From Streptomyces sp. NBC_00250 (GTDB lineage: Bacteria; Actinomycetota; Actinomycetes; Streptomycetales; Streptomycetaceae): a stretch of DNA of 64,000 nucleotides. The stretch lies in the NCBI RefSeq assembly GCF_036192275.1, contig NZ_CP108088.1:7481001-7545000 (forward strand). Direction: 5' to 3'. The notes beneath the pieces were generated by a model. That model was not told where the DNA came from, searched no databases, and saw nothing but the letters and a program-made list of their open reading frames with translations. This document shows positions 1 through 64,000 of this stretch, piece after piece (positions within the stretch are counted from its first letter, which is position 1; each line of letters begins with the position of its first letter). The position numbers were made by a program, and so were the translations under genes.

Positions 1-1
1 T

Positions 2-499
2 GCGCAGACCTTCCAGCTTCCCCCCTGGCAGGGCTCCTTCGCCCAGCCGCTGGCCGACAACGAGGCCTCGCTCGCCCGTCACTGGGACCAGCACATGAGA
101 CCGTTCATCGACGCGCTCGCCTTCCCGATGGTGAAGAAGCTGGTGCCTCCCGTGCTCGTGGTCCTCGGCATCCTGCTCGTCATCGGCCAGATCGACCTGG
201 GCTTCGCGTTCGTCGCCGCCCTGATCACCGGTGGCATCTGGGGTCTGGCCCTCGACAAGCAGGCCAAGGCCGCGCAGAACCACCAGGACAACGCCGGCAG
301 GCTCCTGGGGCAGGCCCGGCTCGACTCGCTGCACCAGCTCCGGGGAGCCGCCGCCGAACTGACGGACTGGTACGAGAAGTTCAGGGCGGCCGACGCCGTC
401 GAGGCCCGGTGCCGGGAGCTCATCACCTCACTCGCCACCGCCAACCACGGCGCCTCGCCGTTCGAGGGCCGTACCGTACTCAAGGAGGACCACCGGTGA
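2..499 (+). CDS. 5'-truncated membrane protein of unknown function
   Basis: The reading frame is open from the first base of the window, so the true start lies upstream and only the last 165 residues are visible. An internal ATG at 95 would give 134 residues, but the preceding in-frame residues (AQTFQLPPWQGSFAQPL...) look equally coding. One hydrophobic stretch, starting about at VPPVLVVLGILLVIG and continuing through a second apolar segment, suggests a two-pass hairpin in the membrane. It is followed by a helical, charged cytoplasmic tail. The stop overlaps the next start by 4 bp (GTGA), so it belongs to an operon with the two small proteins and probably the AAA ATPase downstream. I recognise no family. 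Confidence 0.75.
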   Translation, partial: AQTFQLPPWQGSFAQPLADNEASLARHWDQHMRPFIDALAFPMVKKLVPPVLVVLGILLVIGQIDLGFAFVAALITGGIWGLALDKQAKAAQNHQDNAGRLLGQARLDSLHQLRGAAAELTDWYEKFRAADAVEARCRELITSLATANHGASPFEGRTVLKEDHR

Positions 500-759
500 G
501 CACCCCGTACGTCCCGCGGCAGCCCGCCACCCCGCCGGGGCAGTCGGCCGTGCCCCCGCAGCCCACGGCCCCACTGCAGCCCGCCTCGGTCCCGCCGACC
601 GTCCGCAGACCCGTCACCGACTCGCCGTGGGCCTCCCACCGCCCCGCGGCCACCGAGCGGGCGACCAGCCGGCTGCGCCGAGTCGTCGAAGGCCTGCCCG
701 ACTGGGAGCCGCTGCCCCCCGGTGAGACGTTGGTACGCCGCCCCGGCAGCGACCGATGA
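496..759 (+). CDS. Small proline-rich protein, unknown function
   Basis: An 87-residue protein starting at GTG 496, inside the stop of the previous gene, and ending inside the start of the next (4-bp overlaps at both ends). This coupling is the main reason to accept it. The first half is rich in Pro, Ala, Gln and Val and likely disordered. The second half (about residues 40-87) has a short amphipathic segment (ATERATSRLRRVVEGLPDW) ending in a proline-rich LPPGETLVRR motif that could dock a partner. I do not recognise a family. It is probably an adaptor in the complex encoded by this operon, which is inference from context only. Confidence 0.6.
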   Translation: MSTPYVPRQPATPPGQSAVPPQPTAPLQPASVPPTVRRPVTDSPWASHRPAATERATSRLRRVVEGLPDWEPLPPGETLVRRPGSDR

Positions 760-1328
760 GCGGGTTCTGGGGGCACGGAGGCCCGTACGAGGAGTGGGTG
801 GAGTTCCTGCGCCGCTGGGCCGGGTTCGAGCCCGTGGACCCGGCACGGCTGCCCGCGATCGAGGCGGAGGCGTACGACGGCGCCACCGTGGCCCGCCTCG
901 CCACGCACCTCACCGCGGCCCTGGACACCCGGCTGCAGGCCTGGGCCGACACGCTCGTACGGGCTGTGGACGCGGCCACCGACGAGTTCTCGGCCGGCCG
1001 GGAGCTGGCCCAGGCCCGCACCGGGCTGCGGTCCATCCGGGACCTGGCCGGCCACCACGGGCTGCCCGAGCGGCTGCGCGAGCGGCTGACCGAGGTGGTG
1101 GACCGTCAGATCCCCGAGCTCCAGGCACAGCTGGAGCGACTCCTGGAGGAGGCGGCCCGCGAGGAACCCGAGGCCCGCTGGGTCGAGGAGCGCCGCCGCA
1201 CTCTGCGCGACAACGCCCTCACCGCCGTCCTGGCCCAGCCGTCCGCGACGGCGCCGCCCCCGGGGGGCGCGGACGCTTGGTCCTACGACCCGGCGGCGGC
1301 ACCCCGCCGGCGCGTCCTACGGGACTGA
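756..1328 (+). CDS. Helical protein of unknown function in AAA ATPase operon
   Basis: A 190-residue protein whose ATG overlaps the upstream stop. It begins with an aromatic, acidic stretch (FWGHGGPYEEWVEFLRRWAGF). It continues as nearly continuous amphipathic helix with a coiled-coil-like part (residues about 100-150, rich in Arg, Glu and Leu), and ends in a Pro/Ala-rich basic tail. There is no signal peptide or membrane segment. The AAA ATPase starts 46 bp downstream with its own ribosome binding site. Function is unknown. The helical character and position suggest a soluble subunit or substrate adaptor of the ATPase, which is inference. Confidence 0.65.
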   Translation: MSGFWGHGGPYEEWVEFLRRWAGFEPVDPARLPAIEAEAYDGATVARLATHLTAALDTRLQAWADTLVRAVDAATDEFSAGRELAQARTGLRSIRDLAGHHGLPERLRERLTEVVDRQIPELQAQLERLLEEAAREEPEARWVEERRRTLRDNALTAVLAQPSATAPPPGGADAWSYDPAAAPRRRVLRD

Positions 1329-1374
1329 CCCGCTCTTCACGTTCTGTTCCCTTCCCGAGTCCCGAAGGTCCGCG

Positions 1375-2940
1375 ATGTCGAACTACGAAGATTGTCTGAA
1401 GCACCTCGACAGCTATATCTCCGCGCGCGTGCCGGTCATCGGCATGCGCACCATCGAGCAGGAGCGGGCGCTGCGGCTGCTCAGGGAGGCCGCCACCCAG
1501 CCTCGCCGCAGCAGCCTGCCCTTCTGGATCTACACCAGGGCCACGGGCCTGCGGGACCTGCGCACCAACACGACGGTCATCGACGACCGTTCGCTGACCG
1601 GTGCGATGGACTTCGCCGCCGCACAGTTCACCAGCCGGGCCAACGCCACCGTCGTCTTCGTCGACCCCGCCGACCTCGAAACGGACACCCCGGTCGCCCG
1701 GCACATGTCCGAGCTCGCCCGGCTGGCCGGCAACAACATGGGCAGCATCGTCGTCATCACCGACAGCCCCATCTGGAGCGGTCTGCAGCGGCTCGGCATG
1801 AGCCTGCACCTCGACCTGCCCCATCCGGAGGAGACGTACGAGACCCTCAGGGCCTTCCTCTCCGACCACGAGGGGATCATTCCGATCCGATGGGACGAGA
1901 GCGACACGCGCCGCGCCGCCGAGTTCCTGCGCGGGGTCACCGAGGCGGAGGCGGTCAACCTGATGGCCACCGTGGCCGCCAAGGGCGCCATCGAGCAGGA
2001 GGACGTGCTGGGGCTCGCCCAGGCGAAGGACCGGATCTTCAGCGATCTGACCGGCCTGGAGCGCGTCCAGCTGAAGGACGAGGACTACACCGTCGGCGGT
2101 CTGACGAGCCTGCGCGAGTGGCTCCAGCGCAAACACCGACTGATGCACGAGGACCTGCGCGACACGAAGCTGCGGCCGCCCCGTGGGGTGCTGCTCGTCG
2201 GTGTGCCGGGCTGCGGCAAGTCGCTGTCCGCCAAGGCGATCGCCCACGAGTGGCAGCTGCCGCTCTACCGGCTGGACATGGGCAGCATCCACGGCAAGTA
2301 CCTGGGCGAGTCGGAAGGACGCTTCCGGGAGGCGCTGGGCATGGCCGACCGGGTGGCCCCCTGCATCCTGTGGATCGACGAGATCGAGAAGGGGCTGGCC
2401 GGCCGCGATGACGGTTCGGGCGTGCCGCAACGGATCATCGGCCAGTTCCTCTTCTGGCTTCAGGAGTCGGACTCCCGCGCGTTCGTGGTCGCCACCGCGA
2501 ACGACGTCCGCAGCCTGCCGCCCGAGCTGCTGCGCAAGGGCCGGTTCGACGAGCTGTTCTTCGTCGACCTGCCCGACTCCCAGGACCGCAGGGAGATCAT
2601 CGAGTTGTACCACGGCCTCTATCTGAAGCGGCGGCCCGAGCCCGAGCAGCTGGACCGGCTGGTCGACCTGTCCGAGGGCTTCGCGGGCTCCGACATCGCC
2701 GCGGCCCTGCACGACGTGGGCGCGGAGGCGCACCTGAGCGGCGGCGTGGAGAACCTGAAGCCCTCGTTCATCGTGGACACCTTCGCCAACACCGTCCCGC
2801 TGAGCAGGGTCAACCCGGAGCAGATCGAGGAGATCCGGGCATGGGGACGGGAGAGGGCCGTCCCGGCCGGCCGGTCGGCGATGGCGGCGGCGACACCCGG
2901 CAGCGCCGGGCCGCGGCGCATCGTCTTCATGGAGGACTGA
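1375..2940 (+). CDS. Ycf46-like AAA ATPase
   Basis: A 521-residue single-AAA-module ATPase. The Walker A motif is GVPGCGKS at residues 276-283, Walker B is CILWIDEIE at about 330-338, and a sensor-1 segment (VVATAND) and arginine-finger region (LLRKGRFDE) follow. This order and the long N-terminal domain (residues 1-250, with a Rossmann-like VVFVDPADLE stretch) match the Ycf46/chloroplast-type AAA proteins found in cyanobacteria and actinobacteria, whose substrates are mostly unknown. GAAGG lies 6 nt before the ATG. It is the last gene of the operon, followed 16 bp later by a perfect hairpin. The partners upstream include a membrane protein, so the ATPase may act at the membrane. Family assignment is firm; the role is open. 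Confidence 0.9.
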   Translation: MSNYEDCLKHLDSYISARVPVIGMRTIEQERALRLLREAATQPRRSSLPFWIYTRATGLRDLRTNTTVIDDRSLTGAMDFAAAQFTSRANATVVFVDPADLETDTPVARHMSELARLAGNNMGSIVVITDSPIWSGLQRLGMSLHLDLPHPEETYETLRAFLSDHEGIIPIRWDESDTRRAAEFLRGVTEAEAVNLMATVAAKGAIEQEDVLGLAQAKDRIFSDLTGLERVQLKDEDYTVGGLTSLREWLQRKHRLMHEDLRDTKLRPPRGVLLVGVPGCGKSLSAKAIAHEWQLPLYRLDMGSIHGKYLGESEGRFREALGMADRVAPCILWIDEIEKGLAGRDDGSGVPQRIIGQFLFWLQESDSRAFVVATANDVRSLPPELLRKGRFDELFFVDLPDSQDRREIIELYHGLYLKRRPEPEQLDRLVDLSEGFAGSDIAAALHDVGAEAHLSGGVENLKPSFIVDTFANTVPLSRVNPEQIEEIRAWGRERAVPAGRSAMAAATPGSAGPRRIVFMED

Positions 2941-2956
2941 GGGACGGCACGAGACA

Positions 2957-2994
2957 CTGCTGCCTGCCCGACCCCCGAGCCGGGCAGGCAGCAG
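2957..2994. terminator. Hairpin terminator after AAA ATPase
   Basis: A perfect 14-bp stem (CTGCTGCCTGCCCG and its complement) with a 10-nt loop begins 16 bp after the ATPase stop and lies before the convergent lipoprotein gene. There is no U-tract, as is usual in Streptomyces. It could serve both strands. Confidence 0.8.
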
Positions 2995-3039
2995 TCGGAC
3001 GCGTCAACTCGTGGTCCCGGAACCACGACTACGGCATCC

Positions 3040-3975
3040 TCATCGAGGGGTGACCTCACGCGCCGTGCTGAGGCTGCGCTGCAAGGCGGACCAGTAGGCC
3101 TTGAGTTTCTGCGAACCGGCGGTGATCTCCGCGGTCTGGTAGCCGGCTTCGACCGCCTGCCGACGCTCGATGTAGTCGACCTTGTCCTTGCACGTCACAT
3201 CCGCGCGCGCCATGGACACCTCTGCGGCACTCGGAGCCCGGAGGGGTCCCTCCTTTCCCGGGACCGTGCCGGATCCGGCCCAGGATTCGGCCGCGGAAAG
3301 GGGATCCGGCTGGGTGTGCCCGGAGGCCCGCATGCAGGCGCTCCATTCGCTGTCCAGCGTCCGCACCCTGCCGTCGTTCTTCGAGCGGACCCAAGCGGTG
3401 TGCGACGCGGCCGACACCGGATCGGCCGTGAACATCCACTGCATGTGCAGTGTCTCGCGCGCCCGGTCCTGGCAGCCGGGACCGCTGCCACCCTCGCCTG
3501 TGTAGGCGTTCATCGTGGCGCGGTCCACGGTCTTGAGACGCTCTTTGCCGCGCCGCTCCGACGTGAATTCCTCCGCACGCGAGACGCCGGGAGGCGGAGG
3601 CAGCTGGTACCCGTACGAGGCTGCGACGGTCGCGTCGCTGATGCCGTAGCGGCGCTGGTTCGGATCGCGATTCTCTCCGCGAGGAGTGAGCGGGGCCGGC
3701 CACTTCATTCCGCGCTGCCGCATGCACTTTTCCGCCAGGACGTACTGCGCCCACGTGAGGGACGTCCGATCCTTGGTGCTCATTTTGTACGAGTCGAGCG
3801 GCAGTTCCAGGGTTCGCGAGGTGTGCGTGGTGGAGGTCGTCGGCGTCGGGCCGGACACGGTCCCTGCCCCGCTCTTCTCCCCGGCGTGAACGGCACCTTC
3901 GGTGCAGCCGGATATTCCGAGCACTGCCAGTACGGCAAGTGAACTGAATGCGGCCGCTCGGCGCTGCGGAATCAT
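3040..3975 (-). CDS. Secreted lipoprotein, unknown function
   Basis: A 311-residue protein with a lipoprotein signal peptide: positive MIPQRR start, hydrophobic core, and lipobox LGISGC with the acylated Cys at residue 24. The mature part begins with a low-complexity Thr/Ser/Pro linker (residues about 35-60). A soluble domain then contains several Cys residues and CMRQRG and CMRASG motifs, each preceded by a helix ending in Glu-Lys or Ser-Ala. The two similar CMR segments suggest an internal duplication of a helical unit. It should be anchored on the outer face of the cell membrane. Similar Cys-containing lipoproteins of unknown role are common in Streptomyces. The gene is transcribed away from the I36 gene, which has its own terminator in between. 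Confidence 0.8.
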   Translation of the reverse strand: MIPQRRAAAFSSLAVLAVLGISGCTEGAVHAGEKSGAGTVSGPTPTTSTTHTSRTLELPLDSYKMSTKDRTSLTWAQYVLAEKCMRQRGMKWPAPLTPRGENRDPNQRRYGISDATVAASYGYQLPPPPGVSRAEEFTSERRGKERLKTVDRATMNAYTGEGGSGPGCQDRARETLHMQWMFTADPVSAASHTAWVRSKNDGRVRTLDSEWSACMRASGHTQPDPLSAAESWAGSGTVPGKEGPLRAPSAAEVSMARADVTCKDKVDYIERRQAVEAGYQTAEITAGSQKLKAYWSALQRSLSTAREVTPR

Positions 3976-4010
3976 CTTGATTCACTCTCTGGTGAGTGTG
4001 GACGAAACGT

Positions 4011-4049
4011 CGGCGGATGCCATGGAAGAGCCTTCCATGGCATCCGCCG
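4011..4049 (-). terminator. Perfect 18-bp hairpin between I36 gene and lipoprotein
   Basis: Arms at 4011-4028 and 4032-4049 are perfectly complementary over 18 bp with a 3-nt loop, 13 bp after the stop of the I36-type gene. It separates that gene from the lipoprotein gene in the same direction and lies just upstream of the lipoprotein start, so it could also shape that mRNA leader. Confidence 0.8.
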
Positions 4050-4061
4050 CGTCGGTGTGCT

Positions 4062-4475
4062 CTAGTACGGGCAGGCCGAGTTGTTTATGAAGCAGTGCGA
4101 GGAGATCGAGTCGTTCATCCACGGCGAACCGTAGCCCATGTCATGGAACGTGGCGCCCGACCAGATCATCGAATCGTCGCCCGTGTAATTGGCATTGGTG
4201 AAGACCATGGCGTCGGTGTCGGGGTCCAGGTTCTTGATCGACGTCACGCTGTCGTTGATCGAAGTGCCTGTTCCGTAGTACGTGCCCGTGTACGAGGGCT
4301 TGCTGTAGAGCGTGTCGTAGATGGGCCCTTGCGCATCCTTGTCGCGGTAGAGACAGATTTCCCCACCGCTCGAAGAGTTGCAGACACCGTCGTACGAGGC
4401 CGCGTGGGCCGGTGCTGCGAATGCTGTAATGCCGAGCACGGCGGAGGCTATGCCGAGAATGTGGAGCTTGCGCAT
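4062..4475 (-). CDS. Secreted peptidase inhibitor I36 / crystallin-like protein
   Basis: A 137-residue exported protein. The Sec signal peptide (MRKLHILGIASAVLG..., AHA-A cleavage after about residue 25) is followed by a small beta-rich, Tyr/Gly/Asp/Asn-rich domain with the pattern GEICLYRDKDAQG ... SYTGTYYG ... NANYTGDDSMIW. This is typical of the peptidase inhibitor family I36 (SMI-like, beta/gamma-crystallin related) of Streptomyces, secreted inhibitors of metalloproteinases. Four Cys residues (two near the start, two near the end, final CPY) can form disulfides. The start at 4475 has GGGGA 5-8 nt upstream. Base composition looks less GC-rich than its neighbours. It appears monocistronic, with its own promoter and terminator. 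The exact target is not evident. Confidence 0.82.
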   Translation of the reverse strand: MRKLHILGIASAVLGITAFAAPAHAASYDGVCNSSSGGEICLYRDKDAQGPIYDTLYSKPSYTGTYYGTGTSINDSVTSIKNLDPDTDAMVFTNANYTGDDSMIWSGATFHDMGYGSPWMNDSISSHCFINNSACPY

Positions 4476-4519
4476 TGAATCCCCTTGGTCCCCTGTGTGT
4501 GCCGCGAAAGCGACAGGGG

Positions 4520-4550
4520 ATGATAGGCAAAGATCATCCTGGCTCGTCAA
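4520..4550 (-). promoter_or_regulatory. Vegetative-type promoter of I36 gene
   Basis: On the minus strand TTGACG (4550-4545) and TATCAT (4525-4520) are separated by 19 bp and lie about 45 bp before the start codon. They resemble HrdB-type -35 and -10 boxes. The spacer is slightly long; shifting the -10 to CTATCA gives 18 bp. Confidence 0.55.
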
Positions 4551-4901
4551 GGTTCCTTGGCGTGTGCACGCAAATCGCGAAAATTCACTTGCCGGGGTCG
4601 AAGAATTATGCCCCTGGCCGAAATCCGCCTTTTCCAAACGGTCGCGGCCGGTCCATTTCGTGGCAGACGGGCGACGCCCTTCGGTCCGGAGAACCTCGCT
4701 CCGCATGAAGTGCTGCGACGCGACCGGGACAGTGGTCTCCGGCACAGGAAGCGTCCGCCGCCCGTACCTCCCGGACCGCCCTGGCCCGCACGGCGCAAGG
4801 CCCTCGCGGCCCTCGTCATCGGCCGGCGTCACCGCGCGGCCCCGGGGGACGTGACCGACGTCTCTACCCCGGGACCGCCCCCGTACCGCAAGGTGGTCGC
4901 C
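4551..4901. other. Intergenic stretch without a convincing gene
   Basis: About 350 bp between the I36 promoter and the small ORF at 4902. The plus-strand frame ending at 5051 stays open through it, but the encoded sequence is Arg/Pro-rich and has no recognisable domain or ribosome binding site. I see no strong hairpin. It probably holds the promoter of the 4902 ORF. Confidence 0.5.
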
Positions 4902-5051
4902 ATGACCTCCACCACCGCCACCCGCCTCTTCCTCCGTGCCCGTACGGGCGGCCCCAAGGACGACCGGGGCGCCGAGCTCCTGGAGCAGGTCCTCGGCTGG
5001 ACGCTGGTCGTCCTCCTGGCCGTCTTCGTCACAGGGGCCGGCCTCATGTAG
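4902..5051 (+). CDS. Small single-pass membrane protein (49 aa)
   Basis: ATG 4902 is preceded by AAGGTGG at an acceptable distance. The product has a short polar N-terminus with basic residues, then DDRGAELLEQ, then a hydrophobic segment of about 20 residues (VLGWTLVVLLAVFVTGAGL) that reaches almost to the C-terminus. This gives an N-in tail-anchored topology. The arrangement resembles small Flp-pilin-like or stress-related membrane peptides, but the Glu and Tyr pattern of a pilin is not clear. The acyl-CoA dehydrogenase starts 143 bp downstream. Function is unknown and its status as a gene is moderate. Confidence 0.4.
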   Translation: MTSTTATRLFLRARTGGPKDDRGAELLEQVLGWTLVVLLAVFVTGAGLM

Positions 5052-5194
5052 TCGGGGGTCCGGGGCCCGGCGTCCGTGTGATCTCCCGTCGGCCACGTGA
5101 TCCCGGCGCCCCGAACGGGCATACTCCCCGCGACCCCGCGCGCGGCCCGCACGCCCGTGCCGTGCCCGCGCCCGGCAGGGAGGAGCGCCCGGCC

Positions 5195-6394
5195 ATGGCC
5201 GACAGCACCCCGGACGGCGTGGAACGCCGCCTGCCCACCGACGAGGCCCGCGAGCTGCTCGCCCTGACGCGGGACATCGCCCGGCGGGAGATCGCCCCGC
5301 GTGCCGCCGAGGAAGAGGCCGCCGGACACTTCCCCCGCGAGCTCTTCGCGCTGCTGTCCCGTTCCGGGCTGCTCGGACTGCCCTACGACCCCGCGTACGG
5401 CGGGGGCGGTCAGCCGTACGAGGTCTACCTCCAGGTCCTGGAGGAGCTCGCCGCGGCCCGGCTCACCGTGGGGCTCGGCGTCAGCGTCCACAGCCTCTCC
5501 TGCCACGCGCTCGCCCGCTACGGCACCGAGGAGCAGCGCGCCACCCATCTGCCCGCGATGCTGGGCGGCGGTCTCCTCGGCGCGTACTGCCTCTCCGAAC
5601 CCTCCGCCGGATCGGACGCGGCGGCGCTGCGCACCCGGGCGGTCCGGTCTCCCGGGGAGGGCGGCTCCTCCGGCGAGGGCGGCGACTGGGTGATCGACGG
5701 CACCAAGGCGTGGATCACCCACGGCGGCATCGCCGACTTCTGCACGGTGATGGCCCGGACCGGCGACGCGGGCGCGCGGGGCATCACCGCCTTCCTGGTG
5801 CCGGGGGACGCGCCGGGGCTGAGCGCGGCCCCGCCCGAGCGGAAGATGGGCATGAAGGGCTCTCCCACCGCGCAGCTCCACTTCGACGGGGTGAGGGTCC
5901 CCGACGAGCGGCGACTCGGTGCCGAGGGGCAGGGCTTCGCGATCGCGCTCGACGCCCTGGACTCGGGGCGGCTCGGCATCGCCGCCTGCGCGGTCGGGCT
6001 CGGCCGGGCGGCCCTGGACGAGGCCGTCGGGTACGCCAAGGAGCGCCGCCAGTTCGGCCGGCCGATCGCCGACTTCCAGGGGCTCCGCTTCCTCCTCGCC
6101 GACATGGCGACCGGGGTCGAGGCGGGCCGGGCGCTGTACCTGGAGGCGGCGCGGCTCCGGGACGAGGGGCGACCCTTCGGCCGGATCGCCGCGATGGCCA
6201 AGCTGTTCTGCACGGACGCCGCCATGCGGATCACGACGGACGCGGTGCAGGTGCTCGGCGGGTACGGCTACACGGCGGACTTCCCCGCGGAGCGGTATCT
6301 GCGGGAGGCGAAGATGCTCCAGATCGTCGAGGGGACCAATCAGATCCAGCGGGTGGTCATCGCGCGTCACCTGGTCGGACCAGAATCCCGCTGA
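5195..6394 (+). CDS. Acyl-CoA dehydrogenase
   Basis: A 399-residue FAD-dependent acyl-CoA dehydrogenase, the first oxidation step of beta-oxidation or of branched/short acyl-CoA breakdown. The start at ATG 5195 has GGGAGGAG about 9 nt upstream; the frame is open further upstream but without a ribosome site. Domain order is the usual N-terminal helical, beta and C-terminal helical. Family signature 1 is seen as AYCLSEPSAGSD, and signature 2 as QVLGGYGYTADFPAERYLR. The catalytic base is the Glu of VEGTNQIQR (Glu379). An insertion of Gly/Ser/Glu (PGEGGSSGEGGD) in the beta domain is unusual but lies in a loop. Substrate chain length cannot be read from the sequence. Confidence 0.93.
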   Translation: MADSTPDGVERRLPTDEARELLALTRDIARREIAPRAAEEEAAGHFPRELFALLSRSGLLGLPYDPAYGGGGQPYEVYLQVLEELAAARLTVGLGVSVHSLSCHALARYGTEEQRATHLPAMLGGGLLGAYCLSEPSAGSDAAALRTRAVRSPGEGGSSGEGGDWVIDGTKAWITHGGIADFCTVMARTGDAGARGITAFLVPGDAPGLSAAPPERKMGMKGSPTAQLHFDGVRVPDERRLGAEGQGFAIALDALDSGRLGIAACAVGLGRAALDEAVGYAKERRQFGRPIADFQGLRFLLADMATGVEAGRALYLEAARLRDEGRPFGRIAAMAKLFCTDAAMRITTDAVQVLGGYGYTADFPAERYLREAKMLQIVEGTNQIQRVVIARHLVGPESR

Positions 6395-6743
6395 CGCGCA
6401 CCGTGCGGTCCGCCCAGACCGGTCCGGCGGCGAGCCGCGCCCACTCCTGGTCGCGGTGGCCCGGGAGGGTGCGGCCCTGGCTGGCCCAGAGGGAGAGCAC
6501 GGCCTTGTAGATGGGCGGGTCGGCGGGGAGGGGAGCCGGGGCGGGTGCCTGCGCCGGAACGGGCACGGGGACGGGCGCGGGCAGGGGCACGGGGCCGGAG
6601 CCGGGGGCGCCGGACATCGGTGCCGGTGCCGGTGCCGATCCCGACGTCGGCGCCGACATCGCGTGGTGAACCGATTCTTCAACGCTGGGTTCGGCCTGCC
6701 GGTGCCGACCGATTCCGCTGGGTGTCGTGTACAGCGTGGTCAT
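6357..6743 (-). CDS. Hypothetical protein with Pro/Ala repeat region
   Basis: A 128-residue ORF convergent with, and overlapping by 38 bp, the acyl-CoA dehydrogenase. The middle (residues about 30-75) is a Pro-Val-Pro-Ala repeat from a low-complexity DNA tract. The last 55 residues (beginning DPPIYKAVLSLWASQGRTLP, with Trp and charged residues) look like a genuine small domain. No membrane segment or signal peptide is visible. The start has no clear Shine-Dalgarno sequence. I do not recognise a family. It could be a spurious frame, but the C-terminal half reads like protein. Confidence 0.45.
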   Translation of the reverse strand: MTTLYTTPSGIGRHRQAEPSVEESVHHAMSAPTSGSAPAPAPMSGAPGSGPVPLPAPVPVPVPAQAPAPAPLPADPPIYKAVLSLWASQGRTLPGHRDQEWARLAAGPVWADRTVRVSGILVRPGDAR

Positions 6744-6843
6744 GCCCGGACCAACGCGCCCCGGCGGCCGTGGTCACCGCCGAACGGATTCGAGCGGCAG
6801 TTCGTCCGGTACCCGGTGCACGACTCTGGCCTCCCGACGCAGA

Positions 6844-6860
6844 CCTGACGTACCGTCAGG
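6844..6860. promoter_or_regulatory. Palindromic operator CCTGACG-TAC-CGTCAGG
   Basis: A perfect inverted repeat with 7-bp arms and a 3-bp centre, ending 41 nt before the ATG at 6902. The same core (CTGACG-N3-CGTCAG) occurs at 49639-49653, at exactly the same distance from another start. Shape and size fit a TetR-family operator. No TetR gene is present in this window. Confidence 0.65.
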
Positions 6861-6901
6861 TTCCTTCGCGGAACAAGCGCTCGCCGACCAGGAGGTCAGC
6901 C

Positions 6902-8038
6902 ATGTCCGTGCACCGGCACGTCGACGACCGGCCCGTCGCACTCGACGAATACCCCGTGCACCAGGCCCCGCTCTCGATGAAGCACCACGTCAGCGGCGAC
7001 CGCAACGCCTACGACCGGTGCATCTTCCATGTCTTCGACCACACCGGCCGCGCCCTGCTCATCGCCGGCCTCGGGGTCTACCCCAACACCGGCGTCGTCG
7101 ACGCCTACGCCACCCTGCGGGTCGGTGACCGGCTGCACGCCGTCCGGGCCTCCGACGCCCTCGGAGACGACCGGATGAACCTCTCCGTCGGGCCGTTCGC
7201 CATCACCGTCGACGAGCCCCTCAAGCGCCTCTCCCTGCGCTGCGCCGCCGACCCCGACGACCCCGAGGGCCTGTCGTACGACCTCACCTGGACCGGCGAC
7301 TTCCCCGCCGTCTGGGAACCCCACCACACCCAGCGCCACGGCGGCCGGCTCACCCTGGAAGGCCGCCGCTTCGTCCAGGCCGGACACTGCGAGGGCACGA
7401 TCAGGGCCGCCGGCCAGGAGTTCGCGGTCACCCCGGGGGAGTGGACCGGCACCCGCGACCGCAGCTGGGGAGTCCGCCCCATCCCCGGCGAGGAGCCCGG
7501 CCGCGCCGCAGAGTTCCGGCCCGAGGGCTTCCACTGGCTCTGGATCCCGATGCGCTTCGAGGACCGCTTCCTCATGGTCATCGCCCAGGAGGACGCCGAC
7601 GGCTACCGCACCCTCAACGAGGCCCTGCTCGTCCGGAACGGCCACCGCGACACCCAACTCGGCTGGCCCCGCACCGAGATCACGTACCGCACGGGAAGCC
7701 GTCACCCCGAACGGGCCGTCGTCCACCTCGCCGATCCGACCGGCAAGCCCCTGGAGATCGGCGTCGAGATCCTCGCCTCCTCCCCGCTGGCCGTCGGCGC
7801 CGGCTATCCGCCCGCCACCGACTGGCAGCACGGCACCTGGCAGGGCCGCGGCTGGACGGACCGGCGCGTGTACGACCTCTCCGACCCCGCCGCCCACCCC
7901 ATGGCGGCCTACGGCGTCACCGACCACGCGGCCCGCTTCACCCTCGACGGCCGTACGGGCTACGGCATCTTCGAGCACGGCTCCTTCGGCCGCCACGACC
8001 CCAGCGGCTTCGCCGACCACACCTCCACCGCCCGCTGA
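6902..8038 (+). CDS. Lipocalin-like protein linked to acyl-CoA genes (DUF7064/7065 type)
   Basis: A 378-residue soluble protein. AGGAGG sits 5 nt before ATG 6902, so the in-frame upstream extension is not used. The sequence is beta-rich, with many Trp/His/Arg-centred strands (HPERAVVHL, GFHWLWIPMRF, GYGIFEHG). It follows the two-domain lipocalin-like pattern seen in actinobacterial proteins called DUF7064/DUF7065, which accompany phosphotransferase and acyl-CoA metabolism genes. There is no signal peptide. It is likely co-transcribed with the phosphotransferase 100 bp downstream, behind the palindromic operator. A ligand-binding or isomerase-like role on a lipid or steroid-like substrate is a guess from the family. 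Confidence 0.8.
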   Translation: MSVHRHVDDRPVALDEYPVHQAPLSMKHHVSGDRNAYDRCIFHVFDHTGRALLIAGLGVYPNTGVVDAYATLRVGDRLHAVRASDALGDDRMNLSVGPFAITVDEPLKRLSLRCAADPDDPEGLSYDLTWTGDFPAVWEPHHTQRHGGRLTLEGRRFVQAGHCEGTIRAAGQEFAVTPGEWTGTRDRSWGVRPIPGEEPGRAAEFRPEGFHWLWIPMRFEDRFLMVIAQEDADGYRTLNEALLVRNGHRDTQLGWPRTEITYRTGSRHPERAVVHLADPTGKPLEIGVEILASSPLAVGAGYPPATDWQHGTWQGRGWTDRRVYDLSDPAAHPMAAYGVTDHAARFTLDGRTGYGIFEHGSFGRHDPSGFADHTSTAR

Positions 8039-8138
8039 GGAACCTTCTCCCTCCGCGTCGAGCGGACCGTCGGCTCCCTTCCTCCACGGTCCCGTGCGCC
8101 GAACCCTCCTACGTCAACGGCCCTCCGAGGAGCTCCCC

Positions 8139-9230
8139 TTGACCTCTGCGCCCCGCCCCCGCACCACCACCCGCGACCCCGAGGAGCTGGGGCGCAGGCT
8201 CACCGCCTGGCTCGACCGGCACCTGCCCGGCGCCCGGGTCACCGGCCTCGCCGTGCCCGGCTCCAACGGCATGTCCAGCGAGACCCTGCTCTTCGACCTC
8301 GACCACCCGGACGCCCCGGTACGGGGCTGCGCCCTGCGGCTGGCCGCCGACCCCGCCGCGTACACCGTCTTCCCCGTCTACGACATGGCCCGCCAGCACC
8401 GGGTCATGCACCTGGTCGGCGAGCACACCGACATTCCCGTACCGCGCGTGCTCTGGCTCGAAGAGGACCCCGAGCCACTCGGTGCGCCCTTCTTCGTGAT
8501 GGCCCGCGCCGAGGGCCGCGTCCCGCCGGACGTCATGCCCTACACGTACGAGGGGAACTGGCTGCACGCCGCCACCGACGCCGAACGCGCCCTGCTCGAA
8601 GCCGAATCCGTCTCCGTACTCGCCCGGCTCCACGACCAGTTCCCGGCGAAAGAGGCCGAATTCCTGCTGCCGGACGGTGCGGGGACCCCGCTGCGCCGCC
8701 ATGTCGACGCCCAGCGCGCGTACTACGCATGGGTGGTGGACGGACTCGCGCCCTCACCGCTCATCGAGTCGGCCTTCGACTGGCTGGAGGCGCACTGGCC
8801 GGCCGACGAGGGCCCGGCCGTCCTCGGCTGGGGCGACGCCCGCATCGGGAACATCGTCTACGACGGATTCACCCCCGCCGCCGTCCTCGACTGGGAGATG
8901 GCGGCCTGCGTCCCGCGCGAGGTGGACCTCGGTTGGACGGTCTACCTCCACCGCTTCTTCCAGGACCTGACGGTGAGCTTCGGCCAGCCCGGGCTGCCGG
9001 ACTTCCTGCGGCGCGACGCGATCGAACGGCGCTACGCGGAACTGACCGGACACACCCCGCGCGACATGGAGTTCCACACCCTCTACGCGGCGCTGCGGCA
9101 CGCCATCGTGATGCTCAGGATCGCGTACCGGCAGGCCCACTTCGGCGAGGTCGAGGTGCCCGGGGACCCCGACGGCCTGATCCTGCACCACGCCACGCTC
9201 GCGGCGATGGTGCGGGGAAGCTACTGGTGA
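8139..9230 (+). CDS. Phosphotransferase family protein (APH/ACAD10-11-like)
   Basis: A 363-residue kinase-fold protein. I chose TTG 8139, preceded by GAGGAG at 8126-8133, because the upstream extension is not protein-like. The catalytic loop is WGDARIGN, with the Asp acting as catalytic base and the Asn binding metal. The metal-binding Asp follows in VLDWEMA. These are the hallmarks of aminoglycoside-phosphotransferase-like enzymes of the ACAD10/ACAD11 branch, which phosphorylate hydroxyacyl-CoA or similar substrates to allow elimination. With the preceding lipocalin-like gene and the acyl-CoA dehydrogenase nearby, a role in catabolism of a hydroxylated acyl-CoA is plausible. Antibiotic phosphorylation is less likely in this context. 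Confidence 0.87.
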   Translation: MTSAPRPRTTTRDPEELGRRLTAWLDRHLPGARVTGLAVPGSNGMSSETLLFDLDHPDAPVRGCALRLAADPAAYTVFPVYDMARQHRVMHLVGEHTDIPVPRVLWLEEDPEPLGAPFFVMARAEGRVPPDVMPYTYEGNWLHAATDAERALLEAESVSVLARLHDQFPAKEAEFLLPDGAGTPLRRHVDAQRAYYAWVVDGLAPSPLIESAFDWLEAHWPADEGPAVLGWGDARIGNIVYDGFTPAAVLDWEMAACVPREVDLGWTVYLHRFFQDLTVSFGQPGLPDFLRRDAIERRYAELTGHTPRDMEFHTLYAALRHAIVMLRIAYRQAHFGEVEVPGDPDGLILHHATLAAMVRGSYW

Positions 9231-9297
9231 ACGGAGGGGCCCGGAGGCCCCGCCGGCCATTGACTCGGCGAGCCCGGCCTGATCGGCGGGCCTTTCC

Positions 9298-9666
9298 CTA
9301 GGCCGCGCGCCGCATCTGCGGTACCCGCATCGGACGCGAGCCCGGACCGCCGACGTGCGAGAAGGGCTGCGTGCGCCAGTCGAGGCCCTGGGGAAGCGTC
9401 AGGAGCAACGCGGTGTCCTGCTCCTGGACCTCCAGGGTGTCGTCGGCCGGACGGGCCTCGCTCGCCGACAGGCCCGTACCCGAGCAGACCGTCAGGACGA
9501 AGGGGTTCCACGGCGTCGGGCAGAGCGCGTGCTCCGGCAGCACGTCCTCGTCCGCGAGCAGCGCGATGGGCTGCACGCACTCCGGGCAGATGACCCGGAA
9601 CATCTCAAAGGTGTCGTACGCGTCGAGCTCGTCGGGCGTGTCGACCGAATCAACAGGCTCCTGCAT
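9298..9666 (-). CDS. Conserved hypothetical protein with Cys pair
   Basis: A 122-residue acidic soluble protein starting at ATG 9666 with GGGGGAGA 4-8 nt upstream. The N-terminal half carries VICPECVQPIALLADED and, 12 residues later, HALCPTPWNPF. The CxxC plus later Cys suggests a small zinc knuckle or redox site. The rest is a beta-rich tail with no membrane segment. It is divergent from the Lrp/AsnC regulator gene across a 225-bp region, and so may be one of its targets. I do not recognise a named family. Proteins with this start are common in Streptomyces. Confidence 0.75.
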   Translation of the reverse strand: MQEPVDSVDTPDELDAYDTFEMFRVICPECVQPIALLADEDVLPEHALCPTPWNPFVLTVCSGTGLSASEARPADDTLEVQEQDTALLLTLPQGLDWRTQPFSHVGGPGSRPMRVPQMRRAA

Positions 9667-9891
9667 GGAGAATCTCCCCCTCGGGTGGGTCGGCCGGATC
9701 TGTACGGCCTCGACCACAGCAAGCACTTCCCATGCGGCCGTCCGCATAACCGTGTGGCAGCACCTCAGGGCGGACGCAAACCTGTGGCGTTCGTCACATG
9801 CCCGGCGCAGGTGCCCCGTGATGCCCCATACCGCCTGATAGTGGTCGACCCCGGCGGTGCCGCTCCTCTCCGGGAGCAATAGGGTCACCGC
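9667..9891. promoter_or_regulatory. Divergent promoter region with inverted repeat
   Basis: This 225-bp region separates the Cys-pair protein from the Lrp regulator. A 6-bp inverted repeat with a 4-bp centre, ATGCGG-ccgt-CCGCAT, lies at 9732-9747 and is a candidate Lrp/AsnC site. TAGGGT at 9880-9885 is 6 nt before the regulator's ATG at 9892, which suggests a leaderless mRNA. Confidence 0.4.
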
Positions 9892-10332
9892 ATGGAGGAG
9901 CTGGATCGTCAGATCGTAGAATTGCTCGTCAAGGACGGGCGCATGAGCTACACCGACCTGGGCAAGGCCACCGGCCTGTCCACGTCGGCGGTGCATCAGC
10001 GCGTCCGCCGTCTGGAGCAGCGCGGAGTCATCCGCGGCTACGCGGCCGTGGTCGACCCGGAGGCCGTCGGGCTGCCGCTGACCGCCTTCATCTCGGTCAA
10101 ACCCTTCGACCCCAGTGCCCCCGACGACACCCCCGACCGGCTCGCCGACATCCCGGAGATCGAGGCCTGCCACAGCGTCGCCGGTGACGAGAACTACATC
10201 CTCAAGGTCCGCGTCGCCACCCCCCTGGAGCTGGAGCACCTGCTCAGCCGCATCCGCTCCCAGGCCGGTGTCTCCAGCCGCACCACCGTCGTCCTCTCCA
10301 CCCCGTACGAGGCCAGGCCGCCGCGCATCTGA
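9892..10332 (+). CDS. Lrp/AsnC family transcriptional regulator
   Basis: A 146-residue regulator. An N-terminal winged HTH (residues about 2-50: LDRQIVELLVKDGRMSYTDLG, then LSTSAVHQRVRRLEQRGVI as recognition helix and wing) is followed by an alpha-beta RAM effector domain (about 65-140: TAFISVKPF, ACHSVAGDENYILKVRV). This is the normal full length. Lrp/AsnC proteins form dimers and octamers that bind an amino acid at the RAM interface. The ligand is not evident. The start seems leaderless. A short hairpin follows the stop, so the gene is probably monocistronic and may regulate itself and the divergent gene. Confidence 0.93.
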   Translation: MEELDRQIVELLVKDGRMSYTDLGKATGLSTSAVHQRVRRLEQRGVIRGYAAVVDPEAVGLPLTAFISVKPFDPSAPDDTPDRLADIPEIEACHSVAGDENYILKVRVATPLELEHLLSRIRSQAGVSSRTTVVLSTPYEARPPRI

Positions 10333-10336
10333 CCCC

Positions 10337-10359
10337 CCGGCCCCACGGAACGGGGCCGG
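10337..10359 (+). terminator. Hairpin after lrp-type gene
   Basis: CCGGCCCC and GGGGCCGG pair over 8 bp around a 7-nt loop (acggaac), 4 bp after the stop of the regulator gene. Confidence 0.6.
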
Positions 10360-10411
10360 CAAGGGGGACCTGCCGGACAAACCGGGTCCGGGCAGGTCCT
10401 AGCCTGGTCGC

Positions 10412-12055
10412 ATGAGTGAGTCCATGCCTCCCGCGTCTCCCGCCGAACACCGCACCGTGCTGCTGCGCGGTGGGGAAGTCCACAGCCCGGCCGATCCCTT
10501 CGCCACCGCCATGGTCGTGGAGCGCGGGCACGTCGCCTGGGTGGGCTCGGAGGGCGCGGCCGACGCCTTCGCCACCGGCGTGGACGAGGTGGTCGACCTG
10601 GAGGGCGCGCTCGTCACCCCGGCGTTCGTCGACGCGCACGTCCACACCACCGCCACCGGGTTCGCCCTCACCGGGCTCGACCTGTCCTCCGCGGCCTCGC
10701 TCGCCGAGGCCGCGGAGCTGATCCGCGCCCACGCCGCCGCCCGCCCCGAGGACCGCATCCTCATCGGCCACGGCTGGGACGCCTCCCGCTGGCCCGAGCG
10801 CCGCCCGCTCGGCCGCGCCGAACTCGACGGACTCACCGGCGGCCGTCCGCTCTACCTGACCCGCATCGACGTCCACTCGGCCGTCGTCACCACCGCCCTC
10901 CTCGACCTCGTCCCGGGCGTCCGCGACCTGGACGGCTTCCACGACGGACAGCAGCCGCTCACCGGCGACGCCCACCACGCCGTGCGCGCCGCCGCCTTCG
11001 GCGCCGTCTCCGCGCGCCAGCGCACGGAGGCGCAGCGCGCCGCCCGGAGCCGCGCCGCTTCCCTCGGCATCGGCACCCTGCACGAGTGCGGCGGCCCGCG
11101 GATCTCCTCCGAGGACGACTTCACCGGGCTCCTGGACCTGGCCCGCGACGAGTCCGGACCCCGGGTCGTCGGCTACTGGGCCGACCTCGACGTCGAGCGG
11201 GCCCGCGCCCTCGGCGCCCTCGGCGCGGCCGGCGACCTGTTCGCCGACGGCTCCCTCGGGTCCCACACGGCCTGCCTCCACGAGCCGTATGCCGACCACG
11301 CCGACGTCGGCCACACGGGAGCCGCCCACCTGGACGCGGCCACCATCGCCCTCCACGTCGTGGCCTGCACCGAGGCGGGCCTCCAGGCCGGCTTCCACGC
11401 CATCGGGGACGCCGCCGTGACCGCCGTCGTCGAAGGCGTCAGGGCCGCCGCCGAGAAGCTCGGCCTGGCCCGCATCCGGGCCGCCCGGCACCGCGTCGAG
11501 CACGTCGAGATGCTCACCCCCGAGACCATCGCCGCCTTCGCCGAGCTCGGCCTCACCGCCTCGGTCCAGCCCGCCTTCGACGCGCTCTGGGGCGGCGAGG
11601 AGGGCATGTACGCCGACCGGCTCGGTGTCGGGCGGGCCCGCACCCTCAACCCGTACGCGGCGCTGCTGCGCGCCGGAGTGCCGCTGGCCTTCGGCTCGGA
11701 CAGCCCGGTGACCCCGCTCGACCCCTGGGGCACCGTCCGGGCCGCCGCCTTCCACCGCACCCCCGAGCACCGGATCTCCGCCCGGGCCGCCTTCACCGCC
11801 CACACGCGGGGCGGCTGGCGGGCGGTGGGCCGGGACGACGCCGGGACGTTGGTGCCCGGCGCCCCCGCCGACTACGCGGTCTGGCGGACCGAGGAACTCG
11901 TCGTCCAGGCGCCCGACGACCGGGTCGCCCGCTGGTCCACCGACCCGCGCTCCGGAACGCCCGGTCTGCCCGATCTGTCCCCCGGTGTCGATCTTCCCGT
12001 CTGTCTGCGGACGGTCGTGCACGGGCAGACGGTGTTCGTACGGCCGAACGAGTGA
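10412..12055 (+). CDS. YtcJ-like amidohydrolase (metal-dependent hydrolase)
   Basis: A 547-residue member of the amidohydrolase superfamily, amidohydrolase family 3/YtcJ type. A beta-sandwich N-terminus leads into the metal-binding DAHVHTT motif at about residues 73-79. Further ligands of the TIM barrel follow in order: GFHAIGD, RVEHVEM and FGSDSPVTPLDP (metal-binding Asp). The last 60 residues return to the beta-sandwich (DYAVWRTEEL). There is no signal peptide, so it acts in the cytoplasm. Family members hydrolyse N-acyl or formyl groups, or cyclic amides, and the substrate here is unknown. The gene follows the Lrp regulator but is separated by a hairpin, so it probably has its own promoter. 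Confidence 0.88.
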   Translation: MSESMPPASPAEHRTVLLRGGEVHSPADPFATAMVVERGHVAWVGSEGAADAFATGVDEVVDLEGALVTPAFVDAHVHTTATGFALTGLDLSSAASLAEAAELIRAHAAARPEDRILIGHGWDASRWPERRPLGRAELDGLTGGRPLYLTRIDVHSAVVTTALLDLVPGVRDLDGFHDGQQPLTGDAHHAVRAAAFGAVSARQRTEAQRAARSRAASLGIGTLHECGGPRISSEDDFTGLLDLARDESGPRVVGYWADLDVERARALGALGAAGDLFADGSLGSHTACLHEPYADHADVGHTGAAHLDAATIALHVVACTEAGLQAGFHAIGDAAVTAVVEGVRAAAEKLGLARIRAARHRVEHVEMLTPETIAAFAELGLTASVQPAFDALWGGEEGMYADRLGVGRARTLNPYAALLRAGVPLAFGSDSPVTPLDPWGTVRAAAFHRTPEHRISARAAFTAHTRGGWRAVGRDDAGTLVPGAPADYAVWRTEELVVQAPDDRVARWSTDPRSGTPGLPDLSPGVDLPVCLRTVVHGQTVFVRPNE

Positions 12056-12581
12056 TGTAGGGATATATCCCCCCTGGGACACTCGTTCCGTACGCTTGTC
12101 CCCGACCTGCGGATCTTCCCCTCCGGCCTGGGCTTTTAGGAAGTCTCCGCAGGTCAAGCGGGTGTTGACAGTCGACAGGCGGGGGCGGGTAGGTTCTCCG
12201 CGTCCACCACAGGACGTCCGACCGGTCCGCACCTCCACGCATTCGCCGAACGCCGCCCGCGCCTCGGCCGCGAGGGGGAAGGTTTCTCCGGCGGAAGGTG
12301 CGACCCGGGTGGGGCCCGGACGTTCAGTAGACAACGGCTCTCGGTCGACCCGCAGCCAGCGGATCCCAGGTCGGACCGAAGGACGTCGGGCCCCGCACCG
12401 CACGTCAACGGCGCCGACCGCCCCTCCGACCGGCCGTGACCCCCCGCCCGACCGGCCGCGCCACCCCGCGAACCGTCCGGTCCGGCCGCCGCGTCAACCC
12501 TTCCAACCGACCCCGCAGCGCCGGAGCACTCCGAGGACCTCGCTATGGTGGGGGCCTGTGTATGTATCCGAAGGGGCAGTA
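12056..12581. other. 526-bp intergenic region upstream of ppm1
   Basis: This region has no convincing ORF. It starts with a 12-bp palindrome GGGATATATCCC (12060-12071) just after the amidohydrolase stop. A good vegetative promoter lies at 12165-12195. TATGGT at 12544-12549 could be a second -10 giving a 26-nt leader for ppm1. The 380 bp between the two is GC-rich with no strong hairpin that I can see. It is either a long 5' leader or contains a small RNA. Confidence 0.5.
12165..12195 (+). promoter_or_regulatory. HrdB-like promoter with consensus -35
   Basis: TTGACA (12165-12170) and TAGGTT (12190-12195) are separated by 19 bp. The -35 is a perfect consensus, rare in this genome. No ORF starts nearby. 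The first gene downstream is ppm1, whose start codon is 387 bp from the -10. Confidence 0.5.
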
Positions 12582-13358
12582 GTGAACGACGGTGGCCAGA
12601 GGCGTTACGGCCCGCTCGGCAAGGCCTTGGTGATCATTCCGACCTACAACGAGGCGGAGAACATCAAGCCGATCGTCGCGCGGGTGCGGGAGGCCGTGCC
12701 CGAGGCGCACGTTCTCGTCGCCGACGACAACAGCCCTGACGGCACGGGCAAGTTCGCGGACGAGATCGCGTCCGAGGACGACCATGTGCACGTCCTGCAC
12801 CGCAAGGGCAAGGAGGGGCTCGGCGCCGCCTACCTCGCCGGCTTCCGGTGGGGCATCGAGCACGGCTACGGCGTCCTCGTCGAGATGGACGCCGACGGCT
12901 CCCACCAGCCCGAGGAGCTTCCGCGGCTGCTCACCGCCCTCAAGGGCGCGGACCTGGTCCTCGGCTCCCGCTGGGTGCCGGGCGGCCGCATCGTGAACTG
13001 GCCGAAGTCCCGCGAGTTCATCTCCCGCGGCGGCAGCCTCTACTCGCGCGTGATGCTCGACGTACCGATCCGCGATGTCACCGGCGGCTACCGGGCCTTC
13101 CGCAAGGAGACCCTGGAGGGCCTGGGCCTGGAGGACGTGGCCTCGGCCGGCTACTGCTTCCAGGTCGACCTGGCCCGCCGCGCCGTCGCCGCCGGCTTCC
13201 ACGTCGTCGAGGTCCCGATCACCTTCGTCGAGCGCGAGATCGGCGACTCGAAGATGAGCCGGAACATCGTCGTCGAGGCGCTGTGGCGGGTCACCGGCTG
13301 GGGTCTCTCCGCGCGCGCGGAGAAGGTCGGCAAGCTGCTCGGCCGCAAGTCTTCCTGA
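12582..13358 (+). CDS. ppm1: Polyprenol monophosphomannose synthase
   Basis: A 258-residue GT2-family glycosyltransferase that transfers mannose from GDP-mannose to polyprenyl phosphate. The GT-A fold is visible in order: VIIPTYNEAENI, VADDNSPDGTG, the metal-binding EMDADGSHQPEELP, LGSRWVPGG, and IRDVTGGYRAFRK. There is no membrane anchor, as in the Streptomyces Ppm1 type. GTG 12582 is chosen because AAGGGG lies 6 nt upstream. In Streptomyces the product feeds protein O-mannosylation, and mutants are reported to resist phage phiC31 and to be antibiotic-sensitive. The neighbours fxsA and rbpA agree with the S. coelicolor order. The final basic tail (GKLLGRKSS) may touch the membrane. Confidence 0.92.
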   Translation: MNDGGQRRYGPLGKALVIIPTYNEAENIKPIVARVREAVPEAHVLVADDNSPDGTGKFADEIASEDDHVHVLHRKGKEGLGAAYLAGFRWGIEHGYGVLVEMDADGSHQPEELPRLLTALKGADLVLGSRWVPGGRIVNWPKSREFISRGGSLYSRVMLDVPIRDVTGGYRAFRKETLEGLGLEDVASAGYCFQVDLARRAVAAGFHVVEVPITFVEREIGDSKMSRNIVVEALWRVTGWGLSARAEKVGKLLGRKSS

Positions 13359-13496
13359 CCGGATTCCCCACCCTTTCCCACGGGTTCTCCCGCGGTTTCC
13401 CTTCGGATTCTCCTTCGGTGGCCTGACCCGTCGCCCTCCCGCGTCCTGATCTCTCCTTTACGACGTTCCGGCGGGGGTCCAGGCACACTGGGGACC

Positions 13497-14090
13497 ATGA
13501 CGACCGGCGCAACGCCTCCCCTCGCCCCCAAGCGCTCACGCGCGCGTACGTTCCTTCCGATCGGCGTCGCCGCCTGGCTGGTCCTCGAGATCTGGCTGCT
13601 CACGGTGGTGGCGAACGCGGCGGGCGGACTCACCGTCTTCGCCCTGCTCGTCGGCGGCATCGTGCTCGGTGCCGCCGTCGTCAAGCGGGCGGGCCGGCGT
13701 GCCTTCCGTAACCTCACCTCGACCTTCCAGCAGGCCCAGGCCGCGGCGCAGACGGGCACGATGCCCTCGGCGCCCGAGCGGACCGGCGCGGAGGACCGCA
13801 ACGGCTTCCTGATGCTCGGCGGTCTGCTCCTGATGCTCCCCGGCCTGGTCTCGGACGTCCTCGGCCTGCTGCTGCTGATCCCCCCGGTCCGCTCCCTCCT
13901 CGGGCGGTACGCGGACCGGGCCGCCGAGCGCCGGATGGCCGCCGCACCTCCCGGCAGCCTCCAGGACGCCTTCCAGCAGGCCCGTATCCACCGCCCGGAC
14001 GGCAAGGTCGTGCAGGGTGAGGTCATCCGCGAGGACGCCGCTCAGGGCCCGCGCCGGGCCGACGAGCCCCGCCCGCCCCTGATGTCCTGA
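13497..14090 (+). CDS. fxsA: FxsA family membrane protein
   Basis: A 197-residue membrane protein with the FxsA pattern. Two hydrophobic segments lie near the N-terminus (about residues 19-40 and 45-62). A polar loop follows, then a further segment with LMLGGLLLMLPGLVSDVLGLLLLIPPVR (the conserved PG(L)xSD motif). The tail is long, charged and cytoplasmic. In E. coli FxsA interferes with F-plasmid exclusion of phage T7, and its general role is unknown. The gene lies 138 bp after ppm1 in the same direction and faces rbpA across two strong hairpins. Confidence 0.85.
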   Translation: MTTGATPPLAPKRSRARTFLPIGVAAWLVLEIWLLTVVANAAGGLTVFALLVGGIVLGAAVVKRAGRRAFRNLTSTFQQAQAAAQTGTMPSAPERTGAEDRNGFLMLGGLLLMLPGLVSDVLGLLLLIPPVRSLLGRYADRAAERRMAAAPPGSLQDAFQQARIHRPDGKVVQGEVIREDAAQGPRRADEPRPPLMS

Positions 14091-14113
14091 TCATTCGCCC
14101 CTGCCCCGCACTG

Positions 14114-14154
14114 CCCGTGCCCCGCCCCTCCGCACTGAGGGAGCGGGGCACGGG
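14114..14154. terminator. Large hairpin after fxsA
   Basis: CCCGTGCCCCGC plus CCCTC pairs with GAGGG plus GCGGGGCACGGG, with one unpaired A and a short loop. The long, stable hairpin starts 24 bp after the fxsA stop. Its right arm merges with the tandem repeat that follows. Confidence 0.75.
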
Positions 14155-14240
14155 TCCGCTGTGACATGGCGGGTCGAGGTGGCGGGCGCGGGTCCGCTGT
14201 GAGGTGGTGGGCCGAGGTGGCGGGCACGGGTCCGCTGTGA
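14146..14240. repeat. 38-bp tandem repeat, 2.5 copies
   Basis: Two full 38-bp units (14146-14183, 14184-14221) and a 19-bp third copy share the core GGGCACGGGTCCGCTGTGA, with one difference in the middle copy. It lies in the convergent fxsA-rbpA gap. Confidence 0.85.
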
Positions 14241-14296
14241 GTGAGGTCGCGGGCGGGTCCTGATCCGCCGTCGGCGAGCGAGCGGGACACGACGAA

Positions 14297-14341
14297 CGCC
14301 GCGGGGCCCGGTACACAGTTCGTGTACCGGGCCCCGCGGCG
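14297..14341 (-). terminator. Perfect 20-bp hairpin after rbpA
   Basis: Arms 14297-14316 and 14322-14341 are exact complements over 20 bp with a 5-nt loop (agttc), 22 bp beyond the rbpA stop. It is among the most stable structures in the window. Confidence 0.85.
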
Positions 14342-14362
14342 TCTGTTCGTCCGATGGGTCCG

Positions 14363-14737
14363 CTAGGCGGACTTGCGGCTGTCGCGCGGATGCACCGCAA
14401 TGTTCATGGCGCCGGAACGCAGGACGGCCAGCCTTTCGGCAAGGACCTCCTCCAGTTCCTCGCGGGTGCGTCGCTCCATGAGCATGTCCCAGTGCGTACG
14501 CGCAGGCTTGCCCTTCTTCTCCTCAGGTCCGTCCCCGTCCACCAGGAGTGCCTGGATTCCGCAGACCTTGCATTCCCACTCCGGCGGAATTTCCGCTTCC
14601 ACCGAGAAGGGCATCTCAAAACGATGGCCCTTCTCGCATGCGTACTCCACGGCCTGGCGCGGGGCCAGATCGATGCCGCGGTCGGTCTCGTAGCTCGTCA
14701 CCACGAGGCGCGTGCCGCGAAGAGCTCGCTCACTCAT
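14363..14737 (-). CDS. rbpA: RNA polymerase-binding protein RbpA
   Basis: A 124-residue RbpA, the actinobacterial factor that binds the principal sigma factor and RNA polymerase and stabilises open complexes. Zinc ligands are all present at the expected places: Cys34, His38, Cys56, Cys59 (ACEKGH and ECKVCG). The N-terminal tail carries ALRGTRLVVTSYETDRG. The C-terminal sigma-interaction part includes WDMLMERRTREELEEVLAERL and the basic linker KKGKPARTH. Length is standard for Streptomyces. The gene is monocistronic, preceded by a match to the sigma-R promoter consensus and followed by a 20-bp hairpin. In S. coelicolor rbpA is part of the thiol-oxidative stress regulon. Confidence 0.97.
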   Translation of the reverse strand: MSERALRGTRLVVTSYETDRGIDLAPRQAVEYACEKGHRFEMPFSVEAEIPPEWECKVCGIQALLVDGDGPEEKKGKPARTHWDMLMERRTREELEEVLAERLAVLRSGAMNIAVHPRDSRKSA

Positions 14738-14798
14738 GAATCGTGCCTCCCGGGCTTGTCGCCCACAGGACAGGTGTCGCTGTCGTCGTTATCCGGTC

Positions 14799-14824
14799 AA
14801 CGTCCGGTCGGCGGTAAAGATTCC
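14799..14824 (-). promoter_or_regulatory. Sigma-R promoter of rbpA
   Basis: On the minus strand GGAAT (14824-14820), an 18-bp spacer and GTT (14801-14799) exactly match the known sigma-R consensus GGAAT-N18-GTT, about 62 bp before the rbpA start. This predicts induction by disulfide stress. Confidence 0.85.
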
Positions 14825-14992
14825 CGTGCCGGGTCATGCGTCGCCCGTCGTGCCGCCCCTTGTTGTACCCACCAGTGCCCGTTTTGTCACATCTGACGGC
14901 AGAAGTGACCCGGTGTCTTCACCAAAGCAGCACGCAGTAACGGTCCGCCTGGCAGGCCAAACGCGTACACTACCGCCCTTTCACTGCCACGT

Positions 14993-16357
14993 CTAAATTC
15001 GGTCCGGTATCGGGTTCCCGGCGGCTTCCACCGCGCGCCGCACCGGGACCCGGGCGAGCAGGGCGAAACCGACCACGAAGAAGATCACCAGGGAGATGAT
15101 GGCATCCCGGTAGCTCCCGGTCAGCTGATACGCGAGACCGAACACGAGCGGACCCAGCCAACTGAGCCCACGATCGCTCATCTCGTAGGCCGAGAAGTAC
15201 TCCGCCTCCTTGCCGCGCGGCACCAGATGAGAGAACAGCGAACGCGACAACGCCTGGCTCCCGCCCAGCACCAGGCCGATCGCGGCGGCGAGACAGTAGA
15301 AGAACACGGGCGCGTCGGGCGGCAGGAGATAGCCCGCCACCAGGATCGCCGTCCAGACCGCGAGCGAGGCCAGAATCGTCCGCTTGGCGCCGTACGACCG
15401 GGCGAGTCGCCCCATGCCGAGCGCGCCCGCCACCGCGAGCACCTGGACCAGCAGGACGGCCGTGATGAGCGTGGTCTGGTCGAGGCCCAGCTCCTCCGAG
15501 CCGAACACGGAGGCCTGCGAGATCACCGTCTGCACGCCGTCGTTGTAGACCAGGTAGGCGAGCAGGAAGGAGAGCGTCAGCGGATGCCGGCGCATGTCCT
15601 TGAGGGTCGCCCTCAGCTGTCGCCAGCCGCTGCCGACCCCGCCGGCTCCTTCGTGCCCCTCCGGGCCGATCCGCCGGTCCCGCAGCCGCCGCAGCGGCAC
15701 GATGGTGAAGGCGCCCCACCACACGCCGGCCGAGGCGAGGCAGATCCGGACCGCCTCGCCCTCGGTGAGGCCGAAGGAGTCGTGGCCCGAGTAGAGGATC
15801 AGGTTCAGGACGAGGACGAGCGCGCCCGACGTGTAGCCGAAGGCCCACCCGCGCGAGGAGACCGCGTCCCGCTCGTCCGGCTCCGAGATCTGCGGCAGAT
15901 AGGCGTTGTAGAGCACCATCGAGACCGAGATCGAGGCGTTCGCCACGATCAGCAGGAACGTGCCCAGCAGATACCGGTCGCCCGCCAGGAAGAACATCGC
16001 CGCCGTGGCCGTCGCGCCCACGTAGGCGGCGGCCGCGAGCAGCGGCTTCTTCCGGCCCGTACGGTCCGCGATCGCGCCGACCAGCGGCATCAGCAGGACC
16101 GCGACCACGATCGAGGCGGACACGGCGTACGCGAAGAGCGAGCCGGCCCGCACGGGTATTCCGAGCGGGTGCACAAAGCCCTCGGCGTCGGCCGCCGCCC
16201 GCGCCACGGAGGTCAGGTAGGGGCCGAGGAACACGGTGAGCACGCTCGTCGAGTACACGGAGCAGGCGAAGTCGTAGAAGTACCAGCCCCGCTGTTCCCG
16301 CTTGCGTTCGGCGGGATCGGAGGTGTACTCCTCCGGTTCGGTGGTTCCAGCGGTCAA
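14993..16357 (-). CDS. MFS transporter, UMF1/Atg22-like
   Basis: A 454-residue membrane protein with about 12 transmembrane segments of the UMF1 (vacuole effluxer Atg22-like) branch of the major facilitator superfamily. Diagnostic stretches are the N-terminal REQRGWYFYDFACSVYSTSV, the loop ADRTGRKKPLL after TM2-3, and GGSQALSRSLFSHLVPRGKE with YEMSDRGLSWLGP in the C-terminal half. Family members are thought to export amino acids or other metabolites; the substrate is unknown. The start at 16357 is 70 bp downstream of the GDPD stop, so the gene may be the last in the yczE-GDPD-MFS operon. Confidence 0.9.
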   Translation of the reverse strand: MTAGTTEPEEYTSDPAERKREQRGWYFYDFACSVYSTSVLTVFLGPYLTSVARAAADAEGFVHPLGIPVRAGSLFAYAVSASIVVAVLLMPLVGAIADRTGRKKPLLAAAAYVGATATAAMFFLAGDRYLLGTFLLIVANASISVSMVLYNAYLPQISEPDERDAVSSRGWAFGYTSGALVLVLNLILYSGHDSFGLTEGEAVRICLASAGVWWGAFTIVPLRRLRDRRIGPEGHEGAGGVGSGWRQLRATLKDMRRHPLTLSFLLAYLVYNDGVQTVISQASVFGSEELGLDQTTLITAVLLVQVLAVAGALGMGRLARSYGAKRTILASLAVWTAILVAGYLLPPDAPVFFYCLAAAIGLVLGGSQALSRSLFSHLVPRGKEAEYFSAYEMSDRGLSWLGPLVFGLAYQLTGSYRDAIISLVIFFVVGFALLARVPVRRAVEAAGNPIPDRI

Positions 16358-16427
16358 GGCCGCGCCCCCTCGTTCGTCCCCGTGAGCGGGCCTGGTGATC
16401 CGGGCCCGGAGTCACCGGGACGCGCGC

Positions 16428-17192
16428 TCAGACCCACACACCCCGCTCGGTCAGCACCGAGCGCAGCGTCTCCAGTTGATCGGTCATGATGCCATCGACC
16501 CCGAGGTCGAGGAGAGAGTTCATCCGGGCCGGATCGTTCACGGTCCACACATGGACCTGGAGCCCGCGCGCGTGCGCCTCCCGAACGAAGCGGCGGTCCA
16601 CCACAGGGATGCCGCCCTGCCGCTCGGGGACCTGTGCGGCGATCGCCCCGGCCCGTACCGCCGCCGGGATGCCGAGCGAGCGCAGCCGCAGCCCGATCAC
16701 CCCGCGCACGCCGTACGAGGTGGCCAGCTCGGGCCCGGCCATCCGCTGGGCCCGCGCGATCCGCGCCTCGGTGAAGGAACCCACGCAGACCCGGTCCCAG
16801 GCGCGCTTCTTGCGGATCAGGTTCACCAGCGGGTACAGCGCCGACTCGGTCTTGAGGTCCACGTTCCAGCGGGCCTCCGGGAACTCGTCCAGGAGGTCGG
16901 CGAAGAGCGGCAGCGGTTCCTTGCCCGCCACGCGGGCCTCCCGGACCGCCGCCCACGGCAGGTCGCGGATCCGGCCCGAGGCGTCCGTGACCCGGTCGAG
17001 GGTCGCGTCGTGGAAGGCGACGAGAGCCCCGTCCGATGTCGTGTGCACATCGGTCTCGAAGTAGCGGTAGCCCGCCGCGGCGGCTCCGCGGAAGGCGGCC
17101 GCGGTGTTCTCCAGGCCGTTCGCCGTGCCGCCGCGATGGGCGAACGGGAGGGGCGAGGGATGGTCGAGATAGGGGTGGCGTACGCGAGTCAC
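16428..17192 (-). CDS. Cytosolic glycerophosphodiester phosphodiesterase
   Basis: A 254-residue GDPD TIM-barrel enzyme that cleaves glycerophosphodiesters to glycerol-3-phosphate and an alcohol. Catalytic motifs are FAHRGG (first catalytic His), ENTAAAF, ETDVHTTSDGALVAFHD (metal ligands and second His), WNVDLKTES, and VHVWTVNDP with GIMTDQ at the C-terminus. No signal peptide is present, so it acts inside the cell, like UgpQ and unlike secreted GlpQ. The start GTG 17192 overlaps the yczE stop by 4 bp (GTGA), which shows translational coupling. Role: phospholipid headgroup turnover. Confidence 0.93.
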   Translation of the reverse strand: MTRVRHPYLDHPSPLPFAHRGGTANGLENTAAAFRGAAAAGYRYFETDVHTTSDGALVAFHDATLDRVTDASGRIRDLPWAAVREARVAGKEPLPLFADLLDEFPEARWNVDLKTESALYPLVNLIRKKRAWDRVCVGSFTEARIARAQRMAGPELATSYGVRGVIGLRLRSLGIPAAVRAGAIAAQVPERQGGIPVVDRRFVREAHARGLQVHVWTVNDPARMNSLLDLGVDGIMTDQLETLRSVLTERGVWV

Positions 17193-17857
17193 CGCCGCAG
17201 TATGGCGCCTTCCGGTGTCGCGGTGGAGACCGAGGTGCTTACGGAGTCCGGCTCGGGAACGGCGAACCGGCGAAGGAAGAACTGGGCGAGGGGTCCGATG
17301 GCCAGCGCGTACAGCACCGTGCCGACGCCGACCGAGCCGCCGAGCAGGAAGCCGGTGGCGACCACCGCCACCTCGATCGCCGTCCGCACCAGCCTGATCG
17401 ACCGGCCGGTGAGCCGGTGCAGGCCCGTCATCAGGCCGTCGCGCGGGCCGGGGCCGAAGCGCGCCGCGATGTACAGGCCGGTGGCCACCCCGTTGAGGAC
17501 GATGCCGACCGCGAGCAGCGGGATCCGGCCCGTCAGGCCGTGGACGTCCGGGACGAGCGCCAGGGTGCCGTCCATCGCCAGACCGATCGCGAACACGTTG
17601 GACACCGTGCCGAGCCCCGGGCGCTGCCGGATCGGGATCCACAGCAGCAGCACCACGGCCCCCACGATGATCGACACCACGCCGATGGTCAGCCCCGTCT
17701 TCTCGGCGAGGCCCTGGTGGAGGACTCCCCAGGGCTCCAGGCCGAGACCGCTGCGCACCAGCAGCGCCGAGCTGACCCCGTACAGCGTCAACCCCACGTA
17801 GAGCTGGACGAGCCGACGGGTGAGGTGCCGGCCGTGGAGGCCGGAGGCGATGGACAA
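17189..17857 (-). CDS. yczE: YczE/YitT-type membrane protein
   Basis: A 222-residue protein with about five or six transmembrane segments: RRLVQLYVGLTLYGVSSALL, then GVVSIIVGAVVLLLWIP, then FAIGLAMDGTLALVP, then IPLLAVGIVLNGVATGLYIAA, and a C-terminal pair. The conserved pattern GPGPRDGLMTGLHRLTG is typical of the YczE family (COG2364). These are often paired with MocR-type regulators named YczR and are suspected transporters or accessory membrane proteins. The start is TTG 17857, chosen because GGGGGAAG sits 4 nt upstream. It leads the yczE-GDPD operon and diverges from a MocR regulator. Confidence 0.82.
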   Translation of the reverse strand: MSIASGLHGRHLTRRLVQLYVGLTLYGVSSALLVRSGLGLEPWGVLHQGLAEKTGLTIGVVSIIVGAVVLLLWIPIRQRPGLGTVSNVFAIGLAMDGTLALVPDVHGLTGRIPLLAVGIVLNGVATGLYIAARFGPGPRDGLMTGLHRLTGRSIRLVRTAIEVAVVATGFLLGGSVGVGTVLYALAIGPLAQFFLRRFAVPEPDSVSTSVSTATPEGAILRR

Positions 17858-17881
17858 GGGTCTTCCCCCAGAGTGGTGGTA

Positions 17882-17974
17882 GTGGACTGGCTCATGACAC
17901 TCTGTGGCGGGGGAACGGGTGCCAACCATGGCCAATTCGAGGAAGGTGGACTGATTTCGATGGCCCAGTGGACT
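17882..17974. promoter_or_regulatory. Three GTGGACT repeats between yczE and MocR gene
   Basis: Direct repeats GTGGACT at 17882-17888, 17946-17952 and 17968-17974, the last two 22 bp apart (two helical turns). MocR regulators bind direct repeats of this kind. The third copy lies just inside the regulator gene, which would fit autorepression. Confidence 0.5.
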
Positions 17975-19459
17975 TCGGCGGTAGGACCGGCTCAGCTCGC
18001 GCGGCAGCTCCAGGCGCAGCAGCCGAGGCCCGCCGGACCCGGCGCCCGGAAGCCGCCCGCCTACCGCGCGCTGGCCGACGGCATCCGTCTGCTCGTCCTG
18101 GAGGGCCGGGTCCCGGTCGCCGCCCGCCTGCCCGCCGAGCGGGAACTCGCCCTCGCCCTCACCGTCAGCCGTACGACGGTGGCCGCGGCCTACGAGGCGC
18201 TCCGCGCCGAGGGCTTCCTGGAGTCGCGGCGCGGGGCCGGCAGCTGGACCGCCGTACCGGCCGGGAACCCACTGCCCGCGCGGGGACTCGAACCGCTGCC
18301 CCCCGAGGCGCTGGGCTCGATGATCGACCTCGGCTGCGCCGCGCTGCCCGCGCCCGAGCCCTGGCTCACCCGGGGCGTCCAGGGTGCCCTGGAGGAACTG
18401 CCCCCCTACGCCCACACGCACGGCGACTACCCGGCGGGACTGCCCACGCTGCGGCAGATGCTCGCCGACCGGTACACCGCGCGCGGCATCCCCACCATGC
18501 CCGAGCAGATCATGGTCACGACCGGCGCCATGGGTGCCATCGACGCCATCTGCCACCTCTTCGCGGGGCGCGGCGAGCGCATCGCCGTCGAGTCCCCGTC
18601 GTACGCCAACATCCTCCAGCTGATGAGGGAGGCCGGGGCCCGCCTCGTGCCCGTCGCCATGTCGGAGGGGCTCGGGAGCTGGGACCTGGGCCGCTGGCGG
18701 CAGGTGCTGCGCGACGCGGCCCCCCGCCTTGCGTACGTGGTGGCCGACTTCCACAACCCGACCGGCGCCCTGGCCGACGAGGACCAGCGGCGGCAGCTCG
18801 TGGACGCTGCCCGCTCGGCCGGCACCGTCCTCGTCGTCGACGAGACCATGGCCGAGCTCCACCTGGACGACGACCTGGAGATGCCCCGGCCGGTCTGCGC
18901 TTTCGACCCGGCCGGCTCCACCGTCCTCACCGTCGGCTCGGCGAGCAAGGCCTTCTGGGCGGGCATGCGCATCGGCTGGGTCCGGGCGGCCCCCGACGTC
19001 ATCCGTTCCCTGGTCGCCGCGCGCGCGTACGCCGACCTCGGCACCCCCGTCCTCGAACAGCTCGGCGTGAACTGGCTCATGCGGACGGGCGGCTGGGAGG
19101 AGGCCGTGACCCTCCGCCGCGACCAGGCACGGGAGAACCGGGACGCGCTCGTCACCGCCGTCCGCCGGGAACTCCCGGAGTGGGAGTTCTCCGTGCCGCG
19201 CGGCGGCCTGACGCTCTGGGTCCGGACCGGCGGCCTCTCCGGCTCCCGGCTCGCCGAGGCGGGCGAGCGGGTCGGCGTCCGGGTCCCCTCGGGCCCTCGG
19301 TTCGGCGTCGACGGGGCCTTCGAGGGTTTCGTCCGGCTGCCCTTCACGGTCGGTGGGCCGGTCGCCGACGAGGCCGCGGCCCGACTGGCCGCCGCGGCCC
19401 GGCTCGTGGAGTCGGGCGCCGGTGGGGGGACCGAACCGCCGCGGTCGTTCGTGGCGTAG
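17960..19459 (+). CDS. MocR-type GntR regulator with aminotransferase domain (YczR-like)
   Basis: A 499-residue fusion. The N-terminal GntR winged helix (about residues 35-100: PPAYRALADGIRLLVLEGRV, then LPAERELALALTVSRTTVAAAYEALRAEGFL) is joined by a linker to a fold-type I aminotransferase-like domain. PLP-site motifs are visible: TTGAMGAID, DFHNPTGAL, VDETMAEL and the Schiff-base lysine in VGSASKAFWAGMRIGW. The start at ATG 17960 has GAGGAAGGTGG upstream. The divergent yczE gene and the GTGGACT repeats indicate a YczR-type regulator sensing PLP or an amine. Length and domain order are standard. Confidence 0.92.
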   Translation: MAQWTSAVGPAQLARQLQAQQPRPAGPGARKPPAYRALADGIRLLVLEGRVPVAARLPAERELALALTVSRTTVAAAYEALRAEGFLESRRGAGSWTAVPAGNPLPARGLEPLPPEALGSMIDLGCAALPAPEPWLTRGVQGALEELPPYAHTHGDYPAGLPTLRQMLADRYTARGIPTMPEQIMVTTGAMGAIDAICHLFAGRGERIAVESPSYANILQLMREAGARLVPVAMSEGLGSWDLGRWRQVLRDAAPRLAYVVADFHNPTGALADEDQRRQLVDAARSAGTVLVVDETMAELHLDDDLEMPRPVCAFDPAGSTVLTVGSASKAFWAGMRIGWVRAAPDVIRSLVAARAYADLGTPVLEQLGVNWLMRTGGWEEAVTLRRDQARENRDALVTAVRRELPEWEFSVPRGGLTLWVRTGGLSGSRLAEAGERVGVRVPSGPRFGVDGAFEGFVRLPFTVGGPVADEAAARLAAAARLVESGAGGGTEPPRSFVA

Positions 19460-19496
19460 TCGTTCGTCCTCTCGCGCATCGCGTGTTCTCGCACAT

Positions 19497-19549
19497 CGCG
19501 TGAAGAGGCCGGTACGGACCTGGGGGGTCCGTACCGGCCTCTTCACGCG
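19497..19549. terminator. Perfect 24-bp bidirectional hairpin
   Basis: Arms 19497-19520 and 19526-19549 are exact complements over 24 bp around a 5-nt loop (tgggg). It sits between the convergent MocR gene and sffA and probably ends both transcripts. Confidence 0.9.
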
Positions 19550-19559
19550 CGCGTGGTGC

Positions 19560-21188
19560 TCAGCCCTCCGCGGGGACGGGGGCGTGCAGGGGGGCGGGCT
19601 CGGGGTCCGGCTCGGCGCGGGGTGCCGGGGCCGGTTCGGGGGAGCTCTTCACGGTGACCGTCTCGATCTCCATCGTCGTCGCCGTGCGGCGCTCCGGGAG
19701 GAGTTCGAGGACCGCCTGGCGGTGCGCCTCGCTCGTCGCGTCGTCGTACGGGTCGGGCGTCGCGGGCACCTGGAGGCGAAGGACCGGGCCGGCGCCCAGG
19801 CGCGCGTAGCCACGGCCCGCCGGGACCTGTGGCGTGGGCGTGGTGTGCGGCCGGGTACCGAGGACGGAGGCGATCTGCTCCGGTGCGGCGGGGCCGAGCA
19901 CGATCCGGGCCCTGGTGTGGGTCCGTACCGCCTCGCTCAGCGTGTCCGCGCTGTCGAACTGCTCGGCGACCACCACCGTGACCTGGGCCGCGCGCCCGTG
20001 CCGCAGCGGCACCTGGAGCAGCTCCTGCGGGTCGGGGCGGCCGTCGGCGGCGGCCAGGTCGCCGAGGACGCCCGGCCGGTCGAGCAGGATCCACAGCGGG
20101 CGGCGAGTGTCCTCGGGCGCGGGCTGTCCGGCCTGCCGGGCCCGGTTCGCGGCGATCAGCCGCCGCTCCGTCTCGTGCGCCGCCCACTCCAGGGTGGCGA
20201 GGGCGCCGGAGAGCCCGCACTCGACCGCGAGGACTCCGTCGCGGCCGGTGAGGCACGCGTACTCGCCGGTGCCACCGCCCTCGACGATCAGCACGTCGCC
20301 GTGGGGGAGGGCCTGGAGCGCGATCGAGCGCAGCAGGGAGGTGGTGCCGCTGCCCGGCTGGCCGACGACCAGCAGATGCGGCTCGGTGGACCGGGGGCCG
20401 GTGCGCCAGACCACGGCCGGCGCGTCCTCCGTACCGTCCGACGCGATCACGGGCACCGTCCGCTGCACGGCCTCCGCGTCGGTGAAGCCGAGGACGGTCT
20501 CGCCCGGCACGGTGACGAAGCGCTGGGCGGCGATGGTGGTGGGCAGGGCGGGCAGCACGCTCATGACGAGCCGGTTGCCCTCCTCGTCCCAGTCGAAGAG
20601 GTACTCGCGGCCGCGCCCGGACTTGGCGTGCAGCAACTGCTCGATACGCGCGCGTGCGGCGGGCTCGCCGTCGGTGAAGTACGGCGGGTACGCGATCCTC
20701 AGCCGGGTGAGACGCCCGTCCTCGTCGAAGGCGTACTCCGTGAAGGCGCCGCTCCAGTCGCCGCCGTGGGCGAAGAGCGGGGCGGGGTCCTCGGCGACGG
20801 AGAAGTACGGCACGAGGGCCTCGTAAAGGCCCTTGAGCCGGGCGAGCTCCGCGTCGTCGGGACCGGTCTTGACGACGGGGCGCTCGCGACCCTTCCACGC
20901 GGCCGCGGCCATGAGCGTGACGAGGGCGAGGAGCGGCCCGTACGGCATCAGGGCGACGACCAGGACGCAGGCCGCGACCAGGAGAAGCGTAGGACCACGC
21001 CGCTCCTTGGGGGTCGCGGCCCACTTGGCGCGCGCGGTCGCGGCCAGCTTCCGCAGACCACGGGAGACCGTGATCAGTGGATGGAGCACGTCGGTGGCGC
21101 TGTCGGCGGCCGTGCGCGCGATCTCTCGACTACGAGCGATCTGTGCGCTGCCGCTGCTCAGAATGCGGGGGAGTGGTCGCCGGGCCAC
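19560..21188 (-). CDS. sffA: SpoIIIE/FtsK-like sporulation septum protein SffA
   Basis: A 542-residue protein. A hydrophobic double segment lies at about residues 65-97 (RGPTLLLVAACVLVVALMPYGPLLALV). It is followed by a cytoplasmic domain with a degenerate P-loop GQPGSGTTS at residues 276-284 and a Walker-B-like PLWILLDRPG. A variable Pro/Glu-rich tail ends the protein. It is shorter than a true FtsK and lacks an evident gamma domain, which is the character described for SffA of S. coelicolor. There the protein is targeted to sporulation septa by SmeA and helps chromosome segregation into spores. It is 37 bp downstream of smeA in the same operon. Confidence 0.88.
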   Translation of the reverse strand: MARRPLPRILSSGSAQIARSREIARTAADSATDVLHPLITVSRGLRKLAATARAKWAATPKERRGPTLLLVAACVLVVALMPYGPLLALVTLMAAAAWKGRERPVVKTGPDDAELARLKGLYEALVPYFSVAEDPAPLFAHGGDWSGAFTEYAFDEDGRLTRLRIAYPPYFTDGEPAARARIEQLLHAKSGRGREYLFDWDEEGNRLVMSVLPALPTTIAAQRFVTVPGETVLGFTDAEAVQRTVPVIASDGTEDAPAVVWRTGPRSTEPHLLVVGQPGSGTTSLLRSIALQALPHGDVLIVEGGGTGEYACLTGRDGVLAVECGLSGALATLEWAAHETERRLIAANRARQAGQPAPEDTRRPLWILLDRPGVLGDLAAADGRPDPQELLQVPLRHGRAAQVTVVVAEQFDSADTLSEAVRTHTRARIVLGPAAPEQIASVLGTRPHTTPTPQVPAGRGYARLGAGPVLRLQVPATPDPYDDATSEAHRQAVLELLPERRTATTMEIETVTVKSSPEPAPAPRAEPDPEPAPLHAPVPAEG

Positions 21189-21225
21189 GAAGTACTCCTG
21201 AAGTGGTGGAAGGGACTGGAGGGCG

Positions 21226-21420
21226 TCAGAACTTGATCCCGCCCAGGAGGCCGGCGAGGCTCTGCCCGCCCGCCGTGATGCTCGGTGCGATGGCGGTACC
21301 CGCGAGGTAGAAGCCGAACAGCGCGCTGACGAGGGCGTGCGAGGCCTTCATCCCGTCCTTCTTGAAGAACAGGAAGCAGATGATGCCGAGCAGGACCACG
21401 CCTGAGATGGACAGGATCAT
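21226..21420 (-). CDS. smeA: Small membrane protein SmeA
   Basis: A 64-residue protein with two hydrophobic segments, MILSISGVVLLGIICFLFF and, after KKDGMKASHAL, VSALFGFYLAGTAIAP. It ends in a Gly-rich tail (GGQSLAGLLGGIKF). Size, topology and the adjoining sffA gene match SmeA of S. coelicolor, which localises to sporulation septa and recruits SffA. Expression there depends on early whi sporulation genes. I see no consensus WhiG promoter upstream, but a clean inverted repeat lies about 85 bp before the start. Confidence 0.9.
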   Translation of the reverse strand: MILSISGVVLLGIICFLFFKKDGMKASHALVSALFGFYLAGTAIAPSITAGGQSLAGLLGGIKF

Positions 21421-21732
21421 TGGGTGTTCTCCTGGTTGAGGGGACAGTCACCATGAGTCCTTCCAAGTTCACAGCAAGTATCTATGTGACTAAAGGTGCA
21501 TTAGAGTGAAAAACGGGCTATTTCACTTGACCGGCGGACATCGAACGGGCTGTCGGGTGGCGAAATGCCCGGCGTGCGCTAGAGGAGCGGCCGTGGGCGG
21601 GCTGTCGTGATCTTTGCCTCGGTCGGGCGAGGTCATGTCGCCGAACGGGCAGTACCCTGTCGATTCACTCGTACGGCCGCGCTTGCCGTGCACCGGTCGA
21701 CGAACGCAGGAGAGAGAGGCGGGATCCCCCCG
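21421..21732. promoter_or_regulatory. Divergent smeA / ankyrin region with GTGAAA inverted repeat
   Basis: This 312-bp region is AT-richer than average near smeA. AGTGAAA (21505-21511) and TTTCACT (21521-21527) form a perfect 7-bp inverted repeat with a 9-bp spacer, a likely operator for the smeA operon. No ORF with a believable start and codon use is seen here. Confidence 0.5.
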
Positions 21733-22125
21733 ATGAGCGAGACTCCGGACCCCGAGGTCATCGAGCTGGCGTCCAAGGTCTTCGACCTCGCGCGCACCGG
21801 GGACGCCGACGCGCTGGCCGCCTACGTCGACGCGGGTGTCCCCGCGAACCTCACCAACGACAAGGGCGACTCCCTCGTCATGCTCGCCGCGTACCACGGC
21901 CACCCCGCCGCGGTTTCCGCCCTCCTCGCGCGCGGTGCCGACGCCGACCGCGCCAACGACCGCGGCCAGACCCCGCTCGCCGGTGCCGTCTTCAAGGGTG
22001 AGGACGCCGTGATCCACGCGCTCCTCGCCGGCGGGGCAAATCCGGAGGCTGGGACTCCGTCCGCGCTCGACACCGCCCGGATGTTCGGCAAGACCGAACT
22101 CCTCGCCCTCTTCGGATCCCGGTGA
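21733..22125 (+). CDS. Ankyrin repeat protein
   Basis: A 130-residue soluble protein made of about three ankyrin repeats: TGDADALAAYVDAGVPANLTN, then KGDSLVMLAAYHGHPAAVSALLARGADADRAND, then RGQTPLAGAVFKGEDAVIHALLAGGANPEAG. A capping helix with TARMFGKTELLALF follows. The ATG at 21733 is preceded by GAGAGAGAGGCGGG. There is no signal peptide. It is a protein-interaction scaffold whose partner is not known. It is divergent from smeA and upstream of a HEAT-repeat protein, which may be coincidence. Confidence 0.87.
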   Translation: MSETPDPEVIELASKVFDLARTGDADALAAYVDAGVPANLTNDKGDSLVMLAAYHGHPAAVSALLARGADADRANDRGQTPLAGAVFKGEDAVIHALLAGGANPEAGTPSALDTARMFGKTELLALFGSR

Positions 22126-22381
22126 ACGGGCACTGAACCCCAGGTGAGAGCGGCGTCGTAAATGTGGTCGCGGTGGCGAAATGGGTGGGTCATCATGACG
22201 TCGGGCCCGGCAAAACGGGCCACCGACGAGAGGCTGAGGAAGATGGTCACTGGCAGGCGATGGACGACGAGCGGCCCGACATGTTGCCGCACGGCCTAGG
22301 CGTACGGGCGATGTACCGCCCGACCCGGGTCATCCCGGTATCCCCCGGTCGTGTCGACAGCTTGATGTGAGGCGTCTCCCC
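22126..22381. other. Intergenic region with a possible 34-codon ORF
   Basis: 256 bp between the ankyrin and HEAT-repeat genes. A small ORF at 22195-22299 (MTSGPAKRATDERLRKMVTG...) is basic and helical but has only a weak ribosome site, so I leave it as a possibility. There is no strong hairpin. Confidence 0.3.
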
Positions 22382-23797
22382 ATGTTCGATCCAGTCATAG
22401 CGCCGAGCGGCACTCTGCTCGGCCTGCTGCAGCGGGGCCGCGGCGACGGCACCCTGCACGCGCTCGCCGCGCCACGCGCCGAGGCCCTCGCGGCCCTCAA
22501 CCACTGCGTTCTCGACGACCCCCGCCACGACTGGCAGGTCGAGAACCGCTCCCTCTACTACGCCCGTCTCTACCTGGACCTCCACGGCGGTCTCGACGAG
22601 ATCGAGGCGCACCTCTTCGGCGCCGAGGACCACCTCGACACCGAGGAGTCCAGGACCGGGCTCGCGCTCGCCGTCCTCGGGCACCTCGCCTCCTACGGAC
22701 GCCAGGACGCCCTGGTCCTGCTCCGTCGCTACGCGGCGACCGGCACGAACTGGGCCTGGGCCCTCGACGAGCTGGCGCTCCGCGACGACGACGCCGGGCT
22801 CCGCGCGCTGGCCGTTCCCGTGCTCGCCCGCTTCCCGGCCGACGCCGAGGGCGACGCCGAGCTGGCCGGCGTCGTACGGGACGCCTTCGAGCCCCGCCCC
22901 TGGCGCCTGTGGGCCGAGGACCAGCGCGACGCCGTCGGCGCCCGGGTCAGGGCTGCCCAGGAACAGGGCTCCTTCGACCGCTGGCAGCGCCAGATGCGCC
23001 CCGCCGGGCCCCGCCCCGGCTGGAGCGTGCGCGCCGTCCTCGACTGGGCGCAGGAGGGCTACGAGCGCGGAGCCGTGCTGTACGGTCCCGCCGCCCGCTG
23101 CCTCACCGCCGTCGCGGGCCCCGAGGACCGGCCCGAACTCCTCGCCGCCGCCCGCCACGGCTCGGTGGGAGCCCGGGGTGCCGCCCTCCACCACCTCGCC
23201 GAATCGCGGGACCCCGCGGTCCTCGACCTCGTCGCGGCCGCCGCGGACGGCGACTCCGGCGAGGTCGCCGATGCCGCGATCGCCGCCTACCGCCGCATGT
23301 GCGGCGAGGACGCCGTCGCCCGCGCCCGCGCGTGGGTCCGTCGGACCGACGCCCTCGGCGCCGCCGCCGCAGACGTCCTCGCCTCCCGAGGCACCGCCCA
23401 GGACTCCCCCTCCGTCCTCGGCGCGCTGCGCGACACCATCCGCTCCGAAGGCCCCGACGCGCCCTCACTCGGCGCGCTCGTGGACGGCGCCGGCCGCCTC
23501 GGCATCGTCTGCGCCGCCCCCGTGCTGCGCCACGTCTACCGCGAGACGGCCTCTTCCCAGCTACGCGGGCGCGTGGCCCGCGCCCTCGCCGCCACCGACC
23601 CCACCTTCGCGAACGGCTTCGCCGTCGAATGCCTGTGGGACTGCGAGGAGACCACCCGCGAGGTCGCGGCCCAGCACGCCGAGACCGGGGACGTGCGCGT
23701 CGCCGAACGATTGCGCCGCCTCGCGGCGGACCCGGCCGAAGAGGTCGAGGTCCAGACCGCGGTACGCAACCGGATAGGGCCTGACCTGCAGGTCTGA
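22382..23797 (+). CDS. HEAT-repeat-like helical protein
   Basis: A 471-residue soluble all-helical protein. From about residue 60 it consists of repeated helix pairs of HEAT/armadillo character (for example LALAVLGHLASYGRQDALVLLRRYA, and later AALHHLAESRDPAVLDLVAAAADG). These often begin with an aromatic and end with an Asp-Pro or Ala-Ala turn. The start at ATG 22382 has GTGAGG about 9 nt upstream; an in-frame GTG at 22367 would add only five residues. There is no enzymatic motif. Proteins like this are conserved in Streptomyces without known function; an adaptor role is likely. A hairpin follows the stop. Confidence 0.8.
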   Translation: MFDPVIAPSGTLLGLLQRGRGDGTLHALAAPRAEALAALNHCVLDDPRHDWQVENRSLYYARLYLDLHGGLDEIEAHLFGAEDHLDTEESRTGLALAVLGHLASYGRQDALVLLRRYAATGTNWAWALDELALRDDDAGLRALAVPVLARFPADAEGDAELAGVVRDAFEPRPWRLWAEDQRDAVGARVRAAQEQGSFDRWQRQMRPAGPRPGWSVRAVLDWAQEGYERGAVLYGPAARCLTAVAGPEDRPELLAAARHGSVGARGAALHHLAESRDPAVLDLVAAAADGDSGEVADAAIAAYRRMCGEDAVARARAWVRRTDALGAAAADVLASRGTAQDSPSVLGALRDTIRSEGPDAPSLGALVDGAGRLGIVCAAPVLRHVYRETASSQLRGRVARALAATDPTFANGFAVECLWDCEETTREVAAQHAETGDVRVAERLRRLAADPAEEVEVQTAVRNRIGPDLQV

Positions 23798-23804
23798 CCG
23801 TGGC

Positions 23805-23823
23805 GAGGTCCGGCCCGGACCTC
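23805..23823 (+). terminator. Hairpin after HEAT-repeat gene
   Basis: GAGGTCCGG and CCGGACCTC pair around a minimal loop, effectively a 7-bp stem with a 5-nt loop. It begins 8 bp after the stop. Confidence 0.55.
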
Positions 23824-24114
23824 GGACCCGACCCGAGCTCCGGCCCCACGGGCCGGAACCGGTCACCCCGTCACCCGGCTCCGGGGCGGCGCGGCCCCCG
23901 GCGGAGAACCCGCCGCGCGAGGCCCCGCCCCGGCGCACCGGCCGGGCGCACGGACGAGTCGGGGCCACGGGGGGAGCGCCCGGCACGCTCCCGCACGGCG
24001 GCGCTTGATCGTTTCCGGCCGCCGGTGGTCCCCGCGCGAAACGCTCATGGGACGTTCCCTCCCCGTCCAGATCGACGTTGGCGGGGACACGCCGGACGCG
24101 ACGACAACACCCGT
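23824..24114. other. Intergenic region upstream of glycosyltransferase operon
   Basis: About 290 bp that must contain the promoter for the four-gene glycosyltransferase to oxoprolinase operon. The plus-strand frame is open but Arg/Pro-rich and not protein-like. TTGATC at 24005-24010 is a weak -35 candidate. Nothing else stands out. Confidence 0.4.
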
Positions 24115-25236
24115 ATGCGTGTCGTCATCGTCACCGAATCCTTCCCTCCCGACGTCAACGGTGTGGCGCACTGCGCCCTGCAGACCGCGCGCCACCTCGT
24201 CCGGCGGGGTCACACCCCGCTCGTCATCGCCCCCGCCGTCGCCGACCCGGCCGCGGACGCCGACGCCCCCTGCGCCGTCGTCCGGGTGCCCTCCCTCCCC
24301 CTCCCCGGCTATCCGCAGGTACGCGTCGCCCTGCCCAGCCGCCGTGTCGCCGCGGCCATCGCCGCCCACCGCGCCGACCTCGTCCACCTCGCCGGCCCGT
24401 TCGTCCTCGGGGTGCGCGGGATGACGGCCGCCACCCGGCTCGGCATCCCCGCCGTCGCCGTCTACCAGACCGACCTCGCCGGCTACGCCCGCACCTACGT
24501 GGGAACCGGCGAGGGCGCCGCCTGGCGCCGCCTCCGCGCCGTCCACGGAGCCGCCGACCGCACCCTCGCCCCGTCCTCCGCCGCCGTCCGCGACCTGGAG
24601 GCCCACGGCATCGGCCGCATCCGGCTCTGGGGCCGCGGGGTGGACACCGTCCGCTTCCGCCCCGAGCTGCGCGACGACGCCCTGCGCGCGGAACTCGCCC
24701 CGAACGGGGAACTCCTCGTCGGTTACGTGGGCCGCCTGGCCCCCGAGAAGCGCGTGGACCTCCTCGCCGGAGCCGGAAGACTCCCCGGGGTGCGGCTGGT
24801 GGTCGTCGGGGACGGGCCGAGCGGGCCCGCGCTCCGCACCGCCCTGCCGGGCGCCCGGTTCCTCGGCCGCCGCACGGGCGCCGACCTCGCCCGGATCTTC
24901 GCCTCGCTCGACGTGTTCGCCCACACCGGCCCCTTCGAGACCTTCTGCCAGACGGTCCAGGAGGCCATGGCGAGCGGAGTCCCGGTGATCGCCCCGGCCG
25001 CCGGTGGACCCCTGGACCTGGTCGACCACGGCCGCACCGGACTCCTCGTACCCCCGGGAGACCCGGACGCGCTGCGCGCTGCCGTCGCCTCGCTGGCCGC
25101 GGCACCGGACCTGCGCGCGGCCTTCGGCCTGGCCGGCCGGGCCACCGTCGAGGGCCGCACCTGGGAGGCCCTCGGCGACGAGCTGATCGGGCACTACCTG
25201 GAGGTCCTGCGGGAGCGGACGGTGGTGGCGGCATGA
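24115..25236 (+). CDS. GT4-type glycosyltransferase (mannosyltransferase-like)
   Basis: A 373-residue GT-B fold glycosyltransferase, family GT4. The N-terminal Rossmann domain begins MRVVIVTESFPPDVNGVA, the classical start of GDP-mannose-dependent alpha-mannosyltransferases of the PimB'/MgtA group. The C-terminal domain has GYVGRLAPEKRVDLL, VVVGDGPSGPAL and the donor-binding E-x7-E pattern in FETFCQTVQEAMASGVPVIAP. There is no membrane segment. The start at ATG 24115 is fixed by homology of the first beta strand. The next gene overlaps by 4 bp (ATGA). It probably builds a mannosylated lipid or capsule-like glycan; the acceptor is unknown. Confidence 0.9.
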   Translation: MRVVIVTESFPPDVNGVAHCALQTARHLVRRGHTPLVIAPAVADPAADADAPCAVVRVPSLPLPGYPQVRVALPSRRVAAAIAAHRADLVHLAGPFVLGVRGMTAATRLGIPAVAVYQTDLAGYARTYVGTGEGAAWRRLRAVHGAADRTLAPSSAAVRDLEAHGIGRIRLWGRGVDTVRFRPELRDDALRAELAPNGELLVGYVGRLAPEKRVDLLAGAGRLPGVRLVVVGDGPSGPALRTALPGARFLGRRTGADLARIFASLDVFAHTGPFETFCQTVQEAMASGVPVIAPAAGGPLDLVDHGRTGLLVPPGDPDALRAAVASLAAAPDLRAAFGLAGRATVEGRTWEALGDELIGHYLEVLRERTVVAA

Positions 25237-26459
25237 GAGGCGGCCGTGTCGACCGGGTTCACAGCGGAAGCGAGACCGAAGGGGTTCACGGCCACGACGG
25301 GGCCGGGCTCCGCATCGTACGGCTCGCCAACTTCGTCACCCCCACATCGGGCGGCCTCCGTACCGCCCTCGACCAGCTCGGCCGGGGCTACCGCGCGGCA
25401 GGGCACCGACCCGTCCTGATCGTCCCCGGCGACGTCGCGAGCGACGTCCACACCGAGCAGGGCCGGGTCATCACCCTCCCCGGCCCGGTACTGCCCGGCA
25501 CCGGCGGCTACCGGGTCCTCACCGACCGGCGCCGGCTGCGTCGCCTCCTCGACGGACTCGCGCCGGACCGGATCGAGGTCTCGGACCGCACGACCCTGCG
25601 GTGGACGGGGGAGTGGGCGCGACGCGCCCGCGTGCCCTCGGTGATGGTCTCCCACGAGACCGCGGACGGGGTCCTGCGCACCTGGGGGGTGCCGTCGGCG
25701 GTCGCGGCCCGCGCGGCGGACCGGCTCAACCGCCGCACGGCGTGGGCGTTCGCGCGGATCGTCTGCACGACGGAGTGGGCGGAGCGCGAGTTCGTACGGA
25801 TCGGGGCACGCAACGTCGTACGGGCTCCGCTCGGCGTGGACCTGGAGCGCTTCCGGCCCGGCCGCCGCAGCACCGCGCTGCGGGCCCGGCACGCGGAGGG
25901 GGAGCGGGTACTGCTTTTGCTCTGCTCGCGCCTCTCCGTGGAGAAGCGGCCCGGTACGGCCCTGGACGCCCTCGCGGAGCTGCGGGACGCGGGCATCGAG
26001 GCGGCGCTGGTGGTCGCGGGCGACGGGCCGCTGAAGGGGGCCCTGGAACGGCGGGCACGGGAGCGGCGCCTCCCGGTGCGGTTCCTCGGGCACGTCGCCG
26101 ACCGGGAGGCGCTGGCGGACCTCCAGGCGGCGGCCGACGTGTGTCTCGCCCCGGGACCCGCGGAAACGTTCGGTCTCTCCGCCCTGGAGGCCCTCGCCTG
26201 CGGAACCCCCGTCGTCGTCAGCGCCTCCTCCGCACTCCCCGAGGTCGTCGGCGCCGCAGGTGCCTCGGCCGTGGACACCCCGGGCGCCTTCGCCTCCGCC
26301 GTACGGGGACTCCTCGCGGCCCCGGAGACCGCCCGCCGCAAGGCCGCACGCGCGCGTGCGGAGGTCTTCACCTGGGAGCGTTCCGTCACGGCCTTCCTCC
26401 GGGCACACGACGCCCTCCCGGCCCCGGAGGCGCTGCTCCCCGAGGAGGTGCGCCGATGA
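25233..26459 (+). CDS. Second GT4-type glycosyltransferase
   Basis: A 408-residue GT-B glycosyltransferase. After a 25-residue polar extension the N-domain starts LRIVRLANFVTPTSGGLRTAL. The C-domain shows LLLCSRLSVEKRPGTALDAL, LVVAGDGPLKGALERRARER and AETFGLSALEALACGTPVVVS, the E-x7-E donor motif of GT4. It is translationally coupled at both ends (ATGA overlaps). Two adjacent, distinct GT4 enzymes suggest sequential sugar additions to a common acceptor. Family is certain; the sugar and acceptor are not. Confidence 0.9.
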   Translation: MRGGRVDRVHSGSETEGVHGHDGAGLRIVRLANFVTPTSGGLRTALDQLGRGYRAAGHRPVLIVPGDVASDVHTEQGRVITLPGPVLPGTGGYRVLTDRRRLRRLLDGLAPDRIEVSDRTTLRWTGEWARRARVPSVMVSHETADGVLRTWGVPSAVAARAADRLNRRTAWAFARIVCTTEWAEREFVRIGARNVVRAPLGVDLERFRPGRRSTALRARHAEGERVLLLLCSRLSVEKRPGTALDALAELRDAGIEAALVVAGDGPLKGALERRARERRLPVRFLGHVADREALADLQAAADVCLAPGPAETFGLSALEALACGTPVVVSASSALPEVVGAAGASAVDTPGAFASAVRGLLAAPETARRKAARARAEVFTWERSVTAFLRAHDALPAPEALLPEEVRR

Positions 26460-27477
26460 CACCGGACCAGGCGTCCGCCCCGGTCGCGCTCGCGATCTCG
26501 GTGGAGTCCGAGGCGACGGCCCCGATGCCCGTCGCGCTCGCCACCACTCCCGCCGCGCTCCCTGCTCACGCCGCGCTCCCCGTCCCCGCCCCCGCCCCCG
26601 CCCGCGTACCCCCGCCCCGCCCCCGCCCCCGTCCGGGGACCACCGGCACCGTCCGGTTCGTCGTGCTCGGGGACTCGCTCAGCGAGGGCGTCGGGGACCG
26701 GGTGGACGGGGCCTGGCGGGGGTGGGCGCCGCTCCTCGCCGACGGGCTCGCGGCCGAGGGGCAGGAGACGGCGTTCCTGAACCTCGCGGTCAGCGGGGCG
26801 CTCAGCGGTGACGTCGCAGACCGGCAGGCCCCCCGAGCCCTCGCCTTCCGTCCCCACCTCGCCTCCGTCGTCGTCGGTGTCAACGACACCCTGCGCCGCA
26901 CCTTCGACATCGGGGTGCTCGCCCGCCGTCTGGGCCGGGTCTGCGCCGACCTCGACGACGCCGGAGCCGTACTCCTGACGGCCTGTCTGCCCGACCCCGG
27001 CCGGATGCTCGGCCTGCCGCCCCCGTTGGCGCGCCCGCTCGCCCGCCGCCAGCGGTCCGTCAACGCCGTCGTGCACGCCCTCTCCGCTCGCTACGGCGCC
27101 GTCCACCTGCACCTCGCCGACGACAGCTGGACCGAGGACCGCACCCTGTGGAGCGCCGACCGGCTGCACCCCGGCGAGCGCGGCCACCGGGCCGTCGCCG
27201 AGGGGTTCCACCGGCTCCTCGCCGACCGGGGCCTCGCCCACGGGGCGCCGCCCGCCCGGGAGCCCGGCCTGCCGCCGCCGAGCCGTGCCGAGACCGTGCT
27301 CTGGCTCGCCACCGCCGGTACCGGCTGGCTCGTCCGGCGCAGTCACGACCTGCTGCCGCAGCTCCTGCTGCTCGCCGGTGCCGAACTGCGTCACTGGGCC
27401 GACGGCACCGGTCCCGCACCCCTCGACGCGCGGGCGGACGACGCCCTCGCCGCCGCACTCACGGCCACAATGGGGAG

Positions 27478-27481
<4 letters not shown>
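26456..27481 (+). CDS. SGNH/GDSL hydrolase with Pro/Ala-rich N-terminus
   Basis: A 341-residue esterase-type protein. Residues 1-62 are low complexity (Ala, Pro, Val and Arg; no convincing signal peptide). The SGNH domain follows, with block [13 protein letters not shown] (nucleophile Ser74), block [11 protein letters not shown] and block [12 protein letters not shown] (catalytic Asp and His). A helical C-terminal extension of about 80 residues has a hydrophobic stretch ([17 protein letters not shown], then [16 protein letters not shown]) that might attach to a membrane. It is coupled to the upstream glycosyltransferase and to the downstream oxoprolinase, suggesting deacylation of a glycosylated product. 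Confidence 0.87.
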
Positions 27482-31176
<3,695 letters not shown>

Positions 31177-31182
31177 CATCCC

Positions 31183-31229
31183 CCGTCCCCGGACGAACCG
31201 TCTCGCCGTCCCCGGATCGAACCGTCCCG
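31183..31229. repeat. Imperfect 23/24-bp direct repeat in convergent gap
   Basis: Two copies of CCGTCCCCGGA-CGAACCGTC (31183-31205 and 31206-31229) differ by one inserted T and one substitution. They fill most of the 68-bp gap between the two oxoprolinase systems. I see no strong hairpin here. Confidence 0.6.
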
Positions 31230-31244
31230 CCGTCGTGGACGGCC

Positions 31245-32108
31245 TCAGCGCACGGCCGTGAACCGAACCGGCGTCCCCGGCACCGCCTGCGCCACCGCGC
31301 CCAGATCGGCCTCCCGGACCACGCCGACCACCGGGTAGCCCCCGGTCGTCGGATGGTCGGCGAGGAACACCACGGGCCGCCCGTCCGGCGGCACCTGGAC
31401 CGCGCCGAGGACCATGCCCTCGCTCGCCAGCTCGCCCGGCATGGCCCGCTCAAGAGCCGGGCCTTCGAGGCGCAGCCCGATGCGGTTGCTCGCCGGGGAC
31501 ACCCGGTACGCGCGCGTGGTGAGGGTGCGGAGCGCGGCGGCGGTGAACCAGTCGTCGCGCGGCCCGAACCGGACCCTCAGCACGAGTTCGTCCGGCGGGC
31601 CGGGCCACGGGGGAGCGTCGGCCGGGCCCCGTACGCCCGTTCCCGGGCCCAGCGGGAGGACCGCTTCGTCCGCCAGCGGCGCCGGACCCAGTCCGGACAG
31701 CAGGTCGGTGGAGCGGCTGCCGAGCACCGGCTCGACGTCGATCCCGCCACTGACCGCCACGTACGCGCGCAGCCCACGTACGGCCGCGCCGATCTCCAGG
31801 AGGGACCCGGCCGGCACCCGGACGGCGGTTCCCCAGGCGCCCGGGCGCCCGTCCACCCGTACGGGACAGGGCGCGCCGCCCACGGCGACGGTCACCGCAC
31901 AACGGGGCCGCAGGGCGCAGCCGTTGACGGTGGTCTCCAGGACGGCCGCCGTCTCCGGGTTGCCGACGAGCCGGTTGACGAGCCGTACGGCCGCCGGGTC
32001 GAGGGCGCCGGAGCGGGGCACGCCGAGATGCGCGTACCCGGTACGCCCCAGGTCCTGGACGGTGGTCAGCGCCCCGGCCCGGACCACGGCGACGGCCCGG
32101 TCGGTCAT
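31245..32108 (-). CDS. pxpC: 5-oxoprolinase subunit C
   Basis: A 287-residue protein of the biotin-dependent carboxyltransferase-like/KipA family, subunit C of the prokaryotic ATP-dependent 5-oxoprolinase PxpABC. Family landmarks are TTVQDLGRTGYAHLGVPRSG at the start, the SGALD and GNPETAAVLE segments, AYVAVSGGIDVEPVLGSRST, RVSPASNRIGLRLEGPAL and VFLADHPTTGGYPVVGVV. Together with PxpB it forms the ATP-dependent activating part. The start ATG 32108 overlaps the pxpB stop by 4 bp. Length is normal. Confidence 0.93.
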   Translation of the reverse strand: MTDRAVAVVRAGALTTVQDLGRTGYAHLGVPRSGALDPAAVRLVNRLVGNPETAAVLETTVNGCALRPRCAVTVAVGGAPCPVRVDGRPGAWGTAVRVPAGSLLEIGAAVRGLRAYVAVSGGIDVEPVLGSRSTDLLSGLGPAPLADEAVLPLGPGTGVRGPADAPPWPGPPDELVLRVRFGPRDDWFTAAALRTLTTRAYRVSPASNRIGLRLEGPALERAMPGELASEGMVLGAVQVPPDGRPVVFLADHPTTGGYPVVGVVREADLGAVAQAVPGTPVRFTAVR

Positions 32109-32770
32109 CGCCCGCCCTCCGCCGTGGAGTCGCCCGCGGTGGACCGTTCCGCCGTGAAGCGGACGCGGGTTCCGGGCGAAAGGAGTGCGGCGGGGTCACG
32201 GCCGGTGTCCCACAGCACCGCGTCCGTCGTCCCGATCAACTGCCAGCCACCGGGGGAGGAGCGCGGGTACACGCCCGTGTACGGCCCCGCCAGAGCGACC
32301 GAACCCGCCGGCACGGCGGTGCGCGGCGTCGCCCGCCGCGGCACCCCGTACCGCTCGTCGAGCCCCGTCAGATAGCCGAAGCCCGGCGCGAACCCGCAGA
32401 ACGCGACCCGGAACTCGGCCGCCGTGTGGATCCGCACCGCAGCCTCGACCGACACCCCCCACAGCGCGGCGACCTCCGCGAGATCGGGCCCGTCGTAGCG
32501 GACCGGTATCTCGATCGCCTCGCCCACGCGCGCGGAGAGCGGCCCCGGCTCCCAGCCGGTCAGCTCGGCCGCGAGCCGGTCCGGGTCCGCCACCCCGTCG
32601 AGCAGCACCGTCCGCGCCGCCGGAACGATCTCCCGTATCGCGGGCAGAGCACCGGCCGCCCGGCGCCGCAGCAGCTCGGCGTGGAACGCCTCCGTCTCCT
32701 CGCCCCCGGCCAGCTCCACCAGGAGCGCCCCCTCGCCCACGCGCAACGCGCGCGGGGCGGTGGACCTCAC
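32105..32770 (-). CDS. pxpB: 5-oxoprolinase subunit B
   Basis: A 221-residue protein of the KipI family (allophanate hydrolase subunit 1 fold), subunit B of PxpABC. The conserved core is IEIPVRYDGPDLAEVAALWG, then FCGFAPGFGYLTGLD, VPRRATPRTAVPAGSVALAG, and YPRSSPGGWQLIGTTD. The N-terminal part (VGEGALLVELAG, REIVPAARTVLLDG) is also typical. The GTG start at 32770 overlaps the pxpA stop by 4 bp. In B. subtilis the homologue KipI also inhibits the sporulation kinase KinA; nothing here suggests that role. Confidence 0.93.
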   Translation of the reverse strand: MRSTAPRALRVGEGALLVELAGGEETEAFHAELLRRRAAGALPAIREIVPAARTVLLDGVADPDRLAAELTGWEPGPLSARVGEAIEIPVRYDGPDLAEVAALWGVSVEAAVRIHTAAEFRVAFCGFAPGFGYLTGLDERYGVPRRATPRTAVPAGSVALAGPYTGVYPRSSPGGWQLIGTTDAVLWDTGRDPAALLSPGTRVRFTAERSTAGDSTAEGGR

Positions 32771-33555
32771 GCGAAGGCCTCCACCCGTACCCCGGAGCCC
32801 TCAAGGTGCTTCCGGACCCGACGGGCGAGGTCCACCGCGCCCGGGGTGTCGCCGTGCAGGCACAGTGACCGGGGCCGTACGGCGACGGAACTGCCGCAGT
32901 GCGCCGTGACCACCCCGAACCGGGCCATGGCCACCGACCGTTCCACCACCGCGTCCGGGTCGCTGACGACCGCCCCCGCCTGTCCGCGGGGCAGCAGGGA
33001 GCCGTCCGCCCGGTAGGCCCGGTCGCCGAAGGCCTCCGGGACGACGGGCAGACCGGCCTCCGTGGCTGCCTCGTGCAGCCGCGACCCCGGCAGCCCCAGG
33101 ACCGGCAGCGTGCGGTCCGCGAGCAGGACGCCCTCGACGACCGCCGCCGCCTGCTCCTCGTCCCGGACCACCCGGTTGTAGAGCGCCCCGTGCGGTTTCA
33201 CGTACGCCACGCGCGCGCCGGCCGCCCGCGCGAAGACCTCCAGGGCGCCGATCTGGTACGCCACCTCGGCGGCCAGCTCCGCCGCGGGCACGTCCATCGA
33301 GCGGCGTCCGAAGCCGGCCAGGTCGCGGTACGACACCTGGGCCCCGATCCGTACCCCGCGCGCGACGGTGAGCTCGCACACGCGCCGCATGGTCGCCGCG
33401 TCGCCGGCGTGGAAGCCGCAGGCCACGTTGGCGCTGGTCACCACCGACAGGAGCTCCTCGTCGTCGGTGAGCGTCCAGCGGCCGAAGCCCTCGCCGAGAT
33501 CGGCGTTGAGATCGATCAGGGCCTCGTCCGTGCTCGGGGCCGGGGGCGTGCGCAT
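32767..33555 (-). CDS. pxpA: 5-oxoprolinase subunit A (LamB/YcsF family)
   Basis: A 262-residue TIM-barrel-like protein of the LamB/YcsF family, the catalytic subunit that opens the lactam ring of 5-oxoproline. Motifs in order: IDLNADLGEGFG, SANVACGFHAGDAATM, RIGAQVSYRDLAGFGRR, YVKPHGALYN, PVVPEAFGDRAYRADGSL and LCLHGDTPGAVDLA. I chose ATG 33555 because GAGG lies 5 nt before it; a GTG two codons upstream is possible. It is the first gene of pxpA-pxpB-pxpC, all coupled by 4-bp overlaps, and diverges from a GntR/FCD regulator. Confidence 0.93.
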   Translation of the reverse strand: MRTPPAPSTDEALIDLNADLGEGFGRWTLTDDEELLSVVTSANVACGFHAGDAATMRRVCELTVARGVRIGAQVSYRDLAGFGRRSMDVPAAELAAEVAYQIGALEVFARAAGARVAYVKPHGALYNRVVRDEEQAAAVVEGVLLADRTLPVLGLPGSRLHEAATEAGLPVVPEAFGDRAYRADGSLLPRGQAGAVVSDPDAVVERSVAMARFGVVTAHCGSSVAVRPRSLCLHGDTPGAVDLARRVRKHLEGSGVRVEAFA

Positions 33556-33629
33556 CTGCACCTCGCAGGAGGGAGGAAAGGGGTGCCGGGCCGGCACGGG
33601 GGACCGTACGATGCCGTCAACGTAGAGGA

Positions 33630-33648
33630 TTGTTGAACGATCCGACAA
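33630..33648. promoter_or_regulatory. Candidate FCD-regulator operator TTGT-N11-ACAA
   Basis: A 19-bp imperfect palindrome between pxpA and its divergent regulator. TTGT and ACAA ends are typical of GntR/FCD operators, with further symmetric matches inside. It is the only AT-rich spot in the gap, so it should overlap one or both promoters. Confidence 0.5.
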
Positions 33649-33667
33649 GATGACGACGAGGAGTGCC

Positions 33668-34378
33668 GTGGCAGCGAGCGAAGCCGGGGACCTGACCGAC
33701 GACCGTGCGCTGCTCGGGCGTACGAGCACGGCGGAGCGGGTCGCGGACATCCTGCGCACCCGCATCGCGGAGGGTTACTTCCCGCCCGGCACCCGGCTCT
33801 CCGAGGACGGCATCGGCGGCGCGCTCGGTGTGTCCCGCAACACCCTGCGCGAGGCCTTCCGGCTCCTCACCCACGAACGGCTGCTGGTCCACGAGCTCAA
33901 CCGCGGCGTCTTCGTCCGGGTCCTGGCCGTCGACGACGTGGACGACATCTACCGCACCCGGCGGCTCGTCGAATGCGCCGTCGTGCGGGACCTGGGACCG
34001 TCGCCGTACGCCCTCGACGCCCTCGCCGCCGCCGTGGTGGAAGGCGAGACGGCCGCGCGGACGGGCGACTGGCAGGCCGTCTCCACGGCCAACATCCACT
34101 TCCACCGCGAGCTCGTCGGCCTCGCCGGAAGCGCCCGCGCCGACGAGCTGATGCGGGGCGTCCTCGCGGAACTCCGACTCGCCTTCCACGTCGTCGGCGA
34201 CCCCCGTGTCCTGCACGAGCCGTACCTGGCACGGAACCGGGAGATCCTCGACGCCCTGCGAGCCGGCGAGCGGACCACGGCCGAAGACCTCCTGGCCCGC
34301 TATCTCGACGACTCCCGCACCCGGGTCGCGGCCGCCTACGCGCGGGCCGTCGGGACCCCTCCGAGCCCGGCGGACTGA
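33668..34378 (+). CDS. GntR/FCD family regulator, likely controls pxp genes
   Basis: A 236-residue regulator. The GntR winged HTH (TAERVADILRTRIAEGYFPPG, then LSEDGIGGALGVSRNTLREAFRLLTHERLL) is followed by an all-helical FCD domain. Its metal-binding histidines appear in ANIHFHRELVGLAGS and in the helix with LAFHVVGDPRVLHEPYL; Asp and His ligands are in usual positions. The start at GTG 33668 has GAGGAG 4 nt upstream; an in-frame ATG at 33650 would add six residues but has no ribosome site and would abut the operator. Its divergent placement suggests that it represses pxpABC and senses 5-oxoproline or a related acid. Confidence 0.9.
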   Translation: MAASEAGDLTDDRALLGRTSTAERVADILRTRIAEGYFPPGTRLSEDGIGGALGVSRNTLREAFRLLTHERLLVHELNRGVFVRVLAVDDVDDIYRTRRLVECAVVRDLGPSPYALDALAAAVVEGETAARTGDWQAVSTANIHFHRELVGLAGSARADELMRGVLAELRLAFHVVGDPRVLHEPYLARNREILDALRAGERTTAEDLLARYLDDSRTRVAAAYARAVGTPPSPAD

Positions 34379-34435
34379 CCTCCCCGATCTGCGCCGTTTC
34401 GACCGTTGTCAGTTCGAGGACCTAATCTGTCCACC

Positions 34436-35980
34436 GTGACTTCGCCTGCCTCGACGGACCTCGCTCCGCCCCAGCTCAGCGCGGGGCCGCGGCCCGCGCA
34501 GGGTCCGGCCGCCGACGAAGGGCTCGCGCGGCGCCTCCGCGCGCTCGCGTGCACGGCCCCGCTGCACGACCTGGACGCCCGCAAGGCGAACCTGGCCGGT
34601 GAGTACACGGTCTACGCGATGGCCGAGGTGGCCCTCTCCGCGATCGACCTCATCACGCTGAACATGGACTTCGACACCGGCGCCGACCACGAGCAGATCG
34701 TCGCCCGGCTGCTGCCCCGCGTCGCCGCCCAGGCGCCCACCCGCCCCGCCGCCGAGCACGAGCGCGTGGCCCGCTGGGTCCTGGAGAACCTGATCAACGT
34801 CGGCAGCGTCGACCGGGGCTTCCGCGCCGTCTACGGCACCTTCGGAACCGACGGCGTGTACGTCCGCAGGGACTACGACTTCAAGCTCATCGAGGAGGTC
34901 CCGGGGTACGGCGGCGGCGTCTACCTCCGGACCACCGACGAAGCGGTCAACGTCCTGGTCGGAGCCCTCGACACCGACGTCACCAGCGCCCAGATCGCCG
35001 CCGAGGTGAAGCTGGAGGTCCTCATCAACCGCGGCCGGCTCGCCGACGCCCAGCTCGCCGCCGAGCAGGCGCGCTACCGGACCGTGCAGTACGCCGAGAC
35101 CCTCCGCAAGACCCTGGAGGCCACCCGGCGCAACGTGCGCGCGGTGGACTGGCTCAACACGGTGCCGGACATGATCGCTGAGGCGCTCGACCACGTCGCC
35201 GACCGCTACCGCCACGAGAACGCGATCCTCACCAACATCCGCAGGGCGCGCGACGAGGCCGAGGCCGCGTCCGACGCCAAGACGGCCGAGCACAAGCGCC
35301 GCGCCGCCGAGCTCGTCGACATAGTGAAGGACTGCATCCGGCGCCACACCCAGCTCCAGTCCCGTCTCCTGGACGCCGGGCCGCTCTTCCGCGCCGAGCA
35401 GGACCGGCAGGCCTTCGCCGCCCCCACCTCGTACACCGGGCTCGACCTGTACGGGCAGCTCGTGGCGCCGACCCTGCCGCTCCCCGTCGAGCAGGCCGCC
35501 AGGGTCACCGACGCGTTCTTCGCGCGCGGCACCGGTCTGCGCACCCCGGCCTCCGTACGCCTCGGCGACCTTGTCGACCTCCTCCTGACCCCGCCCGTCG
35601 AGCGCGAGCACCTCGGCGCGGAGATGCCCGAGCCCGACCTCATCGCCACCCCCGACGACTCCCGGTTCAGCGAGGAGCAGCTCGCGAACGCCATGCGTCT
35701 GCTCGACCTGGAGCACGACGCCCCGCGGCGGCTCTCCGGCCTGCTCGCCGAGGCCCGCGAGCTCGACTCCGACCTGCCCTACCTCGTCGCCCTGCTCGCC
35801 GTCCACGCGGCGAGCCCCCCGGTCGGCACGGCCTACCGCCAGGGCGAGGAGCGGCTCCTCTTCGCCGTCGACGACGGCACCCCGCTGGACGACCCCGAGT
35901 TCGGCGGCGCCGACCTCATCGTCGGTACGGCGCTGCTCGACGCGGCGGGCATGGCCGCCGGCCGCACGGAGGGCTCGTGA
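34436..35980 (+). CDS. Kleisin-like subunit of SMC operon (hypothesis)
   Basis: A 514-residue soluble, mostly helical protein and the first gene of a four-gene operon. The N-domain (residues about 25-170) contains EYTVYAMAEVALSAIDLITL, then ARWVLENLINVGSVDRGFRAVYG and a winged-helix-like YVRRDYDFKLIEEVPGYGGGVYLRTTDEAVNVLVG. A central coiled region (about 180-310) has AAEQARYRTVQYAETLRKTLEATRRN. The C-domain is helical and acidic. Winged-helix ends around coiled helices are the pattern of MksF/JetA-type kleisins, but identity is too distant to assert. The start at GTG 34436 is 7 nt after TAATCT, suggesting a leaderless mRNA. It overlaps the next gene by 4 bp. Confidence 0.75.
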   Translation: MTSPASTDLAPPQLSAGPRPAQGPAADEGLARRLRALACTAPLHDLDARKANLAGEYTVYAMAEVALSAIDLITLNMDFDTGADHEQIVARLLPRVAAQAPTRPAAEHERVARWVLENLINVGSVDRGFRAVYGTFGTDGVYVRRDYDFKLIEEVPGYGGGVYLRTTDEAVNVLVGALDTDVTSAQIAAEVKLEVLINRGRLADAQLAAEQARYRTVQYAETLRKTLEATRRNVRAVDWLNTVPDMIAEALDHVADRYRHENAILTNIRRARDEAEAASDAKTAEHKRRAAELVDIVKDCIRRHTQLQSRLLDAGPLFRAEQDRQAFAAPTSYTGLDLYGQLVAPTLPLPVEQAARVTDAFFARGTGLRTPASVRLGDLVDLLLTPPVEREHLGAEMPEPDLIATPDDSRFSEEQLANAMRLLDLEHDAPRRLSGLLAEARELDSDLPYLVALLAVHAASPPVGTAYRQGEERLLFAVDDGTPLDDPEFGGADLIVGTALLDAAGMAAGRTEGS

Positions 35981-36660
35981 CCCTCGTCCCTCCGGTTCCG
36001 ACGCCGCTCGCGGCCGACGCCGCCGTACCGCCCGCCCGCCCCGCCCACCCGTCCGAGGCCGCGCAGGACCCGTCGGACCCGGCGGGCATCGGCGTACGCG
36101 AAGACGGCGCGCGCGACTCGTCGGCACCGTCTGAACACGTGGAGCGGCAACAGGAGCCGCGCTCCACGTCACAGCCCGGCTCCCCGCCGCAGCCCGCGCC
36201 CGCATCGGAGCCCGAGACCGCGCCGGAGCCCGCCACCCACCGCCCCGTCCCCAGCCCCGGCCCCCGCGTGCGTGCCGTCCGCGTCGACCCGCCCGCCGGC
36301 GCGTCGACGCGCGGTGACGCCGAGGACCGGCCCGCACAGGCGTCCGGCCCCCGGCCCAAGCCGCGGCTCGGCGTCGTGGCCGTGCCCGAGCCGACCCGTA
36401 CGGCGTCCGCCCGGCGGCGGCGCGACGTCCCGTCCGTCCGCGCCGTGCGGCTCACGGACGAACCGGTCACGCGCGCGGACCGACCGGCGGACCGCACCGC
36501 GGACGGGCCCGCCGCGCGTCCCGCCGCCCCGCCGACCGACCGCCCCGCCACCTCCCGGGCGGCCGTCACCCCGGTCCCGCTGCCGCTGCCCCCACCCCGA
36601 CCCGTCACCCCCGCCGTACCGACATCGACCGAGAGCCGTACCGAGGAGCCCCAGCCGTGA
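35977..36660 (+). CDS. Disordered Pro/Arg-rich protein in SMC operon
   Basis: A 227-residue protein with almost no predicted globular content; it is rich in Pro, Ala, Arg, Thr and Ser. Three short islands look alike: PRVRAVRVDPPAG, KPRLGVVAVPEP and RDVPSVRAVRLTDEP. They could be short linear motifs that bind the SMC or kleisin-like partners. Both ends overlap neighbouring genes by 4 bp (GTGA), so expression is stoichiometrically coupled. This is the best reason to believe it is translated. It has no counterpart in the known three- or four-subunit Mks/Wadjet operons that I can recognise. Confidence 0.7.
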   Translation: MTLVPPVPTPLAADAAVPPARPAHPSEAAQDPSDPAGIGVREDGARDSSAPSEHVERQQEPRSTSQPGSPPQPAPASEPETAPEPATHRPVPSPGPRVRAVRVDPPAGASTRGDAEDRPAQASGPRPKPRLGVVAVPEPTRTASARRRRDVPSVRAVRLTDEPVTRADRPADRTADGPAARPAAPPTDRPATSRAAVTPVPLPLPPPRPVTPAVPTSTESRTEEPQP

Positions 36661-37598
36661 GCGAAACCCACGCCGAGTACGCCGACGCGTGGGGCGAGCA
36701 GGAGCCCCCGCAGCCCCAGGCCGCCACCACGAGCGCCGCCGCCACGGCCGGCGCCGCCGCGTCCGCCGTCACCCCCGCCGACGCCTCCGACGCGGCCCGG
36801 CTCGTCGCCTTCGGGCTGCAGCCCAAGCTGCTCCCGGCCCGCGACGCCGAGTACGCGGAGCTGCTCCGCCGCTACCGCGAGGACCCCGCCTTCGCGCGCC
36901 TCGCCGACGCCGTCGCGACCGGTCTCGGCCTCGTCGTCCTGGAGGTCTCCCCGCGCGCGGGGATGGCCGTCACCGCCGGTGAGGACTCCGTCTTCGCCGT
37001 CCGGATGGGCGACTACGCGCGCCGCGCCTCCACGGACTCGGCCGACCGGTTCCTGCACGGCCTGGCGCATCTCGCCGTCGCCGCCATGGCCTTCCCCCGC
37101 CCCGAGGACCTCGCGGACGACGCGTACATCGGCCGCCTCACCGTCAACGGCGTCGACGCCTTCGTACGCCAGGCGTGTCTGCGTCTGGAGCAGCGCGCCG
37201 AGGAACTGGGCGAGAACACCGACCCGGCGTCCGACGCTCCCGGCCTGGAGGCCGCCTGGCGGATCTACGCCCGCCGCAGCGCCACCGGCGCCACCAAGGA
37301 CGCCCGCCGCCTCGCCGGATCCACCACCGGCATCGTCGGCAAGGCGGCAGCGTTCCTCACCGAATCCGGCTTCCTCCAGCGCACCGGCGACGAGGGCGGC
37401 GGCTCCTACCGCACCACCGCCCGCTACCAGCTCCAGGTCCGCGACATGGCCGGTTCGGCCGCCATGGCCGAGCTGCTCGAACTCGGTGTCGTCCCCGTCA
37501 GCGACGGCTCCGCGACCCTCCTTCCGCCGCCCGACGGCGACGACCTGGAGCTCGCGGCCGACGCGGGCCTGCCCTTCCACGCCTCACCGCACGCGTAA
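36657..37598 (+). CDS. KITE/MksE-like subunit of SMC operon (hypothesis)
   Basis: A 313-residue protein. A low-complexity N-terminal 50 residues precedes a domain with AEYAELLRRYREDPAFARLADAVATGLGLVVLEVSPRAG, which reads as helix-helix-strand. Later come FLHGLAHLAVAAMAFPRPEDLAD and VGKAAAFLTESGFLQRTGDEGGGSYRTTARYQLQVRDMA, a winged-helix-like hairpin. Two winged helices with an aromatic/charged linker are what MksE/JetB/ScpB-type KITE proteins show. Assignment rests on fold pattern and position before the SMC gene, not on a recognisable signature. It is coupled upstream (GTGA) and 52 bp from the SMC gene. Confidence 0.75.
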   Translation: MSETHAEYADAWGEQEPPQPQAATTSAAATAGAAASAVTPADASDAARLVAFGLQPKLLPARDAEYAELLRRYREDPAFARLADAVATGLGLVVLEVSPRAGMAVTAGEDSVFAVRMGDYARRASTDSADRFLHGLAHLAVAAMAFPRPEDLADDAYIGRLTVNGVDAFVRQACLRLEQRAEELGENTDPASDAPGLEAAWRIYARRSATGATKDARRLAGSTTGIVGKAAAFLTESGFLQRTGDEGGGSYRTTARYQLQVRDMAGSAAMAELLELGVVPVSDGSATLLPPPDGDDLELAADAGLPFHASPHA

Positions 37599-37650
37599 CC
37601 GCCCCGCGTAACCGATCTTCCCGAGCACGAGAGCACGAGAGTCCCTCGCC

Positions 37651-40600
37651 ATGTACGAGCTGTCCCGGGTCCGCCTGTACTCCATCGGTCCCGCCGGTGC
37701 GCGCTACGCCGACACCGTCCTGGACCTGCGCGGGGTCGGCGCGCCCGTGCCCCACCCCGCCCCCACCCAGGCGGAGTTCTTCGAGGAGGAGCCGGTCGGC
37801 CCGCCGCGCCGTCCCGCCCCCGCGGGCGTGCTCTTCCTGGAGAACGGCGGCGGCAAGTCCGTCCTCCTGAAGCTGATCTTCTCGGTCATGCTCCCCGGCC
37901 ACCGCAACACCCTGGGCGGCGCCAGCTCCGGAGTGCTGCGCAAGTTCCTCCTCGCCGACGACTGCGGGCACGTCGCCCTGGAGTGGCAGCACACCCTCAC
38001 CGGCGAACTCGTCGTCGTCGGCAAGGCCAGCGAGTGGCGCGGCCGGCAGGTCTCCTCCGACCCGCGGAGGTTCGCCGAGGCCTGGTACTCGTTCCGTCCC
38101 GGCCCCGGCCTCAGCCTGGACAACCTCCCCGTCGCCGAGGCGACCTCCGTCCGCCCGCCCGTCGAGGGTGCCTCCGGCGCGACCGGCCGCCGCCGCACCA
38201 TGAAGGGCTTCCGTGACGCGATCACGGAGGCGGGCAAGGCGTACCCGCACCTGGAGGTCTACTGGGAGGAGATCCACGACCGCTGGAACGAGCACCTCGG
38301 GGAGCTCGGCCTCGACCCCGAACTCTTCCGCTACCAGCGCGAGATGAACGCCGACGAAGGCGAGGCGGCCGGCCTCTTCGCGGTCAAGAAGGACTCCGAC
38401 TTCACCGACCTGCTGCTGCGGGCCGTCACCGACACCCGCGACACCGACGGCCTCGCCGACCTCGTCGGCGGCTTCGGCAACAAGCTCGGCCGCCGCGCCG
38501 AACTGACCGCCGAGCGCGAGTTCACCGCCGGATCGGTGGACCTGCTCAACCGGATCGTCGAGGCCGCCGGGACCCGGTCGCACGCGCGCGAGATCCACAC
38601 GGCGGCCGAGCGCCGCACCCGCACCCTGGCCCGCCGGCTCTCCGCCCGCGCCGCCGTGGAGCGCGCGCGTGGCGCCGAACTCGCCCAGCAGGTCACCTCC
38701 GCGGGACACGCCGTCGCCGAGGCCGAGACGGCACGCGGGCGCGCCGCCCTCATCGCCGCCGAACTCGCCTACCGGCACGCCTCCCTTGCGCTGACCGCCG
38801 CGGAGAAGGGCGCCGCGTCCCAGCGTCGCGAACTCACCGACGCCCGCACCGTGCACTCCGCCTGGCAGGCGGCCGAGGTCGTCCTCCGTCAACGCGCCGC
38901 CGGCGACCGCTCCGCGCGCGTGGCCGCCGCCATCCGCGAGGCCGAGCGGGACGCGGCCCCGGCCCTCGCGGCCCGCGCCGAGGCCGCCGCCGACCTCGTA
39001 CGCGCCCTCTCCGCCGCCGCCGAGGAGGGCGAGCGCCACGCGGCCGAGGAGGAGGAACGCTCCACCGCCCTCCAGGACATGGGCGAGACCGCCCACCGTG
39101 ACGCCACGGCCGCCGCGACGGAGGCCCAGCGGGCCCGCAGCGAGGCCGGTCACCTGCGCCAGCGCCTCGCCGAGGTCGAGCAGGAGACCGCCGAAGCCGT
39201 ACGCGCCGGCTGGCTCGACGACACCGCGCCCGACGCCGACCCCGCCCGTGCCGCGCTCGCCGCGAGCGACGCCGAGAAGACGACGGTCGCCGCCTGGGAC
39301 ACCGCCCGCGAGGCCGCCCGTACGGCGGCGGACCGCGCGCGTGAGGCGGCCGGGGCCGAGTCCCGTGCCGAACTCGCCGCCGCCCGCGCCGCGGACGCGG
39401 CCGAGGCCGCCGGGAACGCCTACGACGCCGAGCGCCGGGCCGCCGAGCTCCTCGCCGGCGAGGAGCGCCTCGCCGAACTCCTGAGCCTCCCGACCACCGG
39501 CCCGTCCCTCCCGGCCACCGGCTCTCCGCTGCCCGGTCAGCGCGCCGCCCACCCCGACGCCGACCCCGGGGAAACCTCCGGGGCGGACGCCGACAGCGCG
39601 CCCCAGGGCCCGCTCACCGTCACCGAGTTCGACCGGTACGCCGACGAACTGCGCGGCATGCTCGACCAGGCCGTCACCTCCGCCGAGCGCCAGCTCTTCG
39701 ACCTGCGCACCGCCGCGGCCGACGACTCCCGCATCCTCGGCGCCCTCGGCGACGGCGGCCTGCTGCCGCCGGGACCCGACGTCCTCGCCACCGTCGAGTA
39801 CCTCGGCGAGCACGGCATCCCCGCCCTCCCCGGCTGGCGCTACCTCGCCCAGGCCGTGGACCCCGCCGACCACGCGCGCGTACTCGCCGCCCGCCCCGAG
39901 CTGGTCGACGGCGTCGTGATCACCGACCCCGTCTCGTACGGACGCGCCCGCGAGGTCCTCGGCACCGCCGCCCTGCTGCCCCGCTCCGCCGTGGCCGTCG
40001 GTACGGCCGCCGCCCTGCTCGCCCCCGTACCCGGGCAGGACACGGCGGACGACAGCAGCGTCCACAGCGTCTTCCTCGTCCCGCCGAACCCGGCCATGCA
40101 CGACGAGCACGCGGCCGACGAGGAGCGCCACGCGCTGCGCGCCCGCGCCACCGCCCGCGACGAGGAGATCCGTACCCTCGCCGCCCGCCTCGCCGGCGAC
40201 CGCTCCCTCGCGGCCCGGATCGGCTCCTGGCGCGCCGACTGCCCGCCCGGGATGCTCGCCGAGCTCGCGGCCGTCGCCACGACCGCCCGCGAGACCGCGG
40301 AAGCCGCCACCGCGACCCTCGACGAGGCACGCACCGCGCGCGTGGAGGCCGACGAGGCCGCCGCCGAAGCCGCCCAGGTACGCGACGAGCGCCAGGAGGC
40401 CGCCCAGCGCGCCCGCCGGGTCGCCGACGCCCTCGCGGGCCTCGCGTTCCGGCTGCGCGAGCGGTCCGCCTGGCAGGCCAAGCTCCGCGAACTCGCCGAC
40501 GACGCCACCGAGGCCGAGGCCCGCGCCCAGACCTGTCTGGAACGCGCCCGTGCCGCCGACGAGGACCGCCGCGCGGCCCAGCGCTCCGCCGACGACGCCC

Positions 40601-42351
40601 ACCGCACCGCCCGCGCCCTGCGGGCCGAGCGCGCTGAGATCGCCGGCGCCCCCGACACCCTCCCCGAGGTGAACGAGACCGCGCCCCGCGCCGCGCTCCC
40701 CACCCTGCGCGAGGCCTACCGGGCCGCTTCCCAGCTGTACGAGAAGGTCGGCGTCGGCGCCGACCTGCGCGCCGAGCAGGCCCGCGCCGAGAGCGACGAG
40801 TCCGCCGCCCTCGCCGAGCTGGACCGTCTCACCAACAAGGTCCGCACCCGCGCCGAGCAGCTCCTGGAGTCCACCGACGGCGCCGACGGCCCGTCCCGGC
40901 AGGCGGCGGCGGCCCGCGCCGAGTCCCTCGTGCAGATGCTGGAGACCCGCGCGTCGGAGGCCAGCGAGAAGCTCGGCCGACTGCGTGGCGAGGCCGAGCG
41001 CCTCGCCCCCGAGGACGGCGAGGCGCACACCGAGCTGCCCGAGGAGGTCGTGCCCGCCGACGCCGAGCGGGCCCAGGTCCTGCTCCGTACGGCCACCGCC
41101 GAACTGGCCTCCCGCAGCGCCGCCCTGGAGGCGGCCCGCGCCGCCCACACCGGCCTGCTCCGCGACCACCGGACCGCCGAGGACGCGGCGGGCGGCTTCG
41201 ACGAGACCGCGGCCCTGCTGCGGGACCTGCTCCGCGATCACACGGACGAGGAGCGGGAGGAGTCCGAGCCGTACCCCGGCAGCCTGGATGAGGCCCGTAC
41301 GACGGCCACCGAGGCACGCCGCTCGCTGCGCGGCTGCACGGCCGAGCTGTCCTCGGCCGACGCCTCCGTCCGCGAGGCGAGCGACATCCTCGTACGGCAC
41401 GCCAACTCCACCCGCTACGAGCAGGTCCGCACCCCGGCACGCCAGCAGATCCGCGAACTGCCCGCGTCCGCGCTGCCCGAGCACGCCGCCAAGTGGGCCG
41501 AGGCCTTCGCGCCCCGGCTGCGGGTCCTCACCGACGAACTGGAGCAGCTGGAGCGCAACCGCGACTCGATCGTGGACCGGCTGCGCGGCCTCGTGGAGTC
41601 CTCGCTGGCCACCCTCCGCTCCGCGCAGCGGCTCTCCCGGCTCCCCGAGGGCCTCGGCGAGTGGTCGGGGCAGGAGTTCCTGCGGATCCGCTTCGAGGAG
41701 CCCGATCAGGCCACCCTCGCGGAGCGGCTCGGCGAGGTCGTCGACGAGGCGACCCGCGCCGCGGTCAAGAAGAACTCCGACCTGCGCCGCGACGGCATGT
41801 CCCTGCTGCTCCGGGGAGTCCAGGCGGCGCTCGAACCCAAGGGCGTCTCCGTCGAGATCCTCAAGCCGGACGCGGTGCTCCGCGCCGAGCGGGTGCCCGT
41901 CGGGCAGATGGGCGACGTCTTCTCCGGCGGACAGCTGCTCACCGCGGCCATCGCCCTGTACTGCACGATGGCGGCGCTCCGCTCCAACGACCGGGGCCGC
42001 GACAAGCACCGCCACGCGGGCACGTTGTTCCTGGACAACCCGATCGGCCGCGCCAACGCCACGTACCTCCTGGAGCTCCAGCGGGCCGTGTCGGACGCGC
42101 TGGGCGTCCAGCTCCTGTACACGACGGGCCTGTTCGACACGACCGCGCTCGCCGAGTTCCCGCTGGTGATCCGGCTCCGCAACGACGCCGACCTGCGGGC
42201 CGGCCTCAAGTACATCAGCGTGGAGGAGCACCTGCGCCCGGGTCTGCCGCAGACCGGCGGGGAGGGTGAGGCGATCCACGGCGAGATCACGGCGACGAGG
42301 ATGTACCGCCGCCATGCCTCCGACGACCCCACCCGGGTGGCGTCTCTCTAG
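37651..42351 (+). CDS. SMC-like ATPase, 1566 residues
   Basis: A large SMC/MukB-architecture ATPase. The N-terminal head has the P-loop LENGGGKSVL (Lys69). Two very long Ala/Glu/Arg coiled-coil arms (about 300-690 and 800-1330) flank a globular hinge-like domain at about 691-797 (GGLLPPGPDVLATVEYLGEHG, then LVDGVVITDPVSYGRARE). The C-terminal head has the ABC signature FSGGQ (1424-1428) and Walker B LFLDNP (Asp1462), with a D-loop-like IGRAN. A complete head implies an active ATPase that dimerises. Unlike RecN or SbcC there is no CxxC hook. It ends the operon, with a perfect 17-bp hairpin 9 bp later. It is longer than typical MksB/JetC (about 900-1200). Function could be plasmid/phage restriction or chromosome handling. 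Confidence 0.9.
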   Translation: MYELSRVRLYSIGPAGARYADTVLDLRGVGAPVPHPAPTQAEFFEEEPVGPPRRPAPAGVLFLENGGGKSVLLKLIFSVMLPGHRNTLGGASSGVLRKFLLADDCGHVALEWQHTLTGELVVVGKASEWRGRQVSSDPRRFAEAWYSFRPGPGLSLDNLPVAEATSVRPPVEGASGATGRRRTMKGFRDAITEAGKAYPHLEVYWEEIHDRWNEHLGELGLDPELFRYQREMNADEGEAAGLFAVKKDSDFTDLLLRAVTDTRDTDGLADLVGGFGNKLGRRAELTAEREFTAGSVDLLNRIVEAAGTRSHAREIHTAAERRTRTLARRLSARAAVERARGAELAQQVTSAGHAVAEAETARGRAALIAAELAYRHASLALTAAEKGAASQRRELTDARTVHSAWQAAEVVLRQRAAGDRSARVAAAIREAERDAAPALAARAEAAADLVRALSAAAEEGERHAAEEEERSTALQDMGETAHRDATAAATEAQRARSEAGHLRQRLAEVEQETAEAVRAGWLDDTAPDADPARAALAASDAEKTTVAAWDTAREAARTAADRAREAAGAESRAELAAARAADAAEAAGNAYDAERRAAELLAGEERLAELLSLPTTGPSLPATGSPLPGQRAAHPDADPGETSGADADSAPQGPLTVTEFDRYADELRGMLDQAVTSAERQLFDLRTAAADDSRILGALGDGGLLPPGPDVLATVEYLGEHGIPALPGWRYLAQAVDPADHARVLAARPELVDGVVITDPVSYGRAREVLGTAALLPRSAVAVGTAAALLAPVPGQDTADDSSVHSVFLVPPNPAMHDEHAADEERHALRARATARDEEIRTLAARLAGDRSLAARIGSWRADCPPGMLAELAAVATTARETAEAATATLDEARTARVEADEAAAEAAQVRDERQEAAQRARRVADALAGLAFRLRERSAWQAKLRELADDATEAEARAQTCLERARAADEDRRAAQRSADDAHRTARALRAERAEIAGAPDTLPEVNETAPRAALPTLREAYRAASQLYEKVGVGADLRAEQARAESDESAALAELDRLTNKVRTRAEQLLESTDGADGPSRQAAAARAESLVQMLETRASEASEKLGRLRGEAERLAPEDGEAHTELPEEVVPADAERAQVLLRTATAELASRSAALEAARAAHTGLLRDHRTAEDAAGGFDETAALLRDLLRDHTDEEREESEPYPGSLDEARTTATEARRSLRGCTAELSSADASVREASDILVRHANSTRYEQVRTPARQQIRELPASALPEHAAKWAEAFAPRLRVLTDELEQLERNRDSIVDRLRGLVESSLATLRSAQRLSRLPEGLGEWSGQEFLRIRFEEPDQATLAERLGEVVDEATRAAVKKNSDLRRDGMSLLLRGVQAALEPKGVSVEILKPDAVLRAERVPVGQMGDVFSGGQLLTAAIALYCTMAALRSNDRGRDKHRHAGTLFLDNPIGRANATYLLELQRAVSDALGVQLLYTTGLFDTTALAEFPLVIRLRNDADLRAGLKYISVEEHLRPGLPQTGGEGEAIHGEITATRMYRRHASDDPTRVASL

Positions 42352-42360
42352 CGCAACGGT

Positions 42361-42398
42361 GAGCGGCCCGGCCCCCTCGACAGGGGGCCGGGCCGCTC
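42361..42398 (+). terminator. Perfect 17-bp hairpin after SMC operon
   Basis: Arms 42361-42377 and 42382-42398 are exact complements with a 4-nt loop (cgac), 9 bp after the SMC stop. A strong, clear operon end. Confidence 0.9.
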
Positions 42399-42489
42399 AT
42401 CGGTTCTCCCGGGACCTGTACGACGTGAATCGCCGGACGGTCCCAGGGCGCCTGTCCGGCGGATCAGGGTCGGACAGGCCCCAGTCGCC

Positions 42490-42858
42490 TCAGGCCGCCT
42501 CGGACAGCGAGGCCGTCTCCGCCGACCCCTCTCCGCGGCCGGCCCGGATGGGCGGACGCGCCGTGCTGCTCGGCTGTGACACCACACCGTTGCGCTGGCG
42601 CCACACCTGACGGGTGATCCAGATGTCGAGGACACTCCAGGTGGCCACGACGGTGGAGACCACCGCGCTGACGGTCACCGGGAACGCCAGCCACGAGCCC
42701 GTCAGGGAACTGAAGAACGCCACGACTCCCTGGATGAGCGTCACCGATGTGATCATCACGGCCCGCACGGCGGAATTGCGCACCGGATCGGGCATCCGCC
42801 GTCGGGCTTGCTCGTCCTCGACCCACAACTGCCGGGCCGACCGCGCCTCGTGTTCCAT
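42490..42858 (-). CDS. Small two-pass membrane protein
   Basis: A 122-residue protein. The N-terminus is charged (MEHEARSARQLWVEDEQARRR). Two hydrophobic segments follow (VMITSVTLIQGVVAFFSSL and SWLAFPVTVSAVVSTVVATWSVLDIW), then a basic/polar tail. ATG 42858 has GGGGAG about 10 nt upstream; an in-frame GTG at 42879 is the alternative. No known family. It converges on the SMC operon and lies upstream of, and divergent from, the conservon. Confidence 0.6.
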   Translation of the reverse strand: MEHEARSARQLWVEDEQARRRMPDPVRNSAVRAVMITSVTLIQGVVAFFSSLTGSWLAFPVTVSAVVSTVVATWSVLDIWITRQVWRQRNGVVSQPSSTARPPIRAGRGEGSAETASLSEAA

Positions 42859-42879
42859 TGTCCTGTCACTCCCCACCAC

Positions 42880-43263
42880 CGAACGACTACAGGAGTGGCT
42901 GCCCGTCTTGAGCGCCTATACGCGGACAGAACCCTCCCCGTACTTATTGACGCACGAGGGAGGGAAAAGGTTTCGCCCGTCCCGGGATGAACGTGACCGA
43001 CGCAGGACCGGAACGAACAATTCCAGCCATCTCCGCAGGCCGGAGAAATGGAGCGTCATCAGGTGTCCTACGCCACATTGACCAATCCCAACTCCCCGAA
43101 TACCAGGACATCTCATGATCAACACTCACTCGACAGGCTGAAAATAGCCCGGACATGCCTTCGAGATGGCCGTGATGCAGTAGTAGGCTCACGCCGCCGT
43201 TTGTTGAAACTCAAGGTTGACGCCGCGTGTTGACGCCGGACGTCACGAACGTGAAGGACCTCC
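42880..43263. other. Intergenic region upstream of conservon
   Basis: 384 bp, less GC-rich than the surroundings. It contains TAGGCT at 43186-43191 as a possible -10 for cvnA, and two TTGACGCCG copies at 43217 and 43230. A 61-codon frame at 43048 has no ribosome site and poor codon use. No hairpin of note. Confidence 0.45.
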
Positions 43264-46200
43264 GTGGCCGCGGAGGCCGAGCTGGGGGAGGCCATGCGCT
43301 TTCGCGGGAAGTCCATCCGCCGGAAGATCGTGGCGTTGCTGCTCGTACCGCTCGTCTCCCTGACCGGCCTGTGGGGCTTCGCCACGGTCCTCACCGGACG
43401 CGAGGCGGACCAACTCCTCGACGTCGGCTACATCGTCGACAAGGTCGGCTACCCCCTGGAGGACACCGCAAGGGTCATCCAGCTCGAACGCCGCCAGTCA
43501 CTCATCTACCTCGCGGACCCCCGGGGCTCCGACACCCTGGGCTCGCTGAACGAGACCCGCCGGGCCACCGACCGCCAGATCGCCCGCATCCGCGCGAACG
43601 CCGCCGACCCCGGCGTACGCGAGGAGATGCGGCCCGTCACCGCCCAGCGGCTCACCTCCCTCCTCGAAGCGCTCGACGGCCTCGCCTCGCTGCGCCGCTC
43701 CGTGGAGAAACGCGACATCGGCCGGATGCAGGCCCTCGACTTCTACAACCGGCTCGTCGACCCCTGCTACAGCTTCCTCATCACCCTCCACGCCCTCGAG
43801 AACGTGGAGATGGACAAGCAGGGCCGCGCCCTCGTCGGCGTCACCCGCGCGCGTGAGCTGCTCTCCCGCGAGGACGCCCTCGTCCTCTCCGCGCTCGTCG
43901 CGGACCGCGTCACCATCGAGGAGATCCGCGAGATATCCAACCTCGTGGCCAACCGGAAGCAGTTCTACGAGGTCAACCTCGAACTCCTGCCTGCCGCCGA
44001 ACGCGAGAAGTTCGAGAAGTACTGGCGAAGCCCCGACAGCCAGCCGCTGCGCACCGCCGAGAACGCGATCATCGAAGAGGGCCCCACCGACCGCCCGCGT
44101 GCCGTCACGCCCGTCTACTGGCAGGAGAACGCCAGTCCGGTCCTCGACGACCTGGCCCGCGAGAACACCGCGGCCGGCGACCGCTACCAGGACCGGGTCC
44201 AGCCCGCCGCGTACAGCGTCCTCCTCAAGGTCGGCGTCGCCGGCGTCCTCGGCTTCCTCGCCCTGCTCGCCTCGATCGTCATCTCCGTCCGCATCGGCCG
44301 CGAACTCGTCCGCGACCTGCGCCGCCTCCAGAAGGAGTCCCAGGAGGTCTCCGGCGTCCGCCTGCCCAGCGTGATGCGGAGGCTCGCCGCGGGCGAACAG
44401 GTCGACGTGGGCACCGAAGTGCCTCACCTCGCGTACGGGCAGGACGAGGTCGGCCAGGTCGGCCAGGCCCTCAACACGCTCCAGCGGGCCGCCGTCGAGG
44501 CCGCCGTCAAGCAGTCCGAACTGCGCCGCGGCGTCTCCGAGGTGTTCGTCAACCTCGCGCGCCGCAACCAGGTCCTGCTCCACCGCCAGCTCACCCTCCT
44601 CGACACCATGGAACGGCGCACCGAGGACACCGACGAGCTGGCCGACCTCTTCCGGCTCGACCACCTCACCACCCGCATGCGGCGGCACGCCGAGGGCCTC
44701 GTCATCCTGTCCGGCGCCGCGCCGTCCCGGCAGTGGCGCAAGCCCGTCCAGCTCATGGACGTGGTCCGCGCCGCCGTCGCCGAGGTCGAGGACTACGAGC
44801 GCATCGAGGTACGCCGGCTCCCGCGCCTCGGCGTGGGCGGCCCCGCCGTCGCGGACCTCACCCACCTCATCGCCGAACTCCTCGAGAACGCCACGGTGTT
44901 CTCACCCCCGCACACCGCCGTCCAGGTACTCGGCGAGCGGGTCGCCAACGGCTTCACCCTGGAGATCCACGACCGCGGCCTCGGCATGAACCCCGACGCC
45001 CTGCTCGACGCCAACCTCCGGCTCGCCGAGACCCCCGAGTTCGAGCTCTCGGACACCGACCGGCTCGGCCTCTTCGTGGTCAGCCGGCTCGCCCAGCGCC
45101 AGAACGTCCGTGTCTCGCTGCAGACCTCTCCGTACGGGGGCACCACGGCGGTCGTCTTCATCCCGGCCGCGCTGCTCACCGACGCGCCCGAGACCCAGGG
45201 CGCCGGCTTCCGCCTCGACCGCAAGACCCTGGAGCGCACCGGCCCGGCCGACGGCGCGACGGCCGACGACGGCGTTCTGCCCAGCCGCCGCCCGGCGCTC
45301 GCCAGGGTCCCCGACGTGACCGAGGGACCCGGACCGCTCGACGGTCCCGTGGAACTCGAAGGGCCGATCGGCAGCGAGGAGTTCGACGTGCTCCTCGACC
45401 GCTCGGCCGACCTCCTCGACACCGAGAGCGAGCGCGGCGGCCTCTTCCTGCCCCGGGGACGGCGCCGCGCCGGACTCGCGTCGGCGGGAGACCAGCACCA
45501 GCAGGCCGCGGACCGGCCGAACGGCCAGGGCGAGGAGGAGAAGCCCGTCGACGGGGCAGTTCTCGGCCCCGTACCGCTGCCGCGCCGCCGCACCCCGACG
45601 CTCGTCGTCGACCACGGCCGCCGCCTCGACGAGCCGGACCGCGGTCGCGGCACCGACGTGCCGGGCCGCGGGCAGCGCGCCGACGAGCCGGGCCGCGGCC
45701 GCTCCTTCGCGGACCGCCCGCACCCGCTCCCGGACCGCGCCGACTCGGGTCCGGACCGGTCCCACGCCCTCCCCGACCTAGACCAGCCGCTCACCGGCCG
45801 GGCGCATCCCGTCCCCGGCCGGACGACCGACGGCCTCGGCCCGGCGACCGGCGGTCTCGGGCGGCCGACCGATGGCCTGGGCATCCCGGGCCACCACGCC
45901 TACGGAGCCGGGCAGGACGATCTGCCGGTGCCCCCGCGTGGAGCCGGTCGGCAGGACGATCCGCCGGTACCCCCGCGCGGAACCGGCATCCAGCACGGCC
46001 TGCCCATCCCCCCGCGCGGAACCGGCCCCACCCTCGTCCCCGTCCCGCCGGAGGGGCCCGTGCCGCCGGAGAGCGCCGAGCCGTTCGGCGGGCTGCCCCG
46101 CCGCGTCCGCCAGGCCAGCCTCGCGCCGCAGCTGCGCGCGACCGACGGCCCGGCCGAGCGCGGTACGGGCGGGCGTGCCGACGCCCGTACGAGCGACGGC

Positions 46201-46359
46201 ACCTCGCCGGCGGACCCCGAGTCCTTCGAGCGCGACGCCGAGGAGGTACGCGCGCGCATGGCCGCCATGCAGCGCGGCTGGCAGCGCGGGCGACGGCACA
46301 ACGCCGACCCGGACGACCCGACAGCACCTGGAACGACACCCGAGGGGGACGGTCGATGA
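43264..46359 (+). CDS. cvnA: Conservon sensor-kinase-like protein CvnA
   Basis: A 1031-residue protein and the first gene of a four-gene conservon. TM1 (about residues 22-43) is followed by an extracellular nitrate/sulfonate-sensing-like helical domain. TM2 is at about 319-343 (VGVAGVLGFLALLASIVISV). A HAMP-like linker, a dimerisation segment (LARRNQVLLHRQLTLLDTME), and a HATPase_c domain with N-box ELLENATVFSPP and GLGMN follow. The usual phospho-accepting H-box is not obvious, as in other CvnA proteins. The C-terminal 300 residues are disordered, with repeated PPRGTG and DRPHPLPD motifs. AAGGA lies 5 nt before GTG 43264; ATG 43294 is an alternative start. Confidence 0.9.
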   Translation: MAAEAELGEAMRFRGKSIRRKIVALLLVPLVSLTGLWGFATVLTGREADQLLDVGYIVDKVGYPLEDTARVIQLERRQSLIYLADPRGSDTLGSLNETRRATDRQIARIRANAADPGVREEMRPVTAQRLTSLLEALDGLASLRRSVEKRDIGRMQALDFYNRLVDPCYSFLITLHALENVEMDKQGRALVGVTRARELLSREDALVLSALVADRVTIEEIREISNLVANRKQFYEVNLELLPAAEREKFEKYWRSPDSQPLRTAENAIIEEGPTDRPRAVTPVYWQENASPVLDDLARENTAAGDRYQDRVQPAAYSVLLKVGVAGVLGFLALLASIVISVRIGRELVRDLRRLQKESQEVSGVRLPSVMRRLAAGEQVDVGTEVPHLAYGQDEVGQVGQALNTLQRAAVEAAVKQSELRRGVSEVFVNLARRNQVLLHRQLTLLDTMERRTEDTDELADLFRLDHLTTRMRRHAEGLVILSGAAPSRQWRKPVQLMDVVRAAVAEVEDYERIEVRRLPRLGVGGPAVADLTHLIAELLENATVFSPPHTAVQVLGERVANGFTLEIHDRGLGMNPDALLDANLRLAETPEFELSDTDRLGLFVVSRLAQRQNVRVSLQTSPYGGTTAVVFIPAALLTDAPETQGAGFRLDRKTLERTGPADGATADDGVLPSRRPALARVPDVTEGPGPLDGPVELEGPIGSEEFDVLLDRSADLLDTESERGGLFLPRGRRRAGLASAGDQHQQAADRPNGQGEEEKPVDGAVLGPVPLPRRRTPTLVVDHGRRLDEPDRGRGTDVPGRGQRADEPGRGRSFADRPHPLPDRADSGPDRSHALPDLDQPLTGRAHPVPGRTTDGLGPATGGLGRPTDGLGIPGHHAYGAGQDDLPVPPRGAGRQDDPPVPPRGTGIQHGLPIPPRGTGPTLVPVPPEGPVPPESAEPFGGLPRRVRQASLAPQLRATDGPAERGTGGRADARTSDGTSPADPESFERDAEEVRARMAAMQRGWQRGRRHNADPDDPTAPGTTPEGDGR

Positions 46360-46805
46360 CCGCACCGAACGCCGCAGCATCCAGCACCACTTCCGGCCAC
46401 GGGCACGGAAACGGCGAGCTGAACTGGCTCCTCGACGAGCTCGTGCAGCGCGTCGCGTCCATCCGGAAGGCCCTGGTGCTCTCCAGCGACGGCCTCCCGA
46501 CCGGTGCGTCCCAGGACCTGACCCGGGAGGACGGCGAGCACCTGGCCGCCGTCGCCTCCGGCTTCCACAGCCTCGCCAAGGGAGTCGGCCGCCACTTCGA
46601 GGCGGGCAAGGTCCGCCAGACGGTCGTCGAGCTGGAGGACGCCTTCCTCTTCGTCACGGCCGCCGGTGACGGCAGCTGCCTGGCGGTGCTCGCCGACGCG
46701 GACTCCGACGTCGGCCAGGTCGCGTACGAGATGACGCTGATGGTGAAGCGGGTCGGGGCCCACCTCGCGACGGCCCCCCGGACCGGTCTGCCCGCGGGAG
46801 GGTGA
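46356..46805 (+). CDS. cvnB: Conservon roadblock/LC7 protein CvnB
   Basis: A 149-residue roadblock/LC7 domain protein. After a short Ser/Gly/His-rich tail the domain starts LNWLLDELVQRVASIRKALVLSSDGLPT and continues to GQVAYEMTLMVKRVG. It is a small alpha-beta dimerising domain that acts as a GTPase regulator or partner, like MglB. The ATG overlaps the cvnA stop by 4 bp. In conservons CvnA-D form a membrane complex resembling a G-protein-coupled system. Confidence 0.95.
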   Translation: MTAPNAAASSTTSGHGHGNGELNWLLDELVQRVASIRKALVLSSDGLPTGASQDLTREDGEHLAAVASGFHSLAKGVGRHFEAGKVRQTVVELEDAFLFVTAAGDGSCLAVLADADSDVGQVAYEMTLMVKRVGAHLATAPRTGLPAGG

Positions 46806-46815
46806 GTGGGACGGC

Positions 46816-47295
46816 ATGAGTGACGCAACCGAGCGGAACCAGCTGAACCAGTCGAGCCCGCCGAGCAGGTTCGGCCGACCGGACGTGCCGAACCCGTCGG
46901 ACCAGGGCCCGACCCCGGGCCACCACCACTGGTTCGACGACGAGGCCGGTCCGGTGGTCCGTCCGTACGCGATGACCCGCGGCCGGACGAGCGCCGCCAC
47001 CCGTCACCGGCTCGACCTGATCGCGGTGGTCGTGCCCGAGCCCGCCGCCGACGACCCCGGCCGGGACCAGACGCTCTCCCCCGAGCACGTGGAGATCGTC
47101 GAACGCTGCTCCGAGCAGCCCCAGTCGATCGCCGAGCTCGCCGCAGGACTCGACCTCCCCGTCGGGGTGGTCCGGGTGCTCGTCGGCGACCTCGTCGAGG
47201 ACGAACTCGTCCATGTGACCCGCCCCGTTCCGCCGGCCGAGCTGCCGGACGTGAGCATTCTCCGCGAGGTGATCAATGGCCTTCGGGCGCTCTAG
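46816..47295 (+). CDS. cvnC: Conservon DUF742 protein CvnC
   Basis: A 159-residue DUF742 protein. A polar 45-residue start leads to WFDDEAGPVVRPYAMTRGRTSA, the family signature. A winged-helix-like part follows (PEHVEIVERCSEQPQSIAEL, then LPVGVVRVLVGDLVEDELVHV), ending with ILREVINGLRAL. Role within the conservon is unknown, but the family is invariant in position. The gene starts 10 bp after cvnB and overlaps cvnD by 20 bp. Confidence 0.95.
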   Translation: MSDATERNQLNQSSPPSRFGRPDVPNPSDQGPTPGHHHWFDDEAGPVVRPYAMTRGRTSAATRHRLDLIAVVVPEPAADDPGRDQTLSPEHVEIVERCSEQPQSIAELAAGLDLPVGVVRVLVGDLVEDELVHVTRPVPPAELPDVSILREVINGLRAL

Positions 47296-47881
47296 CCGCA
47301 AGAAGCCGTACGTCGAGCCGGTGACCCTCAAGATCCTCGTCGCGGGCGGGTTCGGGGTCGGCAAGACGACGCTGGTGAGCGCGGTCAGCGAGATCCGGCC
47401 CCTGCGGACCGAGGAGATCCTCAGCGAGGCGGGGCGGCCCGTCGACGACCTGCACGGCGTCGAGGCCAAGACGACCACCACGGTCGCCATGGACTTCGGC
47501 CGGATCACCCTGCGCGAGGACCTCGTCCTGTACCTGTTCGGCACCCCCGGGCAGGACCGGTTCTGGTTCCTCTGGGACGAGCTGGCGCAGGGCGCGCTCG
47601 GGGCGGTCGTCCTGGCGGACACCCGCCGCCTGGAGGACAGCTTCGCGGCCATCGACTACTTCGAGCGGCGTGGCATCCCGTTCACGGTGGCCGTCAACTG
47701 CTTCGAGGGCGCCCGGCGGTTCCCCGCCGAGAGCGTGCGCGGGGCGCTCGACCTGGACCCGGAGGTCGAACTCCTGATGTGCGACGCCCGGGACCGCGAG
47801 TCCGTGAAGAACGTCCTGGTCGCCGTCGTCGAGCACGCGCTCGTGCTCGCGGACCGGAGCCACGCGGCCGCGACGACCTGA
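47276..47881 (+). CDS. cvnD: Conservon small GTPase CvnD
   Basis: A 201-residue Ras-like GTPase of the bacterial MglA/Rup type. Motifs: G1 AGGFGVGKTT, a switch segment HGVEAKTTTTVAMDFG (G2), G3 FGTPGQDRFW, and G4 in the altered form VNCFEG instead of NKxD, as usual for CvnD. No lipid anchor. It acts downstream of or with CvnA-C, probably as the switch. The 20-bp overlap with cvnC indicates coupled translation. The gene converges with a thiolase-like gene. Confidence 0.96.
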   Translation: MAFGRSSRKKPYVEPVTLKILVAGGFGVGKTTLVSAVSEIRPLRTEEILSEAGRPVDDLHGVEAKTTTTVAMDFGRITLREDLVLYLFGTPGQDRFWFLWDELAQGALGAVVLADTRRLEDSFAAIDYFERRGIPFTVAVNCFEGARRFPAESVRGALDLDPEVELLMCDARDRESVKNVLVAVVEHALVLADRSHAAATT

Positions 47882-47912
47882 CAGGAGCGGGCCCGGGACG
47901 GCGGCACGGTGT

Positions 47913-49100
47913 TCAGCGCACCGCCACCACCGCCGACCCGTGCCCGAACAGGCCCTGGTTGGCGGTGATGCCGACCCGCGCCCCCGGCACCTGCCGGTCG
48001 CCGGCCGTCCCCCGCAGCTGCCAGGTCAGCTCGCAGACCTGGGCGATCGCCTGGGCGGGCACCGCCTCCCCGAAGGAGGCCAGTCCGCCGCTGGTGTTGA
48101 CGGGCAGACGTCCGCCGAGCGCGGTCGCCCCGTCGCGCAGCAGCTTGGCGCCCTCGCCGGCCGCGCACAGCCCGATGTCCTCGTACCACTCCAGCTCCAG
48201 GGCGGTGGAGAGGTCGTACACCTCCGCGAGGGAGAGGTCCTCGGGCCCGATCCCCGCCTCCTCGTAGGCGGCGCGCGCGATGGAGGCGCGGAAGGAGTGC
48301 GGGGCCGGGGCGACGGCCACCGCCGAGTCGGTCGCGATGTCCGGGAGGTCGAGCACCGCCTTGGGGTACGTGGGGGAGACCGTCGACACGGCCCGGACCC
48401 GCACCGGGTCGGGGTGCCCGTGGCGGCGCGCGAACTCCATGCTGGACAGCACGAGCGCGGCGCCCCCGTCCGAGGTCGCGCAGATGTCGAGGAGCCGCAG
48501 CGGATCGGCGACGACGGCCGAGGCCGCGACCTGCTCTGCGCTCACGCGCGCGCGGTAGCGGGCGAGCGGATTGAGCGCACCGGCCGTCGCGTTCTTCACC
48601 TTCACCTGGGCGAAGTCCTCGGGCGTGTCCCCGTACAGGGCCATCCTGCGGCGGGCGTAGAGCGCGAAGTACGCGGGGTTGGTGGCCCCGAGCACCCGGA
48701 ACCGCAGCCAGTCCGGATCGTCGGGGCGCTCGCCGCCGGCCGGCGCGAAGAACCCCTTGGGGGTCGAGTCCGCGCCCACGACCAGGACCACGTCCGCGAG
48801 TCCGGCGAGGATCTGGGCCCGTGCGGTCCCGATCGCCTGGGCGCCCGAGGCGCAGGCCGCGTACACGCTGGTGACCCGTGCGCCCTGCCACCCGAGGGCC
48901 TGCGCGAACGTCGCCCCCGCCACGTACCCCGGGTATCCGCACCGCATGGTGTCGGCGCCGACGACGGAGCCGACGTCCGTCCACTCCAGGCCAGCGTCGG
49001 CGAGGGCGGCCCGGGCGGCGGCCGTCCCGTAACTGATGAAACTCCGCCCCCACTTGCCCCACGGGTGCATTCCGGCCCCGAGTACGGCGATGTCGTTCAC
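47913..49100 (-). CDS. Thiolase-like protein (SCP-x/Ltp type)
   Basis: A 395-residue thiolase-fold protein. The nucleophile Cys is present in SVYAACASGAQAIG. However, the second active-site motif reads NTSGGLASFGEAVPA, where active thiolases have GGxxxxGHPxG, so the catalytic His is absent. The C-terminal ITANQGLFGHGSA is kept. This altered pattern, plus EVYDLSTALELEWYEDIGL and a co-encoded DUF35 partner, is typical of Ltp2-like aldolases that cleave beta-hydroxyacyl-CoA side chains. GTG 49100 overlaps the DUF35 gene by 4 bp. Role: acyl-CoA side-chain catabolism; the substrate is unknown. Confidence 0.88.
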   Translation of the reverse strand: MNDIAVLGAGMHPWGKWGRSFISYGTAAARAALADAGLEWTDVGSVVGADTMRCGYPGYVAGATFAQALGWQGARVTSVYAACASGAQAIGTARAQILAGLADVVLVVGADSTPKGFFAPAGGERPDDPDWLRFRVLGATNPAYFALYARRRMALYGDTPEDFAQVKVKNATAGALNPLARYRARVSAEQVAASAVVADPLRLLDICATSDGGAALVLSSMEFARRHGHPDPVRVRAVSTVSPTYPKAVLDLPDIATDSAVAVAPAPHSFRASIARAAYEEAGIGPEDLSLAEVYDLSTALELEWYEDIGLCAAGEGAKLLRDGATALGGRLPVNTSGGLASFGEAVPAQAIAQVCELTWQLRGTAGDRQVPGARVGITANQGLFGHGSAVVAVR

Positions 49101-49597
49101 GACCGCTCCTCCCGTGCAGGCTCGACGGGCCGTTCCTGCTCTGCCCCGGACCCGACCGGCCGCCAGTTCCAGGTGGTCCAGATGTGCTCCTCGTCCTGGT
49201 TGAGGACCCCGGGCACCACCTCGACCTCCGTCCCGATCGCCAGATCGGCCGCGGTCACCCCCGGAGCGGCCTGTCCGAGGACCACCATCGCCTCGGCCGC
49301 CAGCTCGACGGCGACGAGGGTGTACGGCTCCCAGGGCGCGTCCGGATCGGAGACGTACGGGGCGGGCGGACGGTAGCGCCCGTCGGTGTACGACCAGACA
49401 TGGCCGCGCGGGGAGAGCGGGAACTCGGCGAGCTCCCCGCCGCCGGGACAGACCGGGTTGCGGCACCCGTCGTCCGCGCGCGGGAAGAAGACCGACGCGC
49501 AGGCGGTGCAACGGGTGCCGAGCAGCCGGAACTCCGTCTCCGGCACGGTGTCGTCGGTGAACCACCCGGCCACCACAGGTCTGCGCGTCCGTGCCAT
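49097..49597 (-). CDS. DUF35 zinc-ribbon/OB-fold protein, partner of thiolase-like enzyme
   Basis: A 166-residue protein of the DUF35 (Zn-ribbon plus OB-fold) family. The rubredoxin-like zinc ribbon is LGTRCTACASVFFPRADDGCRNPVC (CxxC and CxxxxC). It is followed by the OB-fold part (GHVWSYTDGRYRPPAPYVS, then YTLVAVELAAEAMVVLGQ and GTEVEVV). DUF35 proteins bind acyl-CoA and form complexes with thiolase- or aldolase-like partners (ChsH2 with Ltp2). GGGAGG lies 5 nt before ATG 49597. It leads a two-gene operon behind the palindromic operator. Confidence 0.92.
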   Translation of the reverse strand: MARTRRPVVAGWFTDDTVPETEFRLLGTRCTACASVFFPRADDGCRNPVCPGGGELAEFPLSPRGHVWSYTDGRYRPPAPYVSDPDAPWEPYTLVAVELAAEAMVVLGQAAPGVTAADLAIGTEVEVVPGVLNQDEEHIWTTWNWRPVGSGAEQERPVEPAREERS

Positions 49598-49638
49598 CAA
49601 GGCCTCCCGTACCACCGATCGCGACGATCACCACTGAT

Positions 49639-49653
49639 CTGACGAACCGTCAG
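49639..49653. promoter_or_regulatory. Palindromic operator CTGACG-AAC-CGTCAG
   Basis: A perfect 6-bp-arm palindrome 41 nt before the DUF35 start. It shares its core and its distance with the site at 6844-6860. Likely the site of a common TetR-family regulator not encoded in this window. Confidence 0.65.
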
Positions 49654-49687
49654 GAGTGTGCCACGGGAGCCTCGCGGACGAAAGACT

Positions 49688-50509
49688 TCAGTGACCGGCC
49701 ACCGACCTCCGCGCCACCGGGAAGTCGAAGAACGTGCTCGGGAACGGCTCCGGCTTGAAGGTGAAGTGCCACCACTCCTCCGGCAGGTTCACGAAGCCCT
49801 GCTCGACGAGCGCCCCCTTGAGCAACTGCCGATGGGCCCGCTGCACGCCCTGGACCCGCGGGTCGTCGGTGTGCGAGAGCGTGTCGAAGCAGTCGTACCC
49901 GGTCCCCATGTCCACGGAGTTGTCGGGGAACCGCTCCGCCCGAGGGGCGTAGCACTCCCTCAGCCTCTCGCCCGGCACGTACGCGCGCGTACGTACCGCC
50001 GGCAGTCGCACGATCGTCAGGTCCACGGTCGAGCCCCGGCTGTGACCGGACTTCTCCGCGATGTAACCGTCGGCGAACAGCCTCGACTTGTCGACGAGCG
50101 GATAGAACTCCTCCTTCATCCGCTCGTCCGCCAGGTCCTTCGCCCAGCGCACGAAGTGGTCGACGGCCCGCTGCGGCCGGTAGCAGTCGTACACCTTCAG
50201 CGTGTAACCCCGGGCCAGCAGCCCGACCTGCGCCCGGTGCAGTGCCTCGGCCGCCGACCGCGTCAGGATGCACAGCGGCTGCCGGTAGCCGTCCACCGGC
50301 TCGCCCACGAAGTTGTGCGCCGTCGTGTAGCGCATCTCCTGAAGGATCGTCCGGTCCACGGAGGCGAGGGCCACGAACTCCCGTGGCGCCTTCGGCTCCT
50401 GCGCGGCGGACGCCGGGGGAGAGGGGGCGGCGACGGCACCCGTGACGGCGAGCAGTCCGGCCGCGGCCGTGACGGCGAGAGTACGGAGAGCGGAAGCAAG
50501 TCCTGTCAT
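49688..50509 (-). CDS. Secreted D-Ala-D-Ala dipeptidase (VanX family)
   Basis: A 273-residue exported M15D peptidase. The signal peptide (ALRTLAVTAAAGLLAVTGAVAA, cleavage in the ASA region) is followed by a VanX-like domain. This has YRPQRAVDHFVRWA, the zinc-binding SGHSRGSTVDL (His and Asp) and the catalytic EEWWHF (Glu and His ligand). It hydrolyses D-Ala-D-Ala dipeptides outside the cell and may recycle peptidoglycan peptides rather than confer glycopeptide resistance, since no vanH/vanA genes adjoin. The start could be GTG 50515 or ATG 50509; both lack a clear ribosome site. Confidence 0.9.
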   Translation of the reverse strand: MTGLASALRTLAVTAAAGLLAVTGAVAAPSPPASAAQEPKAPREFVALASVDRTILQEMRYTTAHNFVGEPVDGYRQPLCILTRSAAEALHRAQVGLLARGYTLKVYDCYRPQRAVDHFVRWAKDLADERMKEEFYPLVDKSRLFADGYIAEKSGHSRGSTVDLTIVRLPAVRTRAYVPGERLRECYAPRAERFPDNSVDMGTGYDCFDTLSHTDDPRVQGVQRAHRQLLKGALVEQGFVNLPEEWWHFTFKPEPFPSTFFDFPVARRSVAGH

Positions 50510-50567
50510 GCGCACCGTCTATCAGTTCCGGCAGCGCCGGGAAAGGGTGATCGCATACGGTCGGCCC

Positions 50568-51131
50568 GTGAAGGACACCCACGGCACCTCCCACGCGACC
50601 GCGCCCGGCACCTCCCACACCGCCGCGCGCACCAGCGCCTCGCACTGCACCGCCTGCGGCGCCGCCCACCCGGCCGAGGCCGGCTGGCCCCGCACCTGCG
50701 CGGCCTGCGGCCACACCGCCTACCGCAACCCGTTGCCCGTCGCCGTCGCCCTGCTCCCCGTCACGGACGGAGCGGGCACCGGCCTCGTCGTCATCACCCG
50801 CACCATCGAGCCCGCGCGGGGCGGGGTCGCCCTGCCCGGAGGCTTCATCGACCACGGCGAGGACTGGCGGGCAGCCGTGGCCCGCGAGCTGCGCGAGGAG
50901 ACCGGGATCGTGGCCTCCGCCGAGGAGGTGGGCCTCGCCGACGCACTGAGCTCCCCGGCCGGCCACCTCCTCCTCTTCGGCCTCCTCCCGCCCCGCCCGG
51001 CCGCCGCTCTCCCGCCCTCGGCCCCGACGAACGAGACGAGCGGCCACCATGTGCTCCACGCGCCCGTGGAGCTGGCCTTCCCGCTCCACACGGAGGCGGT
51101 ACGGAAGTGGTTCGCGGGGGCGTACGGCTGA
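50568..51131 (+). CDS. Nudix hydrolase with N-terminal zinc ribbon
   Basis: A 187-residue Nudix protein. After a His/Thr/Ser-rich start, a zinc ribbon CTACG...CAACG (about residues 25-50) precedes the hydrolase domain. The Nudix box is complete: GGFIDHGEDWRAAVARELREETGI, with the metal-binding REL-x-EE. GTG 50568 is 6-7 nt after TACGGT, suggesting a leaderless transcript. The zinc ribbon plus Nudix layout is like NADH pyrophosphatase NudC, but the NudC SQPWPFPxS motif is absent. Substrate is unknown. A 16-bp tandem duplication covers the stop codon. Confidence 0.88.
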   Translation: MKDTHGTSHATAPGTSHTAARTSASHCTACGAAHPAEAGWPRTCAACGHTAYRNPLPVAVALLPVTDGAGTGLVVITRTIEPARGGVALPGGFIDHGEDWRAAVARELREETGIVASAEEVGLADALSSPAGHLLLFGLLPPRPAAALPPSAPTNETSGHHVLHAPVELAFPLHTEAVRKWFAGAYG

Positions 51132-51147
51132 GGGGGCGTACGGCTGA
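51116..51147. repeat. 16-bp tandem duplication over the Nudix stop codon
   Basis: GGGGGCGTACGGCTGA occurs twice in tandem, each copy carrying a TGA. The first TGA ends the Nudix frame. Confidence 0.85.
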
Positions 51148-51253
51148 GGGGGCCAAGCGCCGGACGAGCCCCGTCCCCTAGGTCGCGTCCGGGAAGTAGC
51201 GCCGCCTGTCCGCAGGCCAGGCAGGACTTTCCGGACACGACCTCGGCGCGAGG

Positions 51254-53611
51254 TCACACCCCCCGCACCCGCACCGGCAGCCCGGCCTCCTCCACCCCGT
51301 CGTCCGTCACCCGCTCCACGAGCACCCGCCCGTCCACGAGCCGTGACTGGTACCGCTCGATCTCGGCCGACTCCCAGCCGTCCCCCGTGTCCCGTACGAC
51401 GAGCCCGCCGCCCGTCCGCCCGGCGGCGGGCGCCCACACCTCCAAGGCCAGACCGCCGTCCTCGCCCCGCACCGGGAGCACCGCCCCCGCCCGCGCCAGG
51501 ACCGGCACCCGGGAGAGCGGCGCGTCGAGCAGCACCTGCCCGGGACCCTCGTACGCCTGCTCCGTCGCCGTGTCGTACCACCGTCCGCGCGGCAGCCGCA
51601 CCGCCCGCCGGTCGGCGCCCCGGGTCAGGACCGGCGCCACCAGCAGCGCGTCGCCGAGCAGGAACGCGTCCTCGCAGTCGCGCAGCACCCGGTCCTCGGG
51701 CGCCCCCCACCACAGCGGGCGCACGTACGGAGCGCCCGTCATCCGGGCGAGCCGGGCCAGGGTCGTGAAGTACGGCCGGAGCCGCTCCCGTTCGGCCAGG
51801 GCCACGCGCGCGTGCTCCAGGACCTCGGGTCCGAACTCCCACGGTTCGCGCCGCCCCGCGCCGATCGCCGCGTGCGTGCGGAACAGCGGCAGCCACGCCC
51901 CCAGCTGGTACCAGCGCAGGAACAGCTCCGGCGTCGGGCTGCCGTCGAAACCGCCGACGTCGGGGCCCGAGTACGGCACCCCACACAGGCCGAGCCCCAG
52001 TACCAGCGAGAGCGAGGCCCGCAGCCCCGGCCACCCCGTCGACACGTCGCCCGACCAGGTGCCCCCGTACCGCTGCATGCCGGCCCAGCCGGAACGCGAG
52101 AAGAGGAAGGGCCGCTCGTCGGGCCGCAGCCGCCGCAGCCCCTCGTACCCGGCGCGGGCCATCGTGAGCCCGTACACGTTGTGCGCCTCGCGGTGGTCGC
52201 CGCCCCGGCCGTCCAGGGCGTGCCGCGACGAACGCGGCAGCGTCGTGTCACCGAAGGGGGCGAAGGACACCGGCTCGTTCATGTCGTGCCAGACCCCGGC
52301 GAAGCCCTGCCCGAGCCGCTCCTCGTACAGCCCGCCCCACCACTCCCGTACCGCGGGATCGGTGAAGTCCGGGTAGGCGCACTCGCCCGGCCACACCACC
52401 CCGTGGACCTCGTCGCCCCGCGCGTCCCGGACGAAGGCCCCGGCCGCCCGCCCGCTGTCGTACACCGCGTTCCCCGGCTCGGCCTTCACCGCCGGGTCCA
52501 CGATCGACACGAGCCGCACGCCCTGCTCCCGCAGCTCCTTCGCGAGCCCCGGCAGATCGGGGAACCGCTCCCGGTCGACGGTGAACACCCGGTGCCCGTC
52601 GTAGTGGTCGATGTCGAGGTGGACGGCGGACAGCGGCAGCCCCCGCTCCCGATATCCGGCCACGACGCGCCGGACCTCGCGCTCGCTGCCGAACCCCCAG
52701 CGCGCGTGCTGCGCTCCGAGCGCCCAGTCCGGCGGCAGCGCCGGAGCACCCGTGAGGGCCGCCCAGCCGTGGAGCACGCGCGCGGGGGTGCCGACCACCA
52801 CCCAGCAGCGCAGCGGCCCGCCGCCCATGCGGACCTCGCTGGTCCCCGGCCGGTCGTGCCCGGACCCCGCGCCCTCCTCGCCCTCGGCCAGGGTGACCCG
52901 GCCGTCCCAGGAGTTGTCGTGGAAGGCCAGGTGCGTTCCGGCGTCCGAGACGACGAACTGCACGGGCATGGTGAGGTAGAGCGGATCGTCCCCGGGACCG
53001 AAGCTCCCCTTGGGATCGGTGTTCCACAGCCGGTACGAGCCGTCCCGAAGCCGCGGCCCGGCGGACCGCCCACCGAGCCCGAAGAACCGCGCGTCCGCCG
53101 GCACCTCACTGCGCTGCACCCAGCGCGCCCCGCCCGCGCCCCCCTCGGCCACCGGCTCCCACCAGCGCGGCGGCAGGTCCCGGCGCAGCATCACCCCGCC
53201 CGGCGTACGGATCTCCACCGCCCCGTGCCGGGAGACCGCCACCGTCACCCGCTCCGAGACGATCCGCCAGCCGCCGTCCGTGTCCGGTTCCAGGGCGGCC
53301 CGGGGATCCGGATCGGGCGCCTCGCCCGCCAAGGCGTACGAGGGAAGGGGATCGGCCCCGTCCCACCCCCAGAACACGGTGCCGCCCGACGACACACAGA
53401 TCCGCAACGAGGACCGCGCGAACCGGACGGTCCCCCCACCGGGCGCGGACTCCGCCCCGATCGCGAGCCCCGGCACCCGGGCCCGCTCGGCACCCCTCGG
53501 CGGCAGCCCCCACGCGTCCGTACGACGCTGCCGCCACGCCGCCCGCACCGTCCGCAACCCCTGCACCGAGCCGAACACCTTCATCGAACGCACCAGTTCA
53601 CGACCGTCCAT
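51254..53611 (-). CDS. Glycoside hydrolase family 31 (alpha-glucosidase-like)
   Basis: A 785-residue GH31 enzyme. N-terminal beta domain, then a (beta/alpha)8 barrel with ALPPDWALGAQHARWGFGSE, VHLDIDHYDGHRVFTVD, the nucleophile Asp443 in VWHDMNEP, FSRSGWAGMQRYGGTWSGDVSTGW (acid/base Asp in SGD), and GADVGG-like PYSGPDVGGFDG. A beta C-terminus follows. It has no signal peptide, so it hydrolyses internalised alpha-glucosides or a related alpha-xyloside/glucan. The start at ATG 53611 agrees with the family. Monocistronic. Confidence 0.93.
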   Translation of the reverse strand: MDGRELVRSMKVFGSVQGLRTVRAAWRQRRTDAWGLPPRGAERARVPGLAIGAESAPGGGTVRFARSSLRICVSSGGTVFWGWDGADPLPSYALAGEAPDPDPRAALEPDTDGGWRIVSERVTVAVSRHGAVEIRTPGGVMLRRDLPPRWWEPVAEGGAGGARWVQRSEVPADARFFGLGGRSAGPRLRDGSYRLWNTDPKGSFGPGDDPLYLTMPVQFVVSDAGTHLAFHDNSWDGRVTLAEGEEGAGSGHDRPGTSEVRMGGGPLRCWVVVGTPARVLHGWAALTGAPALPPDWALGAQHARWGFGSEREVRRVVAGYRERGLPLSAVHLDIDHYDGHRVFTVDRERFPDLPGLAKELREQGVRLVSIVDPAVKAEPGNAVYDSGRAAGAFVRDARGDEVHGVVWPGECAYPDFTDPAVREWWGGLYEERLGQGFAGVWHDMNEPVSFAPFGDTTLPRSSRHALDGRGGDHREAHNVYGLTMARAGYEGLRRLRPDERPFLFSRSGWAGMQRYGGTWSGDVSTGWPGLRASLSLVLGLGLCGVPYSGPDVGGFDGSPTPELFLRWYQLGAWLPLFRTHAAIGAGRREPWEFGPEVLEHARVALAERERLRPYFTTLARLARMTGAPYVRPLWWGAPEDRVLRDCEDAFLLGDALLVAPVLTRGADRRAVRLPRGRWYDTATEQAYEGPGQVLLDAPLSRVPVLARAGAVLPVRGEDGGLALEVWAPAAGRTGGGLVVRDTGDGWESAEIERYQSRLVDGRVLVERVTDDGVEEAGLPVRVRGV

Positions 53612-53826
53612 GCGGCTCACCCTGCCACCCACCAGGGGCGGAACAAGGTCCGTTCAACTGTCGTTCACCCGTGGTGGGAGCACATATTCACCTCCCCGAC
53701 CATGGGCGGGCAGCCCTGGTGCGAAAGACGATCACATGGCATCGTCCTGTCAGCCGCGTCGCGCGCACACCCCAGCACGTGCGCGGGACACACGCCGACC
53801 CCGCGTACAGCCAGGGAGCCACCCCA

Positions 53827-55797
53827 ATGACATCAGCGCAGACCGAGCCGCTCTGGCAGCCGGACGAGGACCGCATCGCCACGGCCGCCGTCACCCGCTT
53901 CCAGACCTGGGCCGCCGAGCACCACGGCGCCCCGGCCGAGGGCGGGTACCCGGCGCTCCACCGCTGGTCCGTCGACGAGCTCGAAGCCTTCTGGCAGGCG
54001 GTCGTCGAGTGGTTCGACATCCGCTTCTCCACCCCGTACGAGCGCGTCCTCGGCGACCGCTCGATGCCCGGCGCCGACTGGTTCCCCGGGGCCACCCTCA
54101 ACTACGCCGAGCACGCCCTGCGAGCCGCCGGCGAGCGGCCCCATGACACGGCGCTGCTCCATGTGGACGAAACACATGAGCCCACGCCGATCACCTGGGG
54201 CGAGCTCCGCCGCCAGGTCGGCTCCCTCGCCGCCGAACTCCGCGCCCTCGGCGTACAGCCGGGCGACCGGATCAGCGGCTACCTGCCCAACGTCCCGCAG
54301 TCCGTCGTGGCGCTCCTCGCCACCGCCGCCGTCGGCGGCGTGTGGACCTCCTGCGCCCCCGATTTCGGCGCCCGCAGCGTCCTGGACCGCTTCCAGCAGG
54401 TCGAGCCCGTCGTCCTCTTCACCGTCGACGGCTACCGCTACGGCGGCAAGGAGCACGACCGCCGCGACACCGTCGCCGAACTGCGCGCCGAGCTCCCGAC
54501 CCTCCGCGCGGTCGTCCACATCCCGCTGCTCGGCACCCCGGCCCCGGAGGGCACCCTCGCCTGGGACGACCTCGTCGCGGCCGACGTCGAGCCGGTGTAC
54601 GAGCAGGTTCCGTTCTCGCACCCGCTGTGGGTCCTGTACTCCTCCGGCACGACCGGCCTGCCGAAGGCGATCGTCCAGTCCCAGGGCGGCATCCTCGTCG
54701 AGCACGTCAAGCAACTGGGCCTGCACTGCGACCTCGGTCCCGAGGACGTGTTCTTCTGGTACACCTCCACCGGCTGGATGATGTGGAACTTCCTCGTCTC
54801 CGGCCTGCTCACCGGCACCACCGTCGTCCTGTACGACGGCAGCCCCGGCTACCCCGACACCGCCGCCCAGTGGCGCGTGGCCGAACGCACCCGCGCCACC
54901 CTGTACGGCACCTCCGCCGCGTACGTGATGGCCTGCGCCAAGGCGGAAGTGCACCCCGGCCGTGACTTCGACCTCTCGTCGGTGAAGTGCGTGGCCACCA
55001 CCGGTTCCCCGCTGCCCCCCGACGGCTTCCGCTGGCTCCACGACGAGGTCCGCGAGAACCTCTGGATCGCCTCCGTCAGCGGCGGCACCGACGTGTGCTC
55101 CTGCTTCGCGGGCGCCGTCCCCACCCTCCCCGTCCACATCGGGGAACTCCAGGCGGCGGGCCTCGGCACCGACCTCCAGGCCTGGGACCCCTCCGGCAAG
55201 CCCGTGATCGACGAGGTCGGCGAACTCGTCGTCACCAATCCCATGCCGTCCATGCCGATCCACTTCTGGAACGACCCCGACGGCAGCCGCTACCGCGACA
55301 GCTACTTCGAGATGTTCCCGGGCGTCTGGCGCCACGGCGACTGGATCACGATCACCGACCACGGCTCGGTCGTCATCCACGGCCGCTCCGACTCCACCCT
55401 GAACCGCCAGGGCGTACGGATGGGAAGCGCCGATATCTATGAGGCCGTCGAACGCCTCCCGGAGATCCGCGAATCCCTCGTGATCGGCCTGGAGGAGCCG
55501 GACGGCGGCTACTGGATGCCGCTCTTCGTCCACCTCGTCGAGGGCGCCACCCTCGACGAGGAGCTGATCGCCCGCATCAAGCGGACGATCCGCTCCGAAC
55601 TCTCGCCGCGCCACGTCCCCGACGAGATCATCGAGGTCCCGGGCGTCCCGCACACCCTCACAGGCAAGCGCATCGAGGTCCCGGTCAAGCGCCTCCTCCA
55701 GGGCACCCCGCTGGCCAAGGCCGTCAACGCCGGCTCGGTCGACGACCTCGGACTCCTGCACTTCTACGAGACCCTGGCGGCCACCCGCCGGGGCTGA
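53827..55797 (+). CDS. acsA: Acetoacetyl-CoA synthetase
   Basis: A 656-residue acyl-adenylate-forming enzyme, acetoacetate-CoA ligase. Motifs: A3 YSSGTTGLPKAIVQ (from residue 271), A5-like TYTSTGWMMWNF, A7 GDWITITDHGSVVIHGRSD, A8 NRQGVRMGSADIYE, and the catalytic Lys in LTGKRIEVPVKR. The long N-terminal part with NYAEHALR and GVWTSCAPDFGARSVLDRF is diagnostic of the acetoacetyl-CoA rather than acetyl-CoA branch. AGGGAG lies 8 nt before ATG 53827. It activates acetoacetate for central metabolism or polyketide supply. A hairpin inside the opposing gene ends the transcript. Confidence 0.92.
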   Translation: MTSAQTEPLWQPDEDRIATAAVTRFQTWAAEHHGAPAEGGYPALHRWSVDELEAFWQAVVEWFDIRFSTPYERVLGDRSMPGADWFPGATLNYAEHALRAAGERPHDTALLHVDETHEPTPITWGELRRQVGSLAAELRALGVQPGDRISGYLPNVPQSVVALLATAAVGGVWTSCAPDFGARSVLDRFQQVEPVVLFTVDGYRYGGKEHDRRDTVAELRAELPTLRAVVHIPLLGTPAPEGTLAWDDLVAADVEPVYEQVPFSHPLWVLYSSGTTGLPKAIVQSQGGILVEHVKQLGLHCDLGPEDVFFWYTSTGWMMWNFLVSGLLTGTTVVLYDGSPGYPDTAAQWRVAERTRATLYGTSAAYVMACAKAEVHPGRDFDLSSVKCVATTGSPLPPDGFRWLHDEVRENLWIASVSGGTDVCSCFAGAVPTLPVHIGELQAAGLGTDLQAWDPSGKPVIDEVGELVVTNPMPSMPIHFWNDPDGSRYRDSYFEMFPGVWRHGDWITITDHGSVVIHGRSDSTLNRQGVRMGSADIYEAVERLPEIRESLVIGLEEPDGGYWMPLFVHLVEGATLDEELIARIKRTIRSELSPRHVPDEIIEVPGVPHTLTGKRIEVPVKRLLQGTPLAKAVNAGSVDDLGLLHFYETLAATRRG

Positions 55798-55805
55798 TCC
55801 AGCGG

Positions 55806-56924
55806 CTAGCCCTTCGGCGCCCCCGGCAGCTCGCCGGGGGCGCCGACCGCTGCCTTGGCGAGCACCGCGGACACCCCGAGGACGGTGCCCGAGGGGCCCG
55901 CCGACGTGGTCGCGGTCAGGACGGTCCGCTCCCCGAGGAACGCCGACGACGTACGGTCGAAGATCCACTGGGTCTGCTCGCCGTGCGCGGTACGGGCCAC
56001 GGCGACGCCCTCGCGACCGGCTGCGTCCTTCGCGGACGGCAGCACGGTGACCCCGGGAATCCGCGCCGCGGCCTCGTACAGCGCGGCGGTGACCTTCGGA
56101 GGAGCCCACGTCTCGGCCAGCAGGGTTCCGATCGCGGTGAACGCCCGCTGGTCCGGATCGCCTCCGTCGTCCCCCCGCCCCCGCGTCTCGTCACGGATCA
56201 GCCTCAGCAGCGCCTCCGGGTCCGTCGGAAGCGTCGCCACGTACGCGTGGGTCGGGTTGGTGACGGAGGGCGGCTCTGCCCCCGCCGTGGTCTTCCGGGG
56301 CGTGGCTCCGCGGTGGTCCAGCTCGTACACGGGCAGCGGCGCGCCGAGCGGAATGTCGGCGGAACCGGGCTCGCGCAGCAGCCCGGGCCGGCTGCCGTCG
56401 GCCGACAGCCAGACCTCGCGCCGATGGACGGGCGGCAGCGTCGCGGATCCACCGGCAGCGCTGCGCCCCGCATGGGCGACGAGGCTCCTGACGTAGACGT
56501 ACCCCTCGGGCAGGGCGTCCGGCGCGGGAGCGGCGGCGGCGGCGAGCGCCGCGCGGGACAGCACCTGTACGGCGCCGGGCGACGCCTGCTGCCCGGCCGA
56601 GATCCGGCCCGGGGACCCGGCCGGCGGGTCCTGGGGCGCGAGCACGACCGCACCGGCCACGACCGCGCAGGCGGCCACCGGCGCCGCGATCCAGCCGAGC
56701 CGGAGCTTGGCCCCCGCCCGGCGCGCACGGGGCGGGCGGACGCCGGCGCCGTCACCGGAGGCGAGGGCGGTCCGCAGGACGGTGTGCCGCAGATCGCGAT
56801 CCCGCTCCGGGGCGAGCTCGGGTACAGGAGGCGGCGGCAGCAGCTCGGCGAGCTCGGCCCGCAGGTGCGCGTCCGCGTGCCCGTGGTCCTGGTGGCGCGG
56901 CGTACGAGGGGCGAAGGCGTTCAT
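55806..56924 (-). CDS. CU044_5270-type membrane protein, probable ECF partner
   Basis: A 372-residue single-pass membrane protein encoded with an ECF sigma factor. A cytoplasmic N-terminus of about 75 residues (Pro/Arg/His-rich) precedes one hydrophobic segment (LGWIAAPVAACAVVAGAVVLA). An extracellular domain follows with YVYVRSLVAH, HRREVWLSADGSRPGLLREPG, AYVATLPTDPEALLRLIRDE and QWIFDRTSSAFLGER. This is the CU044_5270 family pattern. These proteins commonly sit next to ECF41/SigJ-like or similar sigma genes and may act as atypical anti-sigma or sensor proteins. Its start overlaps the sigma stop by 4 bp. Confidence 0.8.
   Translation of the reverse strand: MNAFAPRTPRHQDHGHADAHLRAELAELLPPPPVPELAPERDRDLRHTVLRTALASGDGAGVRPPRARRAGAKLRLGWIAAPVAACAVVAGAVVLAPQDPPAGSPGRISAGQQASPGAVQVLSRAALAAAAAPAPDALPEGYVYVRSLVAHAGRSAAGGSATLPPVHRREVWLSADGSRPGLLREPGSADIPLGAPLPVYELDHRGATPRKTTAGAEPPSVTNPTHAYVATLPTDPEALLRLIRDETRGRGDDGGDPDQRAFTAIGTLLAETWAPPKVTAALYEAAARIPGVTVLPSAKDAAGREGVAVARTAHGEQTQWIFDRTSSAFLGERTVLTATTSAGPSGTVLGVSAVLAKAAVGAPGELPGAPKG
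55816..55844. terminator. 12-bp hairpin ending acetoacetyl-CoA synthetase transcript
   Basis: GGCGCCCCCGGC and GCCGGGGGCGCC pair exactly around a 5-nt loop, 18 bp after the plus-strand stop and within the last codons of the convergent gene. Confidence 0.7.
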
Positions 56925-57604
56925 GCCTGGTTCTCCGGGATCGATCGGGGCACGAGGGCAGGACGGACGTCGGACGGGGCGGAAAGGGCTCTGCTCACGG
57001 GTTCCGGGGCGGGTGCGGCGTTGGTACGGGACCGAACGGCGACGGCCGCGGCCCGCTCCTCCCGGCGGGCCGCCCGCAGTTCGGCATCGGCGAGCTTCCG
57101 GAGCCGTTCACGCGCCCGGGACAGCCGTGAACGAACCGTCCCGACCGGGATCCCCAACGCCTCCCCGGCAGCCGCGTAGTCGAGCCCGGCCCACACGACC
57201 AGCGTGAAGACCTCCCGCTCACGCCGCCGGAGCTTGCCGAGAGCGGCGCGCGCGGCCCGGATCTGCTCTCCGTCGGTCATCCGGGCGAGGACGTCGTCGG
57301 CGAAGTCCGGCAGCACCCCGCGCTCCGGCATCCGGGCGAGCGCCGCGTCCCGCCGCCGCGCCTCGCGGGCGGCACCCCGCATGATGTTGGTCGCGATGCC
57401 GAGCAGCCACGGGCGCAGACTTCCGCCCTCGGCGTGCACCATCCCGCGACAGCGCCAGGCCTCCAGGAACGCGGCGGAGACGACATCCTCGGCCGCCGCC
57501 CGGTCCCCGCACACCCGGAAGGCGTAGTGGTACAGCACGCGTGCGTGCTCGTCGTACGCCTCGCCGAGCGCGGAGGGGTCCCCGGCGCGGAAACGATCTC
57601 TCAT
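56921..57604 (-). CDS. ECF RNA polymerase sigma factor
   Basis: A 227-residue ECF sigma factor. Region 2 covers about residues 10-75 (SALGEAYDEHARVLYHYAFRV, then AAAEDVVSAAFLEAWRCRG). Region 4 is at about 130-185 (LRRREREVFTLVVWAGLDYA, then ALGIPVGTVRSRLSRARERL). A disordered Arg/Pro tail follows. ATG 57604 is the best start by family length; the ribosome site is poor, consistent with a short or leaderless 5' end. Twin promoter motifs with identical -35 and -10 suggest that it transcribes its own operon and the divergent secreted-protein gene. Confidence 0.93.
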   Translation of the reverse strand: MRDRFRAGDPSALGEAYDEHARVLYHYAFRVCGDRAAAEDVVSAAFLEAWRCRGMVHAEGGSLRPWLLGIATNIMRGAAREARRRDAALARMPERGVLPDFADDVLARMTDGEQIRAARAALGKLRRREREVFTLVVWAGLDYAAAGEALGIPVGTVRSRLSRARERLRKLADAELRAARREERAAAVAVRSRTNAAPAPEPVSRALSAPSDVRPALVPRSIPENQA

Positions 57605-57621
57605 AGGTGATTCCACACAAG

Positions 57622-57656
57622 GCACTGGGCGGTGGTTCGTCCGGGTTCCCGTGACC
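57622..57656 (-). promoter_or_regulatory. ECF-type promoter driving the sigma operon
   Basis: Minus strand: GGTCACGGGAAC (57656-57645), a 17-bp spacer and CAGTGC (57627-57622), 18 bp before the sigma factor start. It is identical in both blocks and in spacing to the promoter at 57708-57742. Confidence 0.7.
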
Positions 57657-57707
57657 CGCGCCACACCTCGCGCCATCGTCGTCCAGGACATGCGCCGATG
57701 TGGCCCA

Positions 57708-57742
57708 GGTCACGGGAACGCTGGACCCTCAACGCGCAGTGC
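57708..57742 (+). promoter_or_regulatory. ECF-type promoter driving the secreted-protein gene
   Basis: Plus strand: GGTCACGGGAAC (57708-57719), a 17-bp spacer and CAGTGC (57737-57742). The ATG at 57748 is only 6 nt beyond, so the mRNA should be leaderless. Confidence 0.7.
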
Positions 57743-57747
57743 TGGAC

Positions 57748-59355
57748 ATGAACGATTCCTCGACACCCAGCCGTACGCCCCGGGGCGCGAACCGTCGCAC
57801 GGTCCTGCGCACCCTGGCCGTGGTCGCCGTACTGGGAGGCACGACCCTCTCCGCCCTGCCCCCGACGGCGACCGCCTCGGCCGCGACCCCGGAGACGTAC
57901 GCGCTGACCATCCGTCATCTCGACCGCGCGGGCGCCGCCACCGGCGACTACCGGACGAACGTCACCGGCATCTCGGGCCCCGGCGCCGACGCCTCCGCCT
58001 CGCCCCACGACCCGTCCGGCACGGTCACCGTCCGCCTGCCCAAGGGCCGCTACCTGCTCGACTCCACCCTTTCCGGTGCCGAGCAGGCCACCGGAACCGA
58101 CTGGATCGTCCAGCCCCGCCTGGACCTGGACCACGACACGACGGTCACCGTCGACGCCCGTACGACCGCCCCCGTGGACGTCCGCCCGCCGGAGTCCGGC
58201 GCCCGCTACCTGCACAGCATGGCGTTCGTCGAGGCCACCCACGCGGGCACGACCCGCTCGGCGAACATCATGATGTCGAGCGGGGACCTGCGCGTGGCCC
58301 ACCTCGGCCCCGCCGCCGAGTCCGGCTCGGTCAAGGAGTGGATCGACACCTACTGGTCGGGCGCCCGCGCCGACTACGCGCTCGGCTACGTCTTCACCTC
58401 CGCACGCGCCCTGACCGGTCTCGTCCGCCATCCCTCGGCCGCCTCCCTGGCCACCGTCAAGGTCCGCGGAGCCGCCCCGGAGGGCGTGACCGGAACCGGG
58501 TTCGTCGACATCCAGCCCAGCGCCGGCCCCACCGTCGGCCTCGTCCAGCCCCTCCCTCTGCCCGGTACCGCGACCTTCCTCGTCACCCCGGAACGCGGCC
58601 TCTGGGACCTCGGTTACACCGGTCCCGCGGCCCCCGAGACCCCGCCCAACCGCTACGCCGCCAACGGAATCGCGGTACGCGCGGGTGCCACCACCACCCA
58701 CACCTTCGACAACGCCGTCTTCGGCCCCGCCCTCGACACGGCACCCGGCGCCCGCCCCGCGGGCGTGCGCGACGGCGACAGCCTCGCACTCGACATCCCG
58801 CTCCTCGCCGACGGCGACGGTCACGTGCCCACCGCCCCGCGCTTCCACAGCGCCACCACCACACTCCACCGGGACGGCCTCCTGATCGGCACCAGTCAGG
58901 GCGACCCCGGCCGCGCCACCTTCACCACCACTCCCGGGCGGGCCTCGTACCGCCTGACCGCCACCGCGACCCGGGGCGACGGCACCCCGGCGAGCGGACG
59001 CGTCACCGCCGCCTGGACGTTCACCTCGGCCGCCGCGTCCCGCCCCGCCGCGCTGCCGCTCAGCACCGTCCGCTTCGCCCCGGCGCTCGACCTCGACGGC
59101 ACCGCGCCGGCGGGGACCCTGGTCCGCGTACCGGTCACCGTCCAGGGCGCGGCCGTCGAGACCGGAATCCGTTCCCTCACCGTGTCGATGTCGACCGACA
59201 ACGGCACCACGTGGACCCGCGTCCCGGTCGTCAACGACGAGGCGGGCTTCCGCACCCCCGGCCCCGGCCGGTCCGTCTCGCTCCGCGCCGAACTCACCGA
59301 CACCCAGGGCAACACCCTCACCCAGACCCTGACGAACGCCTACCGGACCCGATGA
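57748..59355 (+). CDS. Secreted beta-rich protein related to S8 peptidase C-termini
   Basis: A 535-residue exported protein. The N-terminal RRTVLRTLAVVAVLGG with twin arginines and an Ala-rich cleavage site (ATASAATP) indicates Tat or Sec export. The mature part is all-beta: YALTIRHLDRAGAATGDYRT, VTVRLPKGRYLLDSTLSG, then several Ig-like or fibronectin-like strands and a C-terminal VRVPVTVQGAAVE domain. I recognise the N-terminal mature part as similar to the accessory C-terminal region of Streptomyces subtilisin-like (S8) proteases, but no protease domain is present. It is a probable target of the adjacent ECF sigma factor. Confidence 0.8.
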   Translation: MNDSSTPSRTPRGANRRTVLRTLAVVAVLGGTTLSALPPTATASAATPETYALTIRHLDRAGAATGDYRTNVTGISGPGADASASPHDPSGTVTVRLPKGRYLLDSTLSGAEQATGTDWIVQPRLDLDHDTTVTVDARTTAPVDVRPPESGARYLHSMAFVEATHAGTTRSANIMMSSGDLRVAHLGPAAESGSVKEWIDTYWSGARADYALGYVFTSARALTGLVRHPSAASLATVKVRGAAPEGVTGTGFVDIQPSAGPTVGLVQPLPLPGTATFLVTPERGLWDLGYTGPAAPETPPNRYAANGIAVRAGATTTHTFDNAVFGPALDTAPGARPAGVRDGDSLALDIPLLADGDGHVPTAPRFHSATTTLHRDGLLIGTSQGDPGRATFTTTPGRASYRLTATATRGDGTPASGRVTAAWTFTSAAASRPAALPLSTVRFAPALDLDGTAPAGTLVRVPVTVQGAAVETGIRSLTVSMSTDNGTTWTRVPVVNDEAGFRTPGPGRSVSLRAELTDTQGNTLTQTLTNAYRTR

Positions 59356-59373
59356 CCTGACGAGACCGCATCC

Positions 59374-59411
59374 GAGCGCTCCGGGAAGGGACCACCCTCC
59401 CCGGAGCGCTC
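59374..59411. terminator. 17-bp hairpin (one mismatch) between convergent genes
   Basis: Arms 59374-59390 and 59395-59411 pair over 17 bp with one mismatch and a 4-nt loop (acca). It lies between the secreted-protein gene and the MocR gene and can terminate both. Confidence 0.8.
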
Positions 59412-59445
59412 ACGCACGTCCGCCGCCACCAACCCCCTACGGGTG

Positions 59446-60765
59446 TCACCCGCCGTACGTCGCCTGCGCGTCCCCCAGCACCTCGGCGAAGTCCGCCGCC
59501 AGGCGCGGCGCGTCCTCGGGCGCGAGCGTCGACGTCGTGATCCGTACGGCCGGCGGGGCGGCGATCCGGAACCGCGCCCCCGCGGCCACCCACCAGCCCT
59601 GCGTCCGCAACCCGTTGACGACCGCCGACTCGTCCCGCACCGGCACCCACACGTTCAGCCCGCTGGCCCCGACCGCCCGGATCCGGTGCGCCCCCAGTGC
59701 GCCGATCAGGGCCGCGCGCCGCTCCGCGTACGCCGTCTCGCCGTCCGCCACGAGCGCGCGTACCGCCTCGTCGCGGAACAGGCCGGACACCGACTCCTGG
59801 AGGACGTGACTGACCCAGCCCGAGGTCATCAGCATCCGCCCGTCGTGCCGCGCGAGCGTCACCGCGTCGCACGCGACCCCGGCCCACCGCAGGTCGATCC
59901 CGAGATGCTTCGACACGGTGCGCACCTGCGCCCATCGTTCGAGCCCCGCCGCCGCGAGCGTGTACGCCGCGGCCCCGCCGACCTCCGCGTTGTGGTCGTC
60001 CTCGACGACGAGCACCTCCGGGAACTCCCGGAGCACCGCCACCAGTTCGTCCCGCCGCGACCGGGTGAAGAACGCCCCGGTCGGACACTGCCCCCGAGGA
60101 CTGCACACCACCGCGCGCACCCCGCCCCGGAGCGCCGTCCGAAGCGACTCGGGTACGAGCCCCTCACCGTCCACGGCCACCGGGACCATCCGCAGCCCCA
60201 ACGCGGGCACCAGATCGAGCAGATGGTGGAAGCCGGGATCCTCCACGGCCACCGCGTCACCGGGCCGCAGCTCCGTCGAGAGGAGCCGCGCGATGCAGTC
60301 GAGCGCCCCGTGCGCGAACGTCACGTGCCGCGCCGGCACCTCGTCCCGCGCGAACCACTGCCGGGTCACCTCTTCGAGCACCGCGAGCCGAGGCGCGGCG
60401 CGATGGGACCCGTACACCGGGGTGACCGTCGACGGGGGCCGCAGTACGGGCAGGAAGGCCGGGTCGGGATGCCCGCCGGCCAGGTCCACCAGACCCTGCG
60501 GTACCCGCGGCGGACGCCGCGAGGCCACGGACGGTACGTCGGCGACGACCGTGCCGCCCCGACCCCGCGTGACGATCAGCCCCCGCTGCCGCAGCTCCTT
60601 GTAGGCCGTCGCGACCGTTCCCGGGCTCACCCCCAGCGTGTCGGCGAGCCGCCGCACGGGCGGCAGGAGGTCGCCGGGGGAGAGCCCGCCCTCGGTGACG
60701 CCCCGTTCCACGGACGCGGCAATCCCCTTGGCCGTCGTACCTTCGATCGCATATTGTGCTGCCAC
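59446..60765 (-). CDS. MocR-type GntR regulator with aminotransferase domain
   Basis: A 439-residue GntR/MocR regulator. The winged HTH (GIAASVERGVTEGGLSPGDLL, then LADTLGVSPGTVATAYKELRQRGLIV) comes first. A PLP-binding aminotransferase-like domain follows with FAHGALDCIARLL, VVCSPRGQCPTGAF (PTG in place of NPTG), VVEDDHNAEVGG and the Schiff-base lysine in RTVSKHLGIDLRWAG. GTG 60765 lies 7 nt after CATACT on the minus strand, suggesting leaderless translation. It diverges from an MFS exporter across only 46 bp, so it probably regulates that gene. Confidence 0.92.
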   Translation of the reverse strand: MAAQYAIEGTTAKGIAASVERGVTEGGLSPGDLLPPVRRLADTLGVSPGTVATAYKELRQRGLIVTRGRGGTVVADVPSVASRRPPRVPQGLVDLAGGHPDPAFLPVLRPPSTVTPVYGSHRAAPRLAVLEEVTRQWFARDEVPARHVTFAHGALDCIARLLSTELRPGDAVAVEDPGFHHLLDLVPALGLRMVPVAVDGEGLVPESLRTALRGGVRAVVCSPRGQCPTGAFFTRSRRDELVAVLREFPEVLVVEDDHNAEVGGAAAYTLAAAGLERWAQVRTVSKHLGIDLRWAGVACDAVTLARHDGRMLMTSGWVSHVLQESVSGLFRDEAVRALVADGETAYAERRAALIGALGAHRIRAVGASGLNVWVPVRDESAVVNGLRTQGWWVAAGARFRIAAPPAVRITTSTLAPEDAPRLAADFAEVLGDAQATYGG

Positions 60766-60776
60766 GTAGTCAAGTA

Positions 60777-60788
60777 TGTATCAATACA
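60777..60788. promoter_or_regulatory. TGTAT-CA-ATACA operator in divergent gap
   Basis: Inverted repeat with 5-bp arms in the AT-rich 46-bp gap between the MocR gene and the MFS gene. It overlaps the likely -10 elements on both strands, so binding would repress both. Confidence 0.5.
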
Positions 60789-60811
60789 AAGCAGTTCGCA
60801 AGGGGGACCCG

Positions 60812-62098
60812 TTGAGCCGCTCCACCCACTCCACCCGAACAGGCCTCAAGGACCGCATCCCCGGCGGCCGGGACGGCCGCCGCATGCTCGTCATCGGCTT
60901 CATCGACAAGTGCGGCACCGGACTCTGGTCCACGGCCATGGCCCTCTACTTCACCTACGTCACCGGCCTCGGCCTCGGCGAAGTCGGCCTCCTCATCGCC
61001 GTCTCGGGCGCCGCCGGCATCGCGGGCGCCCCCCTCGGCGGCCGCCTCGCCGACCGCTTCCCCCTCGTCCGCGTCATCATCTGCACCCAACTGCTGCGCG
61101 CCGCGGCCCTCCTGGCCCTCCTCACCACCGACGACTACCTGCTGCTCGTCCTCTTCTCCGCCGTCGGCGCACTGCCCGACCGCGCCACCAACGTCCTCAC
61201 CAAGCTCTACGCCGCCCGGGTCGCCGGCCCCGACCGCGTCCGCTACCAGGCCATCAACCGCACCACCTCCAACATCGGCTGGACCCTCGGCGGCCTCGGC
61301 GCCGCGGCCGCCCTGGCCGTCGGCAGCACCACCGCCTTCCACCTCCTCCTCATCGGCGACGCCCTCTCGTACCTCGTGATGGCGGCCCTCACCCTCCGCT
61401 GCGCCGAACCCCCCGCCCCCGCCGCCTCCCGGATCGCCGCCGCGTCCACCGACGCCACCCCCACGACCAAGCCCTCCAACCCCTGGCGCGACCGGGGCTT
61501 CCTCGGCTTCACCGCGGCGGACTCGGTCTTCTTCCTCCACGACTCGATCCTCCAGGTCGCCCTGCCGCTCTGGATCGTCCACGCCACCGACGCCCCCGTC
61601 GGCCTCGCCCCGCTCCTGATGGTCGCCAACAGCGCCCTCGTCGTGATCTTCCAGGTCCCCCTCTCGCGCTTCGGCTCCTCCACCGAAGCCGCCCGCCGCC
61701 TGCTCGCCCCCCTCGCCGCGCTCTTCGCCGTCGGCACGCTCGCCCTCGCCGTCTCCGCCCTCGGCGGCCGGACCCTCTCCATCACCGCCCTGATCACCGC
61801 CGCCGTCGCCCTCACCTTCGCCGAGATGATCCACACCATCGCGTCCTGGGAGATCTCCGTCGCCCTCGCCCCCGACGACGCCCAGGGCGCCTACCTCGGA
61901 GTCCACGGCCTCGCCCAGTCCACCCAGCGCTTCGTCGGCCCCCTCCTCATGACCGGCCTCGTCTCCGCGGGCCCCCTGGCCTGGCCCGTCCTCGGCGCCG
62001 CCCTCGTCGGCACCACCGCCGCCCAGAACCGCCTCGTCCGCCGACGCCTCCCCCAAGCGTCACTGTCAGTGGCGAAGGTTACGGTGAGTGAGCACTGA
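60812..62098 (+). CDS. MFS transporter, 12-TM drug/metabolite exporter type
   Basis: A 428-residue MFS permease with about 12 transmembrane helices. The signature loop GAPLGGRLADRFPLVRV between TM2 and TM3 is clear. TM1 is LVIGFIDKCGTGLWSTAMALYFTYV. TTG 60812 is chosen over ATG 60776 because AGGGGG sits 5 nt upstream and the operator would otherwise lie in the coding sequence. Divergent MocR regulator. The substrate is probably an amine-containing or amino-acid-derived compound, which is inferred from the PLP-dependent regulator. The 3' end is followed 23 bp later by an unknown gene, perhaps co-transcribed. Confidence 0.88.
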   Translation: MSRSTHSTRTGLKDRIPGGRDGRRMLVIGFIDKCGTGLWSTAMALYFTYVTGLGLGEVGLLIAVSGAAGIAGAPLGGRLADRFPLVRVIICTQLLRAAALLALLTTDDYLLLVLFSAVGALPDRATNVLTKLYAARVAGPDRVRYQAINRTTSNIGWTLGGLGAAAALAVGSTTAFHLLLIGDALSYLVMAALTLRCAEPPAPAASRIAAASTDATPTTKPSNPWRDRGFLGFTAADSVFFLHDSILQVALPLWIVHATDAPVGLAPLLMVANSALVVIFQVPLSRFGSSTEAARRLLAPLAALFAVGTLALAVSALGGRTLSITALITAAVALTFAEMIHTIASWEISVALAPDDAQGAYLGVHGLAQSTQRFVGPLLMTGLVSAGPLAWPVLGAALVGTTAAQNRLVRRRLPQASLSVAKVTVSEH

Positions 62099-62121
62099 TC
62101 GGACCGTCACCAGGGGGAGAC

Positions 62122-63021
62122 ATGACACGGACCGGCACCACCCAGGCAAGCCTCCGCCGCGCACTGCGCCGCGAAGTTCCCAGCACCGTCGGCCTGCTCG
62201 CCGACGAGCACGACTTCACGACCATGCGCCAGTACCGGACCTTCGCCTTCGACGACCACACCACCTACCTCCGCCAGGTCGAGGCCCTCCTCAGGACCCT
62301 CGCCACCCAGGGCGGCCACACCACCGTCACCCTCTTCGACCCCGAGGAGTACGCGGCCTACTGCGCCGAGACCGCCATCGACCCGGACCACCCCACCAGC
62401 CGCAGCCGCTTCACCGCCCACCTCGCCGCCACCGGCGCCCACGTCACCTATACCGGGCAGCCCCTCAGCACCCTCCTCCCCGAGCTCGTCGACACCGCCG
62501 TCCGCCACGCCACCTGGGAGTACGCCACGACCGTCCTCGCCGGCGCGGGCGACTGCGCCACCTGCGGCAAGGACATCGGCAGGGCCGCCTTCGAGCGGGC
62601 CGCCCGGCTCCTCGCCCGGCTCCTCGACGCCGCAGGCGGCGGCACCCACCACCTCGTCTGCAGCGTCCCGGCGGCCGACGATCAACTCCTCGCCGTCCTC
62701 CACGCCGACGGCACCACACAACCGGTGGGCGTCGACGACGCACCGGCCGCCGAGTTCACCGCCGTCCTCGCCGCAGGCATCGTCCTCGGCGCCCCCGGCG
62801 GACTCGTCCTGCGCACCAGCACCCCGGGCGACCGCGACCGGCTCCACGGCTGGCGCCTCACCGGCGGCACCCTCACCCCGCTCACCGAGGCGGAAGTCTT
62901 CGCCGCCTACTGCACAGACGCCCGCACCGGAGAACCCCTCTCCCCGGAACCGGGCGTGGACCACCGCGCCGGCTTCGCCCTCACCCTCGACCCCGACGAC
63001 GACTGGACCACCCACCACTGA
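62122..63021 (+). CDS. Conserved hypothetical protein, 299 aa
   Basis: A 299-residue soluble protein with AGGGGGAGA 4-12 nt before ATG 62122. The first half is alpha-beta (RTFAFDDHTTYLRQVEALLRTLA, TTVTLFDPEEYAAYCAETAID). A zinc-like pair CATCGKDIG in the middle is followed by a helix and a beta half with HHLVCSVPAADDQLLAVLHADG. The internal phrase 'AAYCAETAID / AAYCTDARTG' appears twice, hinting at duplication. I recognise no domain. It follows the MFS gene closely and is ended by a long hairpin facing ptsI. Confidence 0.8.
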   Translation: MTRTGTTQASLRRALRREVPSTVGLLADEHDFTTMRQYRTFAFDDHTTYLRQVEALLRTLATQGGHTTVTLFDPEEYAAYCAETAIDPDHPTSRSRFTAHLAATGAHVTYTGQPLSTLLPELVDTAVRHATWEYATTVLAGAGDCATCGKDIGRAAFERAARLLARLLDAAGGGTHHLVCSVPAADDQLLAVLHADGTTQPVGVDDAPAAEFTAVLAAGIVLGAPGGLVLRTSTPGDRDRLHGWRLTGGTLTPLTEAEVFAAYCTDARTGEPLSPEPGVDHRAGFALTLDPDDDWTTHH

Positions 63022-63032
63022 CCCCGGACACG

Positions 63033-63076
63033 ACGAAGGGGCTCCCCGTCACCTGGATGACGGAAAGCCCCTTCGT
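63033..63076. terminator. Extended bidirectional hairpin before ptsI end
   Basis: ACGAAGGGGCT (63033-63043) pairs with AGCCCCTTCGT (63066-63076), and inside it CCGTCA pairs with TGACGG. Placed between the convergent unknown gene and ptsI. Confidence 0.8.
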
Positions 63077-63096
63077 ACGTCGGCGAACGCCCGGGA

Positions 63097-64000
63097 TCAC
63101 TCCCCGGACAGCACCGCCTGAGCGGCCACACGCGCCTCGTGCGCCGTGTCCGCCGCACGCGCCGCGGCAGCGGCCCGCTCGCACTGAGCCAGCGTGTACT
63201 TGGCCAGCGTCGCCCGCACATACGGAATCGAGGCGGCACCCATGGAAAGGGAGGTGACACCCAGACCCGTCAGCACACAGGCGAGCAGCGGGTCGGCGGC
63301 AGCCTCACCACAGACACCGCAGCTCTTGCCCTCGGCCTTGGCCGCCTCGGCGGACAGCGCCACCAGGTCGAGCAGCGCCGGCTGCCACGGGTCCTGCAGC
63401 CGCGACACCGCACCGACCTGACGGTCGGCCGCGAAGGTGTACTGCGCCAGGTCGTTGGTGCCCAGCGACAGGAACTCGACCTCCTGGAGGATCGAGCGTG
63501 CCCGCAGCGCGGCCGAGGGAATCTCGACCATCGCACCGAACTTCGCCCGCAGCCCCGCCTCACGGCACGCGTCGGCGAAGGCCTTCGCGTCCGTACGGTC
63601 CGCCACCATCGGCGCCATGACCTCGAGGTACACCGGCAGACCCTCGGCGGCCTTCGCCAGCGCGGTCAGCTGCGTCCGCAGCACCTCGGGATGGTCGAGC
63701 AGCGACCGCAGACCCCGCACACCGAGCGCCGGGTTCGGCTCGTCCACCGGCGTCAGGAAGTCCAGCGGCTTGTCGGCACCGGCGTCCAGCACCCGCACGA
63801 CCACCCGGCCCTCGGGGAAGGCCTCCAGCACCGCGCGGTAGGCCTCGATCTGCTTCTCCTCGGACGGAGCCTTCTTGCTGTCGTCCAGGAAGAGGAACTC
63901 CGTACGGAACAGACCGACACCCTCGGCACCGGCCTCCACCGCGGCCGGCACGTCCGCCGGACCGCCGACGTTGGCGAGCAGCGGCACCTTGTGCCCGTCC
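63097..64000 (-). CDS. ptsI: PTS enzyme I, C-terminal part (truncated by window)
   Basis: The last 301 codons of phosphoenolpyruvate-protein phosphotransferase (enzyme I), which passes phosphate from PEP to HPr in sugar uptake. The N-terminal HPr-binding and His domain lie beyond the window end. Visible parts of the PEP-binding barrel: GVGLFRTEFLFLD, NPALGVRGLRSLL, PVYLEVMAPMVADRTD, FGAMVEIPSAAL, LSLGTNDLAQYTFAADRQV and the active-site Cys in SCGVCGEAAADPLL. No sign of degradation. The gene ends 20 bp from a strong hairpin. Confidence 0.97.
   Translation of the reverse strand, partial: DGHKVPLLANVGGPADVPAAVEAGAEGVGLFRTEFLFLDDSKKAPSEEKQIEAYRAVLEAFPEGRVVVRVLDAGADKPLDFLTPVDEPNPALGVRGLRSLLDHPEVLRTQLTALAKAAEGLPVYLEVMAPMVADRTDAKAFADACREAGLRAKFGAMVEIPSAALRARSILQEVEFLSLGTNDLAQYTFAADRQVGAVSRLQDPWQPALLDLVALSAEAAKAEGKSCGVCGEAAADPLLACVLTGLGVTSLSMGAASIPYVRATLAKYTLAQCERAAAAARAADTAHEARVAAQAVLSGE

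Follow-up and report, generated by a model that had tools for sequence, protein, structure and literature searches.

A Wadjet type III JetABC complex apparently without JetD, kept as a core and presumably chromosomal complex in Streptomycetaceae

Introduction

A review (PMC10586767) describes JetABC as the part of Wadjet that confers sensing of circular DNA, type I JetD as contacting an N-terminal motif of JetB, among other places, and MksBEF as serving chromosome organisation or segregation in Pseudomonas. It also speculates on a defence machine as the ancestor of MukBEF and MksBEF, with nuclease loss in the case of MksBEF. Corynebacterium and Mycobacterium carry another actinobacterial Wadjet-type complex, MksBEFG/EptABCD, an anti-plasmid system equipped with the nuclease MksG (PMC10123090, PMC10586767). 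According to an actinobacterial defence survey, Wadjet is enriched near Streptomyces chromosome ends (PMC10482375). A JetD-less core complex of Streptomyces is not mentioned in the available portions of PMC10586767, PMC10123090, PMC13121528 and PMC10482375, and no published work on a core JetABC complex in Streptomyces was found in the literature searched.

Here we analysed a 64,000-nt stretch (hereafter, the window) of Streptomyces sp. NBC_00250 (GCF_036192275.1, NZ_CP108088.1 positions 7,481,001-7,545,000, forward strand). With a probability of roughly 60%, its four-gene operon is a Wadjet type III JetABC that lost JetD and has been kept as a core, vertically inherited, presumably chromosomal SMC complex of Streptomycetaceae.

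The operon and its subunits

The window operon and its features are as follows.

34436..35980, forward strand: jetA, JetA3 family of Wadjet type III, predicted kleisin-type subunit, 514 aa from the GTG at 34436
35977..36660, forward strand: bridging ORF (P0002) between jetA and jetB, 227 codons, Pro/Ala/Arg-rich
36657..37598, forward strand: jetB, KITE-type (winged-helix) subunit by homology and model, with a low-confidence N-terminal tail
37651..42351, forward strand: jetC, SMC ATPase, JetC3 family of Wadjet type III by PADLOC match, 1566 aa
37834..37860, forward strand: Walker A (P-loop) region of JetC, from its sequence and alignment
41923..41934, forward strand: ABC signature SGGQ of JetC, from the alignment
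42025..42039, forward strand: Walker B strand of JetC ending in Asp-Asn (LFLDN), from the alignment
42358..42401, forward strand: terminator-like hairpin with a 20-bp stem and a 4-nt loop, from folding

An alternative jetA start is possible at the TTG at 34406. The jetA/bridging ORF and bridging ORF/jetB pairs overlap by 4 bp each, a 52-nt gap precedes jetC, and the stem of the hairpin 3' of jetC is perfect (the surrounding 81 nt reach -59.1 kcal/mol vs a shuffle mean of -35.5, z -6.2). The reading frames, overlaps and final hairpin described in the initial annotation were all recovered from ORF coordinates and folding. Genes for a carboxyltransferase-domain protein, a LamB/YcsF protein and a GntR regulator lie 5' of jetA, and a small opposite-strand ORF followed by a histidine kinase with a nitrate-sensing (NIT) domain lies 3' of jetC. 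The annotation had proposed a search for conserved order in Streptomyces, and operon and surroundings proved conserved: across 80 loci (L001-L080), of which just 69 have both 10-kb flanks complete, LamB/YcsF was kept in 59, GntR in 66, the small downstream ORF in 73 and the NIT kinase in 63.

PADLOC assigned JetC to JetC3 (PDLC00588, E 0, 1404 bits) and JetA to JetA3 (PDLC00567, E 1.4e-183), both features of Wadjet type III, and the order, with jetB between them, is that of type III JetABCD. The SMC gene belongs to a characterised family, so the earlier suggestion of a fourth, undescribed class of SMC complex is unsupported. PADLOC had no match for the window JetB; for the JetB of four JetD-bearing loci it missed three and matched the fourth only weakly (E 0.01-0.02). 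JetB is nevertheless homologous to the JetB of JetD3-bearing loci, a homologue was found in all 39 relatives fetched for comparison, and its model (m0201e7aefbbd) resembles MukE/JetB, in agreement with the earlier KITE-like call. In the JetA model the helical middle part matched MukF and the ends were not resolved; together with the family match, this partial structural match points to a kleisin-type protein. The winged-helix and kleisin folds expected in the partners were thus recovered for JetB, and for JetA in the helical middle part only.

JetC carries the P-loop ENGGGKS, the signature FSGGQ and a Walker B strand. The annotation had called these motifs complete, and all three are present, but in the Walker B sequence LFLDNPIG an Asn takes the position of the catalytic Glu of SMC ATPases. 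D1462 and N1463 are invariant in 20/20 aligned JetC proteins, JetD-bearing and JetD-lacking, and the Asp-Asn pair is therefore a family trait. The ATPase motifs were intact in each of the 11 core JetC proteins examined in the alignment.

Neither Pfam nor NCBIfam has a family for any of the four (four weak Pfam matches, E 0.17-3, fell under the cut-offs), and JetC alone had no match among PDB sequences. The JetA, JetB and JetC profiles gave weak PDB matches to unrelated, designed or coiled-coil chains, among them pieces of bacterial Smc (E 0.006) and Smc4 (E 0.3) for JetC, both within the coiled coil, and designed TIM barrels for the C-terminal part of JetA (6e-5), judged to be chance. The models of JetB and of the JetA middle part resemble MukE and MukF, yet no MukBEF match appeared in the PDB sequence searches. 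Another difference from MukBEF is that the genome also carries a canonical SMC (TIGR02168; C1:2808659-2812243, 903 bits, the sole match over the cut-off), and none of the eight TIGR02168 matches listed for this genome falls at jetC.

A core complex of Streptomycetaceae

JetA was matched in 196/199 Streptomyces genomes, as a single match in 178 of them; the weakest matches were in G118 (7.9e-67) and G078 (7.4e-166), and the three genomes with no match are assemblies of 1140, 1040 and 120 contigs. Across the family, JetB was matched in 243/248 genomes and closely (E <1e-110) in 240. The three distant matches had E values of 5.5e-17, 7.4e-52 and 2.1e-41, and the five genomes with no match are assemblies of 290-820 contigs. 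Two of the distant matches are in the sole genomes of their genera (g131, g133), so that close JetB occurs in 15 of the 17 genera. In a sample of the class, JetA was found in 63 of the 393 genomes, 44 of them in this genus, 18 in family f16 and one in f41. The core complex is kept alongside the ordinary SMC, and its genes are under purifying selection, with dN/dS vs eight relatives (Nei-Gojobori) of 0.04-0.22 for jetA, 0.07-0.25 for jetB and 0.13-0.30 for jetC.

Searches for JetD

In contrast to Wadjet type III JetABCD, neither the window operon nor its genome has a detectable JetD, and the complex is core, not accessory. In the whole genome, Pfam JetD_C had no match (among control genomes the search matched C. 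glutamicum only) and the JetD3 profile had none at E<=10, in a search that had no positive control itself, the same profile matching 19/199 Streptomyces genomes. A JetD3 HMM was built from 12 accessory proteins, which it finds by construction; beyond this training set it matched L154, L155 and the later-fetched L193-L199, L201 and L202. Among ORFs of at least 100 aa, it had no match in the 64-kb window (E<=0.01) or in L001-L080, L176-L178 and L180; 78 of the first 80 loci extend >600 nt past jetC, and in fact >1 kb, L007 and L076 being the exceptions. Nor did it match in the f16 and f41 loci labelled JetD-lacking, or in 14 loci from other genera of Streptomycetaceae, which cover 2.4-3.0 kb past jetC. 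The claim that operon and flanks hold no JetD-like gene stands for the window ORFs of this size, and the proposed search for a homologue elsewhere in the genome came back empty.

Some Streptomyces and f16 genomes contain accessory, divergent JetABC copies in which jetC is immediately followed by a gene for a TOPRIM protein, identified by PADLOC as JetD3 in 4/4 tested (E 7e-79 to 4e-123), and some Streptomyces hold both a core copy and an accessory JetABCD copy. JetD-type proteins were rare: Pfam JetD_C was matched in 24/199 Streptomyces genomes, the JetD3 profile in 19 (with 10 candidates scored in each genome) and either in 31; in the family and class samples, JetD_C was matched in 14/111 and 44/393 genomes. 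Where a strong JetD3 match and a listed core jetA occur together (12 genomes), they are on separate contigs or have 300 kb or more between them. The reported chromosome-end enrichment of Wadjet (PMC10482375) would fit these accessory JetD-bearing copies. The stretches fetched around four weak JetD_C matches (L189-L192, in G400, G330, G481 and G417:C11) hold no JetA, JetB or JetC, and the JetD3 HMM did not match three of them; L200 resembles them. At L199, a strong JetD3 match lies near a contig edge and JetABC is not in view.

The stretch between jetA and jetB

The bridging ORF and a longer jetA-jetB junction also set the window locus apart from type III JetABCD. Among 114 loci surveyed, seven were skipped for missing genes or Ns, and 99 of the remaining 107 core loci have an ORF running from the jetA stop to an overlap with the jetB start. 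Its length ranges from 9 to 257 codons (<100 codons in 86/99), and nothing beyond its end is shared in sequence across core loci, the commonest endings listed having the form (K/E)E-x-x-P. All 99 bridged loci have a Shine-Dalgarno-like purine stretch before jetB, a count made with no chance control. The spacing of jetA and jetB preserves a single frame in 100 of the 107 core loci, which are related rows, where one third would be expected without constraint. In other Streptomycetaceae genera, the jetB frame reaches back to the jetA stop in 10 of the 14 loci and a bridge is present in four, and 12/15 accessory loci show a jetA/jetB overlap of exactly 4 bp. The dN/dS of the bridging ORF was 0.50-0.69 (four comparisons) vs 0.04-0.30 for the other genes (eight comparisons).

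The initial annotation took this ORF for a disordered fourth subunit, as might be suggested by its open frame, which overlaps its neighbours at both start and stop, and by the single frame kept in nearly all core loci. Such a subunit is very improbable given the variable length, the lack of shared sequence beyond the end, the absence of the ORF from 10 of the 14 loci of other genera and the high dN/dS. Because the length varies, one frame is kept and most loci of other genera have no bridge, P0002 appears to be an expanded coupling bridge and not a conserved subunit. It is probably translated, and its frame and overlaps suggest translational coupling of jetA and jetB, which in Streptomyces would usually run via this ORF.

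The jetA-jetB junction and the JetB N-terminus are long and of low complexity in most JetD-lacking core copies and short in JetD-bearing ones. Measured between the jetA stop and an anchor within the conserved part of JetB, the junction was <=5 nt in 19 JetD-bearing rows, with L153 and L156 counted among them (L153 stops at a contig edge, and a JetD was deduced for it from L202 of the same genome; L156 has its 3' end off the contig and is treated as cut in the JetA tree). The median was 166 nt in the 107 core rows, two of which lie within the JetD-bearing range, and 56 in the f16 and f41 rows, with 5/18 in that range. Overlong ORFs produce some artefactual values (down to -568), the core rows come from a single lineage, and L157 and L161 have short junctions with no JetD, against the trend; for these reasons we treat only as a hypothesis that the long junction and JetB N-terminus reflect the loss of a JetD docking site.

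Phylogeny

The JetA tree (56 rows: 30 JetD-lacking, 18 JetD-bearing and eight cut by contig ends) requires three changes of JetD presence over its 48 labelled rows. The core Streptomyces clade has a support of 100/99 and its join to JetD-bearing relatives a weak 49/11. A JetA+B+C tree of 32 rows, from a quick search with SH-aLRT only, also requires three changes, which its starred branches force. Branches are very long for several tree rows. JetD-bearing rows are found on both sides, and we therefore infer that losing JetD in the Streptomyces core, f16 and f41 (L161) is a simpler account than acquiring it, a reading that depends on the root.

Discussion

By analogy with type I JetABC and MukBEF, the core JetABC would load on DNA and extrude or bridge loops by ATP turnover. 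Without JetD it would not cut, and in hyphae or spores it may organise or segregate the linear chromosome, which is present in multiple copies. The model for such a role is MksBEF of Pseudomonas, which acts on its own chromosome. In Pseudomonas aeruginosa this complex has the same pattern of kleisin, KITE and SMC with no nuclease as the window operon, and it is probably nearer to Wadjet type I than to type III. A chromosomal role of the core JetABC is plausible.

The complex might still be directed against plasmids or phages, with JetABC silencing small circular DNA without cutting it or recruiting an unrelated nuclease in trans. By PADLOC it is homologous to a plasmid-restriction machine, and JetABC is the circular-DNA-sensing part according to PMC10586767. 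We consider this unlikely, as the near-universal presence, conserved surroundings in Streptomyces and slow evolution of the core copy are unlike the patchy accessory JetABCD, its own genome has no JetD match, and just five plasmid records match JetA, all with <60% identity, and no phage record does. That the core JetABC borrows JetD from an accessory type III locus, in strains that have one, would agree with the Streptomyces genomes carrying both copies. It is a far less probable explanation, since 168/199 genomes have no JetD-type match by either search and 165 of these still have JetA, and since accessory JetD comes with its own JetABC where the locus is complete. Least credible of all is a defence system decaying after the loss of its effector; the absence of JetD fits this reading, which at the sequence level is already contradicted by the intact ATPase motifs of the core JetC proteins, the low dN/dS of jetA, jetB and jetC and the close JetB in nearly all genomes of the family.

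The core chromosomal complex can be placed in a broader scenario, which we offer tentatively and at somewhat less than even odds. Wadjet type III would have been domesticated through JetD loss in Streptomycetaceae and, as a separate event, in at least one further family of actinobacteria (f16). The product would be an additional core SMC complex in charge of multi-copy linear chromosomes. With no JetD left to dock, disordered sequence would have accumulated at the jetA/jetB junction and in the JetB N-terminus, the new bridging ORF included.

The core JetABC may be a case, seen in sequence, of the nuclease-loss step speculated on for MksBEF, but in a different Wadjet type, and a natural control is provided by JetD-bearing relatives that share some of these genomes. 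A near-universal Wadjet-related motor, apparently without its nuclease, points to the conversion of a defence machine to housekeeping use in Streptomycetaceae, whose chromosome biology has been studied in detail.

Walker B of JetC and the junction of jetA and jetB

SMC ATPases usually end their Walker B motif in Asp-Glu, with Glu as the catalytic residue. In the alignment of type III JetC proteins (the SMC ATPase subunit), the motif instead closed with Asp-Asn (LDNP) in 20/20 sequences, both with and without the TOPRIM nuclease JetD.

42025-42039, + strand: JetC Walker B, Asp-Asn end (JetC alignment)

The stretch between jetA and jetB was surveyed in the core loci (L001-L080, L090-L118, L176-L178 and L180). 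A bridging ORF of 9-257 codons, its frame kept, overlapped both neighbours in 99 of 107 core loci and had no conserved sequence across them, and looks like a translational-coupling spacer able to grow to a protein-sized ORF.

JetD-like proteins elsewhere

At loci L189-L192 and L200, in genomes of another actinobacterial family (f16), proteins weakly similar to the Pfam domain JetD_C were detected; JetABC was not found beside them in the fetched stretches, and they possibly belong to other TOPRIM nuclease systems.

The JetD3 profile search placed accessory matches close to both chromosome ends in G087 (C1:15690 and C1:9222614) and G148 (C1:66618 and C1:8038764), so terminal inverted repeats may house some complete Wadjet III copies.
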